Shown here: positions 1 through 44,874 of the stretch, piece by piece | Layout: each line of letters starts with the position of its first letter | Position numbering within the stretch: position 1 is the first letter of the stretch | From: a virus | IMG/VR virus record: IMGVR_UViG_3300027896_000076 | Location: 1-44,874 of that record | Length of the DNA: 44,874 bases | Direction: 5' to 3' (one strand) | Position numbers and translations under genes: made by a program | Notes under the pieces: generated by a model | The model's database searches: none | What the model was told of the DNA's origin: nothing | What the model saw: the letters and a program-made list of their open reading frames with translations, nothing else

Positions 1-151
1 TACAGCCCATACAAGTAATGCCAATTCTGCAAAACTAAATTCAATCATGTTCCCGCCTGTTCTGTGGTTGTGTTGCCGTGTTGTTCCGTGGGGAACAACC
101 CGGGTGTTGTGGGATCTCCGCTGCGCGGAGCTGTTGGCGGTTGCCACATAT
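1..151. repeat. Left copy of 151-base terminal redundancy
   Basis: Bases 1-151 match 44724-44874 except at positions 16, 18, 20 and 25. The overlap shows that the sequence closes into a circle or is a terminally redundant linear molecule, and that leftward genes continue across the junction. It covers the C-terminal end of the 5' nuclease gene and the first codons of the small membrane protein encoded at 44568-44771. The four differences give Asp to Glu, Val to Ala and a synonymous Leu change, which looks like strain variation rather than sequencing noise. Whether this is a physical terminal repeat or an assembly overlap cannot be told from the sequence. Confidence 0.9.
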
Positions 152-788
152 CATTAGGCTTCTGCCAGATGTATAGCAGTTGCATATTGAGATGAAACCT
201 TTCATCGTCGTCATACAGTGCTCTGCATTTGTCGTAGTACTCTTCTGGAAGCAGTCCTGCTAAAGCGTTAGCCGCTTTGACGGGGCCTAAGCCCTGAACA
301 CCAATGATGTTGTCACTGCGATCTCCAATAAGACTTTGCATGTACAAAAACTTAAGGCCCTCATCATGCGTAACAGTCTGAAAAGTCTTCTTAACAAAGT
401 TGTAGTGCTTACCCGGTATCTGAAGCAAGTCTTTATCAATGGAACAGATGACTGTTGATCCACCGTGTTTGTCTTGCTCTATACCCAACTGGTCATCAGC
501 TTCAAATCCTTCACACATCACTGCTTTGTGTTGTGTTACTAGGAACTCTCGGACTGCTTGCCAATGTTGTGGTCTTGCATCAGGTCGTTGTGCTTTGTAG
601 CTAGGTGCTATCTCTCTACGAAAGTTACCAGACCCTGTTAGGTACACACCATAGCTGTCTGCTTGTGTGTCCTCTAGGATGTCCTGCATAAGCTTATCTG
701 CTCTAGCTAGGGCTACCCATTGCTCTGTCTCTTCTGCTGACGCTGCGGCCCTGTAGACCACAATGTCACCGTCGATGAGTGCTCTCAT
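45..788 (-). CDS. FEN-family 5'-3' exonuclease
   Basis: This 247-residue protein is a flap-endonuclease-type 5' nuclease of the T5/T7 gp6 and Pol I small-domain kind. It would remove RNA primers and recess 5' ends during replication and recombination. The N-terminal DGDIVVYRAA carries metal-binding aspartates, GFEADDQLG and CSIDKDLLQI carry further acidic ligands, and GDRSDNIIGVQGLGPVKAANAL is the expected helix-three-turn-helix DNA-binding segment. The last 30 or so residues (after WQPPTAPRSG) are a low-complexity Pro/Thr tail beyond the core fold, and two DNA hairpins (83-96 and 116-130) lie under it. Its start overlaps the stop of the gene at 785-982, and its TGA overlaps the ATG of the next leftward gene, which lies across the circular junction. 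Confidence 0.88.
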   Translation of the reverse strand: MRALIDGDIVVYRAAASAEETEQWVALARADKLMQDILEDTQADSYGVYLTGSGNFRREIAPSYKAQRPDARPQHWQAVREFLVTQHKAVMCEGFEADDQLGIEQDKHGGSTVICSIDKDLLQIPGKHYNFVKKTFQTVTHDEGLKFLYMQSLIGDRSDNIIGVQGLGPVKAANALAGLLPEEYYDKCRALYDDDERFHLNMQLLYIWQKPNDMWQPPTAPRSGDPTTPGLFPTEQHGNTTTEQAGT

Positions 789-982
789 TTGTTGGCTTCT
801 TTCTGTCGGTGTTGCTCTAGGCGTTCTATGCGTGCTAAGTTGTAGCGCACAATGCTGTTGTAAAAATCTACGCTACTTTCTGCTTCAAGCAGACTAAGCT
901 TAGCTTCTTCTAACTCTGAAATAACTACTTCCAATGGGGTTGGTGTGCGTAGTTTTTCTTTAATTTGTTTGACAAGAAACAT
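785..982 (-). CDS. Small coiled-coil protein, unknown function
   Basis: This 65-residue protein is not recognised. It has an N-terminal basic stretch (VKQIKEKLRTP) followed by a Glu/Leu-rich heptad-like segment (VISELEEAKLSLLEAESSVDFY), which suggests a helical coiled coil. It ends in an ATGA overlap with the 5' nuclease gene, so the two are probably translationally coupled. The start at 982 follows an AAAGG ribosome binding site at 989-993. Just upstream is a 219-base leader with strong alternative hairpins, so expression may be controlled at the RNA level. No signal peptide or membrane segment is visible. Confidence 0.7.
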   Translation of the reverse strand: MFLVKQIKEKLRTPTPLEVVISELEEAKLSLLEAESSVDFYNSIVRYNLARIERLEQHRQKEANK

Positions 983-1201
983 TGTTTACCTTTAAGGAGG
1001 GAACACTACTAATTCACATGAAGCAGTGTTTATGAAACAACCCTTGGAGAGTTGAGCTGTTCGGCGCTAACCCGAAACTTAGCAGTGTTCCCAAAACAGA
1101 AAATGGGGGCTTCGATTTGGTCTTCAACTAAGTAGGACAGAAAGCCAGAAAACTTCCTACGTTGACATCCTCGAATGCTGGCTTAACAGCCCCCAAAACT
1201 A
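983..1201 (-). promoter_or_regulatory. Structured RNA leader with alternative hairpins
   Basis: No gene is visible in this 219-base gap between leftward genes. In the leftward transcript, 1079-1092 can pair with 999-1012 over 14 positions with a single G-U wobble. A third segment at 1022-1030 can instead pair with 1002-1010, so the two folds exclude each other, as in attenuators and riboswitches. Upstream is a second element: 1104-1111 pairs with 1188-1195 (GGGGGCT with AGCCCCC at its core), enclosing a 7-base stem between 1142-1148 and 1178-1184. The wobble is a legal pair only on the leftward strand, which supports RNA-level function. It matches no RNA class that I recognise. Confidence 0.55.
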
Positions 1202-1420
1202 TTACATGTTTTCGATAGAGTTCATTAAATACGCATGAGCCTGAGCTTGAGTTAGTTCAAATCCAAACGCTTCTTTAAACTTAGTGTTGATTAGTGCCAA
1301 CATCAAATTATCTAAAAGAAATGTAGCTGCAACAGGTTTTACAACTTTAGGTTTGTTTGGTACTACAGGCTTAGCTTTAGGTGGACGACCACGACCACGT
1401 TTGATTGCTTGTTCAGTCAT
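1202..1420 (-). CDS. Small AT-hook-like basic protein
   Basis: This 72-residue protein opens with KRGRGRPPKAKP, a textbook AT-hook (Gly-Arg-Pro core with basic flanks), which binds the minor groove of AT-rich DNA. The remaining half (FLLDNLMLALINTKFKEAFGFELTQAQAHAYLMNSIENM) looks like a small helical domain. An AAGGAG ribosome binding site precedes the start. It lies between the putative SSB and the structured leader in the replication block, so a role in DNA binding or transcription is plausible, but no specific function is known to me. Confidence 0.7.
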   Translation of the reverse strand: MTEQAIKRGRGRPPKAKPVVPNKPKVVKPVAATFLLDNLMLALINTKFKEAFGFELTQAQAHAYLMNSIENM

Positions 1421-1435
1421 ATCTAACTCCTTTTA

Positions 1436-1960
1436 TTAAAACATTTCATTTTCAGACGCTGCCGCACTTTCAGACATAGCTTCTGCCATGTCCAAATCAC
1501 CTGCGGTATATGCCTCAAATGTGCGAGCAAAGTCAATGATCAGACCAAGATTGCTCTTATCCAAATCAAATGGCTTAGCACCACGAGCTGCAATGTACAA
1601 GTCAGTAGCACGAGCTAGTGCGTTCTGACGAATGATTGCACGATCACCATGCAGTGCTGGAATAGGAAACACTTTTTCTTTGTAGCTGCTGTACGCTGCT
1701 TTAGGAGCTGCGGTACTAGTAACAGCAGGAGCTGCTGGTGCTGCTGCACGACTGGTAATGTTGACTGCTTTAGTCTCAAGACCATACGTACCAGTAACAC
1801 CATCAAAGTCTACGGTGTAGCCTACATCAACATTGGGGTTCTTAAAACCACACTTAACCCAAGTGCCATTAACCTTAAAAGAATAGGTAGGTTTAGTACC
1901 AAACTTAGTGGTTACGTCTTTAGTGGATACGGCTTCCACAACGCCAGACATCATTGTCAT
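1436..1960 (-). CDS. Putative single-stranded DNA-binding protein
   Basis: This 174-residue protein has an N-terminal beta-rich region (residues 1-70: SGVVEAVSTKDVTTKFGTKP, then FKVNGTWVKCGF, then VDVGYTVDFDGVTG) that resembles an OB fold. An Ala/Pro/Thr linker (about 72-90) follows, then a helical part and an acidic C-terminus ending ENEMF. An acidic tail with a final aromatic residue is typical of phage and bacterial SSBs, where it recruits replication partners. Its position next to DNA polymerase fits. Identification rests on fold-like pattern and context, not on a unique motif, so it is tentative. The start could be Met1 or Met4 (1951). Confidence 0.55.
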   Translation of the reverse strand: MTMMSGVVEAVSTKDVTTKFGTKPTYSFKVNGTWVKCGFKNPNVDVGYTVDFDGVTGTYGLETKAVNITSRAAAPAAPAVTSTAAPKAAYSSYKEKVFPIPALHGDRAIIRQNALARATDLYIAARGAKPFDLDKSNLGLIIDFARTFEAYTAGDLDMAEAMSESAAASENEMF

Positions 1961-1961
1961 C

Positions 1962-3893
1962 TTAAACTTCTTTCATATCAAACCAATTAGTGCCAAAACT
2001 AGCTCCTGCATTGAGCTTCAGTGCTAGTGGCGTCTTAAATATCTCTTCAAAGTGTTTATGTGTTTCTTTCAGTGTGTCTGTAATCTCCAATATAAAGTTA
2101 GCGGCAGAATCGCCTTTGACATCAAACATTAGGGAATCGTGAATGGTGTTAACCATCTTCACATCATCCCTATCCTTTAGCTTGCGAAAGATAATGCCCA
2201 ACATCATTGGGACAATATCACCCGTAGCTAATCCTTGAACTGGATAGTTCTTAAGTTCTGTTGGACTGAAGTTGTAGGTACGGTCAGACCAACTTGATTC
2301 GTTGTAGTACTCTGAGAACACAAACTTGCGTCCAGTCTCAGTGTCTAGTGTGTACGACCTAAACTTTTCTCTGAAACCATCTTTGTCTAAATCGTAGGAA
2401 GCATCAGACTCAACCTTCTTAGCGAAGGATGTGTGCCAGTCTGCAACTTGTGGGTAACGACCATAAAAGACATCAATAAACTTCTTAGCTTCGTCAAGGC
2501 TGCAACCAGCCTGTTTGCTAATAGCTTTGGCACCAGCACCATAAATAAGTTGAAACGTTCTAGCCTTGAAGGGCTTACGTTCTTCCTTAGTTGGATACCT
2601 ACCAAACATGTCTTTGTATAGCTCTGAGTGAATGTCTGCACCTCCACCAATGTCTGCTATGAGCTGCTTGTCCTTAGTCACATGGGCAAGAGCTACAACC
2701 TCCAATTGGTTGAAGTCAACTTCGACAATAAGACCGCCATCATACCTAGAAACAAAGATTTGTTTGATAGGGTTATTACTAATATTTTGTAAATTAGGAC
2801 TGGTAGAAGACAAGCGACCTGTGACAGTTGCTGTGTGATTAAGCTTGCCGTGAATAAATCCGTTAATTACATGTTTAGACAAGCCTTGCACATACGTAGA
2901 CAATTGTTTAGACAGTTCTCTGTATTTCAACAATGCTTTAATGATGCTCTGGATCTTAGGATCAAACGTGTGATCTAACATGTTACTAAGAACGGAGTCA
3001 TCTACACTGACTTGACCAGTCTTAACAGAGACTTTTTCTGGATCAGGTTTGTATTTAACAGCAGGCAATATTTCTACAGTCTTTTCCATAAGCTTGAACT
3101 TAGGATTGCCATTTTTGTACAGACCAACTTCTTCTTTGACCTTAATGCGCTTCTTACCGCCAAAAAAGAATTGACTCCATTGCTTAGGACTGTTGATGTC
3201 ATCTATGCTGCCAACAACTAATTCTTCTAGGTCTAGTTTTACTTCAACGTATTGATTAACAACTTCTACGGTGTAGTCAGCCAATCTCTTTTCGTCAATC
3301 TTAAGACCATTGAACATCATCTCGGTGGTTGCGTGCAATGCTTCCATCTGAGTCAAGATCAATGTTAATTGACCGTTGCTAGTCGCTTGGTTGTATTGCA
3401 ACTCAGCAATGCGTCGTGTGACTTCTAAATCGTGTTTAAGGTACGGTTCTAATTCCTCACGAGGAATCTTGTCAGACCCTAGACCTGATTGGAAATAAGT
3501 TTTGATCTTGTCATCTTTGGTTGGCAGACCATATTTAACACACATCTCATCAAGACTAGCCCACTTGCTGCGTTGTCCTGTAAGGATATATTCAGCAAGT
3601 TGTATGTCCCAAATCCTTGATTCTTGAAACACAGATTTAAGAGCAGGACTCTCACGATACAAATACAACAAGTCAAATGAAATGTTGCAGCCACAGAACG
3701 TAGGGTTGGTTTTAATTAGTTCTGCTACAGCTCGTTTAAAGTCTTTAGGATTATCTGTTACAGCAGGGCCAAGACCCGTATGTATCCCATACAACACAAC
3801 TTTGTTGTCAGGGTGCATAGGGTGTGCTAACCCTACGTCTTCATTACCGTTGAGTGTAGTCTCAACGTCTATAGCTACAAAGAAAGGTTTCAT
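1962..3893 (-). CDS. Family A DNA polymerase with 3'-5' exonuclease
   Basis: This 643-residue replicative polymerase resembles T7 gp5. The N-terminal FFVAIDVETTLNG supplies the exonuclease DxE motif. Polymerase motif A is VEVDFNQLEVVALAH, motif B is FKARTFQLIYGAGAKA, and motif C is TIHDSLMFDV. Phe447 sits at the position equivalent to E. coli Pol I Phe762. Motif C reads His585-Asp586-Ser587 where most family members have His-Asp-Glu; the catalytic Asp is kept. Its start overlaps the end of the helicase gene, placing it in one operon with primase, helicase, SSB and 5' nuclease. Family assignment is firm; processivity partners are not visible. Confidence 0.96.
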   Translation of the reverse strand: MKPFFVAIDVETTLNGNEDVGLAHPMHPDNKVVLYGIHTGLGPAVTDNPKDFKRAVAELIKTNPTFCGCNISFDLLYLYRESPALKSVFQESRIWDIQLAEYILTGQRSKWASLDEMCVKYGLPTKDDKIKTYFQSGLGSDKIPREELEPYLKHDLEVTRRIAELQYNQATSNGQLTLILTQMEALHATTEMMFNGLKIDEKRLADYTVEVVNQYVEVKLDLEELVVGSIDDINSPKQWSQFFFGGKKRIKVKEEVGLYKNGNPKFKLMEKTVEILPAVKYKPDPEKVSVKTGQVSVDDSVLSNMLDHTFDPKIQSIIKALLKYRELSKQLSTYVQGLSKHVINGFIHGKLNHTATVTGRLSSTSPNLQNISNNPIKQIFVSRYDGGLIVEVDFNQLEVVALAHVTKDKQLIADIGGGADIHSELYKDMFGRYPTKEERKPFKARTFQLIYGAGAKAISKQAGCSLDEAKKFIDVFYGRYPQVADWHTSFAKKVESDASYDLDKDGFREKFRSYTLDTETGRKFVFSEYYNESSWSDRTYNFSPTELKNYPVQGLATGDIVPMMLGIIFRKLKDRDDVKMVNTIHDSLMFDVKGDSAANFILEITDTLKETHKHFEEIFKTPLALKLNAGASFGTNWFDMKEV

Positions 3894-5155
3894 TCAAATC
3901 TTGCTCTGATTGGATCTATGGTTACAAGGAACTGACCATGACGATCAGACTCCATGTGCTTAGGCCCGCCACCGGGCAATTTGTTCTTAGGAACATTGAT
4001 GGTACGAATCATTTCTTCTTCTGGGTTTTTAGGCTCCTTGTATTTGCCAAGAGTGATAACAACGTCCGCTTCACCCGGTTTGTCCGTCTTACTTCCACGG
4101 AGAGCATCCAAGCCGATAAACGGAGGGTCTTTAAGATCCACAGCCGTAGCACTGAGCTGAGAAGCTGCAATGACAGGGCCATAATTTCTGGCAAGTTCCC
4201 TAGCCCATTTGTAAATCTTGCCCAGTTTAATGTCTTCACGCTCGTCTCCTTTGTCAAAGCCACTGACCTTATCTAATTGGTCAAAGATGATCATGCCGGG
4301 GTTAGTCTCTTTAAATAGAGTCTCTAAGTCACGTACATTGTTGGTGTCTTTAGTAACACGGATCTTGTCTTTGTTACCACCCATCAATGTTGTGTAGTTG
4401 TCCATTGCTTCTTTAGAGTTAGCAATGATGTCACCAGACTTCATACCAAGAGCAGCCTGCACAATACGAAAAAACACAACAGAAGATTCTTCTTCGTTGT
4501 TGACCCACACAACAGGGCGATCAGCAGGAAGCTGTTGTGCAATGTAGCTGATTTCGCTTGCTAAGAACGTTGTCTTACCTACCTCTACTCGTGCAGCGAC
4601 AATAACAAAATTACCGCTACGGAGAGGGCCAAGGGAACGGTTGAGTACATCCAAACGCCATTCAAAGCCAGTACTAGTGATGCGATCCGCAATGCTAGAT
4701 AGATCGGCAGAAACAAATAGCTCATCTTTTTCAATGAACCTTTCCACGCTTTTGAGAGCATCAGTTGCAAGCATGTGTACATGTTCTAGGTCACTACCAC
4801 CTTCACGTACACGTTCACACTCTTCCATGATCTGAGCTAAGTAGTCCAGCTCAATGATGTTCTTGATAACTTCTTCGTGTGCTACGTGTGGTACATAGCT
4901 TTTAGCTTTAGTAAGAGTGATACGTAGTTTGACCAGTGAGTCTTCTGTAAGACGTTTGCTTTGGTCTGCAATCAAGAATGCAGAAAACGATTCCCAGCTA
5001 AATGTCGTAACACTAGGAAACGCTTTGTAGTATCGCTCCATCCCGTCAAGGATGATGTTGGTTTCTTTGGCTACAACATGTGGTTTGATGTGTCGCCGGT
5101 ATTTTTGTAAATTTTCTTTGCTTTCAGCACAAAGAAATAAGACATCGTAGTCCAT
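3890..5155 (-). CDS. DnaB-type replicative helicase
   Basis: This 421-residue protein is a RecA-fold hexameric helicase. The N-terminal 160 residues are helical. Walker A is AARVEVGKTTF with Lys194, Walker B is GMIIFDQLDKV, and the arm around VVWVNNEEES and AASQLSATAVDL fits DnaB motifs. The C-terminal DVVITLGKYKEP...MIRTINVPKNKLPGG is typical of phage DnaB C-termini. It would unwind the fork using the separate primase made from the gene just upstream; T7 fuses the two activities into gp4. The start overlaps the primase stop (TAATG), and the stop overlaps the polymerase start. Confidence 0.93.
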   Translation of the reverse strand: MDYDVLFLCAESKENLQKYRRHIKPHVVAKETNIILDGMERYYKAFPSVTTFSWESFSAFLIADQSKRLTEDSLVKLRITLTKAKSYVPHVAHEEVIKNIIELDYLAQIMEECERVREGGSDLEHVHMLATDALKSVERFIEKDELFVSADLSSIADRITSTGFEWRLDVLNRSLGPLRSGNFVIVAARVEVGKTTFLASEISYIAQQLPADRPVVWVNNEEESSVVFFRIVQAALGMKSGDIIANSKEAMDNYTTLMGGNKDKIRVTKDTNNVRDLETLFKETNPGMIIFDQLDKVSGFDKGDEREDIKLGKIYKWARELARNYGPVIAASQLSATAVDLKDPPFIGLDALRGSKTDKPGEADVVITLGKYKEPKNPEEEMIRTINVPKNKLPGGGPKHMESDRHGQFLVTIDPIRARFE

Positions 5156-5964
5156 TAAAGCTCCAGAATAATTTTATTGAGTTCACTAGGTGAACATTCT
5201 TTTGGCTCTTTGCCAACGTTGATTACTTTGATGTTGGTAGTTGTTGGAAGAAAGTGTTTTAAGTCTTTCTCTACTCTAGCTGCTCCTTTCATGCCTGCTT
5301 CATCGGGGTCTAACCAAATAAAAATATGGTCAAAGTTAAAGTCGTAAATTTGGAGTAGAGTTCTGTCTGTGAGTGTTGTTCTTAGTAACGCTACAGAGCT
5401 GTTGCTTGTTTGTGAGTTGATGCGGTATGCGCTGAGATAGTCCTCGGTAATAAACAAAGCACTTCCAGCAGACTTAAACCAAGCACTTTCTCCTTTGTCA
5501 AACTCTCTGGTGTAGGTTGTAATGTATTTAGGTGTTGCTCCCGGTTTGAGGTTACGTACTTGCCAACCAATAACCTCGTTATTAGGGTTGAAGAGTGTAA
5601 GTGCAACTTGATGTGGTTGATCAACTACACCATTAAAAAAAGTGTTGTTTGGCAAAATGTGGTACGAATACAACCACATTGATGCAGCAGGTTCAATCCA
5701 TCTTAAAGCTGGTGGTTTATTGAGTTCAAAAAGTAACTCGTCTTTGAGCGTAAGCCATGTAGACAAACGTGACCCATAATCAGAAGCAAAGCCTGCTTCG
5801 TTGCAATGGTGGCAATAAGCAACCAAACCGCTAGAAGTACGTTTAATGTACAGCCTACGTTTTTTGTCTTCACCAGCGGAACATCCAATGTGGTTAACAT
5901 GGATTTGATCTCCTATGTTTGGTGCAGCAGGGCCAATTGTTTTGATGAGTGTGCGATCAATCAT
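5155..5964 (-). CDS. DNA primase (zinc ribbon plus TOPRIM)
   Basis: This 269-residue protein would synthesise RNA primers. The N-terminal zinc ribbon uses VNHIGCSAG and YCHHCNEAG. The TOPRIM domain shows ALFITEDYLSAYRI (the acidic Glu motif) and HIFIWLDPDEAGMKGAARV (the DxD-type motif). I place the start at 5964 because an AGGAA ribosome binding site precedes that ATG; an upstream TTG at 5991 would add nine residues inside a hairpin and is unlikely. Gene order primase, helicase, polymerase is that of a compact replisome operon. Confidence 0.9.
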   Translation of the reverse strand: MIDRTLIKTIGPAAPNIGDQIHVNHIGCSAGEDKKRRLYIKRTSSGLVAYCHHCNEAGFASDYGSRLSTWLTLKDELLFELNKPPALRWIEPAASMWLYSYHILPNNTFFNGVVDQPHQVALTLFNPNNEVIGWQVRNLKPGATPKYITTYTREFDKGESAWFKSAGSALFITEDYLSAYRINSQTSNSSVALLRTTLTDRTLLQIYDFNFDHIFIWLDPDEAGMKGAARVEKDLKHFLPTTTNIKVINVGKEPKECSPSELNKIILEL

Positions 5965-5988
5965 GTGATTTCCTATAAACACAAAAGG

Positions 5989-6012
5989 CAACAGCCCCTT
6001 ACGGAGCTGTTG
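5989..6012 (-). other. Intergenic stem-loop upstream of primase
   Basis: CAACAGC at 5989-5995 and GCTGTTG at 6006-6012 form a 7-base stem in the 61-base gap between the AAA+ ATPase gene and primase. On the leftward transcript it is followed by CCTTTTG, which is weak for an intrinsic terminator. On the plus strand it is followed by a T-rich stretch, but no rightward gene reads into it. It may be a partial terminator or an RNA processing site separating the two gene groups. Confidence 0.4.
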
Positions 6013-6025
6013 AGTTTTTGAATTT

Positions 6026-7228
6026 TTAGATGTGTGCTGTGCCGTAAACTTTTACAAACAGTTCGTTTGCAACTTTACGTTGTGTGTCATTGAGTTTGTT
6101 GAGATACACAAGCTGGTAAGCTTTTGTAAGGGATGAGCCATACGAAAGCTTTTTGCAGATGCTGAACAACGAACGAGGTGAAAGAGTCAAATTCAACTGA
6201 CCAGAGACATAACCTTGACGAACCAAGTTAGCAAGCTTGACAAGCTCCTTGGTTGCTTTCTTGGTGATGACAGACGACCATTTGTTTTGGATCATCTTTT
6301 CCTCTACTTCGGGTGCTAAGTAGCCAACATAGACTGCTGTACCGAAACGATCTAACGTAGCAGAGTTTTGTACGTTTGTACCTGCGTGTGAACCCGTATC
6401 GTCGCCTTGACCTTGTGTGTTGCCAATAGCCACAAGTTTGAAATGCTCGTGTGGAATGATTTGACGATCCTTGGTGTTACCCGGCATCTCTTTAAGAAAG
6501 AGCTTGCCGTTGTCCTCTAGAAGCCATTGCAGACCCATTGAGATCTCGGGAGGTGTTACGTCCCACTCGTCCCAAGCAAACACAGCACCATAGCGTACAG
6601 CTTCGGTAACAGCACCGTCTACCCATTGTGTAGAACCGTCTTTAGCAGTGAGTTGACCAAAGATCATTGACGAGTCCATGTCACCTGTGCAGTTGATACG
6701 AACAAACGGACGAGATGTACGAGCACATAGCTGTTCAATCAGCGAAGACTTACCTGCACCTGTTGGGCCATAGCAAAGCACTTTCTCGTTCATCTCCCAA
6801 GCACGCAAGATGCTCATAGCCAGATCAATGTCAATCACATACTCAGGATCAACATTTGGAATAAACGAAGCAATACGTTCATCCCATTCGTACTTGTCAA
6901 ACACTGTAACTGGAAAGTCAGAGTTCCAATCCATGCCTGTGGTACTAGTAACAGTTGAGAACAACTGCTGATTTGCATTCAACGCAATGCCTTTAGGAGC
7001 ATCACTGCTTATTGCAATAGGTTTTGCTATTTCTTCCTTACCAAGCATGTCCATAATCAGGTCAGACGGCTCTTTAGGAGGAACTGTTGTAGTAGACACT
7101 TTACGTTTCTCCAGTGCTTCCTTGAATGCTTTTTTCACAAGATCCTCTACTTTGTCTACACCAGTCGAACTGTATGTGGTTGTAGTTAACGAACTACCTG
7201 CTACTGATAAAGTACTAGACATATCCAA
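6026..7228 (-). CDS. CobS/MoxR-like AAA+ ATPase
   Basis: This protein has 400 residues from the ATG at 7228; Met3 at 7222 is an alternative start. Walker A is CYGPTGAGKSSLIEQL with Lys160 and Walker B is AVFAWDEWDVTPPE. Sensor-type residues follow in KLVAIGNTQGQGDD, and ATLDRFGTAVYVGYL fits the arginine-finger region. This is the CobS/CbbQ/NorQ branch of MoxR ATPases, which work as chaperone-like remodellers with a VWA partner. The partner gene lies directly upstream and overlaps by 14 bases. The first 90 residues are a Ser/Thr-rich, probably disordered tail. The cellular substrate is unknown; cobalt chelation is not implied because no ChlH/CobN subunit is encoded here. Confidence 0.85.
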   Translation of the reverse strand: MDMSSTLSVAGSSLTTTTYSSTGVDKVEDLVKKAFKEALEKRKVSTTTVPPKEPSDLIMDMLGKEEIAKPIAISSDAPKGIALNANQQLFSTVTSTTGMDWNSDFPVTVFDKYEWDERIASFIPNVDPEYVIDIDLAMSILRAWEMNEKVLCYGPTGAGKSSLIEQLCARTSRPFVRINCTGDMDSSMIFGQLTAKDGSTQWVDGAVTEAVRYGAVFAWDEWDVTPPEISMGLQWLLEDNGKLFLKEMPGNTKDRQIIPHEHFKLVAIGNTQGQGDDTGSHAGTNVQNSATLDRFGTAVYVGYLAPEVEEKMIQNKWSSVITKKATKELVKLANLVRQGYVSGQLNLTLSPRSLFSICKKLSYGSSLTKAYQLVYLNKLNDTQRKVANELFVKVYGTAHI

Positions 7229-9011
7229 TCACTTTCTTTTCTATTAGGGATAACAACTTACTCGGAATCTGCTCAGGCTTATCTACTACATCATGTGCTG
7301 AGTAGTAGTGCTTAACTGTGTTGCTGCACAAACCAAGACCATAGATGTCTACTTTCTTTGCTTGTTCAATCTCTTGAATTACTTTCTTAGTGAATGCTTC
7401 TAAGCCCCAAGACGATTTAGATGCTGCTGGTTCCCCATCAGACATAACAACAAACACACGCTTACGTTCTTTGCGTTTAAGCAGTCGTTCATAAGCCCAC
7501 AGAATGTTCTCACCGTCAGGATTGCCTTGCATGAAGTTGCTGCTTTTAGCAAAACTGTCAATAAGAGCATCGTTGCTAACATTTAAGTCTGAAAACGATT
7601 TGTAGATAAACATTGCAGGTGGGTTTCCAGTGTCGTATGTATCGCTAAAGCCAACAATCTCGACTGGAATACGCAACGTAGTACAGACTTCATTCATCAA
7701 CAGAGCAGAAGCAAGAGCATAGAATGCTTTATCTCCGCCCATAGAACCTGACATATCAACCAAAATTGAAATGGCAGCATCTAGAGTTTTGTTTTCAATA
7801 CGAGTTTTAAACACCCGTTCGTTAAAACCGGGAGCATTAAAACAAATGCGAGACAACCTCGACTGGTCTAACTTGCCTTTTTTTACTCCGTATTGAGTTT
7901 GTACCCTAGCTCTAATCTGAATTAACTTTCGTACTTGCTGTGCAAAGTTTTCTTGAGAGACTAATTTGTCTGCTACTCTGGCTTTGTATTCACGTTTAAA
8001 ACTTCTAGAGTCTGAACTGTCTGCAAAATATGAACCAAAGCCAATCCCCTTGGGGTAGTCAACAACAACAAACTTGTCGTAGTCAGTCATGTCCCAACGC
8101 TCAGTACCCTTTAGATCTACAGGTTCATGGTTGACACCAACTTTGCCCATAGGCTTACCAGTGTGAGGCATAGTCAAAGACATCTTGCCCAAATCTTCTT
8201 TGGTAAGTTTTACAGTGATGATTTTGTACTCATCATCTTTGTTGTCTTGTTCTTCAACCTCTCCACCTTCAGCGTCTTGGCTTTCTGCACTTGTAGGAGT
8301 TTCAGCATCACTTTTCTCACTACCTGTAGCTTTTGTTTTAGCAGATGCTTTATTTTCTGCTTCACTAGCTTTTGATGGAGATTTGATTCCAAGGTCTTTA
8401 AGAATGTCTACAGCCAAGTCATACGTAGCTTGAGTACCTAGTCTTTTGTCCAGAATCTGCTGACAAGAAACAAGACGATCAGAATAGTTATTAAGAACAT
8501 CTATAAATTTCTTATCAGGAGTAAACCGACTAGTGACAGCCTCAATGGTTGGGAAAAGAGCTGCTGTAATGTAAGATTCCCAGCACAGCAGTGATCGCGT
8601 TAGAGCCGCAGTAGGAGACGTTTCCTTAAGACTACGAACTAGCATTTTGTCGATTAACTTGGATGTTGTTTCATCCCAGTTAAGCCTAAATCCTAGATAC
8701 TCTCTAGCTTCAATAGCATTGATACGGGAGTCTTCTAAGAAGTTCCACACAAACATTAGTGCGCTAGATGGATCAAGTTTCTTTTCTTTCAACAACTCAA
8801 AAGAACTAAAACGTTCGTGTGCAACCTCGTGGTCAACAGACGACATCAGTTCTTTGAGTTGGTCTTCAGTAGTTGAGACAGTAATCCGAGGCAAATAGAT
8901 TGTTTTGCCATCATGCCTTGGTTGGTTAGTGTCTTCAAACTCTACTGAAATGCCAGCCCTACCTGCACTGGCACGGATGTACTTTGTTACCTCAATAGCT
9001 TTAGTCAGCAT
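7215..9011 (-). CDS. CobT-like VWA-domain protein
   Basis: This 598-residue partner of the adjacent ATPase has a C-terminal VWA domain with a metal-ion-dependent adhesion site, VDMSGSMGG (Asp419, Ser421, Ser423), followed by MSDGEPAASKSSWG. The N-terminal region contains VDHEVAHERF, an HExxH zincin-like motif at His61-His65, followed by NFLEDSRINAIEAREYLG. That combination is known from CobT-like VWA proteins, though catalytic protease activity is not established for it. A Lys/Ser/Glu-rich linker separates the halves (about residues 205-255). Pairs of MoxR ATPase and VWA protein remodel or activate target complexes; the target here is unknown. Confidence 0.83.
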   Translation of the reverse strand: MLTKAIEVTKYIRASAGRAGISVEFEDTNQPRHDGKTIYLPRITVSTTEDQLKELMSSVDHEVAHERFSSFELLKEKKLDPSSALMFVWNFLEDSRINAIEAREYLGFRLNWDETTSKLIDKMLVRSLKETSPTAALTRSLLCWESYITAALFPTIEAVTSRFTPDKKFIDVLNNYSDRLVSCQQILDKRLGTQATYDLAVDILKDLGIKSPSKASEAENKASAKTKATGSEKSDAETPTSAESQDAEGGEVEEQDNKDDEYKIITVKLTKEDLGKMSLTMPHTGKPMGKVGVNHEPVDLKGTERWDMTDYDKFVVVDYPKGIGFGSYFADSSDSRSFKREYKARVADKLVSQENFAQQVRKLIQIRARVQTQYGVKKGKLDQSRLSRICFNAPGFNERVFKTRIENKTLDAAISILVDMSGSMGGDKAFYALASALLMNEVCTTLRIPVEIVGFSDTYDTGNPPAMFIYKSFSDLNVSNDALIDSFAKSSNFMQGNPDGENILWAYERLLKRKERKRVFVVMSDGEPAASKSSWGLEAFTKKVIQEIEQAKKVDIYGLGLCSNTVKHYYSAHDVVDKPEQIPSKLLSLIEKKVIGYV

Positions 9012-9450
9012 GTTTAATGAAGTCAGATACAGCTCGATAGACTAAACTGGCGTCTACCTCAGCAGGAATATCCATTAGCAGCTTGATGATTTTGTCAGCA
9101 TGTTGATTCCAGCTAACAGGTTCCTTGGTGTCTGTCTTCATAGCTTTGATTTTGTTCTGCAAAGCAGTCTTACCAAAGTATGTGCCGTTAGTGTCTACAA
9201 GCTTGATGTTGAGCTTCATAGCACTGAGCAACACAGACTTACCTGACCGCCAAGGGCCGGGCATAGACTTAACCTCAAACTCTTTCTTGATCTGTTTTTC
9301 AGTCTCAAGCAAGTCTCGTTGAAAGGTGTCTACAGTTCCATGAGTGAATGCTTCCGCAATCATCTTTTCAAAAGTACTTGTAGCAGACGCATCTGAGACT
9401 AGGCTCTCAGTTGCTGCTGCATACAAAGTCGCTAGGACAGGGGTAGTCAT
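9001..9450 (-). CDS. Third protein of the ATPase/VWA module
   Basis: This 149-residue protein has its stop inside the start of the VWA gene (11-base overlap), so it is co-translated with the ATPase/VWA pair. SMPGPWRSGKSVLLSAMK (residues 62-79) formally fits a P-loop (GPWRSGKS), but no Walker B or other NTPase motif follows, so nucleotide binding is doubtful. The rest is predicted helical: TFQRDLLETEKQIKKEFEVK, then ALQNKIKAMK. I know of similar small phage proteins with a PWRS-K-S motif but no established function. Context suggests a substrate adaptor for the module (inference). Confidence 0.72.
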   Translation of the reverse strand: MTTPVLATLYAAATESLVSDASATSTFEKMIAEAFTHGTVDTFQRDLLETEKQIKKEFEVKSMPGPWRSGKSVLLSAMKLNIKLVDTNGTYFGKTALQNKIKAMKTDTKEPVSWNQHADKIIKLLMDIPAEVDASLVYRAVSDFIKHAD

Positions 9451-9506
9451 AGTGGCTCCAGAATAGGCGAAATTGCCTCCACATAGCCCTGTTGGTGCAA
9501 GGCCAT
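9447..9506 (-). CDS. Possible 19-residue leader peptide
   Basis: An ATG at 9506 opens a 19-codon frame (starting MALHQQGYVEAI) whose TGA overlaps the ATG of the 149-residue gene at 9450. This stop/start overlap would allow translational coupling, as in leader peptides. No clear ribosome binding site precedes it, and the peptide has no recognisable feature, so it may be chance. Confidence 0.25.
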   Translation of the reverse strand: MALHQQGYVEAISPILEPL

Positions 9507-9517
9507 GTAAAAGTGTT

Positions 9518-9949
9518 TTACCAAGAAGAGTGATAGTAGAAGTCCCACTCAGCAGGCCACTTCAAACATTCTTCAAGTTGATTGATAGTGAGCTGCAAGT
9601 TCTCTATGTACCAAACATCAACTTCAGAAGCTCCAAAGAAGAAGCCTTTAGTTGGTGGTAATAGTTCAAGAGCCTTCTCTTTGTTACTAAGAACCTCTTT
9701 GCATAAAGCTACAAGGTCTTGTAGTTGCTCCAATGTGACGTTGTACTCTCCACAGTCATCTGTACCACCTTGTACCTTGTCTACAAACCATCCATGAATG
9801 GCATTAGCTTTGCGCCAATAAGCAGCTTCAACAACGACTGTTTTGACTTCAGCTTTGATTTCAGGGAATGCTTCAGCAATCTTGTCTTTTGTGTCTTTGT
9901 CTGCGTCCCACAGGTAACGCTTTCCATGCAAGTACATATCTAAGCCCAT
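9518..9949 (-). CDS. Conserved phage protein, MGLDMYL type
   Basis: This 143-residue protein begins MGLDMYLHGKRYLW and contains VEAAYWRKANAIHGWFVDKVQGG, CGEYNVTLEQLQDL, LLPPTKGFFFGASEVDVWYIENL and a terminal WDFYYHSSW. These blocks belong to a widespread family of phage and bacterial proteins without an assigned function. The many aromatic and His residues suggest a compact folded domain. A GGAGA ribosome binding site lies before the start. It is an early leftward gene upstream of the ATPase/VWA module, with no motif that links it to that module. Confidence 0.75.
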   Translation of the reverse strand: MGLDMYLHGKRYLWDADKDTKDKIAEAFPEIKAEVKTVVVEAAYWRKANAIHGWFVDKVQGGTDDCGEYNVTLEQLQDLVALCKEVLSNKEKALELLPPTKGFFFGASEVDVWYIENLQLTINQLEECLKWPAEWDFYYHSSW

Positions 9950-9981
9950 GATCTATCTCCAGTGTAGGCAACATTGCCAAC

Positions 9982-10007
9982 ATAGGTCACTCGTGTGAAT
10001 GACCTAT
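9982..10007 (-). other. Intergenic inverted repeat
   Basis: ATAGGTCA at 9982-9989 and TGACCTAT at 10000-10007 form a perfect 8-base stem in the gap before the 143-residue gene. A second small palindrome (GGCAACATTGCC, 9968-9979) lies next to it. No T-run follows on the leftward strand, so an operator or RNA processing signal is as likely as a terminator. Confidence 0.4.
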
Positions 10008-10016
10008 AGTGTTGTG

Positions 10017-10178
10017 TTACTTGGGATGGTTAAGCAACCAGTTGTGGAACTCAGCAGAGTCTCCTGATTGTTGTTTGATGTTGTTGTTCTCGTCGTCGAA
10101 AAGGTCACGAGTATCCTCTGGATTTAGCTCGACTAGAACGTCATCAAACTCATTTGTTTCTATGTAAAACAAGGTCAT
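10017..10178 (-). CDS. Small acidic protein, unknown function
   Basis: A 53-residue frame starts at an ATG with an AGGAG ribosome binding site (10186-10190). The peptide is strongly acidic (TNEFDDVLVELNPEDTRDLFDDEN) and ends GDSAEFHNWLLNHPK. Small acidic early phage proteins often mimic DNA or bind host enzymes, but nothing specific identifies this one. It sits in the early leftward region between stem-loops at 9982 and 10234. Confidence 0.6.
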   Translation of the reverse strand: MTLFYIETNEFDDVLVELNPEDTRDLFDDENNNIKQQSGDSAEFHNWLLNHPK

Positions 10179-10233
10179 GATAGGTAGCTCCTATAAATGT
10201 GTGATTAAAAAACAACAGGAGGGCGCAGCCTCA

Positions 10234-10316
10234 CCGCCCCCCTTAAGGGCGGGGAGCAAGCCCGATACTTTTGATGAGCGAAGCCCACCGCAGACCGTAT
10301 GCCAGCTACGCTGGCG
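10234..10316 (-). repeat. Intergenic stem-loop module, copy 1
   Basis: A GC-rich hairpin (CCGCCC 10234-10239 with GGGCGG 10247-10252) is followed 38 bases on by a 27-base block (10290-10316) that recurs at 11211-11237 with one mismatch. Inside that block GCCAGCTACGCTGGC (10301-10315) folds into a 6-base stem. Six T residues on the leftward strand (plus 10207-10212) lie beyond the hairpin side, so partial termination is possible. The module lies between the 53-residue gene and the zinc-ribbon gene. Its translation in one frame resembles a protein only because both copies share it. Confidence 0.55.
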
Positions 10317-10339
10317 TCTCGGGCTGCTAGGGCTGAGCG

Positions 10340-10555
10340 TTAGCTTGTAGTGCGTTTGGGATTGAGCTGTTTGAGCATCTCTGGATCTGTGAAAAGCATG
10401 TAGTTGCTCTTGTTCATTGGTGCTATGGTGTGCTTGACACGTTGTGCCAGCATTTCTCCACACTCCATGCAAGTTGGCCTAGCCATCTTTGCACGTTGTG
10501 GTTCAACACGTACTGCGTAGCAGCAAGTACAGATTGGAAGATAATTCTCGTTCAT
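10340..10555 (-). CDS. Small zinc-ribbon-like protein
   Basis: This 71-residue protein carries CTCCYAVRVEPQRAK and CMECGEML (Cys pairs about 20 residues apart), which fits a zinc ribbon that resembles DksA-type fingers. The C-terminal half is polar. Its ATG overlaps the TGA of the gene upstream (ATGA), so translation is coupled. Such small fingers in early phage regions often bind nucleic acid or RNA polymerase, but no target is evident here. Confidence 0.65.
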   Translation of the reverse strand: MNENYLPICTCCYAVRVEPQRAKMARPTCMECGEMLAQRVKHTIAPMNKSNYMLFTDPEMLKQLNPKRTTS

Positions 10556-10692
10556 TGGAACACCTTGTCAATGACGGTTGGTTTGCAAGTTTTAGAAGCT
10601 ACAAATGGGGTATTAGCCCAGATGTAGAAAAACACCATCAGTACGGCTGTTGCCATACCGATGTGTCTCAAAAAAGCAGTAATATGAGACAT
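10552..10692 (-). CDS. Small single-span membrane protein
   Basis: This 46-residue peptide starts MSHITAFLRHIG and continues with a hydrophobic segment (MATAVLMVFFYIWA), then a short polar tail containing one Cys. It is probably an inner-membrane single-span protein. It overlaps both neighbours (TAATG with the upstream stop, ATGA with the downstream start), which strongly supports that it is real. Function is unknown; early membrane peptides can be involved in superinfection exclusion. Confidence 0.6.
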   Translation of the reverse strand: MSHITAFLRHIGMATAVLMVFFYIWANTPFVASKTCKPTVIDKVFQ

Positions 10693-10976
10693 TAATAGAT
10701 CTCCCGACGATCATCCCACTTGTCTAGACGTACACGGGAACTGACGAAATTGTTATTAGGAACATTGCTAGGCTCATCTAATGAGCTTATGAACTCGTTC
10801 CACTCGTTGCTCTCCAGTAAGTTAAAGCCAAGATGTTTGGCGTACTTAGTAGCAGAGTAGAGAGTTGGTTCTGTGAGTAGCAGTGGTCTACAGTTATGTT
10901 CCCACTCGATAGCAGATACACCGTGATTAGCTGGACGTAGTACAGCATTGTCATTGAGGTATATTAAGTGGAACAT
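10692..10976 (-). CDS. Early protein, unknown function
   Basis: This 94-residue protein begins MFHLIYLNDNAVLRPANHG. I use the ATG at 10976 because GGAG lies just upstream; the longer frame adds nine residues without a ribosome binding site. Sequence blocks include EWEHNCRPLLLTEPTLYSATKYAKHLGF and WNEFISSLDEPSN. A small alpha/beta domain seems likely, but I cannot name a family. It lies in a chain of overlapping early genes. Confidence 0.6.
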   Translation of the reverse strand: MFHLIYLNDNAVLRPANHGVSAIEWEHNCRPLLLTEPTLYSATKYAKHLGFNLLESNEWNEFISSLDEPSNVPNNNFVSSRVRLDKWDDRREIY

Positions 10977-10977
10977 A

Positions 10978-11115
10978 CTACATTCTCCAGAAATATATTG
11001 CAAAGGGTATACCTATAGCACCAGCTAGTATGAGTGATGCAATAATCTCTCGTATAAGAGAGTTACGTTGTTTACGATAGTAAACATCGTTAGTTATGTT
11101 GTAATGTTGTCTCAT
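10978..11115 (-). CDS. Small membrane protein
   Basis: This 45-residue protein has a polar, basic N-terminus (MRQHYNITNDVYYRKQRNS) and a hydrophobic C-terminal helix (IIASLILAGAIGIPFAIYFW). That arrangement suggests a single-span protein with the N-terminus in the cytoplasm. The start at 11115 has GGAG upstream; longer frames run into the stem-loop module at 11154 and are unlikely. Function is unknown. Confidence 0.6.
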   Translation of the reverse strand: MRQHYNITNDVYYRKQRNSLIREIIASLILAGAIGIPFAIYFWRM

Positions 11116-11153
11116 AATAAACTCCATATTCTTAAATAAACAGAAGGTCGCCG

Positions 11154-11237
11154 CCAATCGGCCCCCCAAAAGGGCCGAATGGCAAGACCGCAAAGAGTAA
11201 TGAGTAGCCAGCAGACCGTGTGCCAGCTACGCTGGCG
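11154..11237 (-). repeat. Intergenic stem-loop module, copy 2
   Basis: A hairpin with 11-base arms (11154-11164 with 11172-11182, one mismatch) is followed by the same 27-base block as at 10290-10316 (here 11211-11237, one mismatch), again containing GCCAGCTACGCTGGC (11222-11236). Hairpin sequence and spacing differ from copy 1 while the architecture is the same. This argues for a conserved RNA or DNA element rather than a recent duplication. It lies between the terminator at 11285 and the small membrane protein gene. Confidence 0.55.
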
Positions 11238-11252
11238 CGACGGTGTGCCTGT

Positions 11253-11264
11253 GTTACTAAGAAC
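11253..11264. repeat. Dispersed palindrome variant (GTTACTAAGAAC)
   Basis: This is an intergenic copy of the genome-wide GTTACTAGTAAC-like motif, lying between the stem-loop module and the leftward terminator. Being outside genes, it cannot be explained by protein-coding constraint. Confidence 0.5.
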
Positions 11265-11284
11265 ATGTAAATCCTTTGTAAAAG

Positions 11285-11307
11285 AAAAAAAGCGGCCCGA
11301 AGGCCGC
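11285..11307 (-). terminator. Leftward intrinsic terminator after first early gene
   Basis: On the leftward strand GCGGCC, loop TTCG, then GGCCGC (11292-11307) is followed by seven T residues (11285-11291). The loop closes as the very stable UUCG tetraloop. It lies six bases downstream of the stop of the 84-residue gene and upstream of all other leftward genes. Early transcripts would therefore have to read through it or start again below it. Confidence 0.85.
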
Positions 11308-11313
11308 CCTTGA

Positions 11314-11568
11314 TTAGCGTTCGCCAGAGTCAATCTTTTCGCTACCGCTGGCGCGTGCTCGTGCCGCTTTGTCGTCTGCCAGACGGCTACGAAGGGCTTT
11401 TACTTCTCCCAAAATTCCCCGCACGTCGTCTGCGCGAGGGTTGTCGTAGTTGTCCATGCTCCAGAGAGCGTTGGACAGCAGTTGCTGTGCGAGGTAAATC
11501 TGCAAGCCAGCGGGCTTGCGAGAGGTCGCATTGGTAAATGCTACAAAGTCAAAATCATTCTGTGCCAT
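11314..11568 (-). CDS. First leftward early protein, unknown function
   Basis: This 84-residue protein starts MAQNDFDFVAFTNATSRKPAG and has an AAGGAG ribosome binding site. The middle (LQIYLAQQLLSNALWSMDN) is helical, and the second half (VKALRSRLADDKAARARASG) is Arg/Ala-rich, fitting a basic helix. Its own transcript meets a strong terminator six bases after the stop. A regulator or RNA-binding role would suit its place at the head of the leftward block, but that is inference. The DNA upstream of its start forms one arm of the large inverted repeat. Confidence 0.65.
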   Translation of the reverse strand: MAQNDFDFVAFTNATSRKPAGLQIYLAQQLLSNALWSMDNYDNPRADDVRGILGEVKALRSRLADDKAARARASGSEKIDSGER

Positions 11569-11572
11569 ACTA

Positions 11573-11878
11573 AGCTCCTTAGGGTTAATGAGGATTTACA
11601 GAGTCCTCACAGACGCCCTCCCTAGTGGTGAGCCGCTTGCGGCGAGTCGCGCGTACAAACGTCAACAGGATACAGGCGGCGCAGGCCGCGCGATTAGCAA
11701 TGCGGAAAGGCGTAGCCCTTGCTGTGACAGGTTCTCAGCTCTGCTGAGGTTCTGGCGCAGTTTCTGCAAAGTGGCAAGCACTAAACAACAACAAGACCAA
11801 CAACACAACTGTCTTGCCACTGGTGCTAACCCGACGGGGGGGCTGGACTCTGTAAATTTTCAGGAACATTAAGGGGCT
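11573..11878 (+). ncRNA. Candidate branched RNA closed by 34-base inverted arms
   Basis: Arms 11573-11606 and 11845-11878 are complementary at 27 of 34 positions; four of the seven mismatches become G-U pairs in a plus-strand RNA but not in a minus-strand one. Inside, 11616-11622 pairs with 11836-11842 (again one G-U). Further stems are GCCG/CGGC (11632-11643), GCGGC/GCCGC (11676-11689), CTCAGC/GCTGAG (11734-11748) and a 9-base stem 11770-11778 with 11813-11821 around an A/C-rich loop. No protein-like frame is convincing. I recognise no known RNA family. An alternative is a pair of divergent leader or promoter copies in inverted orientation. Confidence 0.5.
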
Positions 11879-12311
11879 AAGTGTGGTTCAGATGAGTTTG
11901 GCTGAAGGAGCGTTTGCCAAGGTGAACTATTGCAGGCTTGTTGGATTGTAGGTTTGCCTTGCACGTAACTGCTTTGCCAACCGATATGGAGTGTGGATAG
12001 CTGCGATAGCCCTTGCGTAGATGATGTGCCTCCGTCAACATTTTGGGAAAGAAAAAGTCTTTCGGAGTTGTATGGTAGATGATGAAGTGGTATGAGTTCG
12101 TGTTAGGGGTAGTAAAAGTTGAAACTGGTGTGCGATAAGCGAGGGTGGTTTTGGGCTGCGTTTTATGCTTACACGTAGGTAGGCATAGACACCAAACAGA
12201 TAGCCTCAAGAAAGGGTGTTTTAGAGGCTTACAGGCACATCAAACAATGGATAGAGAAGTAGGCTATACATCTATGTTCAATGGGGGCTAAGTTATTGAT
12301 TCATAAGGATG
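11879..12311. other. Noncoding stretch without assigned feature
   Basis: I see no credible gene in these 433 bases. A leftward open frame (11877-12209) has an implausible composition and no good ribosome binding site. The words TTTGCC recur three times between 11910 and 11980, and a 6-base hairpin AGCCTC/GAGGCT lies at 12202-12229. The stretch joins the inverted-arm element to the putative origin and could be part of either. Confidence 0.5.
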
Positions 12312-12480
12312 CGTGAAACACACCGTGAAACATATAACAACGGGGGCTGTGGATAAGCTGTGGATAAGTATAGGTGTTACTAGTAATCTAGTAGGTATAG
12401 GTAGTAGTTGTAGGTTTACCTATATGTCCCTGTAGTAGTAGGGGTAGTGGGGGGAAATGTTTTTGGTCTTAATTTTTACT
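12312..12480. other. Putative replication origin
   Basis: CGTGAAACA occurs at 12312-12320 and 12324-12332 (12-base spacing). TGTGGATAA, the exact reverse complement of the DnaA box TTATCCACA, occurs at 12348-12356 and 12359-12367 (11-base spacing, one helical turn). The palindrome variant GTTACTAGTAAT (12376-12387), a stem TATAGGT/ACCTATA (12396-12424) and an AT-rich stretch near 12459-12482 follow. Repeats, DnaA boxes and an AT-rich stretch next to the point where transcription diverges are what an origin would show. Phage T7-type origins do not need DnaA, so function is inferred. Confidence 0.5.
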
Positions 12481-12550
12481 TGTCAAGGCTTACAACGCTG
12501 CCACAAGTTTTTAGAACAAGGGGGGGATACCCCTTATGATAGCAGTCCTC

Positions 12551-12616
12551 GACCTCAACGAGGTCTGCGGAAAACAACGGGGGGTAGATGCTTGAAGGTG
12601 CTCGTCCTTACAGGAC
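12551..12616. other. Two short perfect hairpins
   Basis: GACCTCAACGAGGTC (12551-12565) and GTCCTTACAGGAC (12604-12616) are compact hairpins in the noncoding hub. Neither is followed by a T-run. They precede the leftward terminator at 12645 and may belong to one structured RNA with it. Confidence 0.4.
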
Positions 12617-12644
12617 TCGCATAAGGCATAGAACGGATAGACAT

Positions 12645-12666
12645 AAAAAAAGGGCCTTACGGCCCT
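12645..12666 (-). terminator. Leftward intrinsic terminator in the hub
   Basis: On the leftward strand AGGGCC, loop GTAA, GGCCCT is followed by seven T residues (plus-strand A-run 12645-12651). On the plus strand no T-run follows, so it acts leftward only. No leftward gene lies between it and the divergence point at about 12830, so it would end a short noncoding transcript. Confidence 0.8.
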
Positions 12667-12821
12667 ACTACTAACAACACTCTATACCTGCACCAGAAAA
12701 AGAAAAAACGGTAAAAAAGAAAAAGAATATAAAGATTGTACACCAGCTTTTTAGGAACACAACTACTGATCGTTTGTACAGTCCTCGTCTACGACTGCGG
12801 TACAGTGTGTTGTACTTTTAC
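12645..12821 (-). ncRNA. Candidate short leftward RNA
   Basis: A leftward promoter candidate at 12828-12856 and the terminator at 12645-12666 bracket about 175 bases without an open frame. The RNA would carry a long pyrimidine tract (complement of the purine-rich run 12694-12735) and the ends of three TTGTAC words. It could be an independent small RNA or the attenuated leader of the early operon. Only the flanking signals support it. Confidence 0.35.
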
Positions 12822-12837
12822 AAAAGGATGATATAGT
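12810..12837 (+). promoter_or_regulatory. Candidate rightward promoter
   Basis: TTGTAC (12810-12815), a 16-base spacer and TATAGT (12832-12837) resemble a host sigma-70 promoter about 85 bases before the first rightward gene. TTGTAC also occurs at 12736 and 12774. As no phage RNA polymerase gene is present, a host-type promoter is expected here. Confidence 0.45.
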
Positions 12838-12856
12838 TCCGTCGTGTTGGTGTCCA
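12828..12856 (-). promoter_or_regulatory. Candidate leftward promoter
   Basis: On the leftward strand TGGACA (12851-12856), a 17-base spacer and TATCAT (12828-12833) each match the sigma-70 consensus at five of six bases. Its -10 element overlaps the -10 of the rightward candidate, so the two promoters would compete for polymerase. Confidence 0.45.
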
Positions 12857-12926
12857 AGCTAAAGGTCTGTGACATTAAACGAGTCTCCTTAAGACCGCCA
12901 ACAATAGTTTTTAACCGAGGAGCATC

Positions 12927-13181
12927 ATGGCTACAGGAAAAAAATCACCAGCATGGCAACGTAAAGAAGGCAAGTCTCCTTCGGGTGGACTGAATGCTAA
13001 GGGTCGTGCTTCTGCTAAAGCACAAGGTCATAACCTTAAAGCACCTCAACCTGAAGGTGGTAGTCGTAAGGATAGCTTCTGTGCCCGTATGGGCGGAATG
13101 AAGAAGAAGTTGACTGGTACAGCTAAGGCTAAAGACCCTAACTCTCGTATCAACAAAGCTCTTAAGAAGTGGAAGTGTTAA
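12927..13181 (+). CDS. Small basic phage protein (DUF6321-like)
   Basis: This 84-residue, Lys-rich protein opens the rightward block behind a GAGGAG ribosome binding site. PAWQRKEGKSPSGGLNAKGR and DSFCARMGGMKKKLTGTAKAKDPNSRINKALKKWKC match a family common in phages just upstream of terminase. Its strong positive charge suggests nucleic acid binding, perhaps in the virion or packaging complex, but the function is not established. The family name is from memory. Confidence 0.72.
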   Translation: MATGKKSPAWQRKEGKSPSGGLNAKGRASAKAQGHNLKAPQPEGGSRKDSFCARMGGMKKKLTGTAKAKDPNSRINKALKKWKC

Positions 13182-13352
13182 GTGGCTACTATCAACACTG
13201 GTACACAACCTAAAGGTTTGTATGCCAATATTCATGCAAAGAAGAAACGCATAGCCAAAGGTTCAGGGGAAAAGATGCGTACTCCCGGCACTAAAGGTGC
13301 TCCTACTGCTAAGGCTTTTAAACAGTCTGCCAAGACAGCTAAAAAGAAATAA
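13182..13352 (+). CDS. Small Lys-rich protein with GTG start
   Basis: A 56-residue frame starts at GTG immediately after the previous stop (TAAGTG) and ends one base before the small terminase ATG. The peptide contains GLYANIHAKKKRIAKGSGEKM and PGTKGAPTAKAFKQSAKTAKKK, which match small proteins repeatedly seen beside terminase genes in phages. The tight packing between its neighbours supports it. High charge points to DNA or RNA binding; no function is known to me. Confidence 0.7.
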   Translation: MATINTGTQPKGLYANIHAKKKRIAKGSGEKMRTPGTKGAPTAKAFKQSAKTAKKK

Positions 13353-13353
13353 G

Positions 13354-13872
13354 ATGAAAAGAAAGACCTCTACAGATCGTAGGTACAAAAGATCTATTTG
13401 GACACAAAACCAAAAGCTTCAGGCTGTCAGTACGTACCTGATGCTAGGCAATCTGTCAGAGACAGCTATTGTTACGGGTATACCCTTGCCTACCCTAAAG
13501 ATCTGGAAAACTTCTGATTGGTTCAAAGAGTTTGCTCTTCAGCTTCAGACTGAAGATGTTCAGCAGATGGACTCTAACCTCAAGCGGGTTATAGACAAAG
13601 CTCTTAAAGCTGTAGAGGATCGGTTGGACTTGGGAGATGCTCAGTTTGACCAACGAACTGGGAAGATTACACGAGTGCCCGTCAAAGCTCACGTAGCCCT
13701 AAAGATCACCACTGACTTGCTTACTAAGCAGGACAAGATTCGGGAAGCTCCTGTCAAAGAAGAAATCGAGAAGACCATTGATGATCGTCTGTTGCGTCTC
13801 AGTGAAGAGTTTGCTCGGTTTGCTTCTATGAAAACTATTGACGTACAAGGGCAAATAGTTGAGCAGGCTTAA
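13354..13872 (+). CDS. Terminase small subunit (putative)
   Basis: This 172-residue protein starts MKRKTSTDRRYKRSIW at the ATG just after the previous stop; the longer frame upstream overlaps that gene and is unlikely. Residues 20-55 (KLQAVSTYLMLGNLSETAIVTGIPLPTLKIWKTSDWF) form a helix-turn-helix of the kind used to recognise packaging sites. A helical oligomerisation region follows, with ALKAVEDRLDLGD and LKITTDLLTKQDKIRE. Its place before the large terminase supports the call. Confidence 0.75.
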   Translation: MKRKTSTDRRYKRSIWTQNQKLQAVSTYLMLGNLSETAIVTGIPLPTLKIWKTSDWFKEFALQLQTEDVQQMDSNLKRVIDKALKAVEDRLDLGDAQFDQRTGKITRVPVKAHVALKITTDLLTKQDKIREAPVKEEIEKTIDDRLLRLSEEFARFASMKTIDVQGQIVEQA

Positions 13873-13882
13873 TGCCACAGTG

Positions 13883-15373
13883 ATGGAGGGGTTTGTCAAC
13901 TCAGTTCTACGCAAGAACTTTGACAAGCCTGCTCCTACTCCTGATTTCCACAAAGAGATGTGGGAACTTGTTACTAGTAACAGCAAACAAGTAGCCATAG
14001 CTGCACCACGGTATCATGCAAAAAGTACAGCCATTACTCATGCCTATACCCTTGCTTCAGTCTTATTTAGAGAGTCTAGGTATGTCCTCATTGTCTCGGA
14101 TACGGTTACGCAAGCTGTCCAATTCCTTGGGGATATTAAGAAAGAACTACTCGACAACGAAGATCTACGTTCGCTCTTTGCGGTATCGTCGTTTCCAAAA
14201 GATACCGAAGATGATCTCATTGTGGAGATGGAGGATGGCTATACGTTCCGTATCCAAGCTAAAGGATCAGAACAAAAGCTCCGTGGATTAAAGTGGGCTA
14301 ACCTCCGTCCTGATCTTGTCATTGGTGATGACATGGAGAACGACGAGATTGTTATGAACAAAGACCGGCGTATGAAATTCAAACGCTGGTTCTATGGTGC
14401 GTTAATACCTTGTATATCTTCTAGTGGCAAGATTAGGATTGTTGGAACTATCCTTCACCTAGACAGTTTGCTTAATAACTTAATGCCTTCTTCCCTACTA
14501 ACTAGTCATAGGGGAGTTAAACACTTTGTTCAAGAAGACTTAAAAGAGTATTCTCTTAATTTGTTACCTTGGAAGTCAGTTAAGTATCGTGCTCATACTG
14601 ATGACTTTGAAGTATTACTCTGGCCTGAAATGAAATCGGCTGAAGAGTTTAGGCTTATGAAAGATGACTTTGTACGCCAAGGTCTAGGAGATGTTTACTC
14701 TCAAGAAGTTTTAAACGTTCCTATGGATGTTACAGACACCTTCTTTAAGCCAACAGACTTTCAAGCCATGAAGCCAGAGGATCGTAAAAAAAAGTTGGTC
14801 TACTACGCTACTTGTGACTTGGCTGTGTCTCAATCTCAACGGGCTGACTACTCAGCCTTTGTTGTTGGTGGTATGGATGAAGAAGGAAAGCTGTACGCTG
14901 TACATGTGATCAAACAACGTATGGACGCACTAGAGATTGTGGATACAATCCTGATGCTACAAAAGATTTATAAGCCCGTACTCTTTGGATTTGAGCAGGG
15001 TACTATTCAGAAATCTCTTGGCCCATTTCTTAATGAAGCGATGCTTAAGCGCAACGAGTTTGTCAACATTGTTCTACTCAAGCCTAGTGGTGACAAACTG
15101 ACTCGTGCTAGAAGCGTCCAAGCTCGTATGAGAAGCGGGGCTTGTCGGTTTGACAAAGATGCTGAGTGGTATCAAAACTTTGAAGATGAGCTGATTCGGT
15201 TTCCTAGAGATAAGCACGATGACCAAGTAGATGCTTGGGCTTACTTGGGCTTAATGCTTGATAGGATGTGGGAAGCTCCAACTGAAAAAGAGCTTGAAGA
15301 AGAAGAGTACGAGGCTTATAAAGCCGAAAACAATGGGATGTACCAAGGACGTTCCGTAACTTGTGGGTATTAA
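13883..15373 (+). CDS. Terminase large subunit
   Basis: About 496 residues from the ATG at 13883; a GTG at 13880 and a TTG at 13859 are alternative starts. The packaging ATPase has an atypical Walker A, APRYHAKST (Lys47), and a Walker B at LVIGDDMEND. The nuclease domain shows ATCDLAVSQSQRADYSAF and a final acidic DKHDDQVDAWAYLG, the RNase H-like pattern of terminases. It cuts and pumps DNA through the portal, whose gene follows immediately. The packaging mode (direct repeats or headful) is not decided by these motifs. Confidence 0.92.
   Translation: MEGFVNSVLRKNFDKPAPTPDFHKEMWELVTSNSKQVAIAAPRYHAKSTAITHAYTLASVLFRESRYVLIVSDTVTQAVQFLGDIKKELLDNEDLRSLFAVSSFPKDTEDDLIVEMEDGYTFRIQAKGSEQKLRGLKWANLRPDLVIGDDMENDEIVMNKDRRMKFKRWFYGALIPCISSSGKIRIVGTILHLDSLLNNLMPSSLLTSHRGVKHFVQEDLKEYSLNLLPWKSVKYRAHTDDFEVLLWPEMKSAEEFRLMKDDFVRQGLGDVYSQEVLNVPMDVTDTFFKPTDFQAMKPEDRKKKLVYYATCDLAVSQSQRADYSAFVVGGMDEEGKLYAVHVIKQRMDALEIVDTILMLQKIYKPVLFGFEQGTIQKSLGPFLNEAMLKRNEFVNIVLLKPSGDKLTRARSVQARMRSGACRFDKDAEWYQNFEDELIRFPRDKHDDQVDAWAYLGLMLDRMWEAPTEKELEEEEYEAYKAENNGMYQGRSVTCGY
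13970..13981. repeat. Dispersed palindrome, exact copy
   Basis: GTTACTAGTAAC within the terminase gene, read there as Val-Thr-Ser-Asn. It is one of four exact copies of this 12-base palindrome in the window. Confidence 0.6.
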
Positions 15374-15377
15374 AGAT

Positions 15378-17483
15378 ATGAACCTCAAAGACAAATTTGA
15401 CCTCAAAGACATCATGTATGAGGCCAACATTGCGCCCATGCTCTCCAAATCAGACTTGGACACAATTGGTTCTCAAGTTGTCAAAGACTTTGATAATGAC
15501 TTGATCTCTCGCAGCTCTTGGGAAAAACGAACTGAGGCTTCTCTTAAGCTTGCTCTTCAAGTTGCAGAGACTAAAAACTTTCCTTGGGTCAATGCCAGTA
15601 ATGTTAAGTTCCCTCTCATCACTATTGCAGCATTGCAATACCATGCTCGTAGTTACCCCGTATTGATTGATAGTGACCGGCCTGTTAAGTGCCGAGTACT
15701 TGGAGAAGACAAAGACGGTCTACGTGGTCTACGAGCTGATCGTGTTGAGAACCACATGAGCTACCAGCTTCTTGAAGAAGACGAAGACTGGGAATCTGAA
15801 ATGGATAAGGTCTTGATTACACAACCTATCATTGGCTGTGCATTCAAAAAGACTTACTACGATCCTATTCGTAAGCACAACATTTCAGAGAACGTGTTGG
15901 CTAAAGACTTGGTAGTTAACTACTGGACTAAAAGCTTAGAGACTGCTCCTCGTGTTACTCACGTATTGCAAATGTCTAGAAATGAAATCTATGAGCGTGT
16001 AGCTCGTGGATTGTGGAATGAGATCTCTGAAGGTCGTCAACAAGGTTCGTCAGGTTATGCAATGGGCAACAACTTGCAACAAGCGCAAGACAAAGCTCAA
16101 GGTATTACTCCCCCAGAACCAAACGACTCTAGTACCCCCATTGAGATTCTTGAGCAGCATTGCCACATTGACTTTGATGATGATGGTTACGCTGAACCGT
16201 ACATTGTGTATGTGCGCCGTGATAACAAACAAGTTGCTCGTATTGTTGCTCGTTACACTGAGTCTGACATTGAGTACAACAAAGACAAGTCTGTAATCCT
16301 TGGCATTAAAGCTGAGCAGTACTTTACTAAGTATCCTTTTGTTCCTTCTCCTGATGGAGGTTTCTATGACTTGGGGTTTGGCGTTCTTCTTGGGCCTCTT
16401 AACGAATCAATTAACACCATTATTAACCAGTTGGTTGATGCTGGCACTATGGCGAACACTGCTGGTGGTTTCCTTAGTCGTGGTATCAAGCTTCGTGGTG
16501 GGGAGTCTAGTTTCCGTCCTATGGAGTGGAAGCATGTGGACACAACTGGTGACGATCTTCGCAAAGGGATTGTCCCTCTTCCAGTACGTGAACCCTCTCA
16601 GGTTCTGTTCACCCTGTTGAACTTGTTGATTGGTTATGGAGAACGCATCGGTGGTTCAGTAGACATCTTGACAGGACAAAACCCCGGGCAAAACACTCCT
16701 GCTGAAACTACTCGTACTATGGCTGAGCAAGGCATGAAGATCTTTAACGGGATCTTTAAACGTACTCACCGTAGTCTTAAACAAGAGTTTCGCAAACTGT
16801 ATCGTTTGAATCAAATCTTTATTCAAAAGAATACGGCTTACGTAAGCAATGCTGTTAACGCTGGTATTGTGTTGGCTGAAGATTACAAAGGCCCAGTAAC
16901 AGACGTTATGCCTAGTTCTGATCCAAGCATTACATCTGATGCTCAACGTATGAACCAAGCTAATGCTTTGGCGATGCGTGTGCAAGCAACACCCGGTTTG
17001 TATAACCGCTATGAAGTGGAACACACATACCTTAAAGCTATGCGGGTTCCTAACATTGACAAAGTGTTGCCTGATCCTAAAGGGCCTAATGCTGTACCTG
17101 CTCCAACTAATCCTAAGTTGCAGATTGAACAACTTAAACAACAAACTAGACATGCTGAGATGGAGCTGACCATGAAACTTGGTCTGCTTAAACTTATGGG
17201 TGAAGCAGAAGTTAACCAAGCTCAGATTAAGAAACTTGAAGCAGAAGCTGAAGTGCTACGCATTGGTGTACTGCATGAAGGTGAAAAACTTCGTCTCCAA
17301 GAAATTAACACGCAGATTGGTATGCAGCGTGAACGTCGTGAGGGCATTCTTAGCTCTATCGACACAATGAATAAAGTCTTTGCATCTATGTCTAAAGACT
17401 TGCCAGAGCAACAAGCACCTCAAATTCCTGACATGCAAGGCATGGCTGGAGCTATGGGGGGAATGGGGCAACAACCACGATGA
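15378..17483 (+). CDS. Portal protein
   Basis: About 701 residues from the ATG at 15378; a GTG at 15363 overlaps the terminase stop and is less likely. The block ETKNFPWVNASNVKFPLITIAALQYHARSYPVL near the N-terminus and LTGQNPGQNTPAETTRTMAEQGMKIFNGIFKRTHRSLKQEF near residue 440 are typical of podovirus-type portals. The C-terminal 150 residues are helical and Gln/Glu-rich (LQIEQLKQQTRHAEMELTMK), followed by a Met/Gly-rich tail, consistent with an extended barrel reaching into the capsid. It forms the DNA channel at one capsid vertex. Confidence 0.9.
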   Translation: MNLKDKFDLKDIMYEANIAPMLSKSDLDTIGSQVVKDFDNDLISRSSWEKRTEASLKLALQVAETKNFPWVNASNVKFPLITIAALQYHARSYPVLIDSDRPVKCRVLGEDKDGLRGLRADRVENHMSYQLLEEDEDWESEMDKVLITQPIIGCAFKKTYYDPIRKHNISENVLAKDLVVNYWTKSLETAPRVTHVLQMSRNEIYERVARGLWNEISEGRQQGSSGYAMGNNLQQAQDKAQGITPPEPNDSSTPIEILEQHCHIDFDDDGYAEPYIVYVRRDNKQVARIVARYTESDIEYNKDKSVILGIKAEQYFTKYPFVPSPDGGFYDLGFGVLLGPLNESINTIINQLVDAGTMANTAGGFLSRGIKLRGGESSFRPMEWKHVDTTGDDLRKGIVPLPVREPSQVLFTLLNLLIGYGERIGGSVDILTGQNPGQNTPAETTRTMAEQGMKIFNGIFKRTHRSLKQEFRKLYRLNQIFIQKNTAYVSNAVNAGIVLAEDYKGPVTDVMPSSDPSITSDAQRMNQANALAMRVQATPGLYNRYEVEHTYLKAMRVPNIDKVLPDPKGPNAVPAPTNPKLQIEQLKQQTRHAEMELTMKLGLLKLMGEAEVNQAQIKKLEAEAEVLRIGVLHEGEKLRLQEINTQIGMQRERREGILSSIDTMNKVFASMSKDLPEQQAPQIPDMQGMAGAMGGMGQQPR

Positions 17484-17502
17484 TCTTTAAATAGGAGTAA
17501 GA

Positions 17503-17715
17503 ATGGCATTAGAGAAAGTAACGTTGGAAAATTTTGAAGAGTGGCAACACCACCCAGTAACTAAACAATTTATGAAGCAACTTCGGGATGACCGAGAGCA
17601 ACTCAAAGAAGGTTTAGCAATGGGTACGTTTGAAGATGATGCAGAGATTAAAGGCCGTTGCCGAGTAATTGCTGTCATCCTTGACATCCGGTATGAAGAT
17701 ATGTTTCAACAATAG
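17503..17715 (+). CDS. Small helical protein, unknown function
   Basis: This 70-residue protein (MALEKVTLENFEEWQHHPVTKQF...) has an AGGAG ribosome binding site and lies between portal and co-chaperonin genes. It is acidic and helical, with FMKQLRDDREQLKEGLAMGTFEDDAEIKGR. Similar small proteins follow portal genes in several podoviruses, but I know no function; an assembly factor is possible. Confidence 0.65.
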   Translation: MALEKVTLENFEEWQHHPVTKQFMKQLRDDREQLKEGLAMGTFEDDAEIKGRCRVIAVILDIRYEDMFQQ

Positions 17716-17729
17716 TAAGAAAGAGTTAT

Positions 17730-18077
17730 ATGAGTAATCAAGCTGGAATTAACCCCGTAGGACATCGAATCCTAATTAAGCCTTTGGAGATTGCAGAAGT
17801 TTCTAAAGGCGGGATTATCTTGACAACCGAGACAACTAAAGACCGAGAACAAATGGCTAATACTACTGGTGTAGTAATTGCTATGGGTGATGGTTGCTAT
17901 GTTGAAGACGCACAGCCTTGGTGTGCAGTTGGTGATAAGGTTATCTTTGCTAAGTATGCTGGTCTGCTTTACACAGGTAAAGACGGTCAGAACTACCGCA
18001 TTATTAATGACCACGACATCACTGGAACACTTGACGCTGATGTTGATTTGGTTGATCCGTATTTGTCTAAACGTTAA
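17730..18077 (+). CDS. GroES-like co-chaperonin (Cpn10)
   Basis: This 115-residue protein fits the GroES family: INPVGHRILIKPLEIAEVSKGGIILT, then TTGVVIAMGDG, then WCAVGDKVIFAKYAGL. The segment KGGIILTTETT corresponds to the GroES mobile loop whose hydrophobic tripeptide docks into GroEL. Unlike T4 gp31, similarity to bacterial GroES is visible by eye. Its place between portal and scaffold genes points to folding of the capsid protein with host GroEL. The C-terminal extension (TGTLDADVDLVDPYLSKR) exceeds the usual length of about 97 residues. Confidence 0.88.
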   Translation: MSNQAGINPVGHRILIKPLEIAEVSKGGIILTTETTKDREQMANTTGVVIAMGDGCYVEDAQPWCAVGDKVIFAKYAGLLYTGKDGQNYRIINDHDITGTLDADVDLVDPYLSKR

Positions 18078-18091
18078 TCTAGGAGTAGTAT

Positions 18092-18925
18092 ATGAGTGAA
18101 GAACAAAATGTTTCACATGAAACAGCGCCAGAAGTAGTTCGTGAAGCTGAGTCGCAAGGCTGGGTTCCTAAAGAACGTTTTCGGGGCAATGAGCAAGATT
18201 GGGTTGATGCTGATACGTTTGTAAAACGAGGTCGTGAGATTCTTCCTATTCTGCGTAAGAATAACGAGAACCTGATGAAAGACTTGAATCAAACAAAGGA
18301 GCAGTTGAAAGAGTTTCGACAAGCTGCTGAGGAATTTAAAACATTCCAACGAGAAGCATACGAACGCAAAGTAAATGATTACGAAGCCCGTATTCGAGAG
18401 ATTAAAGAAAGTCGTGCCCAAGCCATTACTGATGGTGACGGTCAGAAAGTTAATGCACTTGACGATGCCTTGGATGAGGCAAAGGATAGTCTAAAAGAAG
18501 CTAAGCAAGCTGCCCAAGATGTTACTAGTACCAAACCGCCTACTGTTGAAACACCCACTGATCCTAACTTGCAAGTCTGGTTGGATGAAAACAAATGGTT
18601 TGGAACAGATCGTCGTATGACTAGTGTTGCCAACGGCATTGGTGAAAGTCTTCGTTTAGAATTTCCCGGCCTTAAAGGTCAAGAATTTCTTGAAAAGTTA
18701 GATGAGGTGTTGCAAGAAGAGTTTCCCGACAAGTTTGGTAAACAAAAAAAGAGTGCTGCAACTAGCCGTGTTGAGTCCGGTTCAGGGCGTAGTGGTCGTA
18801 GCAGTGGCGGTAGCCAACCAAGTTATGACAACTTGCCTGCGGAAGCAAAGGCGGCTTGTGATCGGTTTGTTAAGCAAAAGCTTATGACCCGAGAACAATA
18901 CGTTGCAGATTTTGATTGGAACTAA
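18092..18925 (+). CDS. Scaffolding protein
   Basis: This 277-residue, charged protein begins MSEEQNVSHETAPEVVREAE and contains GWVPKERFRGNEQDWVDADTFVKRG, a block common to podovirus scaffolds. A long coiled coil follows (residues 50-150, with LMKDLNQTKEQLKEFRQAAEEF). A Ser/Gly-rich linker precedes a short C-terminal helical domain (LPAEAKAACDRFVKQKLMTREQYVADFDWN) that probably binds the capsid protein. Composition and position before the capsid genes support the call. Confidence 0.85.
   Translation: MSEEQNVSHETAPEVVREAESQGWVPKERFRGNEQDWVDADTFVKRGREILPILRKNNENLMKDLNQTKEQLKEFRQAAEEFKTFQREAYERKVNDYEARIREIKESRAQAITDGDGQKVNALDDALDEAKDSLKEAKQAAQDVTSTKPPTVETPTDPNLQVWLDENKWFGTDRRMTSVANGIGESLRLEFPGLKGQEFLEKLDEVLQEEFPDKFGKQKKSAATSRVESGSGRSGRSSGGSQPSYDNLPAEAKAACDRFVKQKLMTREQYVADFDWN
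18109..18124. other. parS-like inverted repeat inside scaffold gene
   Basis: TGTTTCACATGAAACA differs at one central base from the bacterial chromosomal parS consensus TGTTTCACGTGAAACA. It lies in codons 6-11 of the scaffold gene, where it encodes Asn-Val-Ser-His-Glu-Thr. The half-site CGTGAAACA also occurs twice in the putative origin. Chance cannot be excluded for one site. Confidence 0.3.
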
Positions 18926-18951
18926 ACTTAATTTACGAAAAGGAATATACT

Positions 18952-19455
18952 ATGCCACGCGCTTTGACTTATGAAGAAAAACGTGACCGCAATATGGCGG
19001 CACAACAAGTGCAACAAGATAGCCCAACTGCTTTGGCAGATGGTGCAACCCGCAAACGCCGCAACGTGTTTAACGGAACAGAAGCTAAGTTAAGTGTCCA
19101 AACACAGATACCGGGCTACCACCTCCACGTTCTAACGGACACTGGTGGACGCATACAAGCAGCTATGGATAGTGGCTACGAGTTTGTACGGCCTGATGAA
19201 GTGGGAGGCGTAAGTGAGAATGTGGTCAGTCGTAATGGCGACCTTGGAGAAAGAATTAGGTTCCTTGTAAATCCCCGTGCTGAAGGCTCGGAGCAATACG
19301 GCTACCTAATGAAGCAGCGGCTAGAATGGTACGAGGAAGATCAAGCTGAGCTTCAAGCTAAAAACAATCGCATTGACGCTTCTATTCGCAAGGGTAAAGT
19401 AACTGGAGACAATCCATCGTTCTATACCCCCAAAGGTGGAATCAAACTTAACTAA
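18952..19455 (+). CDS. Head-associated protein, unknown function
   Basis: This 167-residue protein starts MPRALTYEEKRDRNMAAQQ at the ATG with AAGGA upstream; a longer frame from a TTG overlaps the scaffold stop and is rejected. Blocks QIPGYHLHVLTDTGGRIQAAMDSGYEFVRPDEVGG and GYLMKQRLEWYEEDQAEL recall small proteins found between scaffold and capsid genes in podoviruses. Their role is not known to me; a minor capsid or assembly protein is likely. Confidence 0.65.
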   Translation: MPRALTYEEKRDRNMAAQQVQQDSPTALADGATRKRRNVFNGTEAKLSVQTQIPGYHLHVLTDTGGRIQAAMDSGYEFVRPDEVGGVSENVVSRNGDLGERIRFLVNPRAEGSEQYGYLMKQRLEWYEEDQAELQAKNNRIDASIRKGKVTGDNPSFYTPKGGIKLN

Positions 19456-19475
19456 TGTTTTATAAGGAGTCTTAA

Positions 19476-20141
19476 ATGGCTAACGTAAACAAAGCTAACG
19501 GGTTTAGTCCTGTTGGCAACTTGCTGGGTGGCAAGTGGAATGAGCAGGGTCGTCTATACGCTATCCCTACTTCTGACACTACCAACAGCTATGCAATCGG
19601 TGATTGCGTGATGTCTGCTTCTGGTTCGGATGCCAATGGCGTTCGTTACGTCCAGAAGTGGGGCGGTGCTACTACTACCTCTGCTCTGCCCTTGGGTATC
19701 ATTGTTGGTATTCGTGTTGCTGATCCGGGCGTAAGCTTGGTTGGTAACTCTCTGTCGTTGGAAAAGGCATACATTGCTGCTGGTACTCGTACTAGCGTTC
19801 GCTATCTGTATGTTGTGGATGATCCATTTGTGTTGTTTGAAGCACAGTTTGATGCTACGGGTGCTACCCAAGCTCAGTTGTCTTTGAATGCTGCTGTGAC
19901 CATTTCCGCTGCTAACCAAACTTCGTTGGGCAATAGTTCTCCTTTCTCAGACATGGTTCTTACCGGCCCTGCTGTGACTGCAACCTTGCCAATTCGTTTG
20001 TTGGGTGCTGTACAAAAAGGCGACAACCAAGTGACTAGCGCAGCTAGCCCTTACGTTCGCGTTCTGTGCAAATTCAATTACCACGAATACGGTACTATCG
20101 GTTCTGCTTCTGGCAGTGTCGTTAACTACCTTGCTGTTTAA
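19476..20141 (+). CDS. Capsid decoration-type protein
   Basis: This 221-residue, beta-rich protein (MANVNKANGFSPVGNLLGGKWNEQGRLYAIPTSD...) is encoded between the minor head protein and major capsid genes, with AAGGAG upstream. Low charge and repeated beta strands with Gly/Ala/Thr turns suit a surface or head-fibre protein. Similar proteins accompany capsid genes in many environmental phages. Assignment is by position and composition. Confidence 0.6.
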   Translation: MANVNKANGFSPVGNLLGGKWNEQGRLYAIPTSDTTNSYAIGDCVMSASGSDANGVRYVQKWGGATTTSALPLGIIVGIRVADPGVSLVGNSLSLEKAYIAAGTRTSVRYLYVVDDPFVLFEAQFDATGATQAQLSLNAAVTISAANQTSLGNSSPFSDMVLTGPAVTATLPIRLLGAVQKGDNQVTSAASPYVRVLCKFNYHEYGTIGSASGSVVNYLAV

Positions 20142-20157
20142 TTAAGGAGAATAAATT

Positions 20158-21078
20158 ATGGCTGGTGTAATTACTACCGCATCGCATCCGAAGGCTCTGT
20201 GGCCCGGAGTTAAAGCTTGGTGGGGTCAAACCTACAATGAGCATCCTGAAGAGTATGTGGATCTGTTTGATAAAGACACTTCTAACATGAACTACGAAGA
20301 AGATGTTCAGTTGTCTGGTTTTGGTCTGGTTCCTGTCAAGTCTGAAGGTCAAGGCACTAACTACGACTCGGAAATCCAAGGCTTCACTACTCGCTATACG
20401 CACGTTGCTTACGCAATGGGCTACATTGTGACTAAGGAAGAAATGGACGACAACTTGTACGAGCAAGTGTCCAAGAAACGTGCTGCTGCTTTGGCTTTGT
20501 CTTTCCGTCAAACGAAAGAAAACATTGCTGCTAACGTTTACAACCGTGCATTCAACGGTACGTATCTGGGTGGTGACGGAGTAGCTTTGTGCTCTTTGTC
20601 TCATCCTAATACCTCTGGTGGTACGTTTGCTAACAAGCCTGCTGTTGATGTGGACTTGTCTGAAGCTGCTTTGGAAGATGCAGTAATTGCAATCATGGGT
20701 CTGCAAAATGACCGTGGTTTGCTGGTTGCTATTCAACCTGACAGCCTGCACATTGCTCGCCAAGAAGTGTTTAATGCTCAACGCATTCTGCACTCTAGCT
20801 ACCAAACTGGTAATGCCAACAATGACATTAACGTCATCAAGTCTGGCAACTACCTGCCCGGTGGCTTTAAAGTGAATCACTACTTTAGTGCTCCTCACGC
20901 TTGGTTCATCCGTAACACCATCCCCGGTGGTACTGGCTTGAAGTACTACGAGCGTCATGCTGTGACGTTTGATCAAGACAATGACTTTGACACTATGAAC
21001 GTCAAGGCAAAAGGCTACGAGCGTTATAGCTTTGGCTGGTCTGATCCTCGTGCTGTGTACGGGTCTAACGGCCCCTAA
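20158..21078 (+). CDS. Major capsid protein
   Basis: This 306-residue protein is encoded after the scaffold and decoration genes behind a strong AAGGAG and ends just before a strong terminator. It includes GYIVTKEEMDDNLYEQVSKKRAAALALSFRQTKENIAANVYNRAFN, the long helical region expected of an HK97-fold capsid protein, then LHIARQEVFNAQRIL. A high share of optimal codons (AAC, GGT, CTG) stands out from neighbouring genes and suggests very high expression. Confidence 0.9.
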   Translation: MAGVITTASHPKALWPGVKAWWGQTYNEHPEEYVDLFDKDTSNMNYEEDVQLSGFGLVPVKSEGQGTNYDSEIQGFTTRYTHVAYAMGYIVTKEEMDDNLYEQVSKKRAAALALSFRQTKENIAANVYNRAFNGTYLGGDGVALCSLSHPNTSGGTFANKPAVDVDLSEAALEDAVIAIMGLQNDRGLLVAIQPDSLHIARQEVFNAQRILHSSYQTGNANNDINVIKSGNYLPGGFKVNHYFSAPHAWFIRNTIPGGTGLKYYERHAVTFDQDNDFDTMNVKAKGYERYSFGWSDPRAVYGSNGP

Positions 21079-21080
21079 TT

Positions 21081-21092
21081 GTTACTAGTAAC
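21081..21092. repeat. Dispersed palindrome, exact intergenic copy
   Basis: GTTACTAGTAAC sits two bases after the capsid stop, extended to a 16-base perfect palindrome with flanking TT/AA (21079-21094), just before the terminator stem. Because it is noncoding, protein constraint cannot explain it. Confidence 0.65.
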
Positions 21093-21095
21093 AAG

Positions 21096-21125
21096 CCCCT
21101 CCCCTAAAAAGGAGGGGTTCTTTTT
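21096..21125 (+). terminator. Intrinsic terminator after major capsid gene
   Basis: CCCCTCC (21096-21102) pairs with GGAGGGG (21111-21117), followed by TTCTTTTT. It would lower transcription of genes beyond the capsid gene, which fits the need for many capsid copies. Confidence 0.88.
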
Positions 21126-21146
21126 AACTTAACTTGGAGATTTATC

Positions 21147-21278
21147 ATGGGTTACGAAAAGCGCAAATCAATGGGTCAAAAACCTGATGTCATGGTCAAA
21201 GCTAAAGGCGAAGAAAAAAAGAAGCCTGCTGCTAAGAAGATGGCTGCTAAAAAAGTTATGCCTAAGAAGAAAATGTAA
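21147..21278 (+). CDS. Small Lys/Met-rich basic protein
   Basis: A 43-residue frame starts at an ATG with GGAGA upstream and lies between two terminators. The peptide (MGYEKRKSMGQKPDVMVKAKGEE, then KKKPAAKKMAAKKVMPKKKM) is about one third Lys, like small histone-like tails. Having its own flanking terminators suggests a separate expression unit. It probably binds DNA or RNA; no homologue can be named. Confidence 0.65.
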   Translation: MGYEKRKSMGQKPDVMVKAKGEEKKKPAAKKMAAKKVMPKKKM

Positions 21279-21300
21279 CGTAGAATACAACCTTCCAATG

Positions 21301-21324
21301 ACGCCCTTAACTGGGCGTTGTTTT
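21301..21324 (+). terminator. Second rightward terminator
   Basis: ACGCCC (21301-21306) pairs with GGGCGT (21313-21318) and is followed by TGTTTT. It lies 22 bases after the Lys-rich gene and before the next structural gene. The U-tract is short, so partial termination is likely. Confidence 0.7.
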
Positions 21325-21347
21325 AAACAACGTCAAAGGAACTTATC

Positions 21348-22073
21348 ATGTCTGCACCTACTCGCCTCTATAGCGGTCTTTCTACTGCTTACCCTAACGA
21401 GCCTCTGTACTCGTTTCCCTTTTTAGACCCTTTTCACACTGGTAGTACGCAAGCTCTTGGCAGCTCTACGTATACCAATGATTTCAATACCTTGATTGGT
21501 ACTGACTACACTGTTACTGGTACTAGCTCAACCTTTGCTTTGACTGCTGGTATTGGTGGACAAGCTATCTTGACTCCCGGTGGCACTACTACTGCAACCT
21601 CTGCTTATAAGAATGGTCAGTTTTTTCAGTTTGTTAAAGGCAATCGTGCTTGGTTCACTACTCGTGTTCAAGCATCTGCTGTAGCTGGCAACGTATCGTT
21701 CTACGTTGGTATGCAATCAGGTTCTTCTGCTAACGATGGTCTGTGGTTTTCTAAAGCAGCATCTTCGACTTCCATTAACTTGGTGTCTGTTGTTAACGGT
21801 ACTTCCACTACTTTGGTAACTGGTGTGGCTACTGCTGTTGCAGCTACTTGGGTTGAGTTGGGCTTCTATTACGATGGTACTGACATCATTGTGTACTCTG
21901 GTAGCAGCACTACTGCTATGGGGCCTGTTGCTCGTATTGCTGCTGCTACTATTGGTTCTACTGGCACTACTTTGACCAATGCTTTGATTGCTCCGGTGTT
22001 TCAAATTACACCCGTTGCAACTGATACTTTGACTGTTGACTTTGTGTTGGCTTGCCAAGAAGTTCTGCGTTAA
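21348..22073 (+). CDS. Beta-rich structural protein
   Basis: This 241-residue Ser/Thr/Gly-rich protein has a region (residues 90-230, with AWFTTRVQASAVAGNVSFYVGMQSG and WVELGFYYDGTDIIVYSG) that resembles a concanavalin-like jelly roll, as in head or fibre proteins binding sugars. It follows the capsid gene cluster and is probably displayed on the virion. The exact position is not known. AAGGA precedes the start. Confidence 0.6.
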   Translation: MSAPTRLYSGLSTAYPNEPLYSFPFLDPFHTGSTQALGSSTYTNDFNTLIGTDYTVTGTSSTFALTAGIGGQAILTPGGTTTATSAYKNGQFFQFVKGNRAWFTTRVQASAVAGNVSFYVGMQSGSSANDGLWFSKAASSTSINLVSVVNGTSTTLVTGVATAVAATWVELGFYYDGTDIIVYSGSSTTAMGPVARIAAATIGSTGTTLTNALIAPVFQITPVATDTLTVDFVLACQEVLR

Positions 22074-22085
22074 TAGGAGGTCGTT

Positions 22086-22496
22086 ATGACTAACTCAGTA
22101 ACGTATCAAGTCCTTGAAGAGGGGCCTCGCAATATTATTGTTAAGGTTGCAGGAGTGCTTGACACTTCTGATTACAGCCTTAACACTTTTATTAGCATGG
22201 CTTCTAGCAATCAAGGTGGCACTGGGCCAGTACCTACTCAAGTTCGTATTGACCATATTGACTATTCGATTAGTGATCAATTGGAAGTCCAATTGTTTTG
22301 GGATGCTTCAACTGACGTTGTAATCCTTCCTCTTGCTGGTCGTGGTCGTATGTCCTTTTGGAACTTTGGTGGTTTAACCAACAACGCAGGAGCTGGTAAA
22401 ACTGGTGATGTGTTGATCAAGACTACGGGTTGGACATCTGGTACTCAGGTGTTCTCCGTTATTTTGGAGTGCGTTAAACAAGGCCCCAACTTGTAA
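22086..22496 (+). CDS. Small beta-rich structural protein
   Basis: This 136-residue protein (MTNSVTYQVLEEGPRNIIVKVAGVLDTSDYS...) contains VRIDHIDYSISDQLEVQLFWDAST and GRGRMSFWNFGGLTNNAGAGKTGDVLIKT. Proteins with the same pattern are frequent in environmental phage structural modules, without firm function. AGGAGG lies before the start, indicating high translation. Confidence 0.62.
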   Translation: MTNSVTYQVLEEGPRNIIVKVAGVLDTSDYSLNTFISMASSNQGGTGPVPTQVRIDHIDYSISDQLEVQLFWDASTDVVILPLAGRGRMSFWNFGGLTNNAGAGKTGDVLIKTTGWTSGTQVFSVILECVKQGPNL

Positions 22497-22507
22497 AGTA
22501 CCTAGCT

Positions 22508-22741
22508 ATGGATAACCAACAACTGTTTAATCTTGTTGTTTCTATAGCTGGGTTTCTTGCCACGTTTGTGTTCTATCAGGTTATGCAACGTCTTCAAAGA
22601 ACTGAAGATGCGATAGCTTCTATTAAGCAAGACATGCTTAAAGACTTTGTTCACAAAGACGACTATCGAGTTGACATCAAAGAACTTAAGGACATGGTTC
22701 GACAAATCTTTGACAAGCTAGACAACAAACAAGACAAATAA
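22508..22741 (+). CDS. Membrane-anchored coiled-coil protein
   Basis: This 77-residue protein has a hydrophobic N-terminal helix (LFNLVVSIAGFLATFVFYQV) and a charged C-terminal half, HKDDYRVDIKELKDMVRQIFDKLDNKQDK, predicted to coil. This arrangement is common among phages in or near tail genes. It may act in lysis or ejection, but evidence is lacking. The start lacks a clear ribosome binding site. Confidence 0.65.
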   Translation: MDNQQLFNLVVSIAGFLATFVFYQVMQRLQRTEDAIASIKQDMLKDFVHKDDYRVDIKELKDMVRQIFDKLDNKQDK

Positions 22742-22780
22742 CTTGTTACAACTTATGAGTGTTTAATAGGAGTCTATGTA

Positions 22781-23155
22781 ATGACCTCAACTGTATTTAG
22801 TAGCGGGACGGTTATTACGGCCCCTTGGCTTAATGATGTAAACACTAAGACGTATGCTGATACTAGTAACACGGTAGCATACCAACCTGCTGGCACTGGC
22901 GCTGTGGCAACCACAGTGCAGACTAAATTGCGTGAATCAGTAAGTGTTTTGGATTTTGGTGCTGATCCAAGTTTTACAGCAGCAGTTAATGCGGCAGCTT
23001 TTCAAGCAGCATGGACAGCAAGTAATCCAAAAGCAGTGCTAGTTCCTGCTGGAACTTATTTATTTACTGGAACTGTAACCGGAAAATTTTATAGTTTTGG
23101 AGCAGTAACTATTTCTGGTGGAACTGTGACAAGCATTACAAATCTTGTTCCATGA
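22781..23155 (+). CDS. Spike-type protein with pectate-lyase-like start
   Basis: This 124-residue protein has an N-terminal segment (VITAPWLNDVNTKTYADTS) followed by ESVSVLDFGADPSFTAAVNAAAFQAAWTASNPKAVLVPAGTYLFTGTV, the usual entry to a parallel beta helix of tailspikes. The helix itself is missing: the protein stops after about 40 more residues. It may be a short adaptor or a truncated spike. It overlaps the next gene by four bases (ATGA). AATAGGAG precedes the start. Confidence 0.65.
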   Translation: MTSTVFSSGTVITAPWLNDVNTKTYADTSNTVAYQPAGTGAVATTVQTKLRESVSVLDFGADPSFTAAVNAAAFQAAWTASNPKAVLVPAGTYLFTGTVTGKFYSFGAVTISGGTVTSITNLVP

Positions 23156-23850
23156 GCAATAGCAAAATATCAGCACTAACCTCTGCTACTACGCCACTGG
23201 CGGGTACAGAGGTTTTGCCGATTGTGCAGTCCGGCGCTACAGTTAAGGTTGCTAATAACGATTTGCGCCCTAAACAAATTCAATCAAACGCTACTTCGGG
23301 TATTTTGCAGATTGCAGGGCCAGCCGCAGCATCAACACGGATAATGACAACCCCGGATGCCAATTTTACAGCAGCCCGAACTGATGCAGCTCAATCATTT
23401 ACCGGCGATCAAACGCTTTCTACGGGCAATCTAGTTCAAGGCACTGCCGCCAAAGGCATCAACTTCACCGCTAACACCCCTGCATCTGGCATGACAAGCC
23501 AGTTGCTGAATTGGTATGAGGAAGGCACTTGGACACCAACAGTAGCTGCTGGCGTTGGTGCAATTACTACCTATACATCTTCTGGTAAATACACTCGGAT
23601 TGGCCGTCAGGTAACGGCAACATTTATTGTTGCAGTTACTAATAATGGAACTGGGGCAAGTTATTTGACTGTTACAGGCCAACCATTTACTGCAAGTGGT
23701 AACGCTTCTTTATATGGTTATAACCAATCAAGCGGCGCATCTGTGACTGGTTTTTTGACTGGTGGAACAATGTATTTGTATAACTATGCTGGTTTGTATC
23801 CTGTTGCTACAGGTCAAACCCTTAACTGCACAGTAGTTTATTTTATCTAA
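23152..23850 (+). CDS. Tail fibre or receptor-binding protein
   Basis: This 232-residue protein starts MSNSKISALTSATTPLAGTEVLPIVQSGATVKVANNDL, a pattern typical of phage fibre N-termini. It ends in a beta-rich domain with NWYEEGTWTPTVAAGVGAITTYTSSGKYTRIGRQVTATF, a block common at fibre tips. Its GC is higher than that of the next gene. It lies in the variable host-recognition locus. Confidence 0.7.
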   Translation: MSNSKISALTSATTPLAGTEVLPIVQSGATVKVANNDLRPKQIQSNATSGILQIAGPAAASTRIMTTPDANFTAARTDAAQSFTGDQTLSTGNLVQGTAAKGINFTANTPASGMTSQLLNWYEEGTWTPTVAAGVGAITTYTSSGKYTRIGRQVTATFIVAVTNNGTGASYLTVTGQPFTASGNASLYGYNQSSGASVTGFLTGGTMYLYNYAGLYPVATGQTLNCTVVYFI

Positions 23851-23859
23851 GGATTTCAA

Positions 23860-25413
23860 ATGGCACTTACCAAAGTAACCAATTCAATGATTCGCAGTGC
23901 TCCAGTTAATGTGTTTGATTACATGGCTGACGCACAAATTACAGATGTTTTAGCATATACCTTTAGTGTTGATGTCACATCAGCTTGCCAAGCGGCATTG
24001 GACGCCGCAAGAGCAAACAATCTTGATTGTTATTTTCCCGCTGGTGGATATTTAGTAACTGGCTTAACAATCCCTGGTTCTTCAGCTACAGCCAATACTT
24101 CTTTTAGAATTTATGGTCAAGGTTCAGGGCAATTATTTGTAAGAGCTATGACTGCTGGAACAATTCTTAAAAGTGTTACTAATGCTCCAATTCTTACAGA
24201 TAATACTATTACTCCACCTAATAGCAATGGAAGAATTTGTGTAGATAACATTCGTTTTGAAGGTAGTTCCACTACACCTGTTGTTGAATTTAATGCTTTG
24301 TATGGGTACTGTAAAATTCACGATATTAATATCTACCAAGCAAATACAGGTGATGGTTTATATATTGGCTATTCTGCTTATGCTGAAATATACAATGTAA
24401 TGTCTTTAAATAAAGATTGGAATACTTATTCTTTGGGTGCATCAAGAGTGGGCGTTGGTTTTAATTTTCCAAATGCTTATGATTCAGGTCTTGTAAGCAT
24501 TTCAAATTGTTCAATGCGTGGGTATTTAACTGGTTATCAAATTGGTGGCGGTGCAGGAAAAGCTATTTCAACTAGCATTACTCGTTGTGAAGCATCAGTT
24601 ACTTACAATGGTATTTTGTTATACGCTACAGACAAATCTGTTGTTGATAGCAATTATTTTGAAGGTGGGGATGGCGGTATTGGTGTTGGAAACAATACTT
24701 CTAATTACACAACTATTTCAAACAATATTATTTATTCAGGATATTCCATTGGTATTGCGGATGCAAATAGTGCAACGCAAGGAACTTTAATTACAGGAAA
24801 TATTATTAATATTGGTGCTGTTGTAGGAGCATATGGAATAGCTGTAAACACATTAGGTCAAAACAAAAATGTAATAAATAATTCTATTGTTTGTACCGAT
24901 GGAACTGCAAATCAAGCTGGTATTTTTGTTGATGGTGGCACAAATGCAAGATATTACATTACAGGAAATGATTTTAACCCTAGAACTGTTTGGGCAGGAG
25001 CAGGAGCATCAAAAATATCAACAACAGCTACTTGTTTATTATCAGGAATTACTACAGGTTCAGATGGAAATTATGAATTTCCAATTTTGTCACAAGGTGC
25101 AATCGTTCTTTATTCCTATATAAACGCTTTAACTCAGGCCAATGTTGGAACTAATACTTTAACTGTTCCTGAAGGTAGTTATTTTAATGTAACTGCAACT
25201 ACTCCAGTAACAATAAATAGATTAAATGCAGGTGCAACAGGAAGTCAATATATTATATTTAGAACAACAAATGCCAATGCAACTTTTACTAATAGTGCTT
25301 TTATGTTTTTAGCTGGTGGCACTTCGTTTAGCGGCCCTGGGACAATTACTTTTATTGTTGATTACACAGGCGGTGCTTCACACGCTTATGAAATCGCAAG
25401 AACAGTATTTTAA
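23860..25413 (+). CDS. Tailspike with parallel beta-helix
   Basis: This 517-residue protein has a right-handed beta-helix pattern: VNVFDYMADAQITDVLAYTF... entry, NNLDCYFPAGGYLVTGLTIPG cap, then repeated strands with Asn-rich turns (GNIINIGAV, NNIIYSGYSIGI, SNYFEGGDGGIG). Such spikes bind or degrade surface polysaccharides. The coding sequence is far more AT-rich than its neighbours and favours TTA, ATT and AAT codons, which points to recent acquisition. The catalytic site, if any, cannot be placed. Confidence 0.75.
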   Translation: MALTKVTNSMIRSAPVNVFDYMADAQITDVLAYTFSVDVTSACQAALDAARANNLDCYFPAGGYLVTGLTIPGSSATANTSFRIYGQGSGQLFVRAMTAGTILKSVTNAPILTDNTITPPNSNGRICVDNIRFEGSSTTPVVEFNALYGYCKIHDINIYQANTGDGLYIGYSAYAEIYNVMSLNKDWNTYSLGASRVGVGFNFPNAYDSGLVSISNCSMRGYLTGYQIGGGAGKAISTSITRCEASVTYNGILLYATDKSVVDSNYFEGGDGGIGVGNNTSNYTTISNNIIYSGYSIGIADANSATQGTLITGNIINIGAVVGAYGIAVNTLGQNKNVINNSIVCTDGTANQAGIFVDGGTNARYYITGNDFNPRTVWAGAGASKISTTATCLLSGITTGSDGNYEFPILSQGAIVLYSYINALTQANVGTNTLTVPEGSYFNVTATTPVTINRLNAGATGSQYIIFRTTNANATFTNSAFMFLAGGTSFSGPGTITFIVDYTGGASHAYEIARTVF

Positions 25414-25421
25414 GGAATACC

Positions 25422-25670
25422 ATGTTTGAAAAAACAACCGTTGTTGACCGCATTGAGGTATTGGCAGACCACACTGTCGCTGTGCGCTATGTGGTGACTG
25501 TCACTGAAGATGGCAAACCTTTTGCCGAGCAGGTCAAGGGCAACTACTTTTATCCCGGAGATGACTACAGTGCTGAAGATGCTAAAGTGCAGTCTGTCTG
25601 TGCGTTGATACACACCACTGAAGTGATTGCTGCGTACCAAGCTGCACAGCAAGCTCACGACTTACCTTAA
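25422..25670 (+). CDS. Small protein after tailspike
   Basis: This 82-residue protein (MFEKTTVVDRIEVLADHTVAVRYVVTVTEDGKPFAEQVKGNYFYPGDDYS...) appears as a small beta sandwich with an alpha tail. Similar proteins follow fibre genes in phages and may act as fibre chaperones or attach to the spike; this is inference. AAGGA precedes the start. Confidence 0.6.
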   Translation: MFEKTTVVDRIEVLADHTVAVRYVVTVTEDGKPFAEQVKGNYFYPGDDYSAEDAKVQSVCALIHTTEVIAAYQAAQQAHDLP

Positions 25671-25673
25671 CTT

Positions 25674-25685
25674 GTTATTAGGAAC
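25674..25685. repeat. Dispersed palindrome variant near a start codon
   Basis: GTTATTAGGAAC lies in the intergenic gap and overlaps the AGGAA ribosome binding site of the next gene (ATG at 25691). Binding of a protein here could affect translation or transcription. Confidence 0.5.
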
Positions 25686-25690
25686 ATCTT

Positions 25691-25999
25691 ATGTCCAGCA
25701 CATACTTTATTGATAACTCTACCCCAATAGTCTCTGCATGGCTTAATGATGTTAATGCTGCTACATATGCCAGCATTCCTACTTTGCAAACTAAACCTCG
25801 TGGCACTGTTACTGCTACGTCCGGTCAAACAGTCTTTACCGTTCCTTTTAGTTACGTTGTAGGTTCTAATCGTTTGTCTGTATACATTGATGGGGTACGG
25901 CAAATACTAAGTTCTAGCTACACTGAAACATCAACAACGTCTGTTACGTTTAGTGAGGGTGTTCATGTTGGTGCTAAAGTTGAGTTTATGGTGAGCTAA
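25691..25999 (+). CDS. Fibre adaptor-type protein
   Basis: This 102-residue protein begins MSSTYFIDNSTPIVSAWLNDVNAATYAS, sharing the WLNDVN-x-x-TYA block with the protein encoded at 22781. The second half (PRGTVTATSGQTVFTVPFSYVVGSNRLSVYIDGVRQ) resembles fibre domains that attach to a tail. Repeated use of the same N-terminal block suggests that the two proteins dock at the same virion site. Confidence 0.65.
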   Translation: MSSTYFIDNSTPIVSAWLNDVNAATYASIPTLQTKPRGTVTATSGQTVFTVPFSYVVGSNRLSVYIDGVRQILSSSYTETSTTSVTFSEGVHVGAKVEFMVS

Positions 26000-26001
26000 C
26001 A

Positions 26002-26415
26002 ATGTCTTACAAACCTAGATGGGACAATGGAAGTTGGAACGTCATCTGTGACTCGTGTGGTCGTCAGTTTAAAGATACCGAGCTTCGTCTTCGTTGGGAT
26101 GGGCTTATGGTCTGTTCTGGTGATTGGGAGCCTCGACAACCACAAGACTTTGTACATGGTGTAGCTGACATACAAGCACCACCTTGGGCTAGACCTGAGT
26201 CCTCAGACAATTTTATTTTTGTTTGTACCCAAATAACTGCTCAAGGCATTGCTGACTACGGAGTAGCAGACTGTGCTCACGCAGGTAGAGACAACGGATA
26301 CCGCCCTGTGTGTACTATGGAGGGGTCTATAGCCCTGCCTCCTACAGCTATTGCTGGATGTGTTGTAGCAGGTAAACTTAACCCCGGCTTAAACGACTTT
26401 ATAGGTGCTGCATGA
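26002..26415 (+). CDS. Conserved zinc-ribbon phage protein
   Basis: This 137-residue protein starts YKPRWDNGSWNVICDSCGRQFKDTELRLRWDGLMVCSGDWEPRQPQDFVHG, a well-conserved block in phages with a CxxC pair and a later VC. The C-terminal half contains APPWARPE and PPTAIAGCVVAGKLNPG. It lies next to the tail completion gene and overlaps its start by four bases. Role unknown. Confidence 0.7.
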   Translation: MSYKPRWDNGSWNVICDSCGRQFKDTELRLRWDGLMVCSGDWEPRQPQDFVHGVADIQAPPWARPESSDNFIFVCTQITAQGIADYGVADCAHAGRDNGYRPVCTMEGSIALPPTAIAGCVVAGKLNPGLNDFIGAA

Positions 26416-27176
26416 GTTCTACATACACAGTCACACGCGATCAAATCATTACCCAAGCTTTGCGTAAACTAGGTGTTCTTGAAATTGGTTCTACCCCTGA
26501 CGCAGACACTGTGGCTGATGCTGCTGTGTCTTTAAACTTGTTGATCAAACAGTTTAGTACTGAAGGTCTTAAGCTGTGGAAAATTTCTGAGCTTATTATT
26601 CCTCTTACAAGTGGTCAAACTACGTATACGCTTGGTGGTTCTAGTTCTAGTTTGATGTACGATTCTTTGAATCCTACTGTAGCTATTACTGACAAACCTT
26701 TGAAAGTCATTCAAGGGTTTTACCGTAACAAACAAAGTACTCCTGCTATTGATACACCTGTAATGCTTGTATCTAAACAAGAGTACAACGTACTTGGTTC
26801 TAAGTTTTCTACTGGTACAGCCAACACTATCTTTTACGATCCTCGTAAACTTAACGGTGTGTTGTATGTGTACTTGACTCCTGACGTTAATGCTCAGACT
26901 AATTTAGAGCTACACATTGTTGCTCAATTGCCATTAGATGATCTCAACACTGCTTTAGACATTCCAGACTTTCCTAATGAATGGATGAACTGTTTGGTGT
27001 GGAGTCTTGCTGATGAGCTTGCTTTGCAATATGGTGTGCCCATGAACTCTCGACAAGAGTTGTCTCAGCGTGCTGCTATATACAAAGAGAAGCTTTCTGA
27101 CTGGGATGTTGAAGCTGCTAGTACGTTCTTTAGTATTGACTATCGTTCTACGGGTAACACTGCGTATCGGAGTTAA
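26412..27176 (+). CDS. Tail completion protein, P22 gp4-like
   Basis: This 254-residue protein starts TVTRDQIITQALRKLGVLEIGSTPDADTVADAAVSLNLLIKQFSTEGLKLWKI, the typical start of the P22 gp4/T7 gp11 adaptor family. LELHIVAQLPLDDLNTALDIPDFPNEWMNCLVWSLADELALQYGV is also characteristic. It forms a ring below the portal and closes the DNA channel after packaging. The next gene encodes its stabilisation partner. Confidence 0.85.
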   Translation: MSSTYTVTRDQIITQALRKLGVLEIGSTPDADTVADAAVSLNLLIKQFSTEGLKLWKISELIIPLTSGQTTYTLGGSSSSLMYDSLNPTVAITDKPLKVIQGFYRNKQSTPAIDTPVMLVSKQEYNVLGSKFSTGTANTIFYDPRKLNGVLYVYLTPDVNAQTNLELHIVAQLPLDDLNTALDIPDFPNEWMNCLVWSLADELALQYGVPMNSRQELSQRAAIYKEKLSDWDVEAASTFFSIDYRSTGNTAYRS

Positions 27177-27178
27177 CT

Positions 27179-29074
27179 ATGACTACTGAACGCATTCCTC
27201 TTACACAACCTATAGAGTCCCGTAATGGGACGTTTACTAAAGACTCATACTCATCCAATTGTGTTTTTGAAACACGGGATCAAAAACGAGAGTTTATTAA
27301 ACGTCCGGGACTTGTGTACGCAAATCAGTTTGTAAACATTACTCCACCTAACACTACGCCCTCACAAGGGTTAACTGCGTTTAATGGTGGTCTTGTTGCT
27401 GTTATTAATAACACGGTGTACCAAACTACACCGCCATCAAGCACTGTTACAAACATTGGTTCTACTTCTGCTTCTACTAGTCAAAGTTATTTTGTACGCA
27501 CATTTCTTGACCAGTACTTGTTTATGCACAACAAGGTCAATGGATACTTGTACAGCCAAGCTGGAGTATTTGGAGCTGTTACTAATGACAAGGTAGTTAG
27601 CATCAGCATTGATAACGAAGGACTTGGGTATAGTTCAGGAATAACCCTTAGTTTCTCAGGTGGCAGTACTACTGCGGCTACAGCTACTGTTGTTAACGGA
27701 AACATTACTGCTGTCACTATTACTAATGCTGGCAGTGGTCTTAGCAGTGCGCCGACTTGTACTATTAACAAGCCTAGTAACGCTACCCCTACCGCTACTG
27801 GAACTGCTGCACTGTTTACAATTACAGTGTCTAGTGCTACTGGTATTTATGTTGGTATGTACGCAACAGGTACAGGCGTAGCTCCTAATGCTGTTGTTAC
27901 CAACATAGCTGGTACTACTATTACTCTTAGTATTGCTAACACTGCTACTGTGTCTGGCACTATTACGTTTGCAGACTTAGGTTCTAACGGAGTATTAACT
28001 CCTATCCTATGTGCATTTCCTAGTGGCCCGTACGTGTCTGGAACAGTGTTCTTAGACAACTATGTGTTCATTGGTACGTCTACTAATCGCATCTATAACT
28101 CAAACCTTGGTGATCCAACATCTTGGAATGCGCTGAACTACCTAACGTTTGAACAGACTACAGATACTCTTGTAGGCATTGTTAAGCACTTGAACTACCT
28201 TGTAGCTATGGGTAAGTCTAGTATGCAGTTTTTCTACGACAATGCTAATCCTGTAGGCTCTCCTCTGTCTGTATCTCAGGCATACACCAGTGAAATTGGT
28301 TGTGCTAACGGGGATAGCATTGTGTCTACAACCAACACTGTGCTTTGGGTTGGAGTTACTAAGACTCATGGTCGTAGTGTGTACTTACTAGATGGCGTAA
28401 GTCCTGTTAAAATTTCTACAGATAGTGTTGACAAGCATCTCGAAGCAGATGACATGAGCAAAGTAACTGCGTACTGTTACAAGTTTAACGGTCACACTCT
28501 TTATGTACTTACACTACATAACACTAATCAAACCCTTGTGTTTGATCTGGATCAAAAGATGTGGTACACATGGACTCAATACGCACAAGCTTCTAATGAT
28601 CAGCCCAATCCCGGTGCTTACGTAGAGTCTTATTTCCGTCCTAGCTTTTATGCTGAAGTAAACAACTTGCCCTATGTGTTGGATGACGACACAGCAGTCT
28701 TGTATTACTTTGATGTCAACACGTACCAAGATAACGGGCAATCTATCTATTGCCGCACTGTCACTGACATCTTGGACAATGGAACTACTAAGCGCAAGTT
28801 CTACGGACGACTTGAGATTATTGGAGACAAGGTAACAGGTGTTATGCAAGTACGTCACAGTGGTGATGACTACCAAACATGGTCTAGCTACCGAGCAATT
28901 GACTTAAACGCCTCTAGATCACAAATTTATTTGAGTGGTTCAGATCGTCGTAGAGCATGGGAGTTTCTTGTTACTAGTAACGTGCCTCTTCGCTTAGATG
29001 CGGCTGAAATAGATTTCAGAATAGGTGAGATGGATCAGGAACAAAATGTTGGCGGTGGACGCTATAGGAGTTAA
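27179..29074 (+). CDS. Tail stabilisation protein, P22 gp10-like
   Basis: This 631-residue protein starts IPLTQPIESRNGTFTKDSYSSNCVFETRDQKREFIKRPGLVYANQF, as in packaged-DNA stabilisation proteins, and has beta-propeller-like blocks (FLDNYVFIGTSTNRIYNSNLGDPTSWNALNY and YWWT-like TWTQYA). It is likely the nozzle or hub below the gp4-type ring. A Thr/Ala-rich insert (residues 150-270) carries extra repeats. It follows the gp4-like gene by two bases. Confidence 0.82.
   Translation: MTTERIPLTQPIESRNGTFTKDSYSSNCVFETRDQKREFIKRPGLVYANQFVNITPPNTTPSQGLTAFNGGLVAVINNTVYQTTPPSSTVTNIGSTSASTSQSYFVRTFLDQYLFMHNKVNGYLYSQAGVFGAVTNDKVVSISIDNEGLGYSSGITLSFSGGSTTAATATVVNGNITAVTITNAGSGLSSAPTCTINKPSNATPTATGTAALFTITVSSATGIYVGMYATGTGVAPNAVVTNIAGTTITLSIANTATVSGTITFADLGSNGVLTPILCAFPSGPYVSGTVFLDNYVFIGTSTNRIYNSNLGDPTSWNALNYLTFEQTTDTLVGIVKHLNYLVAMGKSSMQFFYDNANPVGSPLSVSQAYTSEIGCANGDSIVSTTNTVLWVGVTKTHGRSVYLLDGVSPVKISTDSVDKHLEADDMSKVTAYCYKFNGHTLYVLTLHNTNQTLVFDLDQKMWYTWTQYAQASNDQPNPGAYVESYFRPSFYAEVNNLPYVLDDDTAVLYYFDVNTYQDNGQSIYCRTVTDILDNGTTKRKFYGRLEIIGDKVTGVMQVRHSGDDYQTWSSYRAIDLNASRSQIYLSGSDRRRAWEFLVTSNVPLRLDAAEIDFRIGEMDQEQNVGGGRYRS
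28970..28981. repeat. Dispersed palindrome, exact copy
   Basis: GTTACTAGTAAC in the gp10-like gene, again read as Val-Thr-Ser-Asn. Confidence 0.6.
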
Positions 29075-29076
29075 AT

Positions 29077-30012
29077 ATGGGATGGCTTAAAGATTTTGTC
29101 GATAACCCACTAGGCACTGTAGAAAACACAGTATCAAACTTTGTTCAAAGTCCGTCCCAATCTATTGGGCAAATGTGGAATACTGGTGGACGAACGGCTG
29201 CTGAACTAGCAGCATTAGTTTATGGAGGCAGTTCGTTGCTAGGTGCAGATGCTGCTGGTGGCGCAGCCGCAACGGGAACTAGTGGCAATGCGGCTGCACT
29301 TACTGCGGCAGGTATGAGTGGAGCACCTGCTGCGGCTACTGGTGCAAGTTCTATTGGAGGAACTATGAGTTCTCTTTTAAGTGGTGTAACAGGCGGTAGT
29401 AATCTTGGTAGCATTTTAAATATTGCTAGTGGGATTAACTCTATCTTTAATCAACCTAGTTCAACTGCTGCTCAAACTTCAGGTGATCCGTTTGCTCCAT
29501 ATCGTGCAGGATTAGCTGCTCAATACGCAGGTGCTTTGCAACCCGGAGCTTCTACTAACATTGAAGCTATGCCGGGATATACACAGTACAACACTGGTGT
29601 TATGCAACCTGCTTTGCAAGCTTCTCAACGAGCTGCTGCGGGTGCTGGTCAGTTGTATTCTGGTGGTGAACAACAAGCACTACAAAAAACTGGTCAACAG
29701 GGTTACTACGGCTTTATGACTGACTACCTTAATCGTCTTGCTACTGGTTCTGGTGCTAGTGCTAATCCTTTAGGTGGTGCTAAACTGGGCCAGGATGTTT
29801 CTACTGCTAACCAGCAAGGTGTTATGCAAGGTGTTAGTGCCATTGGGCAAGGTGTTCGTGGCCTGTTTGGTACTGGAAGCAATTTTACTGATTACGGTTC
29901 TATGCTTGGTAGTAACGCTGCTATGTCTGCGGCTCCTAATTATTTGCAAGCAGCGGGTCAATTGTCTACTCCAGACTTTAGTAGTATGCCTACTGATTGG
30001 ATTATTCCTTAA
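29077..30012 (+). CDS. DNA ejection-type internal protein 1
   Basis: This 311-residue, Ala/Gly/Ser-rich protein (MGWLKDFVDNPLGTVENTVSNF...) has two hydrophobic stretches (residues 45-100 and 105-125) and a later QALQKTGQQGYYGFMTDYLNRLATG block. Its composition and place between nozzle and large internal proteins match P22 gp7/gp20-type ejection proteins that enter the cell envelope. A motif-level identification is not possible. Confidence 0.65.
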   Translation: MGWLKDFVDNPLGTVENTVSNFVQSPSQSIGQMWNTGGRTAAELAALVYGGSSLLGADAAGGAAATGTSGNAAALTAAGMSGAPAAATGASSIGGTMSSLLSGVTGGSNLGSILNIASGINSIFNQPSSTAAQTSGDPFAPYRAGLAAQYAGALQPGASTNIEAMPGYTQYNTGVMQPALQASQRAAAGAGQLYSGGEQQALQKTGQQGYYGFMTDYLNRLATGSGASANPLGGAKLGQDVSTANQQGVMQGVSAIGQGVRGLFGTGSNFTDYGSMLGSNAAMSAAPNYLQAAGQLSTPDFSSMPTDWIIP

Positions 30013-30024
30013 GGCGCAACATAT

Positions 30025-31308
30025 ATGGCATACCTAATCTCCGATATGGCAGCAGGTAGTAATGCTGCACTACAGATGCAGCAGAACATGGCTGCTGCTC
30101 CTTACGTTCAACAAGACGTTGCTGCTAAAGCAGAAGAGACTCAACTTAAGCTTCAACAAGACCGTATTAAAGCGCAGTATGCTCCTCAAGAAGCTGCTCT
30201 TAAGTTGCAACAAGATCAAGCTGTAGCTGCTAAAACTAAGCTTGAAGCAACAATGTTAGGAGCTAAAGTTCAGACAGATGAATCTACAAAAAAGATTGAA
30301 CTAGACTTTGCAAACGACCCTGCAAACAAAGATCTGCCTACTGCGGAGTACGCTTCTAAATTAGCTAAGCTAATGTTTTCAGTTGATCCAGTTAAAGCTG
30401 AGAAGATGATGTCTTACTCGGCTAGTGCTGATGCTAAACAAGCTGCTGCTGATGCTAAGAAAGCAGATGCTGCATTTAAAACTATTGGCTCTGCTTTGTC
30501 TTCTACTGCTGGAGCTAACCCCCAACAGTTTCAAAAGATGATTGAGCAATGGTCGCCTGAACAAGCTGCTGCTGTTGAAAAACAAATCCCCGGCTTTATG
30601 AGTGAGCGTGATCCTGCTCGTCAGAAAGCTCAGCTTGAAAGTCTATTGTGGACTCATAGCAATGCTACGTTGCAAATGAAGTTGCAGCATGATGATGCTG
30701 AGCACACTAAAGATCGTCAGTTCCGTTTGGATCTTGCAAATATTCGTGCTACTGCACAAGCAGCTAACCGCCAATCTCCAGAAAGCAAAACTGACATCAA
30801 AGCTAATACGATGTTCACTACTGCTAAGAGTGAGATTGATCGTAAGTACCAGAAGCAAGAAGACAAAGCTGAAGAAGAGCTTAAAGATGCCAAGCTAGAA
30901 GCAGATCAGTATGGCAAAGAAGTTACTTTGTTTGGTCGTAATCCTACTGAGCGTGCTACTAAAGCTAACGCTGCTCTTGCTGCTGCTAGTGATCGTGTTG
31001 CAGAGATTGATCGTAAACGTAAACAAGAGTATCTTGATACGGCTAAACGTTTGCCCCGTGGTGAAACACGAGATGCTATCTTGGAAGCTCTTGGTGGTGG
31101 TACTGATACCACAACTGATATGCCTGCTAGGAAAGAACCAGATGATCGTGGAATAAAAACTAACCGATCCACTGCACCGACTAATGTTCCTAAGAACATT
31201 TACACGGAAGACAAGCCTGCTGAACCTACTAGCAAAGAAGACTACGATAAACTTCCTGCTGGAAGCTACTACAAACAAGACGGTGTTGTAAAACGTAAGA
31301 GGGGTTAA
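30025..31308 (+). CDS. Internal virion protein, Ala/Lys/Gln-rich helical
   Basis: This 427-residue protein is almost entirely helical and charged: residues 20-90 hold QQDVAAKAEETQLKLQQDRIKAQYAPQEAALKLQ, residues 120-200 a second coiled region, and the C-terminus (PTSKEDYDKLPAGSYYKQDGVVKRKRG) is short and basic, resembling tags that attach internal proteins. It probably forms part of the ejection apparatus with the flanking genes. Confidence 0.65.
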   Translation: MAYLISDMAAGSNAALQMQQNMAAAPYVQQDVAAKAEETQLKLQQDRIKAQYAPQEAALKLQQDQAVAAKTKLEATMLGAKVQTDESTKKIELDFANDPANKDLPTAEYASKLAKLMFSVDPVKAEKMMSYSASADAKQAAADAKKADAAFKTIGSALSSTAGANPQQFQKMIEQWSPEQAAAVEKQIPGFMSERDPARQKAQLESLLWTHSNATLQMKLQHDDAEHTKDRQFRLDLANIRATAQAANRQSPESKTDIKANTMFTTAKSEIDRKYQKQEDKAEEELKDAKLEADQYGKEVTLFGRNPTERATKANAALAAASDRVAEIDRKRKQEYLDTAKRLPRGETRDAILEALGGGTDTTTDMPARKEPDDRGIKTNRSTAPTNVPKNIYTEDKPAEPTSKEDYDKLPAGSYYKQDGVVKRKRG

Positions 31309-31310
31309 CT

Positions 31311-34300
31311 ATGGCTGACTTTGGACAAAATGACGAAGTAGTCTCTAAGCCTTCTACTGTTACCTCTGCTGCTAAAAGTTCTTGGGGACAAGACGATGAA
31401 GTTGTAAGTAAACCTGCTGACACTAAACAACCCATAGTTGGTGGACGTGTTCACAACATTGTTCGTTCTGCTGTAGAAGCTGCTCCCAGTGCTGCTGCTG
31501 GTCTTGCAGGGTTTGGTGCAGGTATGGCTGCGGCTGCTCCTGTAGCAGCTAGTGTAGCCCCATTTACAGGCCCGTTTGCACCTGTTACTGCCGCAGCAAT
31601 TGAGTTTGGTGGTGGGTTAGGTACTGCGTTTGTTGCATCTGGTGCTGCTCAAAAATTGACAGACATGATGCACAAAACATTTGCACCTGAAGACTATGCT
31701 CAGCGTCAAATAGAAAAACAACAACGTCCGTATGGAACATTTGCTGCACAAACACTAGCTAATCTTGCTGGTATGTCTCCCAAGACTGCTCCTGAAGTTG
31801 CAGGAAAGATACTGACTAACCCAGCAGTGCAACGTGGTGTCTCTGGTACTTTAATGGGTGGCATTGAAGCTGGATCTGAGTTGGCTAGTGAAGGCAAAGT
31901 TGATCCGCTTAAAGTGGCTGCATCTGTTGCTACTGGTGCTGCTATGCCCGGGTTTAATCCTGCTGGTAAAAAACTATTTGAAGCAGGTCAATCTGCTACT
32001 ACCAAAATTCGCAGTAGTCTTCATAGCACTGCTGATGAAAAACCGTTGGCTCCAGAAGCACCTTCTAAAGTTAACTCAACACCTGAAGAACAAAAAGCTT
32101 TTCTTGATACTCTTAAAGCCAACAAAGCTAAGAAAGATGCTCAAGCTAAAGTTGTTCAAGCTGCATTTAAAAACAATGAGACTGGTGAGATTGAGTTGCA
32201 TGGCCCTAAGCACGATGAGAATCGTAAAGCAGAAACTACTGACACTCACACACAAGGTTTTGTTGATGAGAACGGTAACTTCTTAGATCGTAAAGAAGCT
32301 TGGAACCGTGCTGCTGATCTTGGTCAAGTTGAACAAACTAAACCTTCTCAAAAAGATGGATTGCATACTACTGACCTACGTGAGTCTGGTGATAAGAATT
32401 TTGAGTTGTTTCATACACCTGAGACAGTAGAAGGTGTTCCTGTTGTTATTGATAGGGGCATGACACGTAGTACTGATGGTGGTGTTGTAGGTGCTCGGTT
32501 CAAACATGAGACCAATGAGATTGGTTTTAACCCTGAACATACGTACCAACAGTTCTTAGACAAAGCTTGGACTAAACCTCAAGTAGATGGTGTGTTCCCA
32601 ATCTCTAAAGATGCTTTTAAAACACCACAAGAATGGGCTGACTTTGTTCTTCAACATGAAGCAGAGCATGTTAAAACTCCCCAACTTGAAGGACAAACTA
32701 AAGCTCAATACGAAAACCAAACTAACAAAGCTGCTCTTAAAGCTATTGCTGAAAAGAAAGCTAAAGCTACTGGTGAGCCTGCTACAGAGTTTCGTGCGGC
32801 TACGTTAGACGACACTGTTGCTCCTAAAACTATTTATCACGGAACATCTTCTCAAAACGTTCAAATAGATTCTGCTGGCAATTTAATACTTCGTCCTTCC
32901 TCTAACTTTGGAGGAAAAACTAATAGCGTTTCTTTTAGTCACGATTCTCGCGTGTCTGATCGCTATGCAGGAGACAGTGTTACTAAGTTGTCTGACGAAC
33001 TAATAGATGACCCAGAAGCACTTGATAAATTAAAACCTGTTTCAATTGAAATCTCTTCTGATGCGGTTCAAAACCTTAGTCGAGAAAACAAAGAAGAGTG
33101 GGCTGTTAATACCACAGAACCAGTTGTAATTCCAAAAGGCAAATACAAAGTTGTAGAGATTGATCCTGCTCGTCTTAAAAAGTCTAATGCTGAGTACTAC
33201 TCTGGAAAAATGGAAGAACCCATTATTGAGTGGAACAAATCTACAACAGCACCTAAACCTACAGAACCTGCTGCTGAGACTAAACCTGCTGAGCCTGTTG
33301 TTGACCGCACTAAGACTGATCCTCGTGACGTTAAGAGTCAACAAGAGTTCAACGAGATTGCTCAAGAGATTTATGAGAAGCATGGTGACACTAAGGCCAT
33401 TGAGTTCTTTGAAGGTTACAAAGAGTACGTAAAGACTTGGTTAGAACCTATTGCTGAGACTGAAAAATACACGGGCATTAACCTACGTAACAAAGCTGCT
33501 AACGAACGAGTTACTAGTAACAACACCAAAGACTTGCTAGACACGGCAGGTAAAGACGTTGACCTTAACAAGTTAACGTATGACATTGATAAGGGTGTAA
33601 CGCTTACTGGTAAAGCAAAACAAGTTGCTGATAAGTTCCGTGCTCTTATGGATGAGCTTGGTAAGCGTGCTCTTGATGCGGGTGTTATTAAAGGTTGGCA
33701 TGAAGACTACGTAGCTCGTAACGTTGTGTCTGAAGGTGATGCACCGCCTACTGCTTTACAAGAACTAATCCAAGATTTGTTTGGTACAGGTGGTAAAGGT
33801 GATGGTAGCAAAACTACAACTAAGTACGGCAAAGAACGTGTACTAAAGACTCGTGAAGACCTTGTAGACCATCTTAATAAAATGAATGCTTGGTTAGAAG
33901 AAAAAGGTGAGAACTACCGCTTTAAGCTTAAAACGGACAACCTTGCTGAGATTTATCACGACTATGCTTCTTCTGTTGAAAAAGCAATTGAGAACAAGAA
34001 GCTTGTAGAGACTTTAATGCAGATTCGTAACCCTGCGGGTGAGGCTTTGATTCGTGAAGTCAACAAAGACAATCCAATTCCATACAACTGGAAGACCATA
34101 GACAGTGCTCAATTTGCAGGCATGGCTGTACATCCTGACATGGCTCCTGCTTTGAAGTTTGTGTTTGATGCACCTCCCGGAAAACTTATGGAGGCTTTAG
34201 GATCTATTTCTCAATGGACTAAACGCTTTAATGTTGTTGGTAGTTTCTTCCATGCTAAGTCTATGATGGAAGTTATGTCTAGTGCAGGCATTCCTATTTG

Positions 34301-35645
34301 GACTCCTGTTAAAGAAGCACTAGTGTTACCTGCTGTAGAAAAAGTTGTTAAAGGTGTTACAGGTAAAGACATACAGTTGTCGGCTATCTCTAAAGCTGTT
34401 GATCAATACCGCAAAGGTGGTGTAGGTGACAACGTAGACAAATGGATTAGAGACTCTGGTTTAGTACTTGAAGTGCCTGAAGATGTAACTAAAGGGTTTT
34501 TAACTTCTTTAGGTAAATTTTCTGATTCAATGATTGGTAAATTTGGCCCTAAAACTCGTGTGCTTGAAAAGTCTTTGTCTACTGTTGAAAAATATACGTT
34601 GGGTATGTTTGACAAATTCACATGGGACTACTTGCATACTGGTGGAAAAATTATGCTTGCTGATGCGTACCTCGATAAAGCTCGTATAAGTGCTGCTAAA
34701 GAAGGTAAACCATTTGATGAAGCACAACAACGTAAAGAGATTGCCAGTTTTCTTAACAACAGTTTTGGTGGTTTAAATTGGTTTGAAGCAGCTACACAAA
34801 CGCAAAATGAATTTGCTAAACGTATAGCTATGGCTGCATATAGTCCTGAAGGTCGTCGTGGATTGCAAGTAGCTTTGTTTGCTCCTGACTGGACTATCTC
34901 TACGCTGCGTGCTTTTACTTCTGCTCTTCCTAAAGAACTAAACCCTACTAAATGGCAACCAGTAGAAGGCATAAAAGGAATGGTAACTCCTACAACTAAA
35001 GCAGACTACGCTAGGTTGTATCAATTTAAAACTGCATTGACATATTTGACTGTGTTAAACATAGCAAACATGATTACAGCTAACAGGCCAATATGGGAAA
35101 ACAAAGATCCAACTCGTATTGAGTGGCCTGATGGTACGTCTATGCAAGCTATGAAGCACGCTATGGAACCGTATCATTGGATTGCTGATCCAGACAAAAC
35201 ACTTGCTAGTAAGTTAGGGTTTGTACCTAAAGCTTTGTGGGTTGGTTTGGCTGGTACTGAGTACGCTAGTCCTCAAGCTCAAAAACTTATTGCTCCCAGT
35301 GTTACTGGTAACACCAAAATTGATGAGGCTTTGGCTCGTGGATCAACTATTGTTAAATCTATATTGCCATTCCAAGCTCAAGCAGCAATGGATTCTCCAA
35401 AAGGAGAGGGAACTAAACGTGCGTTACTAGGAACAGCAGGCTTCCCTGTGTACGGCAAGACTCCTGAACAACGTAAAATTGATAAAGAAGATCGTAAGCT
35501 TCGTTCAGAACAGAATGCTTGGGACTACCACGAAGCTGAAATTAACGCTGGTCGAGAAAAACGTACAGCAGCTCACATTAAAGAAGGCAAACGTATTCAA
35601 CGTGAGAATACAAACCTCGCAAAGAAAAAGGCTAGACTTGAATGA
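31311..35645 (+). CDS. Large polyvalent internal virion protein
   Basis: This 1444-residue protein is probably ejected with the DNA. The N-terminus holds two GQ(N/D)DEVVSKP repeats (residues 4-32), then an Ala/Gly-rich hydrophobic region (about 50-115). Residues 380-490 include a zincin-type HEAEH (His449-His453) preceded by KTPQEWADFVLQ. Residues 505-635 start IYHGTSS and include SFSHDSRVSDRYAGD, similar to ADP-ribosyltransferase-like folds. The rest (700-1444) is helical, with EFNEIAQEIYEKHGDTKAIEF and WHEDYVARNVV, like phage polyvalent-protein domains. Protease and ART activities are inferred from motifs only. Its TGA overlaps the ATG of the next gene. Confidence 0.75.
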   Translation: MADFGQNDEVVSKPSTVTSAAKSSWGQDDEVVSKPADTKQPIVGGRVHNIVRSAVEAAPSAAAGLAGFGAGMAAAAPVAASVAPFTGPFAPVTAAAIEFGGGLGTAFVASGAAQKLTDMMHKTFAPEDYAQRQIEKQQRPYGTFAAQTLANLAGMSPKTAPEVAGKILTNPAVQRGVSGTLMGGIEAGSELASEGKVDPLKVAASVATGAAMPGFNPAGKKLFEAGQSATTKIRSSLHSTADEKPLAPEAPSKVNSTPEEQKAFLDTLKANKAKKDAQAKVVQAAFKNNETGEIELHGPKHDENRKAETTDTHTQGFVDENGNFLDRKEAWNRAADLGQVEQTKPSQKDGLHTTDLRESGDKNFELFHTPETVEGVPVVIDRGMTRSTDGGVVGARFKHETNEIGFNPEHTYQQFLDKAWTKPQVDGVFPISKDAFKTPQEWADFVLQHEAEHVKTPQLEGQTKAQYENQTNKAALKAIAEKKAKATGEPATEFRAATLDDTVAPKTIYHGTSSQNVQIDSAGNLILRPSSNFGGKTNSVSFSHDSRVSDRYAGDSVTKLSDELIDDPEALDKLKPVSIEISSDAVQNLSRENKEEWAVNTTEPVVIPKGKYKVVEIDPARLKKSNAEYYSGKMEEPIIEWNKSTTAPKPTEPAAETKPAEPVVDRTKTDPRDVKSQQEFNEIAQEIYEKHGDTKAIEFFEGYKEYVKTWLEPIAETEKYTGINLRNKAANERVTSNNTKDLLDTAGKDVDLNKLTYDIDKGVTLTGKAKQVADKFRALMDELGKRALDAGVIKGWHEDYVARNVVSEGDAPPTALQELIQDLFGTGGKGDGSKTTTKYGKERVLKTREDLVDHLNKMNAWLEEKGENYRFKLKTDNLAEIYHDYASSVEKAIENKKLVETLMQIRNPAGEALIREVNKDNPIPYNWKTIDSAQFAGMAVHPDMAPALKFVFDAPPGKLMEALGSISQWTKRFNVVGSFFHAKSMMEVMSSAGIPIWTPVKEALVLPAVEKVVKGVTGKDIQLSAISKAVDQYRKGGVGDNVDKWIRDSGLVLEVPEDVTKGFLTSLGKFSDSMIGKFGPKTRVLEKSLSTVEKYTLGMFDKFTWDYLHTGGKIMLADAYLDKARISAAKEGKPFDEAQQRKEIASFLNNSFGGLNWFEAATQTQNEFAKRIAMAAYSPEGRRGLQVALFAPDWTISTLRAFTSALPKELNPTKWQPVEGIKGMVTPTTKADYARLYQFKTALTYLTVLNIANMITANRPIWENKDPTRIEWPDGTSMQAMKHAMEPYHWIADPDKTLASKLGFVPKALWVGLAGTEYASPQAQKLIAPSVTGNTKIDEALARGSTIVKSILPFQAQAAMDSPKGEGTKRALLGTAGFPVYGKTPEQRKIDKEDRKLRSEQNAWDYHEAEINAGREKRTAAHIKEGKRIQRENTNLAKKKARLE
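33510..33521. repeat. Dispersed palindrome, exact copy
   Basis: GTTACTAGTAAC within the 1444-residue protein gene, read as Val-Thr-Ser-Asn. It is the fourth exact copy. Confidence 0.6.
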
Positions 35646-36982
35646 ACATCCTAATTATTGATGCTGGTAGTGTGTGCCTAGACTTTGCTTTGCGTTGCCA
35701 AGCGTATGGGCACATTGTTAAATGTTACATCCGTAACCATGCAGACGGTACTCGTTCTCAGGTTGGTGATGGTGGGTTAATTACTCGTGTCAATGATTGG
35801 GAAGCCCACATGAACTGGGCTGACCTCATCTTCTGTACAGACAACATCAAGTACATCCACCAATTAGAACGTTACCGAGACAAAGGCTACCCCATCATTG
35901 GGCCTAGCATCGACACTAATCGTTGGGAACAAGACCGACAACATGGTGCTGAGATCTTTGAACGTGCTGGTATCCCGGTAATCCCCTCCACAGAGTTCAA
36001 GAGCTACGATGAGGCTATTGCTTTTGTTATTAAGAACAACAAGCGGTATGTCTCTAAGCCTCTAGGTGATGGTGACAAGGCTCTTAGCTACGTGTCTAAG
36101 TCTCCTGCTGACATGGTGTTTATGCTTCAAAAATGGAAGAAGTCAAATGCGTACAAAGGCTCTTTTATTCTCCAAGAGTTTCATGGGGGCATTGAAATTG
36201 CAGTCGGTGGTTGGTTTGGTTCTGCTGGCTTCTCTAAGCATCTATGTATTAATCACGAGTTCAAGAAGCTGTTAGCTGGGGATCTGGGTGTCTCTACTGG
36301 TGAAGAAGGAACCATTCTTTACTACGTACAAGACTCTTTGCTTGCTGACAAAGTGCTCAAGCCTCTTGAAGGCTATCTTAAGGGTCTACGTTACACCGGC
36401 TACATTGATGTCAACTGCATCATTGATGACAAAGGTACTCCGTGGCCTTTGGAGTTCACTATGCGTCCGGGATGGCCTCTGTTTATGATTCAACAAGCCC
36501 TGCACAAAGGTGATCCAGCCCAGTGGATGCTTGACCTGCTTGATGGTAAAGACACTCTAAAAGTTAGCAGTGATATTGCTTGTGGTGTAGTTGTGTCTAT
36601 GCCTCCGTATCCGCATAACAAAGGTGTGCCTCAAGATGAACACGCTGGCTACCCTATGTTTGATTTGACTGAAGAGGATGTTATTAAGAACGTCCATCTT
36701 GCTTACGTAAAGCGTGGTGTTGCTCCTGCTATGGTTGATGGCAAGGTCAAGATTAAACACGAACAGTTTGTTACTGCTGGCAACTATGTGTGCATTGTTA
36801 CTGGCACTGGTAAGACTGTAGAAGATGCTCGTGATGCTTGCTACAAGACTTTAAAAAAGAAGATCAACATTCCTAACAGCATTGGCTATCGCATTGACAT
36901 TGGGTGCAGGCTTGAGAAACAACTTCCTGAGCTTAACAAAATGGGGTACTCTGACAAGGAGTATTGCGAATGCCAAGACTAA
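35642..36982 (+). CDS. PurD-like ATP-grasp protein
   Basis: This 446-residue protein follows the layout of phosphoribosylamine-glycine ligase: an N-domain (MNILIIDAGSVCLDFALRCQAYGHIV), an ATP-grasp core (RYVSKPLGDGDKALSYV, FILQEFHGGIEIAVGGWFG, YTGYIDVNCIIDDKGTPWPLEFTMRPGWPLFM) and a C-domain (ACGVVVSMPPYPHNKG). Where PurD normally has E-x-N-x-R-x-G, this protein has LEFTMRPG, with Thr for the metal-binding Asn. It lies amid tail genes rather than nucleotide genes and overlaps its neighbours, so a role in modifying a virion or host component is possible. The substrate is unknown. Confidence 0.82.
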   Translation: MNILIIDAGSVCLDFALRCQAYGHIVKCYIRNHADGTRSQVGDGGLITRVNDWEAHMNWADLIFCTDNIKYIHQLERYRDKGYPIIGPSIDTNRWEQDRQHGAEIFERAGIPVIPSTEFKSYDEAIAFVIKNNKRYVSKPLGDGDKALSYVSKSPADMVFMLQKWKKSNAYKGSFILQEFHGGIEIAVGGWFGSAGFSKHLCINHEFKKLLAGDLGVSTGEEGTILYYVQDSLLADKVLKPLEGYLKGLRYTGYIDVNCIIDDKGTPWPLEFTMRPGWPLFMIQQALHKGDPAQWMLDLLDGKDTLKVSSDIACGVVVSMPPYPHNKGVPQDEHAGYPMFDLTEEDVIKNVHLAYVKRGVAPAMVDGKVKIKHEQFVTAGNYVCIVTGTGKTVEDARDACYKTLKKKINIPNSIGYRIDIGCRLEKQLPELNKMGYSDKEYCECQD

Positions 36983-38988
36983 CTCCTCCTATTCCCCAAG
37001 ATAAGATTGGGGAAAACTTTGTTTGGAGAGATTGGTTTCAAAGACTAAGTGATAAAGTTTTTGGAACATTAGCTACCCAAGATGCTCACAACGTAACTAT
37101 TACGGGTGGGTCTATATCTGGAATCAACTTTAACGGCATTGCTATAACCAATAGCACCGTAGACAACTCTCCTATTGGATCAGACATTCCTTCAACAGGA
37201 AACTTTACTTCTGTTAGTCTTAGCAATCCCCTTGCAGTTGTTTATGGTGGTATTGGAGTTAGTACTGCTCACATTAACTACGTCTTTGCTGGCCCTGCTT
37301 CTGGTAGTACTGGTGCTCCTACGTTTCGTGCTCTTGTTGCCAATGACATTCCTAGCTTAGCGTATGCACCTCAAACTACTGGCACATCTATTTTGTATGG
37401 CAATGGTAGTGGTGGGTTTAGTAACGTAACTATTGGGTCTGGTGTATCGTTTGTTGCTGGTACGTTGAGTGCTACAGGTACAGGTGGAACAATTACATCT
37501 GTAACAGCTACTACGCCCTTAGCATCTAGTGGTGGCACAACTCCCAACATAACTATTCAACAGTCTAGTGGCAGTCAGTCTGGGTATTTGTCGTCAACTG
37601 ATTGGACAACTTTTAATAGCAAACAACCTGCTGGAACTTACGTTAATTCCGTAACAGGAACAGCTCCAGTAGTGTCGTCAGGTGGAGTAAATCCAGCCAT
37701 TAGCATGGCTGCTGCTACCACATCTGTAAGTGGCTATTTGACTAGTACTGATTGGAATACTTTTAACGGGAAACAACCAGCAGGTACGTATGTTAATTCT
37801 GTATCTGGAACTACTGGACGCATAACCAGTACTGGAGGAACAACTCCCGTTATTGATCTTGCAAGTGGTGTAGCTACAGCAGGCACTACCGGGTCTTCTA
37901 CATTAGTTCCAGTCATTACTATTGATACGTATGGTCGTGTTACTAGTATCACTACAGCAGCTAACCCACAAGGTACTGTTACGTCTGTAACGGGCACTGC
38001 TCCTGTTGTGTCTAGTGGTGGATCTACACCAGCCATCTCTATGCCTGCGGCTACTACGTCTGTCAGTGGTTATTTAACTTCTACTGATTGGAACACGTTT
38101 AATAACAAAGGATCTGGTACTGTCACTTCGGTGACTGGTACTGCACCCGTTGTTTCTTCTGGAGGTACTACTCCTGCTATTAGTATGGCAGCAGCCACTA
38201 CTTCTGTTAGTGGGTATCTCACATCAACCGATTGGAATACGTTTAACAATAAGCAACCTGCTGGTGCATATTTAACGGCTGTAACTGCTGATGCACCTCT
38301 AACTGGTTCTGGTACGTCTGCAAGCCATCTAAGCATTCCTGTAGCTACTTCTAGTGTTAATGGGTACTTGTCTTCTACAGACTGGTCTACGTTTAACAAC
38401 AAACAAGCTGCGGGTACATACGTAACGTCATTGACTGTTACTAGTGCTAATGGTTTTGCTGGTTCTTTTACTAGTGGGGCTACACCTGCATTAACTGTAT
38501 CTACATCTATTACGGGACTATTGTTTGGTAATGGCACAGCTATAGCTGCTGCAACTATTAGTACTCCTCTTAGTTACTCTGCTGGTACGTTAAGTATTAC
38601 GCAATCAACTACTAGTACTAACGGTTATCTAAGCAGCACAGACTGGAACACATTTAATAACAAACAAGCTGTCTCAGCTCCTGTTACTAAGACTTCTGAC
38701 TTCACTGTTGCTGCTACAGACTTGTGGCTTATCAACAACAAATCAGGTTCTACTTGTACAGTAACTTTGCCTACTGCTTCTACTAACACTGGTCGAGTAC
38801 TGAACATTCAAAACTATCAGGCCCAAACCGTTGTGTCTGCTTCTAGTAACGTTGTGGCTATAGCTGGTGGAGCTGCTGCTACTGCCATTCTTAATGCTGT
38901 TGCTGGTGATAGATGTACGCTTGTGTCTGATGGTACAAATTGGATTACTACTGACTACACACCTAACAACATCCTTCTGTTGGAGTAA
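36970..38988 (+). CDS. Repeat-rich tail fibre
   Basis: This 672-residue protein starts MPRLTPPIPQDKIGENFVWRDWFQRLSDKV at an ATG preceded by AAGGAG. A short attachment region is followed by beta repeats: six copies of GYL-x-STDW-x-TFN-x-K (first at 37582, last at 38623) with TGTAPVVSSGG linkers, and a final TSDFTVAATDLWLINNKSGSTCTVTLPTAS domain seen at many fibre tips. The repeats suggest a long trimeric fibre whose length may vary by recombination. Confidence 0.78.
   Translation: MPRLTPPIPQDKIGENFVWRDWFQRLSDKVFGTLATQDAHNVTITGGSISGINFNGIAITNSTVDNSPIGSDIPSTGNFTSVSLSNPLAVVYGGIGVSTAHINYVFAGPASGSTGAPTFRALVANDIPSLAYAPQTTGTSILYGNGSGGFSNVTIGSGVSFVAGTLSATGTGGTITSVTATTPLASSGGTTPNITIQQSSGSQSGYLSSTDWTTFNSKQPAGTYVNSVTGTAPVVSSGGVNPAISMAAATTSVSGYLTSTDWNTFNGKQPAGTYVNSVSGTTGRITSTGGTTPVIDLASGVATAGTTGSSTLVPVITIDTYGRVTSITTAANPQGTVTSVTGTAPVVSSGGSTPAISMPAATTSVSGYLTSTDWNTFNNKGSGTVTSVTGTAPVVSSGGTTPAISMAAATTSVSGYLTSTDWNTFNNKQPAGAYLTAVTADAPLTGSGTSASHLSIPVATSSVNGYLSSTDWSTFNNKQAAGTYVTSLTVTSANGFAGSFTSGATPALTVSTSITGLLFGNGTAIAAATISTPLSYSAGTLSITQSTTSTNGYLSSTDWNTFNNKQAVSAPVTKTSDFTVAATDLWLINNKSGSTCTVTLPTASTNTGRVLNIQNYQAQTVVSASSNVVAIAGGAAATAILNAVAGDRCTLVSDGTNWITTDYTPNNILLLE
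37582..38664 (+). repeat. Six fibre repeats
   Basis: Six 42-base blocks encoding GYL-x-STDW-x-TFN-x-K start at 37582, 37732, 38068, 38212, 38362 and 38623. Three spacings are 144-150 bases and two are 261-336, where one linker is longer. Third-codon positions differ between copies, so the protein repeat is selected rather than recently copied. Confidence 0.8.
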
Positions 38989-38992
38989 CTAA

Positions 38993-39382
38993 ATGATCTT
39001 TTCTGAAGCTGGTTTAGATGCTCTTAAATGTACTCAAGGTTTTAGATGTAAACCTTGTGCTAATGTTGTTGGGTACGGACATCAGATTGTCCCGGGTGAT
39101 GGTGTTGTTCCTAACGGAGACATCATTACCTCGTCTAAAGCTATGGAGCTTCTAAAGAAAGATGTGATCCCAGTTGTAGGGGCTGTTAACAACCATGTTA
39201 TTAAAAACATTAGTCAAAACCAATTTGATGCTCTAGTAATACTTGCGTACAATCTAGGAATTGAAGTTGCTGCAATCGTACTACGTACTATGAATGCTGG
39301 TGACTTTATTGGGGCTGCTGAGCAATTCTTAGTATTAAGTCGGCCCATTGAGCACAAGTTGTTTGTAACAACAGATGCTTGA
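38993..39382 (+). CDS. Degenerate GH24 lysozyme-like protein
   Basis: This 129-residue protein follows phage lysozyme order: TQGFRCKPCANVVGYGHQI, then SQNQFDALVILAYNLGIEVAA and IVLRTMNAGDFIGAAEQFL. In active GH24 enzymes the first block reads EG(F/L)-x5-Y-x-D-x2-G-x2-T-x-GYGH. Here Gln replaces the catalytic Glu, and the stretch to GYGH is about six residues shorter, so the Asp and Thr are absent. It is probably catalytically dead and may be structural. A true GH19 endolysin is encoded at 41166. Confidence 0.65.
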   Translation: MIFSEAGLDALKCTQGFRCKPCANVVGYGHQIVPGDGVVPNGDIITSSKAMELLKKDVIPVVGAVNNHVIKNISQNQFDALVILAYNLGIEVAAIVLRTMNAGDFIGAAEQFLVLSRPIEHKLFVTTDA

Positions 39383-39557
39383 ACTTCCTGTATTGTTAGC
39401 TAATGCCAGTATTCCTTGGCCTAACACAGACTCCAAGATAGTTTTAGTCTGTCGAGAACTCAAACCAAAAGACACCTACGGTGCAAATGAGTTTATTAAA
39501 GACGGAAAAATTTGTAGATGGACTTTAGAAACAATTAAACCGAAGACACAACCATGA
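39375..39557 (+). CDS. Small protein, unknown function
   Basis: This 60-residue protein (MLELPVLLANASIPWPNTDSKIVLVCRELKPKDTYGANEFIKDGKICRW...) overlaps the preceding gene by eight bases and the next gene at its stop (ATGA). Overlaps on both sides support it. I recognise no family. Confidence 0.5.
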   Translation: MLELPVLLANASIPWPNTDSKIVLVCRELKPKDTYGANEFIKDGKICRWTLETIKPKTQP

Positions 39558-40036
39558 TTGATCCTATCACCGCTTTTGCTACTGCCCAAGCTGCCATCAA
39601 AGGCGTTAAAGCCGCTATTCAAATGGGTAAAGACCTGAATAGCATGAGTGGTGATTTGATGAAGTTCTTTGAAGCTAAAGATACAGTGGCTAAAGCTGCT
39701 GCTGCTCCTAAGAAAAGTACTTTTGGCAAATCAGATACAGCTCAGGCATTTGAGACTGTGATGCACGCTAAGCAGTTGCAAGATGCTGAAGACGAATTGA
39801 AACAGATGTTGATCTGGAGTGGTCAAGCGGATGTGTGGCACGCTATTGTTCTTGAACGTAACAACCTAATTCAAAAACGTAAGTCTGCTGAGATTGCAGA
39901 AGAGAAAGCTAAAGCCAAGAAAAAGAAAGAAATTGAAGAGGCTGCTGTGATGGTGCTCTCAATTGTTGCTGCTGTTTTGTTTCTTGGTTTGTTAGGTTGG
40001 GGTTTATCAGAATACGTTTTGTTTATGAAGGCATAA
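39554..40036 (+). CDS. Conserved membrane-tail protein
   Basis: This 160-residue protein contains DPITAFATAQAAIKGVKAAIQMGKDLNSMSGDLMKFFEAKD, SDTAQAFETVMHAKQLQDAEDELKQMLIWSGQADVWHAIVLERN and a C-terminal membrane segment (MVLSIVAAVLFLGLLGWGLSEYVLF) behind a Lys/Glu-rich helix. This order recurs in environmental phages beside fibre and lysis genes. It may be a virion-associated or lysis membrane protein; function not assigned. Confidence 0.7.
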   Translation: MIDPITAFATAQAAIKGVKAAIQMGKDLNSMSGDLMKFFEAKDTVAKAAAAPKKSTFGKSDTAQAFETVMHAKQLQDAEDELKQMLIWSGQADVWHAIVLERNNLIQKRKSAEIAEEKAKAKKKKEIEEAAVMVLSIVAAVLFLGLLGWGLSEYVLFMKA

Positions 40037-40037
40037 C

Positions 40038-40241
40038 ATGAAAACTGTAGCTCTTGTTCTGTTAGTTATGTTTGCAGTAATAAGCTGTAAAGATAGTTAC
40101 CGTTATCAATGTCAGAACCCAGATAACTTTGAGACTCCATCTTGTTCTAAACCCAGATGTGAGTTTGATCAAACCTGCCCTGAGTATCTTGTAGCCCCTG
40201 TGTTGGAGAAGAAAATTGGACAACCAAAGACTGACCGCTGA
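40038..40241 (+). CDS. Putative lipoprotein
   Basis: This 67-residue protein has a signal sequence MKTVALVLLVMFAVISC that ends in a lipobox-like VISC, so a lipid-modified Cys17 at the membrane is likely. The mature part is Cys-rich (six further Cys). It overlaps the TTG-started holin-like gene. Function could be in lysis control or exclusion of superinfecting phages; neither is shown. Confidence 0.65.
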   Translation: MKTVALVLLVMFAVISCKDSYRYQCQNPDNFETPSCSKPRCEFDQTCPEYLVAPVLEKKIGQPKTDR

Positions 40242-40704
40242 AGAGATTGAAGTACGGGTATGGGCTGTAACAGTCTTTGCCATTACGTTGATCCTATTTG
40301 GGATCGTAGCTTCACTGTTGTACTCAGTGACCTTTGTGGTACAGCCTATCAAGAGTATGGCTCCAATTGACCAAGCCTATACTAAGATGCTCAATGACAT
40401 TGTGTTGTTGATTGTTGGTGGTATAGGTGGTGTGGTTGGTAAACGTGCTGTTAGCCAAGCTGCACAAAGAATAGCTCCTTCACCTTCTCCTGTGCCTCCA
40501 TGTCAATCTATGTACGGGCAACCGTGGAGCAGTCCTGTGCAACAGACTACACAGCCCTTTGGAGGTTTACCTGTTTGGACTAACCCTCCACTAGACGAAT
40601 CTTGGACTCCACCACCCCCGCCTACTACACCTCCACATCACCTAGAATCCGATGAGGAACGTGAGTTGTTAGCTACTGCTCGTGAGGAGGTAAAAAATGC
40701 CTAG
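40216..40704 (+). CDS. Holin-like membrane protein with TTG start
   Basis: This 162-residue protein has a first membrane segment (VWAVTVFAITLILFGIVASLLYSVTFVV), a short loop and a second (MLNDIVLLIVGGIGGVVGKRAV), then a Pro-rich tail (PPPPPTTPPHH). The start codon is TTG at 40216 with GGAGAA upstream; no in-frame ATG lies before the first membrane segment. It sits directly upstream of the spanin and endolysin genes, where a holin is expected. The long Pro-rich tail is unusual. Confidence 0.62.
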   Translation: MDNQRLTAEEIEVRVWAVTVFAITLILFGIVASLLYSVTFVVQPIKSMAPIDQAYTKMLNDIVLLIVGGIGGVVGKRAVSQAAQRIAPSPSPVPPCQSMYGQPWSSPVQQTTQPFGGLPVWTNPPLDESWTPPPPPTTPPHHLESDEERELLATAREEVKNA

Positions 40705-41179
40705 TGTTTTTTATACGTGGGTTATTGCTGGCCTAATTGCTCTTGGTGCAGCGTTGGGTGTTTACGAACATCATGCTGGTTATGCAGAAGCTGTAGCAGA
40801 CATGGAAGCTAAAGTTGCTAAAGCTAATGAGCAAGCACGACAAACAGAAGAAGTTCTTAGTAACACATTGTCCGATACGTCTACTAAACTACGAAAGGCC
40901 CAAAAAAATGCTGACAAATATGCTGCGAAGCTTAAGCTTGATGTTGGTGATGGCTCTCTGCGGCTGTCAATCCCTGTTAGCCCCCAAGGTTGTGTACAAG
41001 CCTCCGCAGATGCCCCCGTTACCAGCGGAGATAGCGGAAGTACAAGAGCCGAACTTGACCGACAGACTTCTCAAGATCTTATCTCCATCACAGAAGACGG
41101 TAACGCAGCCATCCGTAAACACGCAGCCTGTGTCGCAGCCTACAACGAAGTAAGAGAGCAACTCAATGCTAAACGTTAA
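40697..41179 (+). CDS. Rz-like inner-membrane spanin
   Basis: This 160-residue protein has an N-terminal membrane anchor (FYTWVIAGLIALGAALGVYEHH) and a periplasmic coiled coil (VADMEAKVAKANEQARQTEEVLSNTLSDTSTKLRKAQKNADKY). The C-terminal part (ISITEDGNAAIRKHAACVAAYNEVREQL) matches the Rz/DUF2514 style. It works with Rz1, encoded within the same DNA, to fuse inner and outer membranes at lysis. GGAGG precedes its start. Confidence 0.85.
   Translation: MPSVFYTWVIAGLIALGAALGVYEHHAGYAEAVADMEAKVAKANEQARQTEEVLSNTLSDTSTKLRKAQKNADKYAAKLKLDVGDGSLRLSIPVSPQGCVQASADAPVTSGDSGSTRAELDRQTSQDLISITEDGNAAIRKHAACVAAYNEVREQLNAKR
40908..41153 (+). CDS. Rz1-like outer-membrane spanin, nested in Rz
   Basis: An 81-residue frame lies wholly within the Rz gene in the +1 frame. 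MLTNMLRSLSLMLVMALCGC is a lipoprotein signal ending in LCGC, and the mature part is Pro-rich (APKVVYKPPQMPPLPAEIAEV), as in Rz1 of lambda. Start alternatives are Met5 (40920) and the upstream ATG at 40815. The nested organisation itself is strong support. Confidence 0.85.
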   Translation: MLTNMLRSLSLMLVMALCGCQSLLAPKVVYKPPQMPPLPAEIAEVQEPNLTDRLLKILSPSQKTVTQPSVNTQPVSQPTTK

Positions 41180-41765
41180 TCAAGTAGCTCAGTTACATAT
41201 TGATGTAGTGTGGACAGACGCACTAAATGAAACGTTCCAAAGGTTTGGCATTGATACTCCTGAACGCCAAGCTAGTTTCATTGGGCAGTGTGGGCATGAG
41301 TGTGGCAACTTTAAGATCCTAGAAGAGAACCTTAACTACAAAGCTGAAACACTAATGAAGCTTTGGAAGACTCGTTTTCCTACACTTGAGATTGCCAACC
41401 AGTATGCTAAGAACCCACAGAAGATTGCTAACAAAGTCTATGCTGATCGCATGGGCAACCGTGATGAATCTTCTGGTGACGGGTATCGTTTTCGTGGCAG
41501 GGGCTGTATTCAGCTTACTGGTCATGCTAACTATTATCATGCAGGCACCGCTTGTGGTGCTGATTTTGTTATGCAGCCTGATCTGGTCGCTACGCCAAAG
41601 TTTGCAGCGATGACTGCTGGGTGGTTCTGGTCTACGCACAACTTAAATCAGTTTGCGGACTCTAAAGACTATGCCACTATGACTAAGCGGATTAACGGAG
41701 GCTTGATTGGTCTAGACGAACGTGTGACCCACATCAACCAAGCTCTCCGTGTTATTAATAACTAA
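41166..41765 (+). CDS. GH19 chitinase-type endolysin
   Basis: This 199-residue enzyme starts within the Rz gene's last codons. FIGQCGHECGNFKILEENLNY holds the GH19 acid Glu45 and neighbouring Glu54/Glu55; GDGYRFRGRGCIQLTGHANYYHAG is the signature of phage GH19 muramidases, and AGWFWSTHNLNQFAD follows. It would cleave peptidoglycan for lysis. No signal peptide is seen, so release through the holin is expected. Its stop overlaps that of the convergent gene on the other strand. Confidence 0.92.
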   Translation: MLNVNQVAQLHIDVVWTDALNETFQRFGIDTPERQASFIGQCGHECGNFKILEENLNYKAETLMKLWKTRFPTLEIANQYAKNPQKIANKVYADRMGNRDESSGDGYRFRGRGCIQLTGHANYYHAGTACGADFVMQPDLVATPKFAAMTAGWFWSTHNLNQFADSKDYATMTKRINGGLIGLDERVTHINQALRVINN

Positions 41766-41998
41766 CGAGACTGTCGAATCTCTAAGCACTCAATGAGCTT
41801 TTCAAGGTAGTGCTTAGCTTTAAGAACGTCTTGTATACCGTTCTTGTCTTTGTATCGGGCAATGTATTTAATTACGTTGCCTCGTAAAAATCCTTCAAAC
41901 TCTTCTGGGGTCATCCAAGACTCCATAGCTGTCCACGGTTGTACAGCTTTATCTTTGTAGTGGCTTCCGCCAACTTGTATATCACTTGCGAGAGGCAC
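41762..41998 (-). CDS. DUF3310 (SaV-like) protein, GTG start
   Basis: This 78-residue protein contains QVGGSHYKDKAVQPWTAMESWMTPEEFEGFLRGNVIKYIARYKDK and ALKAKHYLEKLIECLE-like KAKHYLEKLIECLEI, the DUF3310 pattern often linked to phage nucleotide metabolism. The start is GTG at 41998 with AAGGA upstream. Its final bases overlap the endolysin stop by four, so the two transcription units converge without a spacer. Confidence 0.85.
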   Translation of the reverse strand: MPLASDIQVGGSHYKDKAVQPWTAMESWMTPEEFEGFLRGNVIKYIARYKDKNGIQDVLKAKHYLEKLIECLEIRQSR

Positions 41999-42236
41999 GG
42001 GTTTTCCTTTCTGGTTTAGGGCAATTGGGGGGCGGTACTACTACGCACCATACAGCACTTAAGTATTTTTGAGTACCACGAGTCTGCCATCGGTCAATGT
42101 AAGTGTCCGGCATATTTCTAAGTAAGGTGCGAATAGTATCTTGTGGAGCATTAGTTACAGCGTGGATCTGTGATGTAGTTAGACCATCAGGATATTGTCG
42201 CAATGCTGCTCGCACTTCTTTGTTATAGCTATACAT
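41982..42236 (-). CDS. Small winged-helix-like DNA-binding protein
   Basis: This 84-residue protein (MYSYNKEVRAALRQYPDGLTTSQIHAVTNAPQDTIRTLLRNMPDTYIDRW...) has a helix-turn-helix in residues 16-42 and a basic tail (PKPERKTRASRK). It overlaps both neighbours. It may regulate early or late genes, and would be a candidate reader for the dispersed palindrome (inference). Confidence 0.65.
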   Translation of the reverse strand: MYSYNKEVRAALRQYPDGLTTSQIHAVTNAPQDTIRTLLRNMPDTYIDRWQTRGTQKYLSAVWCVVVPPPNCPKPERKTRASRK

Positions 42237-42412
42237 TAAGTGTTCTTCTTCTTACAAACATAGTTTGGGTATGGCTGCATATAACCGATGCCCTTACTTG
42301 CGTCAATGTATTGATAGACGTAGTACCAACCATCCTGTACCAAGTACCCACCTTGCTGCTCGCAGCTAGGCTCACACCCTGCAAGGAATACGCAAAGCAT
42401 AAGTAGTTTCAT
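42236..42412 (-). CDS. Small lipoprotein
   Basis: A 58-residue frame starts MKLLMLCVFLAGCEPSC, a short signal with an LAGC lipobox (Cys13). The remainder is Tyr/Gly-rich (YLVQDGWYYVYQYIDASKG) and ends KKKNT. It overlaps both neighbours (ATGA with the upstream gene, TAATG with the downstream one). Possible superinfection exclusion or envelope role. Confidence 0.65.
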   Translation of the reverse strand: MKLLMLCVFLAGCEPSCEQQGGYLVQDGWYYVYQYIDASKGIGYMQPYPNYVCKKKNT

Positions 42413-42657
42413 GTGTTACCCCTTGCTCGGATAGTGGTGGCTGCTTCCAGCTTTGTTATCCATGCTCCATTGCGCTCCATGTCTTCACACACCTTCGCAC
42501 AAGCCTCACGTTCATCGGCACGGATGAGGTCGGCGAACTTTTGTAGCGCATCCTCGGTAAACTCAATGCATTTCATGCCGTTGTCGTATTTTGTGTTGTA
42601 TACATCAGGCATCATTTCGGCTACTTTATTAACAAGTTCAATGTCTCGTTCGTTCAT
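42409..42657 (-). CDS. Small early protein, unknown function
   Basis: This 82-residue protein contains FTEDALQKFADLIRADEREACAKVCEDMERNGAWITK, a pattern frequent in phage hypothetical proteins. It is mostly helical and acidic. It overlaps neighbours on both sides. No function is known. Confidence 0.65.
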   Translation of the reverse strand: MNERDIELVNKVAEMMPDVYNTKYDNGMKCIEFTEDALQKFADLIRADEREACAKVCEDMERNGAWITKLEAATTIRARGNT

Positions 42658-42869
42658 GGTTTGTTCTTTTCCTTGAGTTTGGAGTCAACGGCTTGCACAA
42701 AGTCATGTACAGTGCCGCTTGTATCCATATCTAATTGTGTTATCTCTTCTTCTGTCAGACCTACCCACGGGCGCTGAGGCCCCATTGTTTTCCCGTCAGC
42801 GACACGCTTTACTTGCCCGGCATCCCAAGCGCGGTAGAACTCTTCTTCAAATCCGTCTTTACAGTTCAT
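42654..42869 (-). CDS. QRPWVGL-type early protein A
   Basis: This 71-residue protein starts MNCKDGFEEEFYRAWDAGQ at an ATG with AGGAGA upstream. Its middle has GPQRPWVGLTEEEITQLD and its end LKEKNKP. The same QRPWVGL block and LKEKN ending occur in the next upstream gene, so the two share a duplicated C-terminal segment. Function unknown. Confidence 0.62.
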   Translation of the reverse strand: MNCKDGFEEEFYRAWDAGQVKRVADGKTMGPQRPWVGLTEEEITQLDMDTSGTVHDFVQAVDSKLKEKNKP

Positions 42870-43231
42870 GTGTTCTTCTCCTTGAGGACGGACTCCGCAC
42901 TTATTGCTGCTTGGAGTTTGGTTAAGCAAGACTGGTTGATTGCCGAAAAATCTTGCTCATCCAGCCCTACCCACGGGCGCTGGGGTGGGGTGGCGTAGAG
43001 TGGAACATCGTAATCACCCTCTTCATCTGCATGGGCTTCAGGCGATATGCAATCGTAAATTGCACCGGCATTGTTTCTGTATCCCCACGCCACAGGCTCC
43101 TGCGCTGGCTGTGCTAGGGCTTCTTTGATTGCGGTGAGGGCTTGAAATTGTTGGTTCAACATTGATGCAGTAATTGAATACTTTCCTTCCAATGCCTCTA
43201 GAGCCATCTTCAATGCTTCGTCTTTAGTCAT
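42866..43231 (-). CDS. QRPWVGL-type early protein B
   Basis: This 121-residue protein has an N-terminal helical part (DEALKMALEALEGKYSITASMLNQQFQALTAIKEALAQ), then EPVAWGYRNN, VPLYATPPQRPWVGLDEQDFSAINQ and LKEKNT at the end. The PVAW ... PLYATPPQRPWVGL pattern is widespread among hypothetical phage proteins of Betaproteobacteria. Its stop region overlaps protein A by four bases. Confidence 0.68.
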   Translation of the reverse strand: MTKDEALKMALEALEGKYSITASMLNQQFQALTAIKEALAQPAQEPVAWGYRNNAGAIYDCISPEAHADEEGDYDVPLYATPPQRPWVGLDEQDFSAINQSCLTKLQAAISAESVLKEKNT

Positions 43232-43500
43232 TACATACCTTTGCTCTTGATAGACAGGAAATTGTTAGCTCCTCGTCGTACTGGTTGGTCGTTACTAGGA
43301 ACATATACAGGCTGTTCCCACACATTGATTTGTGGTGGCAAGGCTTCGTGTGGATCTCGTTCTCGTGGTGTGTAGAACCCACTGATGTACTTGTGAGGTA
43401 GTTTGTCTCCTAGCTTGTTAGGTACGTGCCCTAATGTTGCTTCAGGGTTAACTCTTGTTGCTTGTTTCTTTAGGTTAGGGTTGCCTGCTGGTAAGTTCAT
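43231..43500 (-). CDS. Early protein, unknown function
   Basis: This 89-residue protein (MNLPAGNPNLKKQATRVNPEATLGHVPNKLG...) is rich in Pro, Asn and basic residues and probably poorly structured. It overlaps neighbours on both sides. No family recognised. Confidence 0.6.
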   Translation of the reverse strand: MNLPAGNPNLKKQATRVNPEATLGHVPNKLGDKLPHKYISGFYTPRERDPHEALPPQINVWEQPVYVPSNDQPVRRGANNFLSIKSKGM

Positions 43501-43808
43501 TTGTTCTCCTTAACAAAGACTCCATTAGGCAACAACGTACCTTTACGATTTTTGATCTCATCGTAAGCTGCGTACATACACTCAACAAGGTTGATGTCTT
43601 TCAATGCACAGTAGTTAATTAGACACACCATAACATCACCAACACCATCCTTAATGCCTGCCACATCTCCTTTGATAGTGGCATCTGCAAGCTCACCCAT
43701 CTCACTGAAAGCTTTCATTAGTTGTGTAGTTGCTGTTGAGTTAGGAATGATCTTGCGTGCTTCAGACCACTGAATGATCTTCATTTCTACATCTGCGTAA
43801 GTGCTCAT
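43497..43808 (-). CDS. MazG-like NTP pyrophosphohydrolase
   Basis: This 103-residue all-alpha protein shows KAFSEMGELADATIKGD and IKDGVGDVMVCLINYCALKD, the paired acidic motifs of MazG-type pyrophosphatases. These hydrolyse (d)NTPs or related signals and may rebalance host nucleotide pools during infection. It is short for MazG and resembles phage single-domain forms. It overlaps the gene before it. Confidence 0.82.
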   Translation of the reverse strand: MSTYADVEMKIIQWSEARKIIPNSTATTQLMKAFSEMGELADATIKGDVAGIKDGVGDVMVCLINYCALKDINLVECMYAAYDEIKNRKGTLLPNGVFVKENK

Positions 43809-43975
43809 AAATCTTTTTCTTCGTCTAAGTAATGTTTGTACTGCTGTGCTCTACGCTTAGCGTCTAGCAACACCTTTTGTTTGTTGTCCTGTTTACGAGT
43901 GTTCCAATCTTTCTTAGCAAGTTTCTCTTCAGTAGACTGGTAGTACTTGCTATGTTTAGGTTGTTTGATAGTCAT
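43805..43975 (-). CDS. Small basic protein
   Basis: This 56-residue protein starts MTIKQPKHSKYYQ and continues with a Lys/Glu-rich helix (STEEKLAKKDWNTRKQDNKQKVLLDAKRRAQQYKHYL). I prefer the ATG at 43975, as the longer frame would overlap the endonuclease gene. Its charge suits nucleic acid binding. Unknown family. Confidence 0.55.
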   Translation of the reverse strand: MTIKQPKHSKYYQSTEEKLAKKDWNTRKQDNKQKVLLDAKRRAQQYKHYLDEEKDL

Positions 43976-43982
43976 GTTGCAA

Positions 43983-44384
43983 TTACAGATGCTTAAGAAT
44001 GTAGTTAGACCAATGCTCCGTGTTAGTGAACACACATGCGTCTAAACCATTCTTAGCGCACCAATCTAAATAGGTTGTCTTGCTTTTCTTAGACAGTCCT
44101 TGGTTACGTTGAAACACATAGAGAATTTGAATCTCTGGATGTTGTTGTTTGACAAGCAAAGCTTTCTTTCTGTCTGCTCCTGTCCATAGTCCTTTGGTTT
44201 CTATGTAAACGTTCTTAGTAACAGTGAAGTCAGGTGTGTACGTGTGATTGCTTGCAGGAATAACGTACTTAATCTTGTCTTGTTCGTATCCCAAGATCCA
44301 GCCTTTAGCTGTTGTAGCAGCTTGGAATTTTGATTCCAAACCACTACGGTAGCCTGCTGGGTTATGTCGCTTAGGTCTGGGCAT
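43983..44384 (-). CDS. Endonuclease I (T7 gp3-like resolvase)
   Basis: This 133-residue protein starts MPRPKRHNPAGYRSGLESKF. It carries the T7 endonuclease I active site at exactly the same spacing: Glu17, Asp52, Glu62 and Lys64 (T7 Glu20, Asp55, Glu65, Lys67), in YVIPASNHTYTPDF and IETKGLW. It resolves branched DNA during replication and packaging. Its start lies within the upstream gene. A longer frame from 44471 is rejected. Confidence 0.93.
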   Translation of the reverse strand: MPRPKRHNPAGYRSGLESKFQAATTAKGWILGYEQDKIKYVIPASNHTYTPDFTVTKNVYIETKGLWTGADRKKALLVKQQHPEIQILYVFQRNQGLSKKSKTTYLDWCAKNGLDACVFTNTEHWSNYILKHL

Positions 44385-44571
44385 TACGTGCTTCTCGTAC
44401 TTGCATATAGATGTCTGCCCAATTGAAACAAGACTCAACAACTTTAGTAGCTGTAGTCTCTCCCTCTCCAATCATTTTAAGAACTGCGTCTTTGGTTGCT
44501 AGTTCTGTGAGTACTGCAATACACACGTACTCTTTCATAGTCATGTGTTGCATGTTGACATCTTTAATCAT
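44371..44571 (-). CDS. Small early protein, unknown function
   Basis: This 66-residue protein (MIKDVNMQHMTMKEYVCIAVLTELATKDAVLKMIGEGETTATKVVESCFNWADIYM...) is predicted helical, with two short helices separated by a Gly-rich turn. It overlaps endonuclease I by 14 bases and the next gene upstream by four. It starts behind GGAAA. No family recognised. Confidence 0.6.
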   Translation of the reverse strand: MIKDVNMQHMTMKEYVCIAVLTELATKDAVLKMIGEGETTATKVVESCFNWADIYMQVREARNAQT

Positions 44572-44771
44572 GCTTGTTTCCTACTTTGAAAAAAGTCTTT
44601 AGTGTGTTCTACGTAGCTGTCACGCATGTTTTGGTAGATATGAGGATCTTCAATGATCTTAAAAACTACCATGCGTGCCAACTTTTCTTTGTGTTTGTAA
44701 TCAAACGCATACGCTGTTGCAGCTACAGCCCATACAAGAAGTACCAAGTCTGCAAAACTAAATTCAATCAT
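44568..44771 (-). CDS. Small membrane-anchored protein
   Basis: This 67-residue protein begins MIEFSFADLVLLVWAVAATAYAFDYKHKEKLARM; the first 23 residues form a membrane helix and the rest is a soluble tail. It starts at the ATG overlapping the 5' nuclease stop (ATGA). The longer upstream frame merely reads the nuclease gene in another phase. The left end of the window holds a variant of its first 16 codons (FAELALL instead of FADLVLL). Confidence 0.7.
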   Translation of the reverse strand: MIEFSFADLVLLVWAVAATAYAFDYKHKEKLARMVVFKIIEDPHIYQNMRDSYVEHTKDFFQSRKQA

Positions 44772-44874
44772 GTTCCCGCCTGTTCTGTGGTTGTGTTGCC
44801 GTGTTGTTCCGTGGGGAACAACCCGGGTGTTGTGGGATCTCCGCTGCGCGGAGCTGTTGGCGGTTGCCACATAT
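44724..44874. repeat. Right copy of terminal redundancy
   Basis: It matches bases 1-151 with four substitutions near its left edge. It places the genes at 44568-44771 and 45-788 next to each other on the circular map. Confidence 0.9.
44768..44874 (-). CDS. Partial copy of the 5' nuclease gene end
   Basis: These bases repeat the last 35 codons of the 5' nuclease gene at 45-151. The gene is interrupted only by the window edge and is not a second nuclease gene. Confidence 0.85.
   Translation of the reverse strand, partial: MWQPPTAPRSGDPTTPGLFPTEQHGNTTTEQAGT

Follow-up and report, generated by a model that had tools for sequence, protein, structure and literature searches.

The plus strand of a freshwater phage genome recorded in IMG/VR (IMGVR_UViG_3300027896_000076, positions 1 to 44,874; the window is this whole stretch of 44,874 nt) folds into an 878-nt unit, in which a branched head stands on a long imperfect stem that takes in a small protein gene, p84, and this fold is kept by selection. 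It belongs to the plus strand, is conserved and covaries in related phages in association with p84, and in most of the long forms the outer end of its stem coincides with the p84 terminator. Dozens of uncultured freshwater phages carry such a folded element, which covaries, has a protein partner of its own and has not been described before. The unit is tentatively read as plus-strand folded single-stranded DNA that acts as a promoter or a primer-synthesis site for the p84 template (probability roughly 0.4).

The p84 stem and its branched head

The preliminary description of this DNA had proposed a 306-base branched RNA closed by arms of 34 nt (11573-11606 and 11845-11878) lying 238 nt apart, with seven mismatches of which four are G-U pairs on the plus strand only. 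The arms, their distance and the mismatch counts were all reproduced, none of the mismatches being G-U on the minus strand, and the branched interior with its 34-base A/C-rich loop (11779-11812) is present. The 306-base boundaries were not retained: the two arms form the innermost part of an imperfect inverted repeat of 320 bases (Table 1), the outer stem continues over 320 bases on each side, and the stem, at about ten times the proposed length, takes in a protein gene. In the arm alignment, a local alignment picked, like all those used here, by best score, the plus strand showed 228 Watson-Crick and 54 G-U pairs among 313 aligned pairs with no A-C, together with 31 other mismatches and 14 gap columns; G-U pairs of the minus strand amounted to zero.

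Folded as RNA, the 878-nt unit gave -506 kcal/mol for the plus strand (z -22.7) and -299 kcal/mol for the minus strand, and the segment 11573-11878 gave -136 kcal/mol (z -6.5, none of 100 shuffles being as good) and -112 kcal/mol (z -2.5), respectively. With DNA energy parameters the asymmetry was the same, the plus strand giving -227 (z -17) and the minus strand -143 (z -3). The strand bias had been taken as the mark of an RNA; the wobble bias does fit RNA, but the bias alone cannot decide between RNA and DNA, since the plus strand folds under both energy models. No second structure approaching the 878-nt unit was found elsewhere in the window. At the 5' edge of the head a GAGG...CCTC pair (window 11589-11607, for example) could form a local hairpin competing with the long-range closing stem, and this alternative was found in most relatives too.

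Arm 2 was ruled out as a coding sequence, because it has a GTG start and a broken frame and its substitutions relative to p84 are spread across all three codon positions. A chimera of assembly or amplification was likewise rejected, since 27% of the aligned positions differ between the arms and comparable hairpins occur in many independent contigs. Pure selection for stability was also discarded: in three of five hairpins, random arms carrying an equal number of changes were as stable or more so, which shows that selection does not act on maximal stability alone.

Table 1. Features of the folded unit and its surroundings (window positions).
Feature	Position	Strand	Remarks
p84	11314..11568	-	84 aa; the plus strand is its template; homologues in relatives at 22-67% identity
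p84 ribosome-binding site, AAGGAG	11575..11580	-	Within arm 1; from sequence
p84 intrinsic terminator	11288..11311	-	Coincides with the outer end of arm 1
Arm 1	11287..11606	+	Complement of the entire p84 transcription unit (terminator, coding sequence, ribosome-binding site and some 5' region); local arm alignment
Arm 2	11845..12164	+	Imperfect sense-like copy of p84; ATG changed to GTG, frame broken, terminator hairpin broken
Conserved branched head (core)	11597..11856	+	Covariance model R1, cmsearch 62.6 bits, E 1.3e-12, the window itself being among the 26 training sequences
Helix P8	TTAGCA 11694-11699 with TGCTAA 11824-11829	+	Covariation in relatives; window position by sequence
Helix P5	GCGGAAA 11702-11708 with TTTCTGC 11761-11767	+	100% of cells paired; C-G/G-C and A-U/U-A swaps
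Hairpin GGC(GTA)GCC	11709..11717	+	C(GNA)G triloop
Helix P6	CTGTGACA 11722-11729 with TGGCGCAG 11753-11760	+	U-G wobble in 26/26 sequences; contains the TGGCG motif
Hairpin P7, GTGGCAAG/CTTGCCAC	11771..11820	+	Closes the A/C-rich loop; sequence and fold
Two DnaA-box-like sites, TGTGGATAA	12348..12367 (12349, 12360)	+	11 bp apart; right of the unit

The head between the arms measures 238 bases and is branched, the conserved structure spanning about 250 bases. Helix P8 occurs in relatives as TTGGCA/TGCCAA, TTGCCA/TGGCAA and TGGGCA/TGCCCA, and in 51 of 55 loci p84 is preceded on its upstream side by the motif [ACT]TGGCG[TCG]. In agreement with the earlier statement that no known RNA family was recognised, comparison with Rfam, a search limited to described families, gave no family match at gathering score, the weak hits belonging to other families.

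The p84 protein was modelled by AlphaFold as a two-helix hairpin (helices 20-40 and 46-79, mean pLDDT 87). It had no match in Pfam or PHROGs and no clear relative in the PDB, and it was absent from the named phages and GTDB genomes searched. Foldseek listed Rop/Rom among its matches at a non-significant E of 4.4, and this modelled likeness is a lead, not a result. From its position p84 is assumed to be an early gene.

The unit lies at the junction between leftward genes (5'-3' exonuclease, DNA polymerase A, DnaB-like helicase and Toprim protein) and rightward genes (terminase, portal and capsid). The tandem DnaA-box pair is about 200 bases from the element; a similar pair is present in about a dozen relatives, most relatives being without DnaA boxes. 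Just left of the unit, at about 9-10 kb, the cumulative GC skew reaches its minimum. The window contains no tRNA gene, and no plus-strand sigma-70-like promoter was found in 10900-13300. The largest open reading frame of the window (31311-35645) encodes a protein of 1444 aa with an 'IYHGTS' stretch and without a Pfam match, probably an ejected virion protein; an N4-like virion RNA polymerase (about 3500 residues) was not found in the window. Two further observations concern the minus strand. Between the element and the late genes, within 12650-12856, a sigma-70-like promoter (12856-12828) is followed by an intrinsic terminator (12666-12651), and the two would delimit a short RNA of about 170 nt. 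At 6026-9011, an AAA (MoxR-like) ATPase adjoins a protein resembling phage families annotated as CobT cobaltochelatase subunits, a possible auxiliary pair.

Recurrence and covariation in related phages

Relatives were gathered from IMG/VR by searches with terminase, capsid, polymerase and p84, which gave 56 unique p84-bearing loci, 55 of them scorable; the loci are related by descent, so counts over them are not independent. The p84 start region pairs with an imperfect upstream copy (arm-alignment score at least 30) in 35 of the 55, over stem lengths from 45 bases up to the full gene, and the loss of arm complementarity in related genomes, raised in the preliminary description, is thus generally not seen. 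The plus strand folds more stably in 48 of the 55. The stem of L002, the closest relative by terminase, is only about 95 bases long, and long forms are scattered among the relatives. A DNA search of the region against named phages gave no match, and the nearest named phages by terminase (MW202796 and OK172329) contain no comparable hairpin.

Seventeen long hairpins, later finds included, have arms of 161-384 bases, with 16 of them at 247 or more. Their outer arm end lies 17-47 bases past the p84 stop, at the p84 terminator, in 12 cases (the distance for L316 was computed from its open reading frame). Pooled, they hold 3,700 Watson-Crick pairs, 286 G-U versus 83 A-C pairs, and 405 purine-purine versus 140 pyrimidine-pyrimidine mismatches. 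The general strand bias may be partly a matter of base composition, since the excess of G-A over C-T is even larger than that of G-U over A-C. An extreme G-U to A-C ratio occurs only in the window phage (54:0) and L007 (46:0), the other hairpins ranging from 32:7 down to parity, and for these two phages a composition model taken from the flank of the window was rejected (C>T 39:0, p 2e-6; A>G 15:0, p 9e-6). The longest perfect run is at most 13 pairs in all 17, and perfect runs were shorter than under random placement in five of the nine hairpins tested (P 0.001-0.015), those of the window phage, L007, L036 and L005 being not shorter. That a hairpin the length of a gene keeps up its pairing with a changing gene, with no perfect run exceeding 13 pairs, makes for a strong signature of an unusual kind.

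In the noncoding stretch between p84 and terminase, further long near-palindromes of about 28-50 pairs were seen in some relatives, about 770-825 bases right of the p84 start in L045 and about 820-950 bases right of it in L077 and L078.

Double changes in the stem kept pairing in 436 instances and broke it in 93, over 149 non-independent locus pairs. In close relatives the compensatory arm changes were 8 versus 0 (L280/L292) and 10 versus 0 (L285/L245). The head was aligned for 26 sequences (alignment A4, plain MAFFT, with the structure specified by the analyst), and both-side changes were found in 26 of 53 tested pairs. The covariation score was 0.183, compared with 0.081 +/- 0.006 for shuffles and at most 0.047 for slid versions of the structure. 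A covariance model of related phages, which the preliminary description had suggested building, matched five contigs outside its training set, namely L037 (E 1e-13), L057 (3e-7), L076, L075 and L074; scores at E near 0.01 in many other loci covered the closing stem alone and were left uncounted. The hairpin runs across the whole of a diverged p84 gene in L057, L075 and L076 and across most of the gene in L037, while L074 is cut by the contig end. Against the p84 profile the genes of L075, L057 and L037 gave weak but consistent matches (hhalign probability 64-84%). Of the earlier proposal of a structured RNA maintained by selection, the folded plus strand and, through covariation, the maintained structure are borne out; the certainty that it is an RNA is not.

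RNA or single-stranded DNA

To our knowledge, covarying folds as large and elaborate as this one nearly always prove to be RNA, and the 54:0 wobble bias fits RNA, with 100 G-U versus no A-C in two phages when L007 is included. In natural RNAs G-U usually makes up several per cent of the pairs. The three best-aligned core helices contained 3 G-U in 458 cells, one invariant U-G excepted, and one core pair was AU in 16 sequences, GC in 10 and GU in none. Distinct core loops comprised 25 C(GNA)G triloops versus 2 GNRA, compared with 3 versus 16 in E. coli 16S and 23S rRNA (Fisher 1.2e-7; the controls are small), and C(GNA)G loops were absent from 116 terminator hairpins of the same phages. Their density was 5.3 per kb on the core plus strand, 0.5 on the core minus strand and about 0.25 elsewhere; against the surrounding phage DNA, the core plus strand is about 19 times richer in them. 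In 51 cores, 57 such hairpins were on the plus and 5 on the minus strand, 32 of the 51 having at least one; the window core has a single C(GNA)G hairpin, and L250 and L275 have none. d(GNA) is the DNA counterpart of GNRA (PMC5815330), and extrusion of the template-strand promoter hairpins of phage N4 requires a C:G closing pair and a loop with 5' G and 3' A (PMC4496689). Finally, 43 of 44 loci have the p84 terminator, and one of 44 has a terminator on the plus strand no more than 600 bases from arm 2; none was found at the window arm 2. Loop type, the scarcity of core G-U and the missing plus-strand terminator point towards folded single-stranded DNA, and a promoter or primer site of this kind is slightly favoured over an antisense RNA.

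The element is a fold specific to the plus strand, the p84 template, with the head of about 250 bases atop a long, imperfect stem, which extends into p84 and covers the whole gene in many lineages. On the DNA reading, the plus strand, exposed by supercoiling or by replication at the adjoining DnaA-box region, would fold as single-stranded DNA, and the head would recruit RNA polymerase or primase to the p84 template. With arm 2 in place of the non-template strand, p84 could be transcribed from the folded strand; such a transcript would stop at the p84 terminator, where arm 1 ends in 12 of the 17 long forms. The imperfections of the stem would keep perfect DNA palindromes short. Besides loops, helices and terminator counts, the DnaA boxes with the skew minimum, the arm end at the p84 terminator and the asymmetry under DNA parameters support a DNA element; the wobble bias of the two phages, the invariant U-G, the lack of an N4-like polymerase, the patchy occurrence of C(GNA)G and the missing DnaA boxes of most relatives weigh against it. 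In its boldest form, the proposal is that in a double-stranded DNA phage the template strand of an early gene folds back on a mimic of the entire missing non-template strand, the gene becoming readable from single-stranded DNA, and that the head represents a novel type of single-stranded DNA promoter or primer site co-evolved with p84, which we consider rather improbable.

A plus-strand cis-encoded antisense RNA against p84 is possible, if on balance doubtful. Arm 1 exactly complements the p84 mRNA, including the ribosome-binding site and start codon and in many phages the whole mRNA to its terminator, and arm 2, as an imperfect mimic of the mRNA, would hold arm 1 in a metastable hairpin until displaced by the p84 mRNA, the head being perhaps a stability or protein-binding domain. 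The pairing between the arms, always imperfect where that with the mRNA would be perfect, agrees with this, as do the stem that always lies over the p84 start region and often equals the full p84 transcript, the wobble ratios of the window phage and L007 beyond local base composition, the invariant U-G of P6 and the precedent of RNA-OUT (PMC5006887). Such an RNA is opposed by the terminator missing in 43 of 44 loci, which leaves other types of 3' end, by the lack of a sigma-70-like plus-strand promoter around the unit, by the DNA-type loops and by core helices poor in G-U. The elaborate covarying head, the origin-like surroundings and the two-helix p84, with Rop/Rom among its structural matches, could also suit a freestanding RNA, either GOLLD/ROOL-like or a replication pre-primer like ColE1 RNAII with p84 as a Rop-like partner, its stem overlapping p84 by chance. 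The Rop matches are non-significant, however, Rfam, tRNA and plus-strand terminator searches were negative, and why the stem tracks p84 to its terminator would be left unexplained, which makes this explanation very unlikely. The antisense and freestanding RNA readings together are about as probable as the folded single-stranded DNA, somewhat short of an even chance.

By-products of DNA metabolism would account for the widely varying stem lengths, with scattered long forms and the short stem of L002, if a short functional hairpin near the origin primed fold-back copying and p84 was repeatedly duplicated in inverted orientation, the copy then decaying by strand-biased mutation and selection against perfect palindromes. 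The short perfect runs, below random in five hairpins, and a bias that outside the window phage and L007 tracks a general excess of G over C, as skew would give, are in line with such an origin; the compensatory arm changes in close relatives, the conserved head and the two ratios exceeding the composition model are not, and we regard it as quite unlikely. If the structure were instead a minus-strand 5' leader of p84 that controls p84 translation, it would be clear why the ribosome-binding site and start codon of p84 lie within the stem in nearly all forms. This explanation is highly improbable, as on that strand G-U pairs turn into A-C mismatches and folding is much less stable, the invariant U-G turns into C-A and the GNA loops into TNC, and the plus strand is the more stable in 48 of 55 loci. 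The folded single-stranded DNA preferred here would be informative as a promoter or origin in tailed phages, and an RNA would be equally so as a gene-length self-sequestered antisense RNA.

Comparison with known systems

The Frpo/ssi promoters of plasmids F and ColIb-P9 are recognised by RNA polymerase as single strands only (PMC7736820). With these and with sso elements (PMC4595007) the unit shares a one-strand folded element of a few hundred bases near replication functions, placed upstream of a gene whose template is the folded strand, and the strand-specific fold with conserved stem-loops was found here as well. It differs in belonging to a tailed double-stranded DNA phage, in a stem that runs through a whole protein gene and in a single-strand activity that is putative. 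The early promoters of N4 (PMC4496689) resemble it in that C(GNA)G hairpins on the template strand precede a gene whose transcription leads away from them, an arrangement present here on the assumption that p84 is early; the N4 promoters are, however, single small hairpins used by a giant virion RNA polymerase, whereas the present fold is large and multi-helical and no such polymerase was found.

Among RNAs, RNA-OUT of IS10, whose first 35 nt match without a mismatch the complement of the transposase mRNA where its translation begins (PMC5006887), also combines complementarity to the start region of an opposite-strand gene with a long imperfect stem, and both traits were observed here. RNA-OUT is a transcript of 69 nt with its own promoter and end, whereas the present unit reaches 878 nt with a branched head, often takes in a whole gene and has no terminator, a discrete transcript with its own 3' end not being indicated (terminator in 1/44 loci). 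GOLLD and ROOL (PMC12286853) are likewise large, ornate, covarying structures of phage genomes; the present element is without an Rfam match or neighbouring tRNA genes and is joined to a gene-length stem. Obelisks (PMC13096302, PMC11922315) share the rod of about 1 kb with a protein gene in one arm, but are circular RNA replicons, whereas the unit described here is a locus of phage DNA beside terminase, polymerase and capsid genes and encodes an unrelated small protein.
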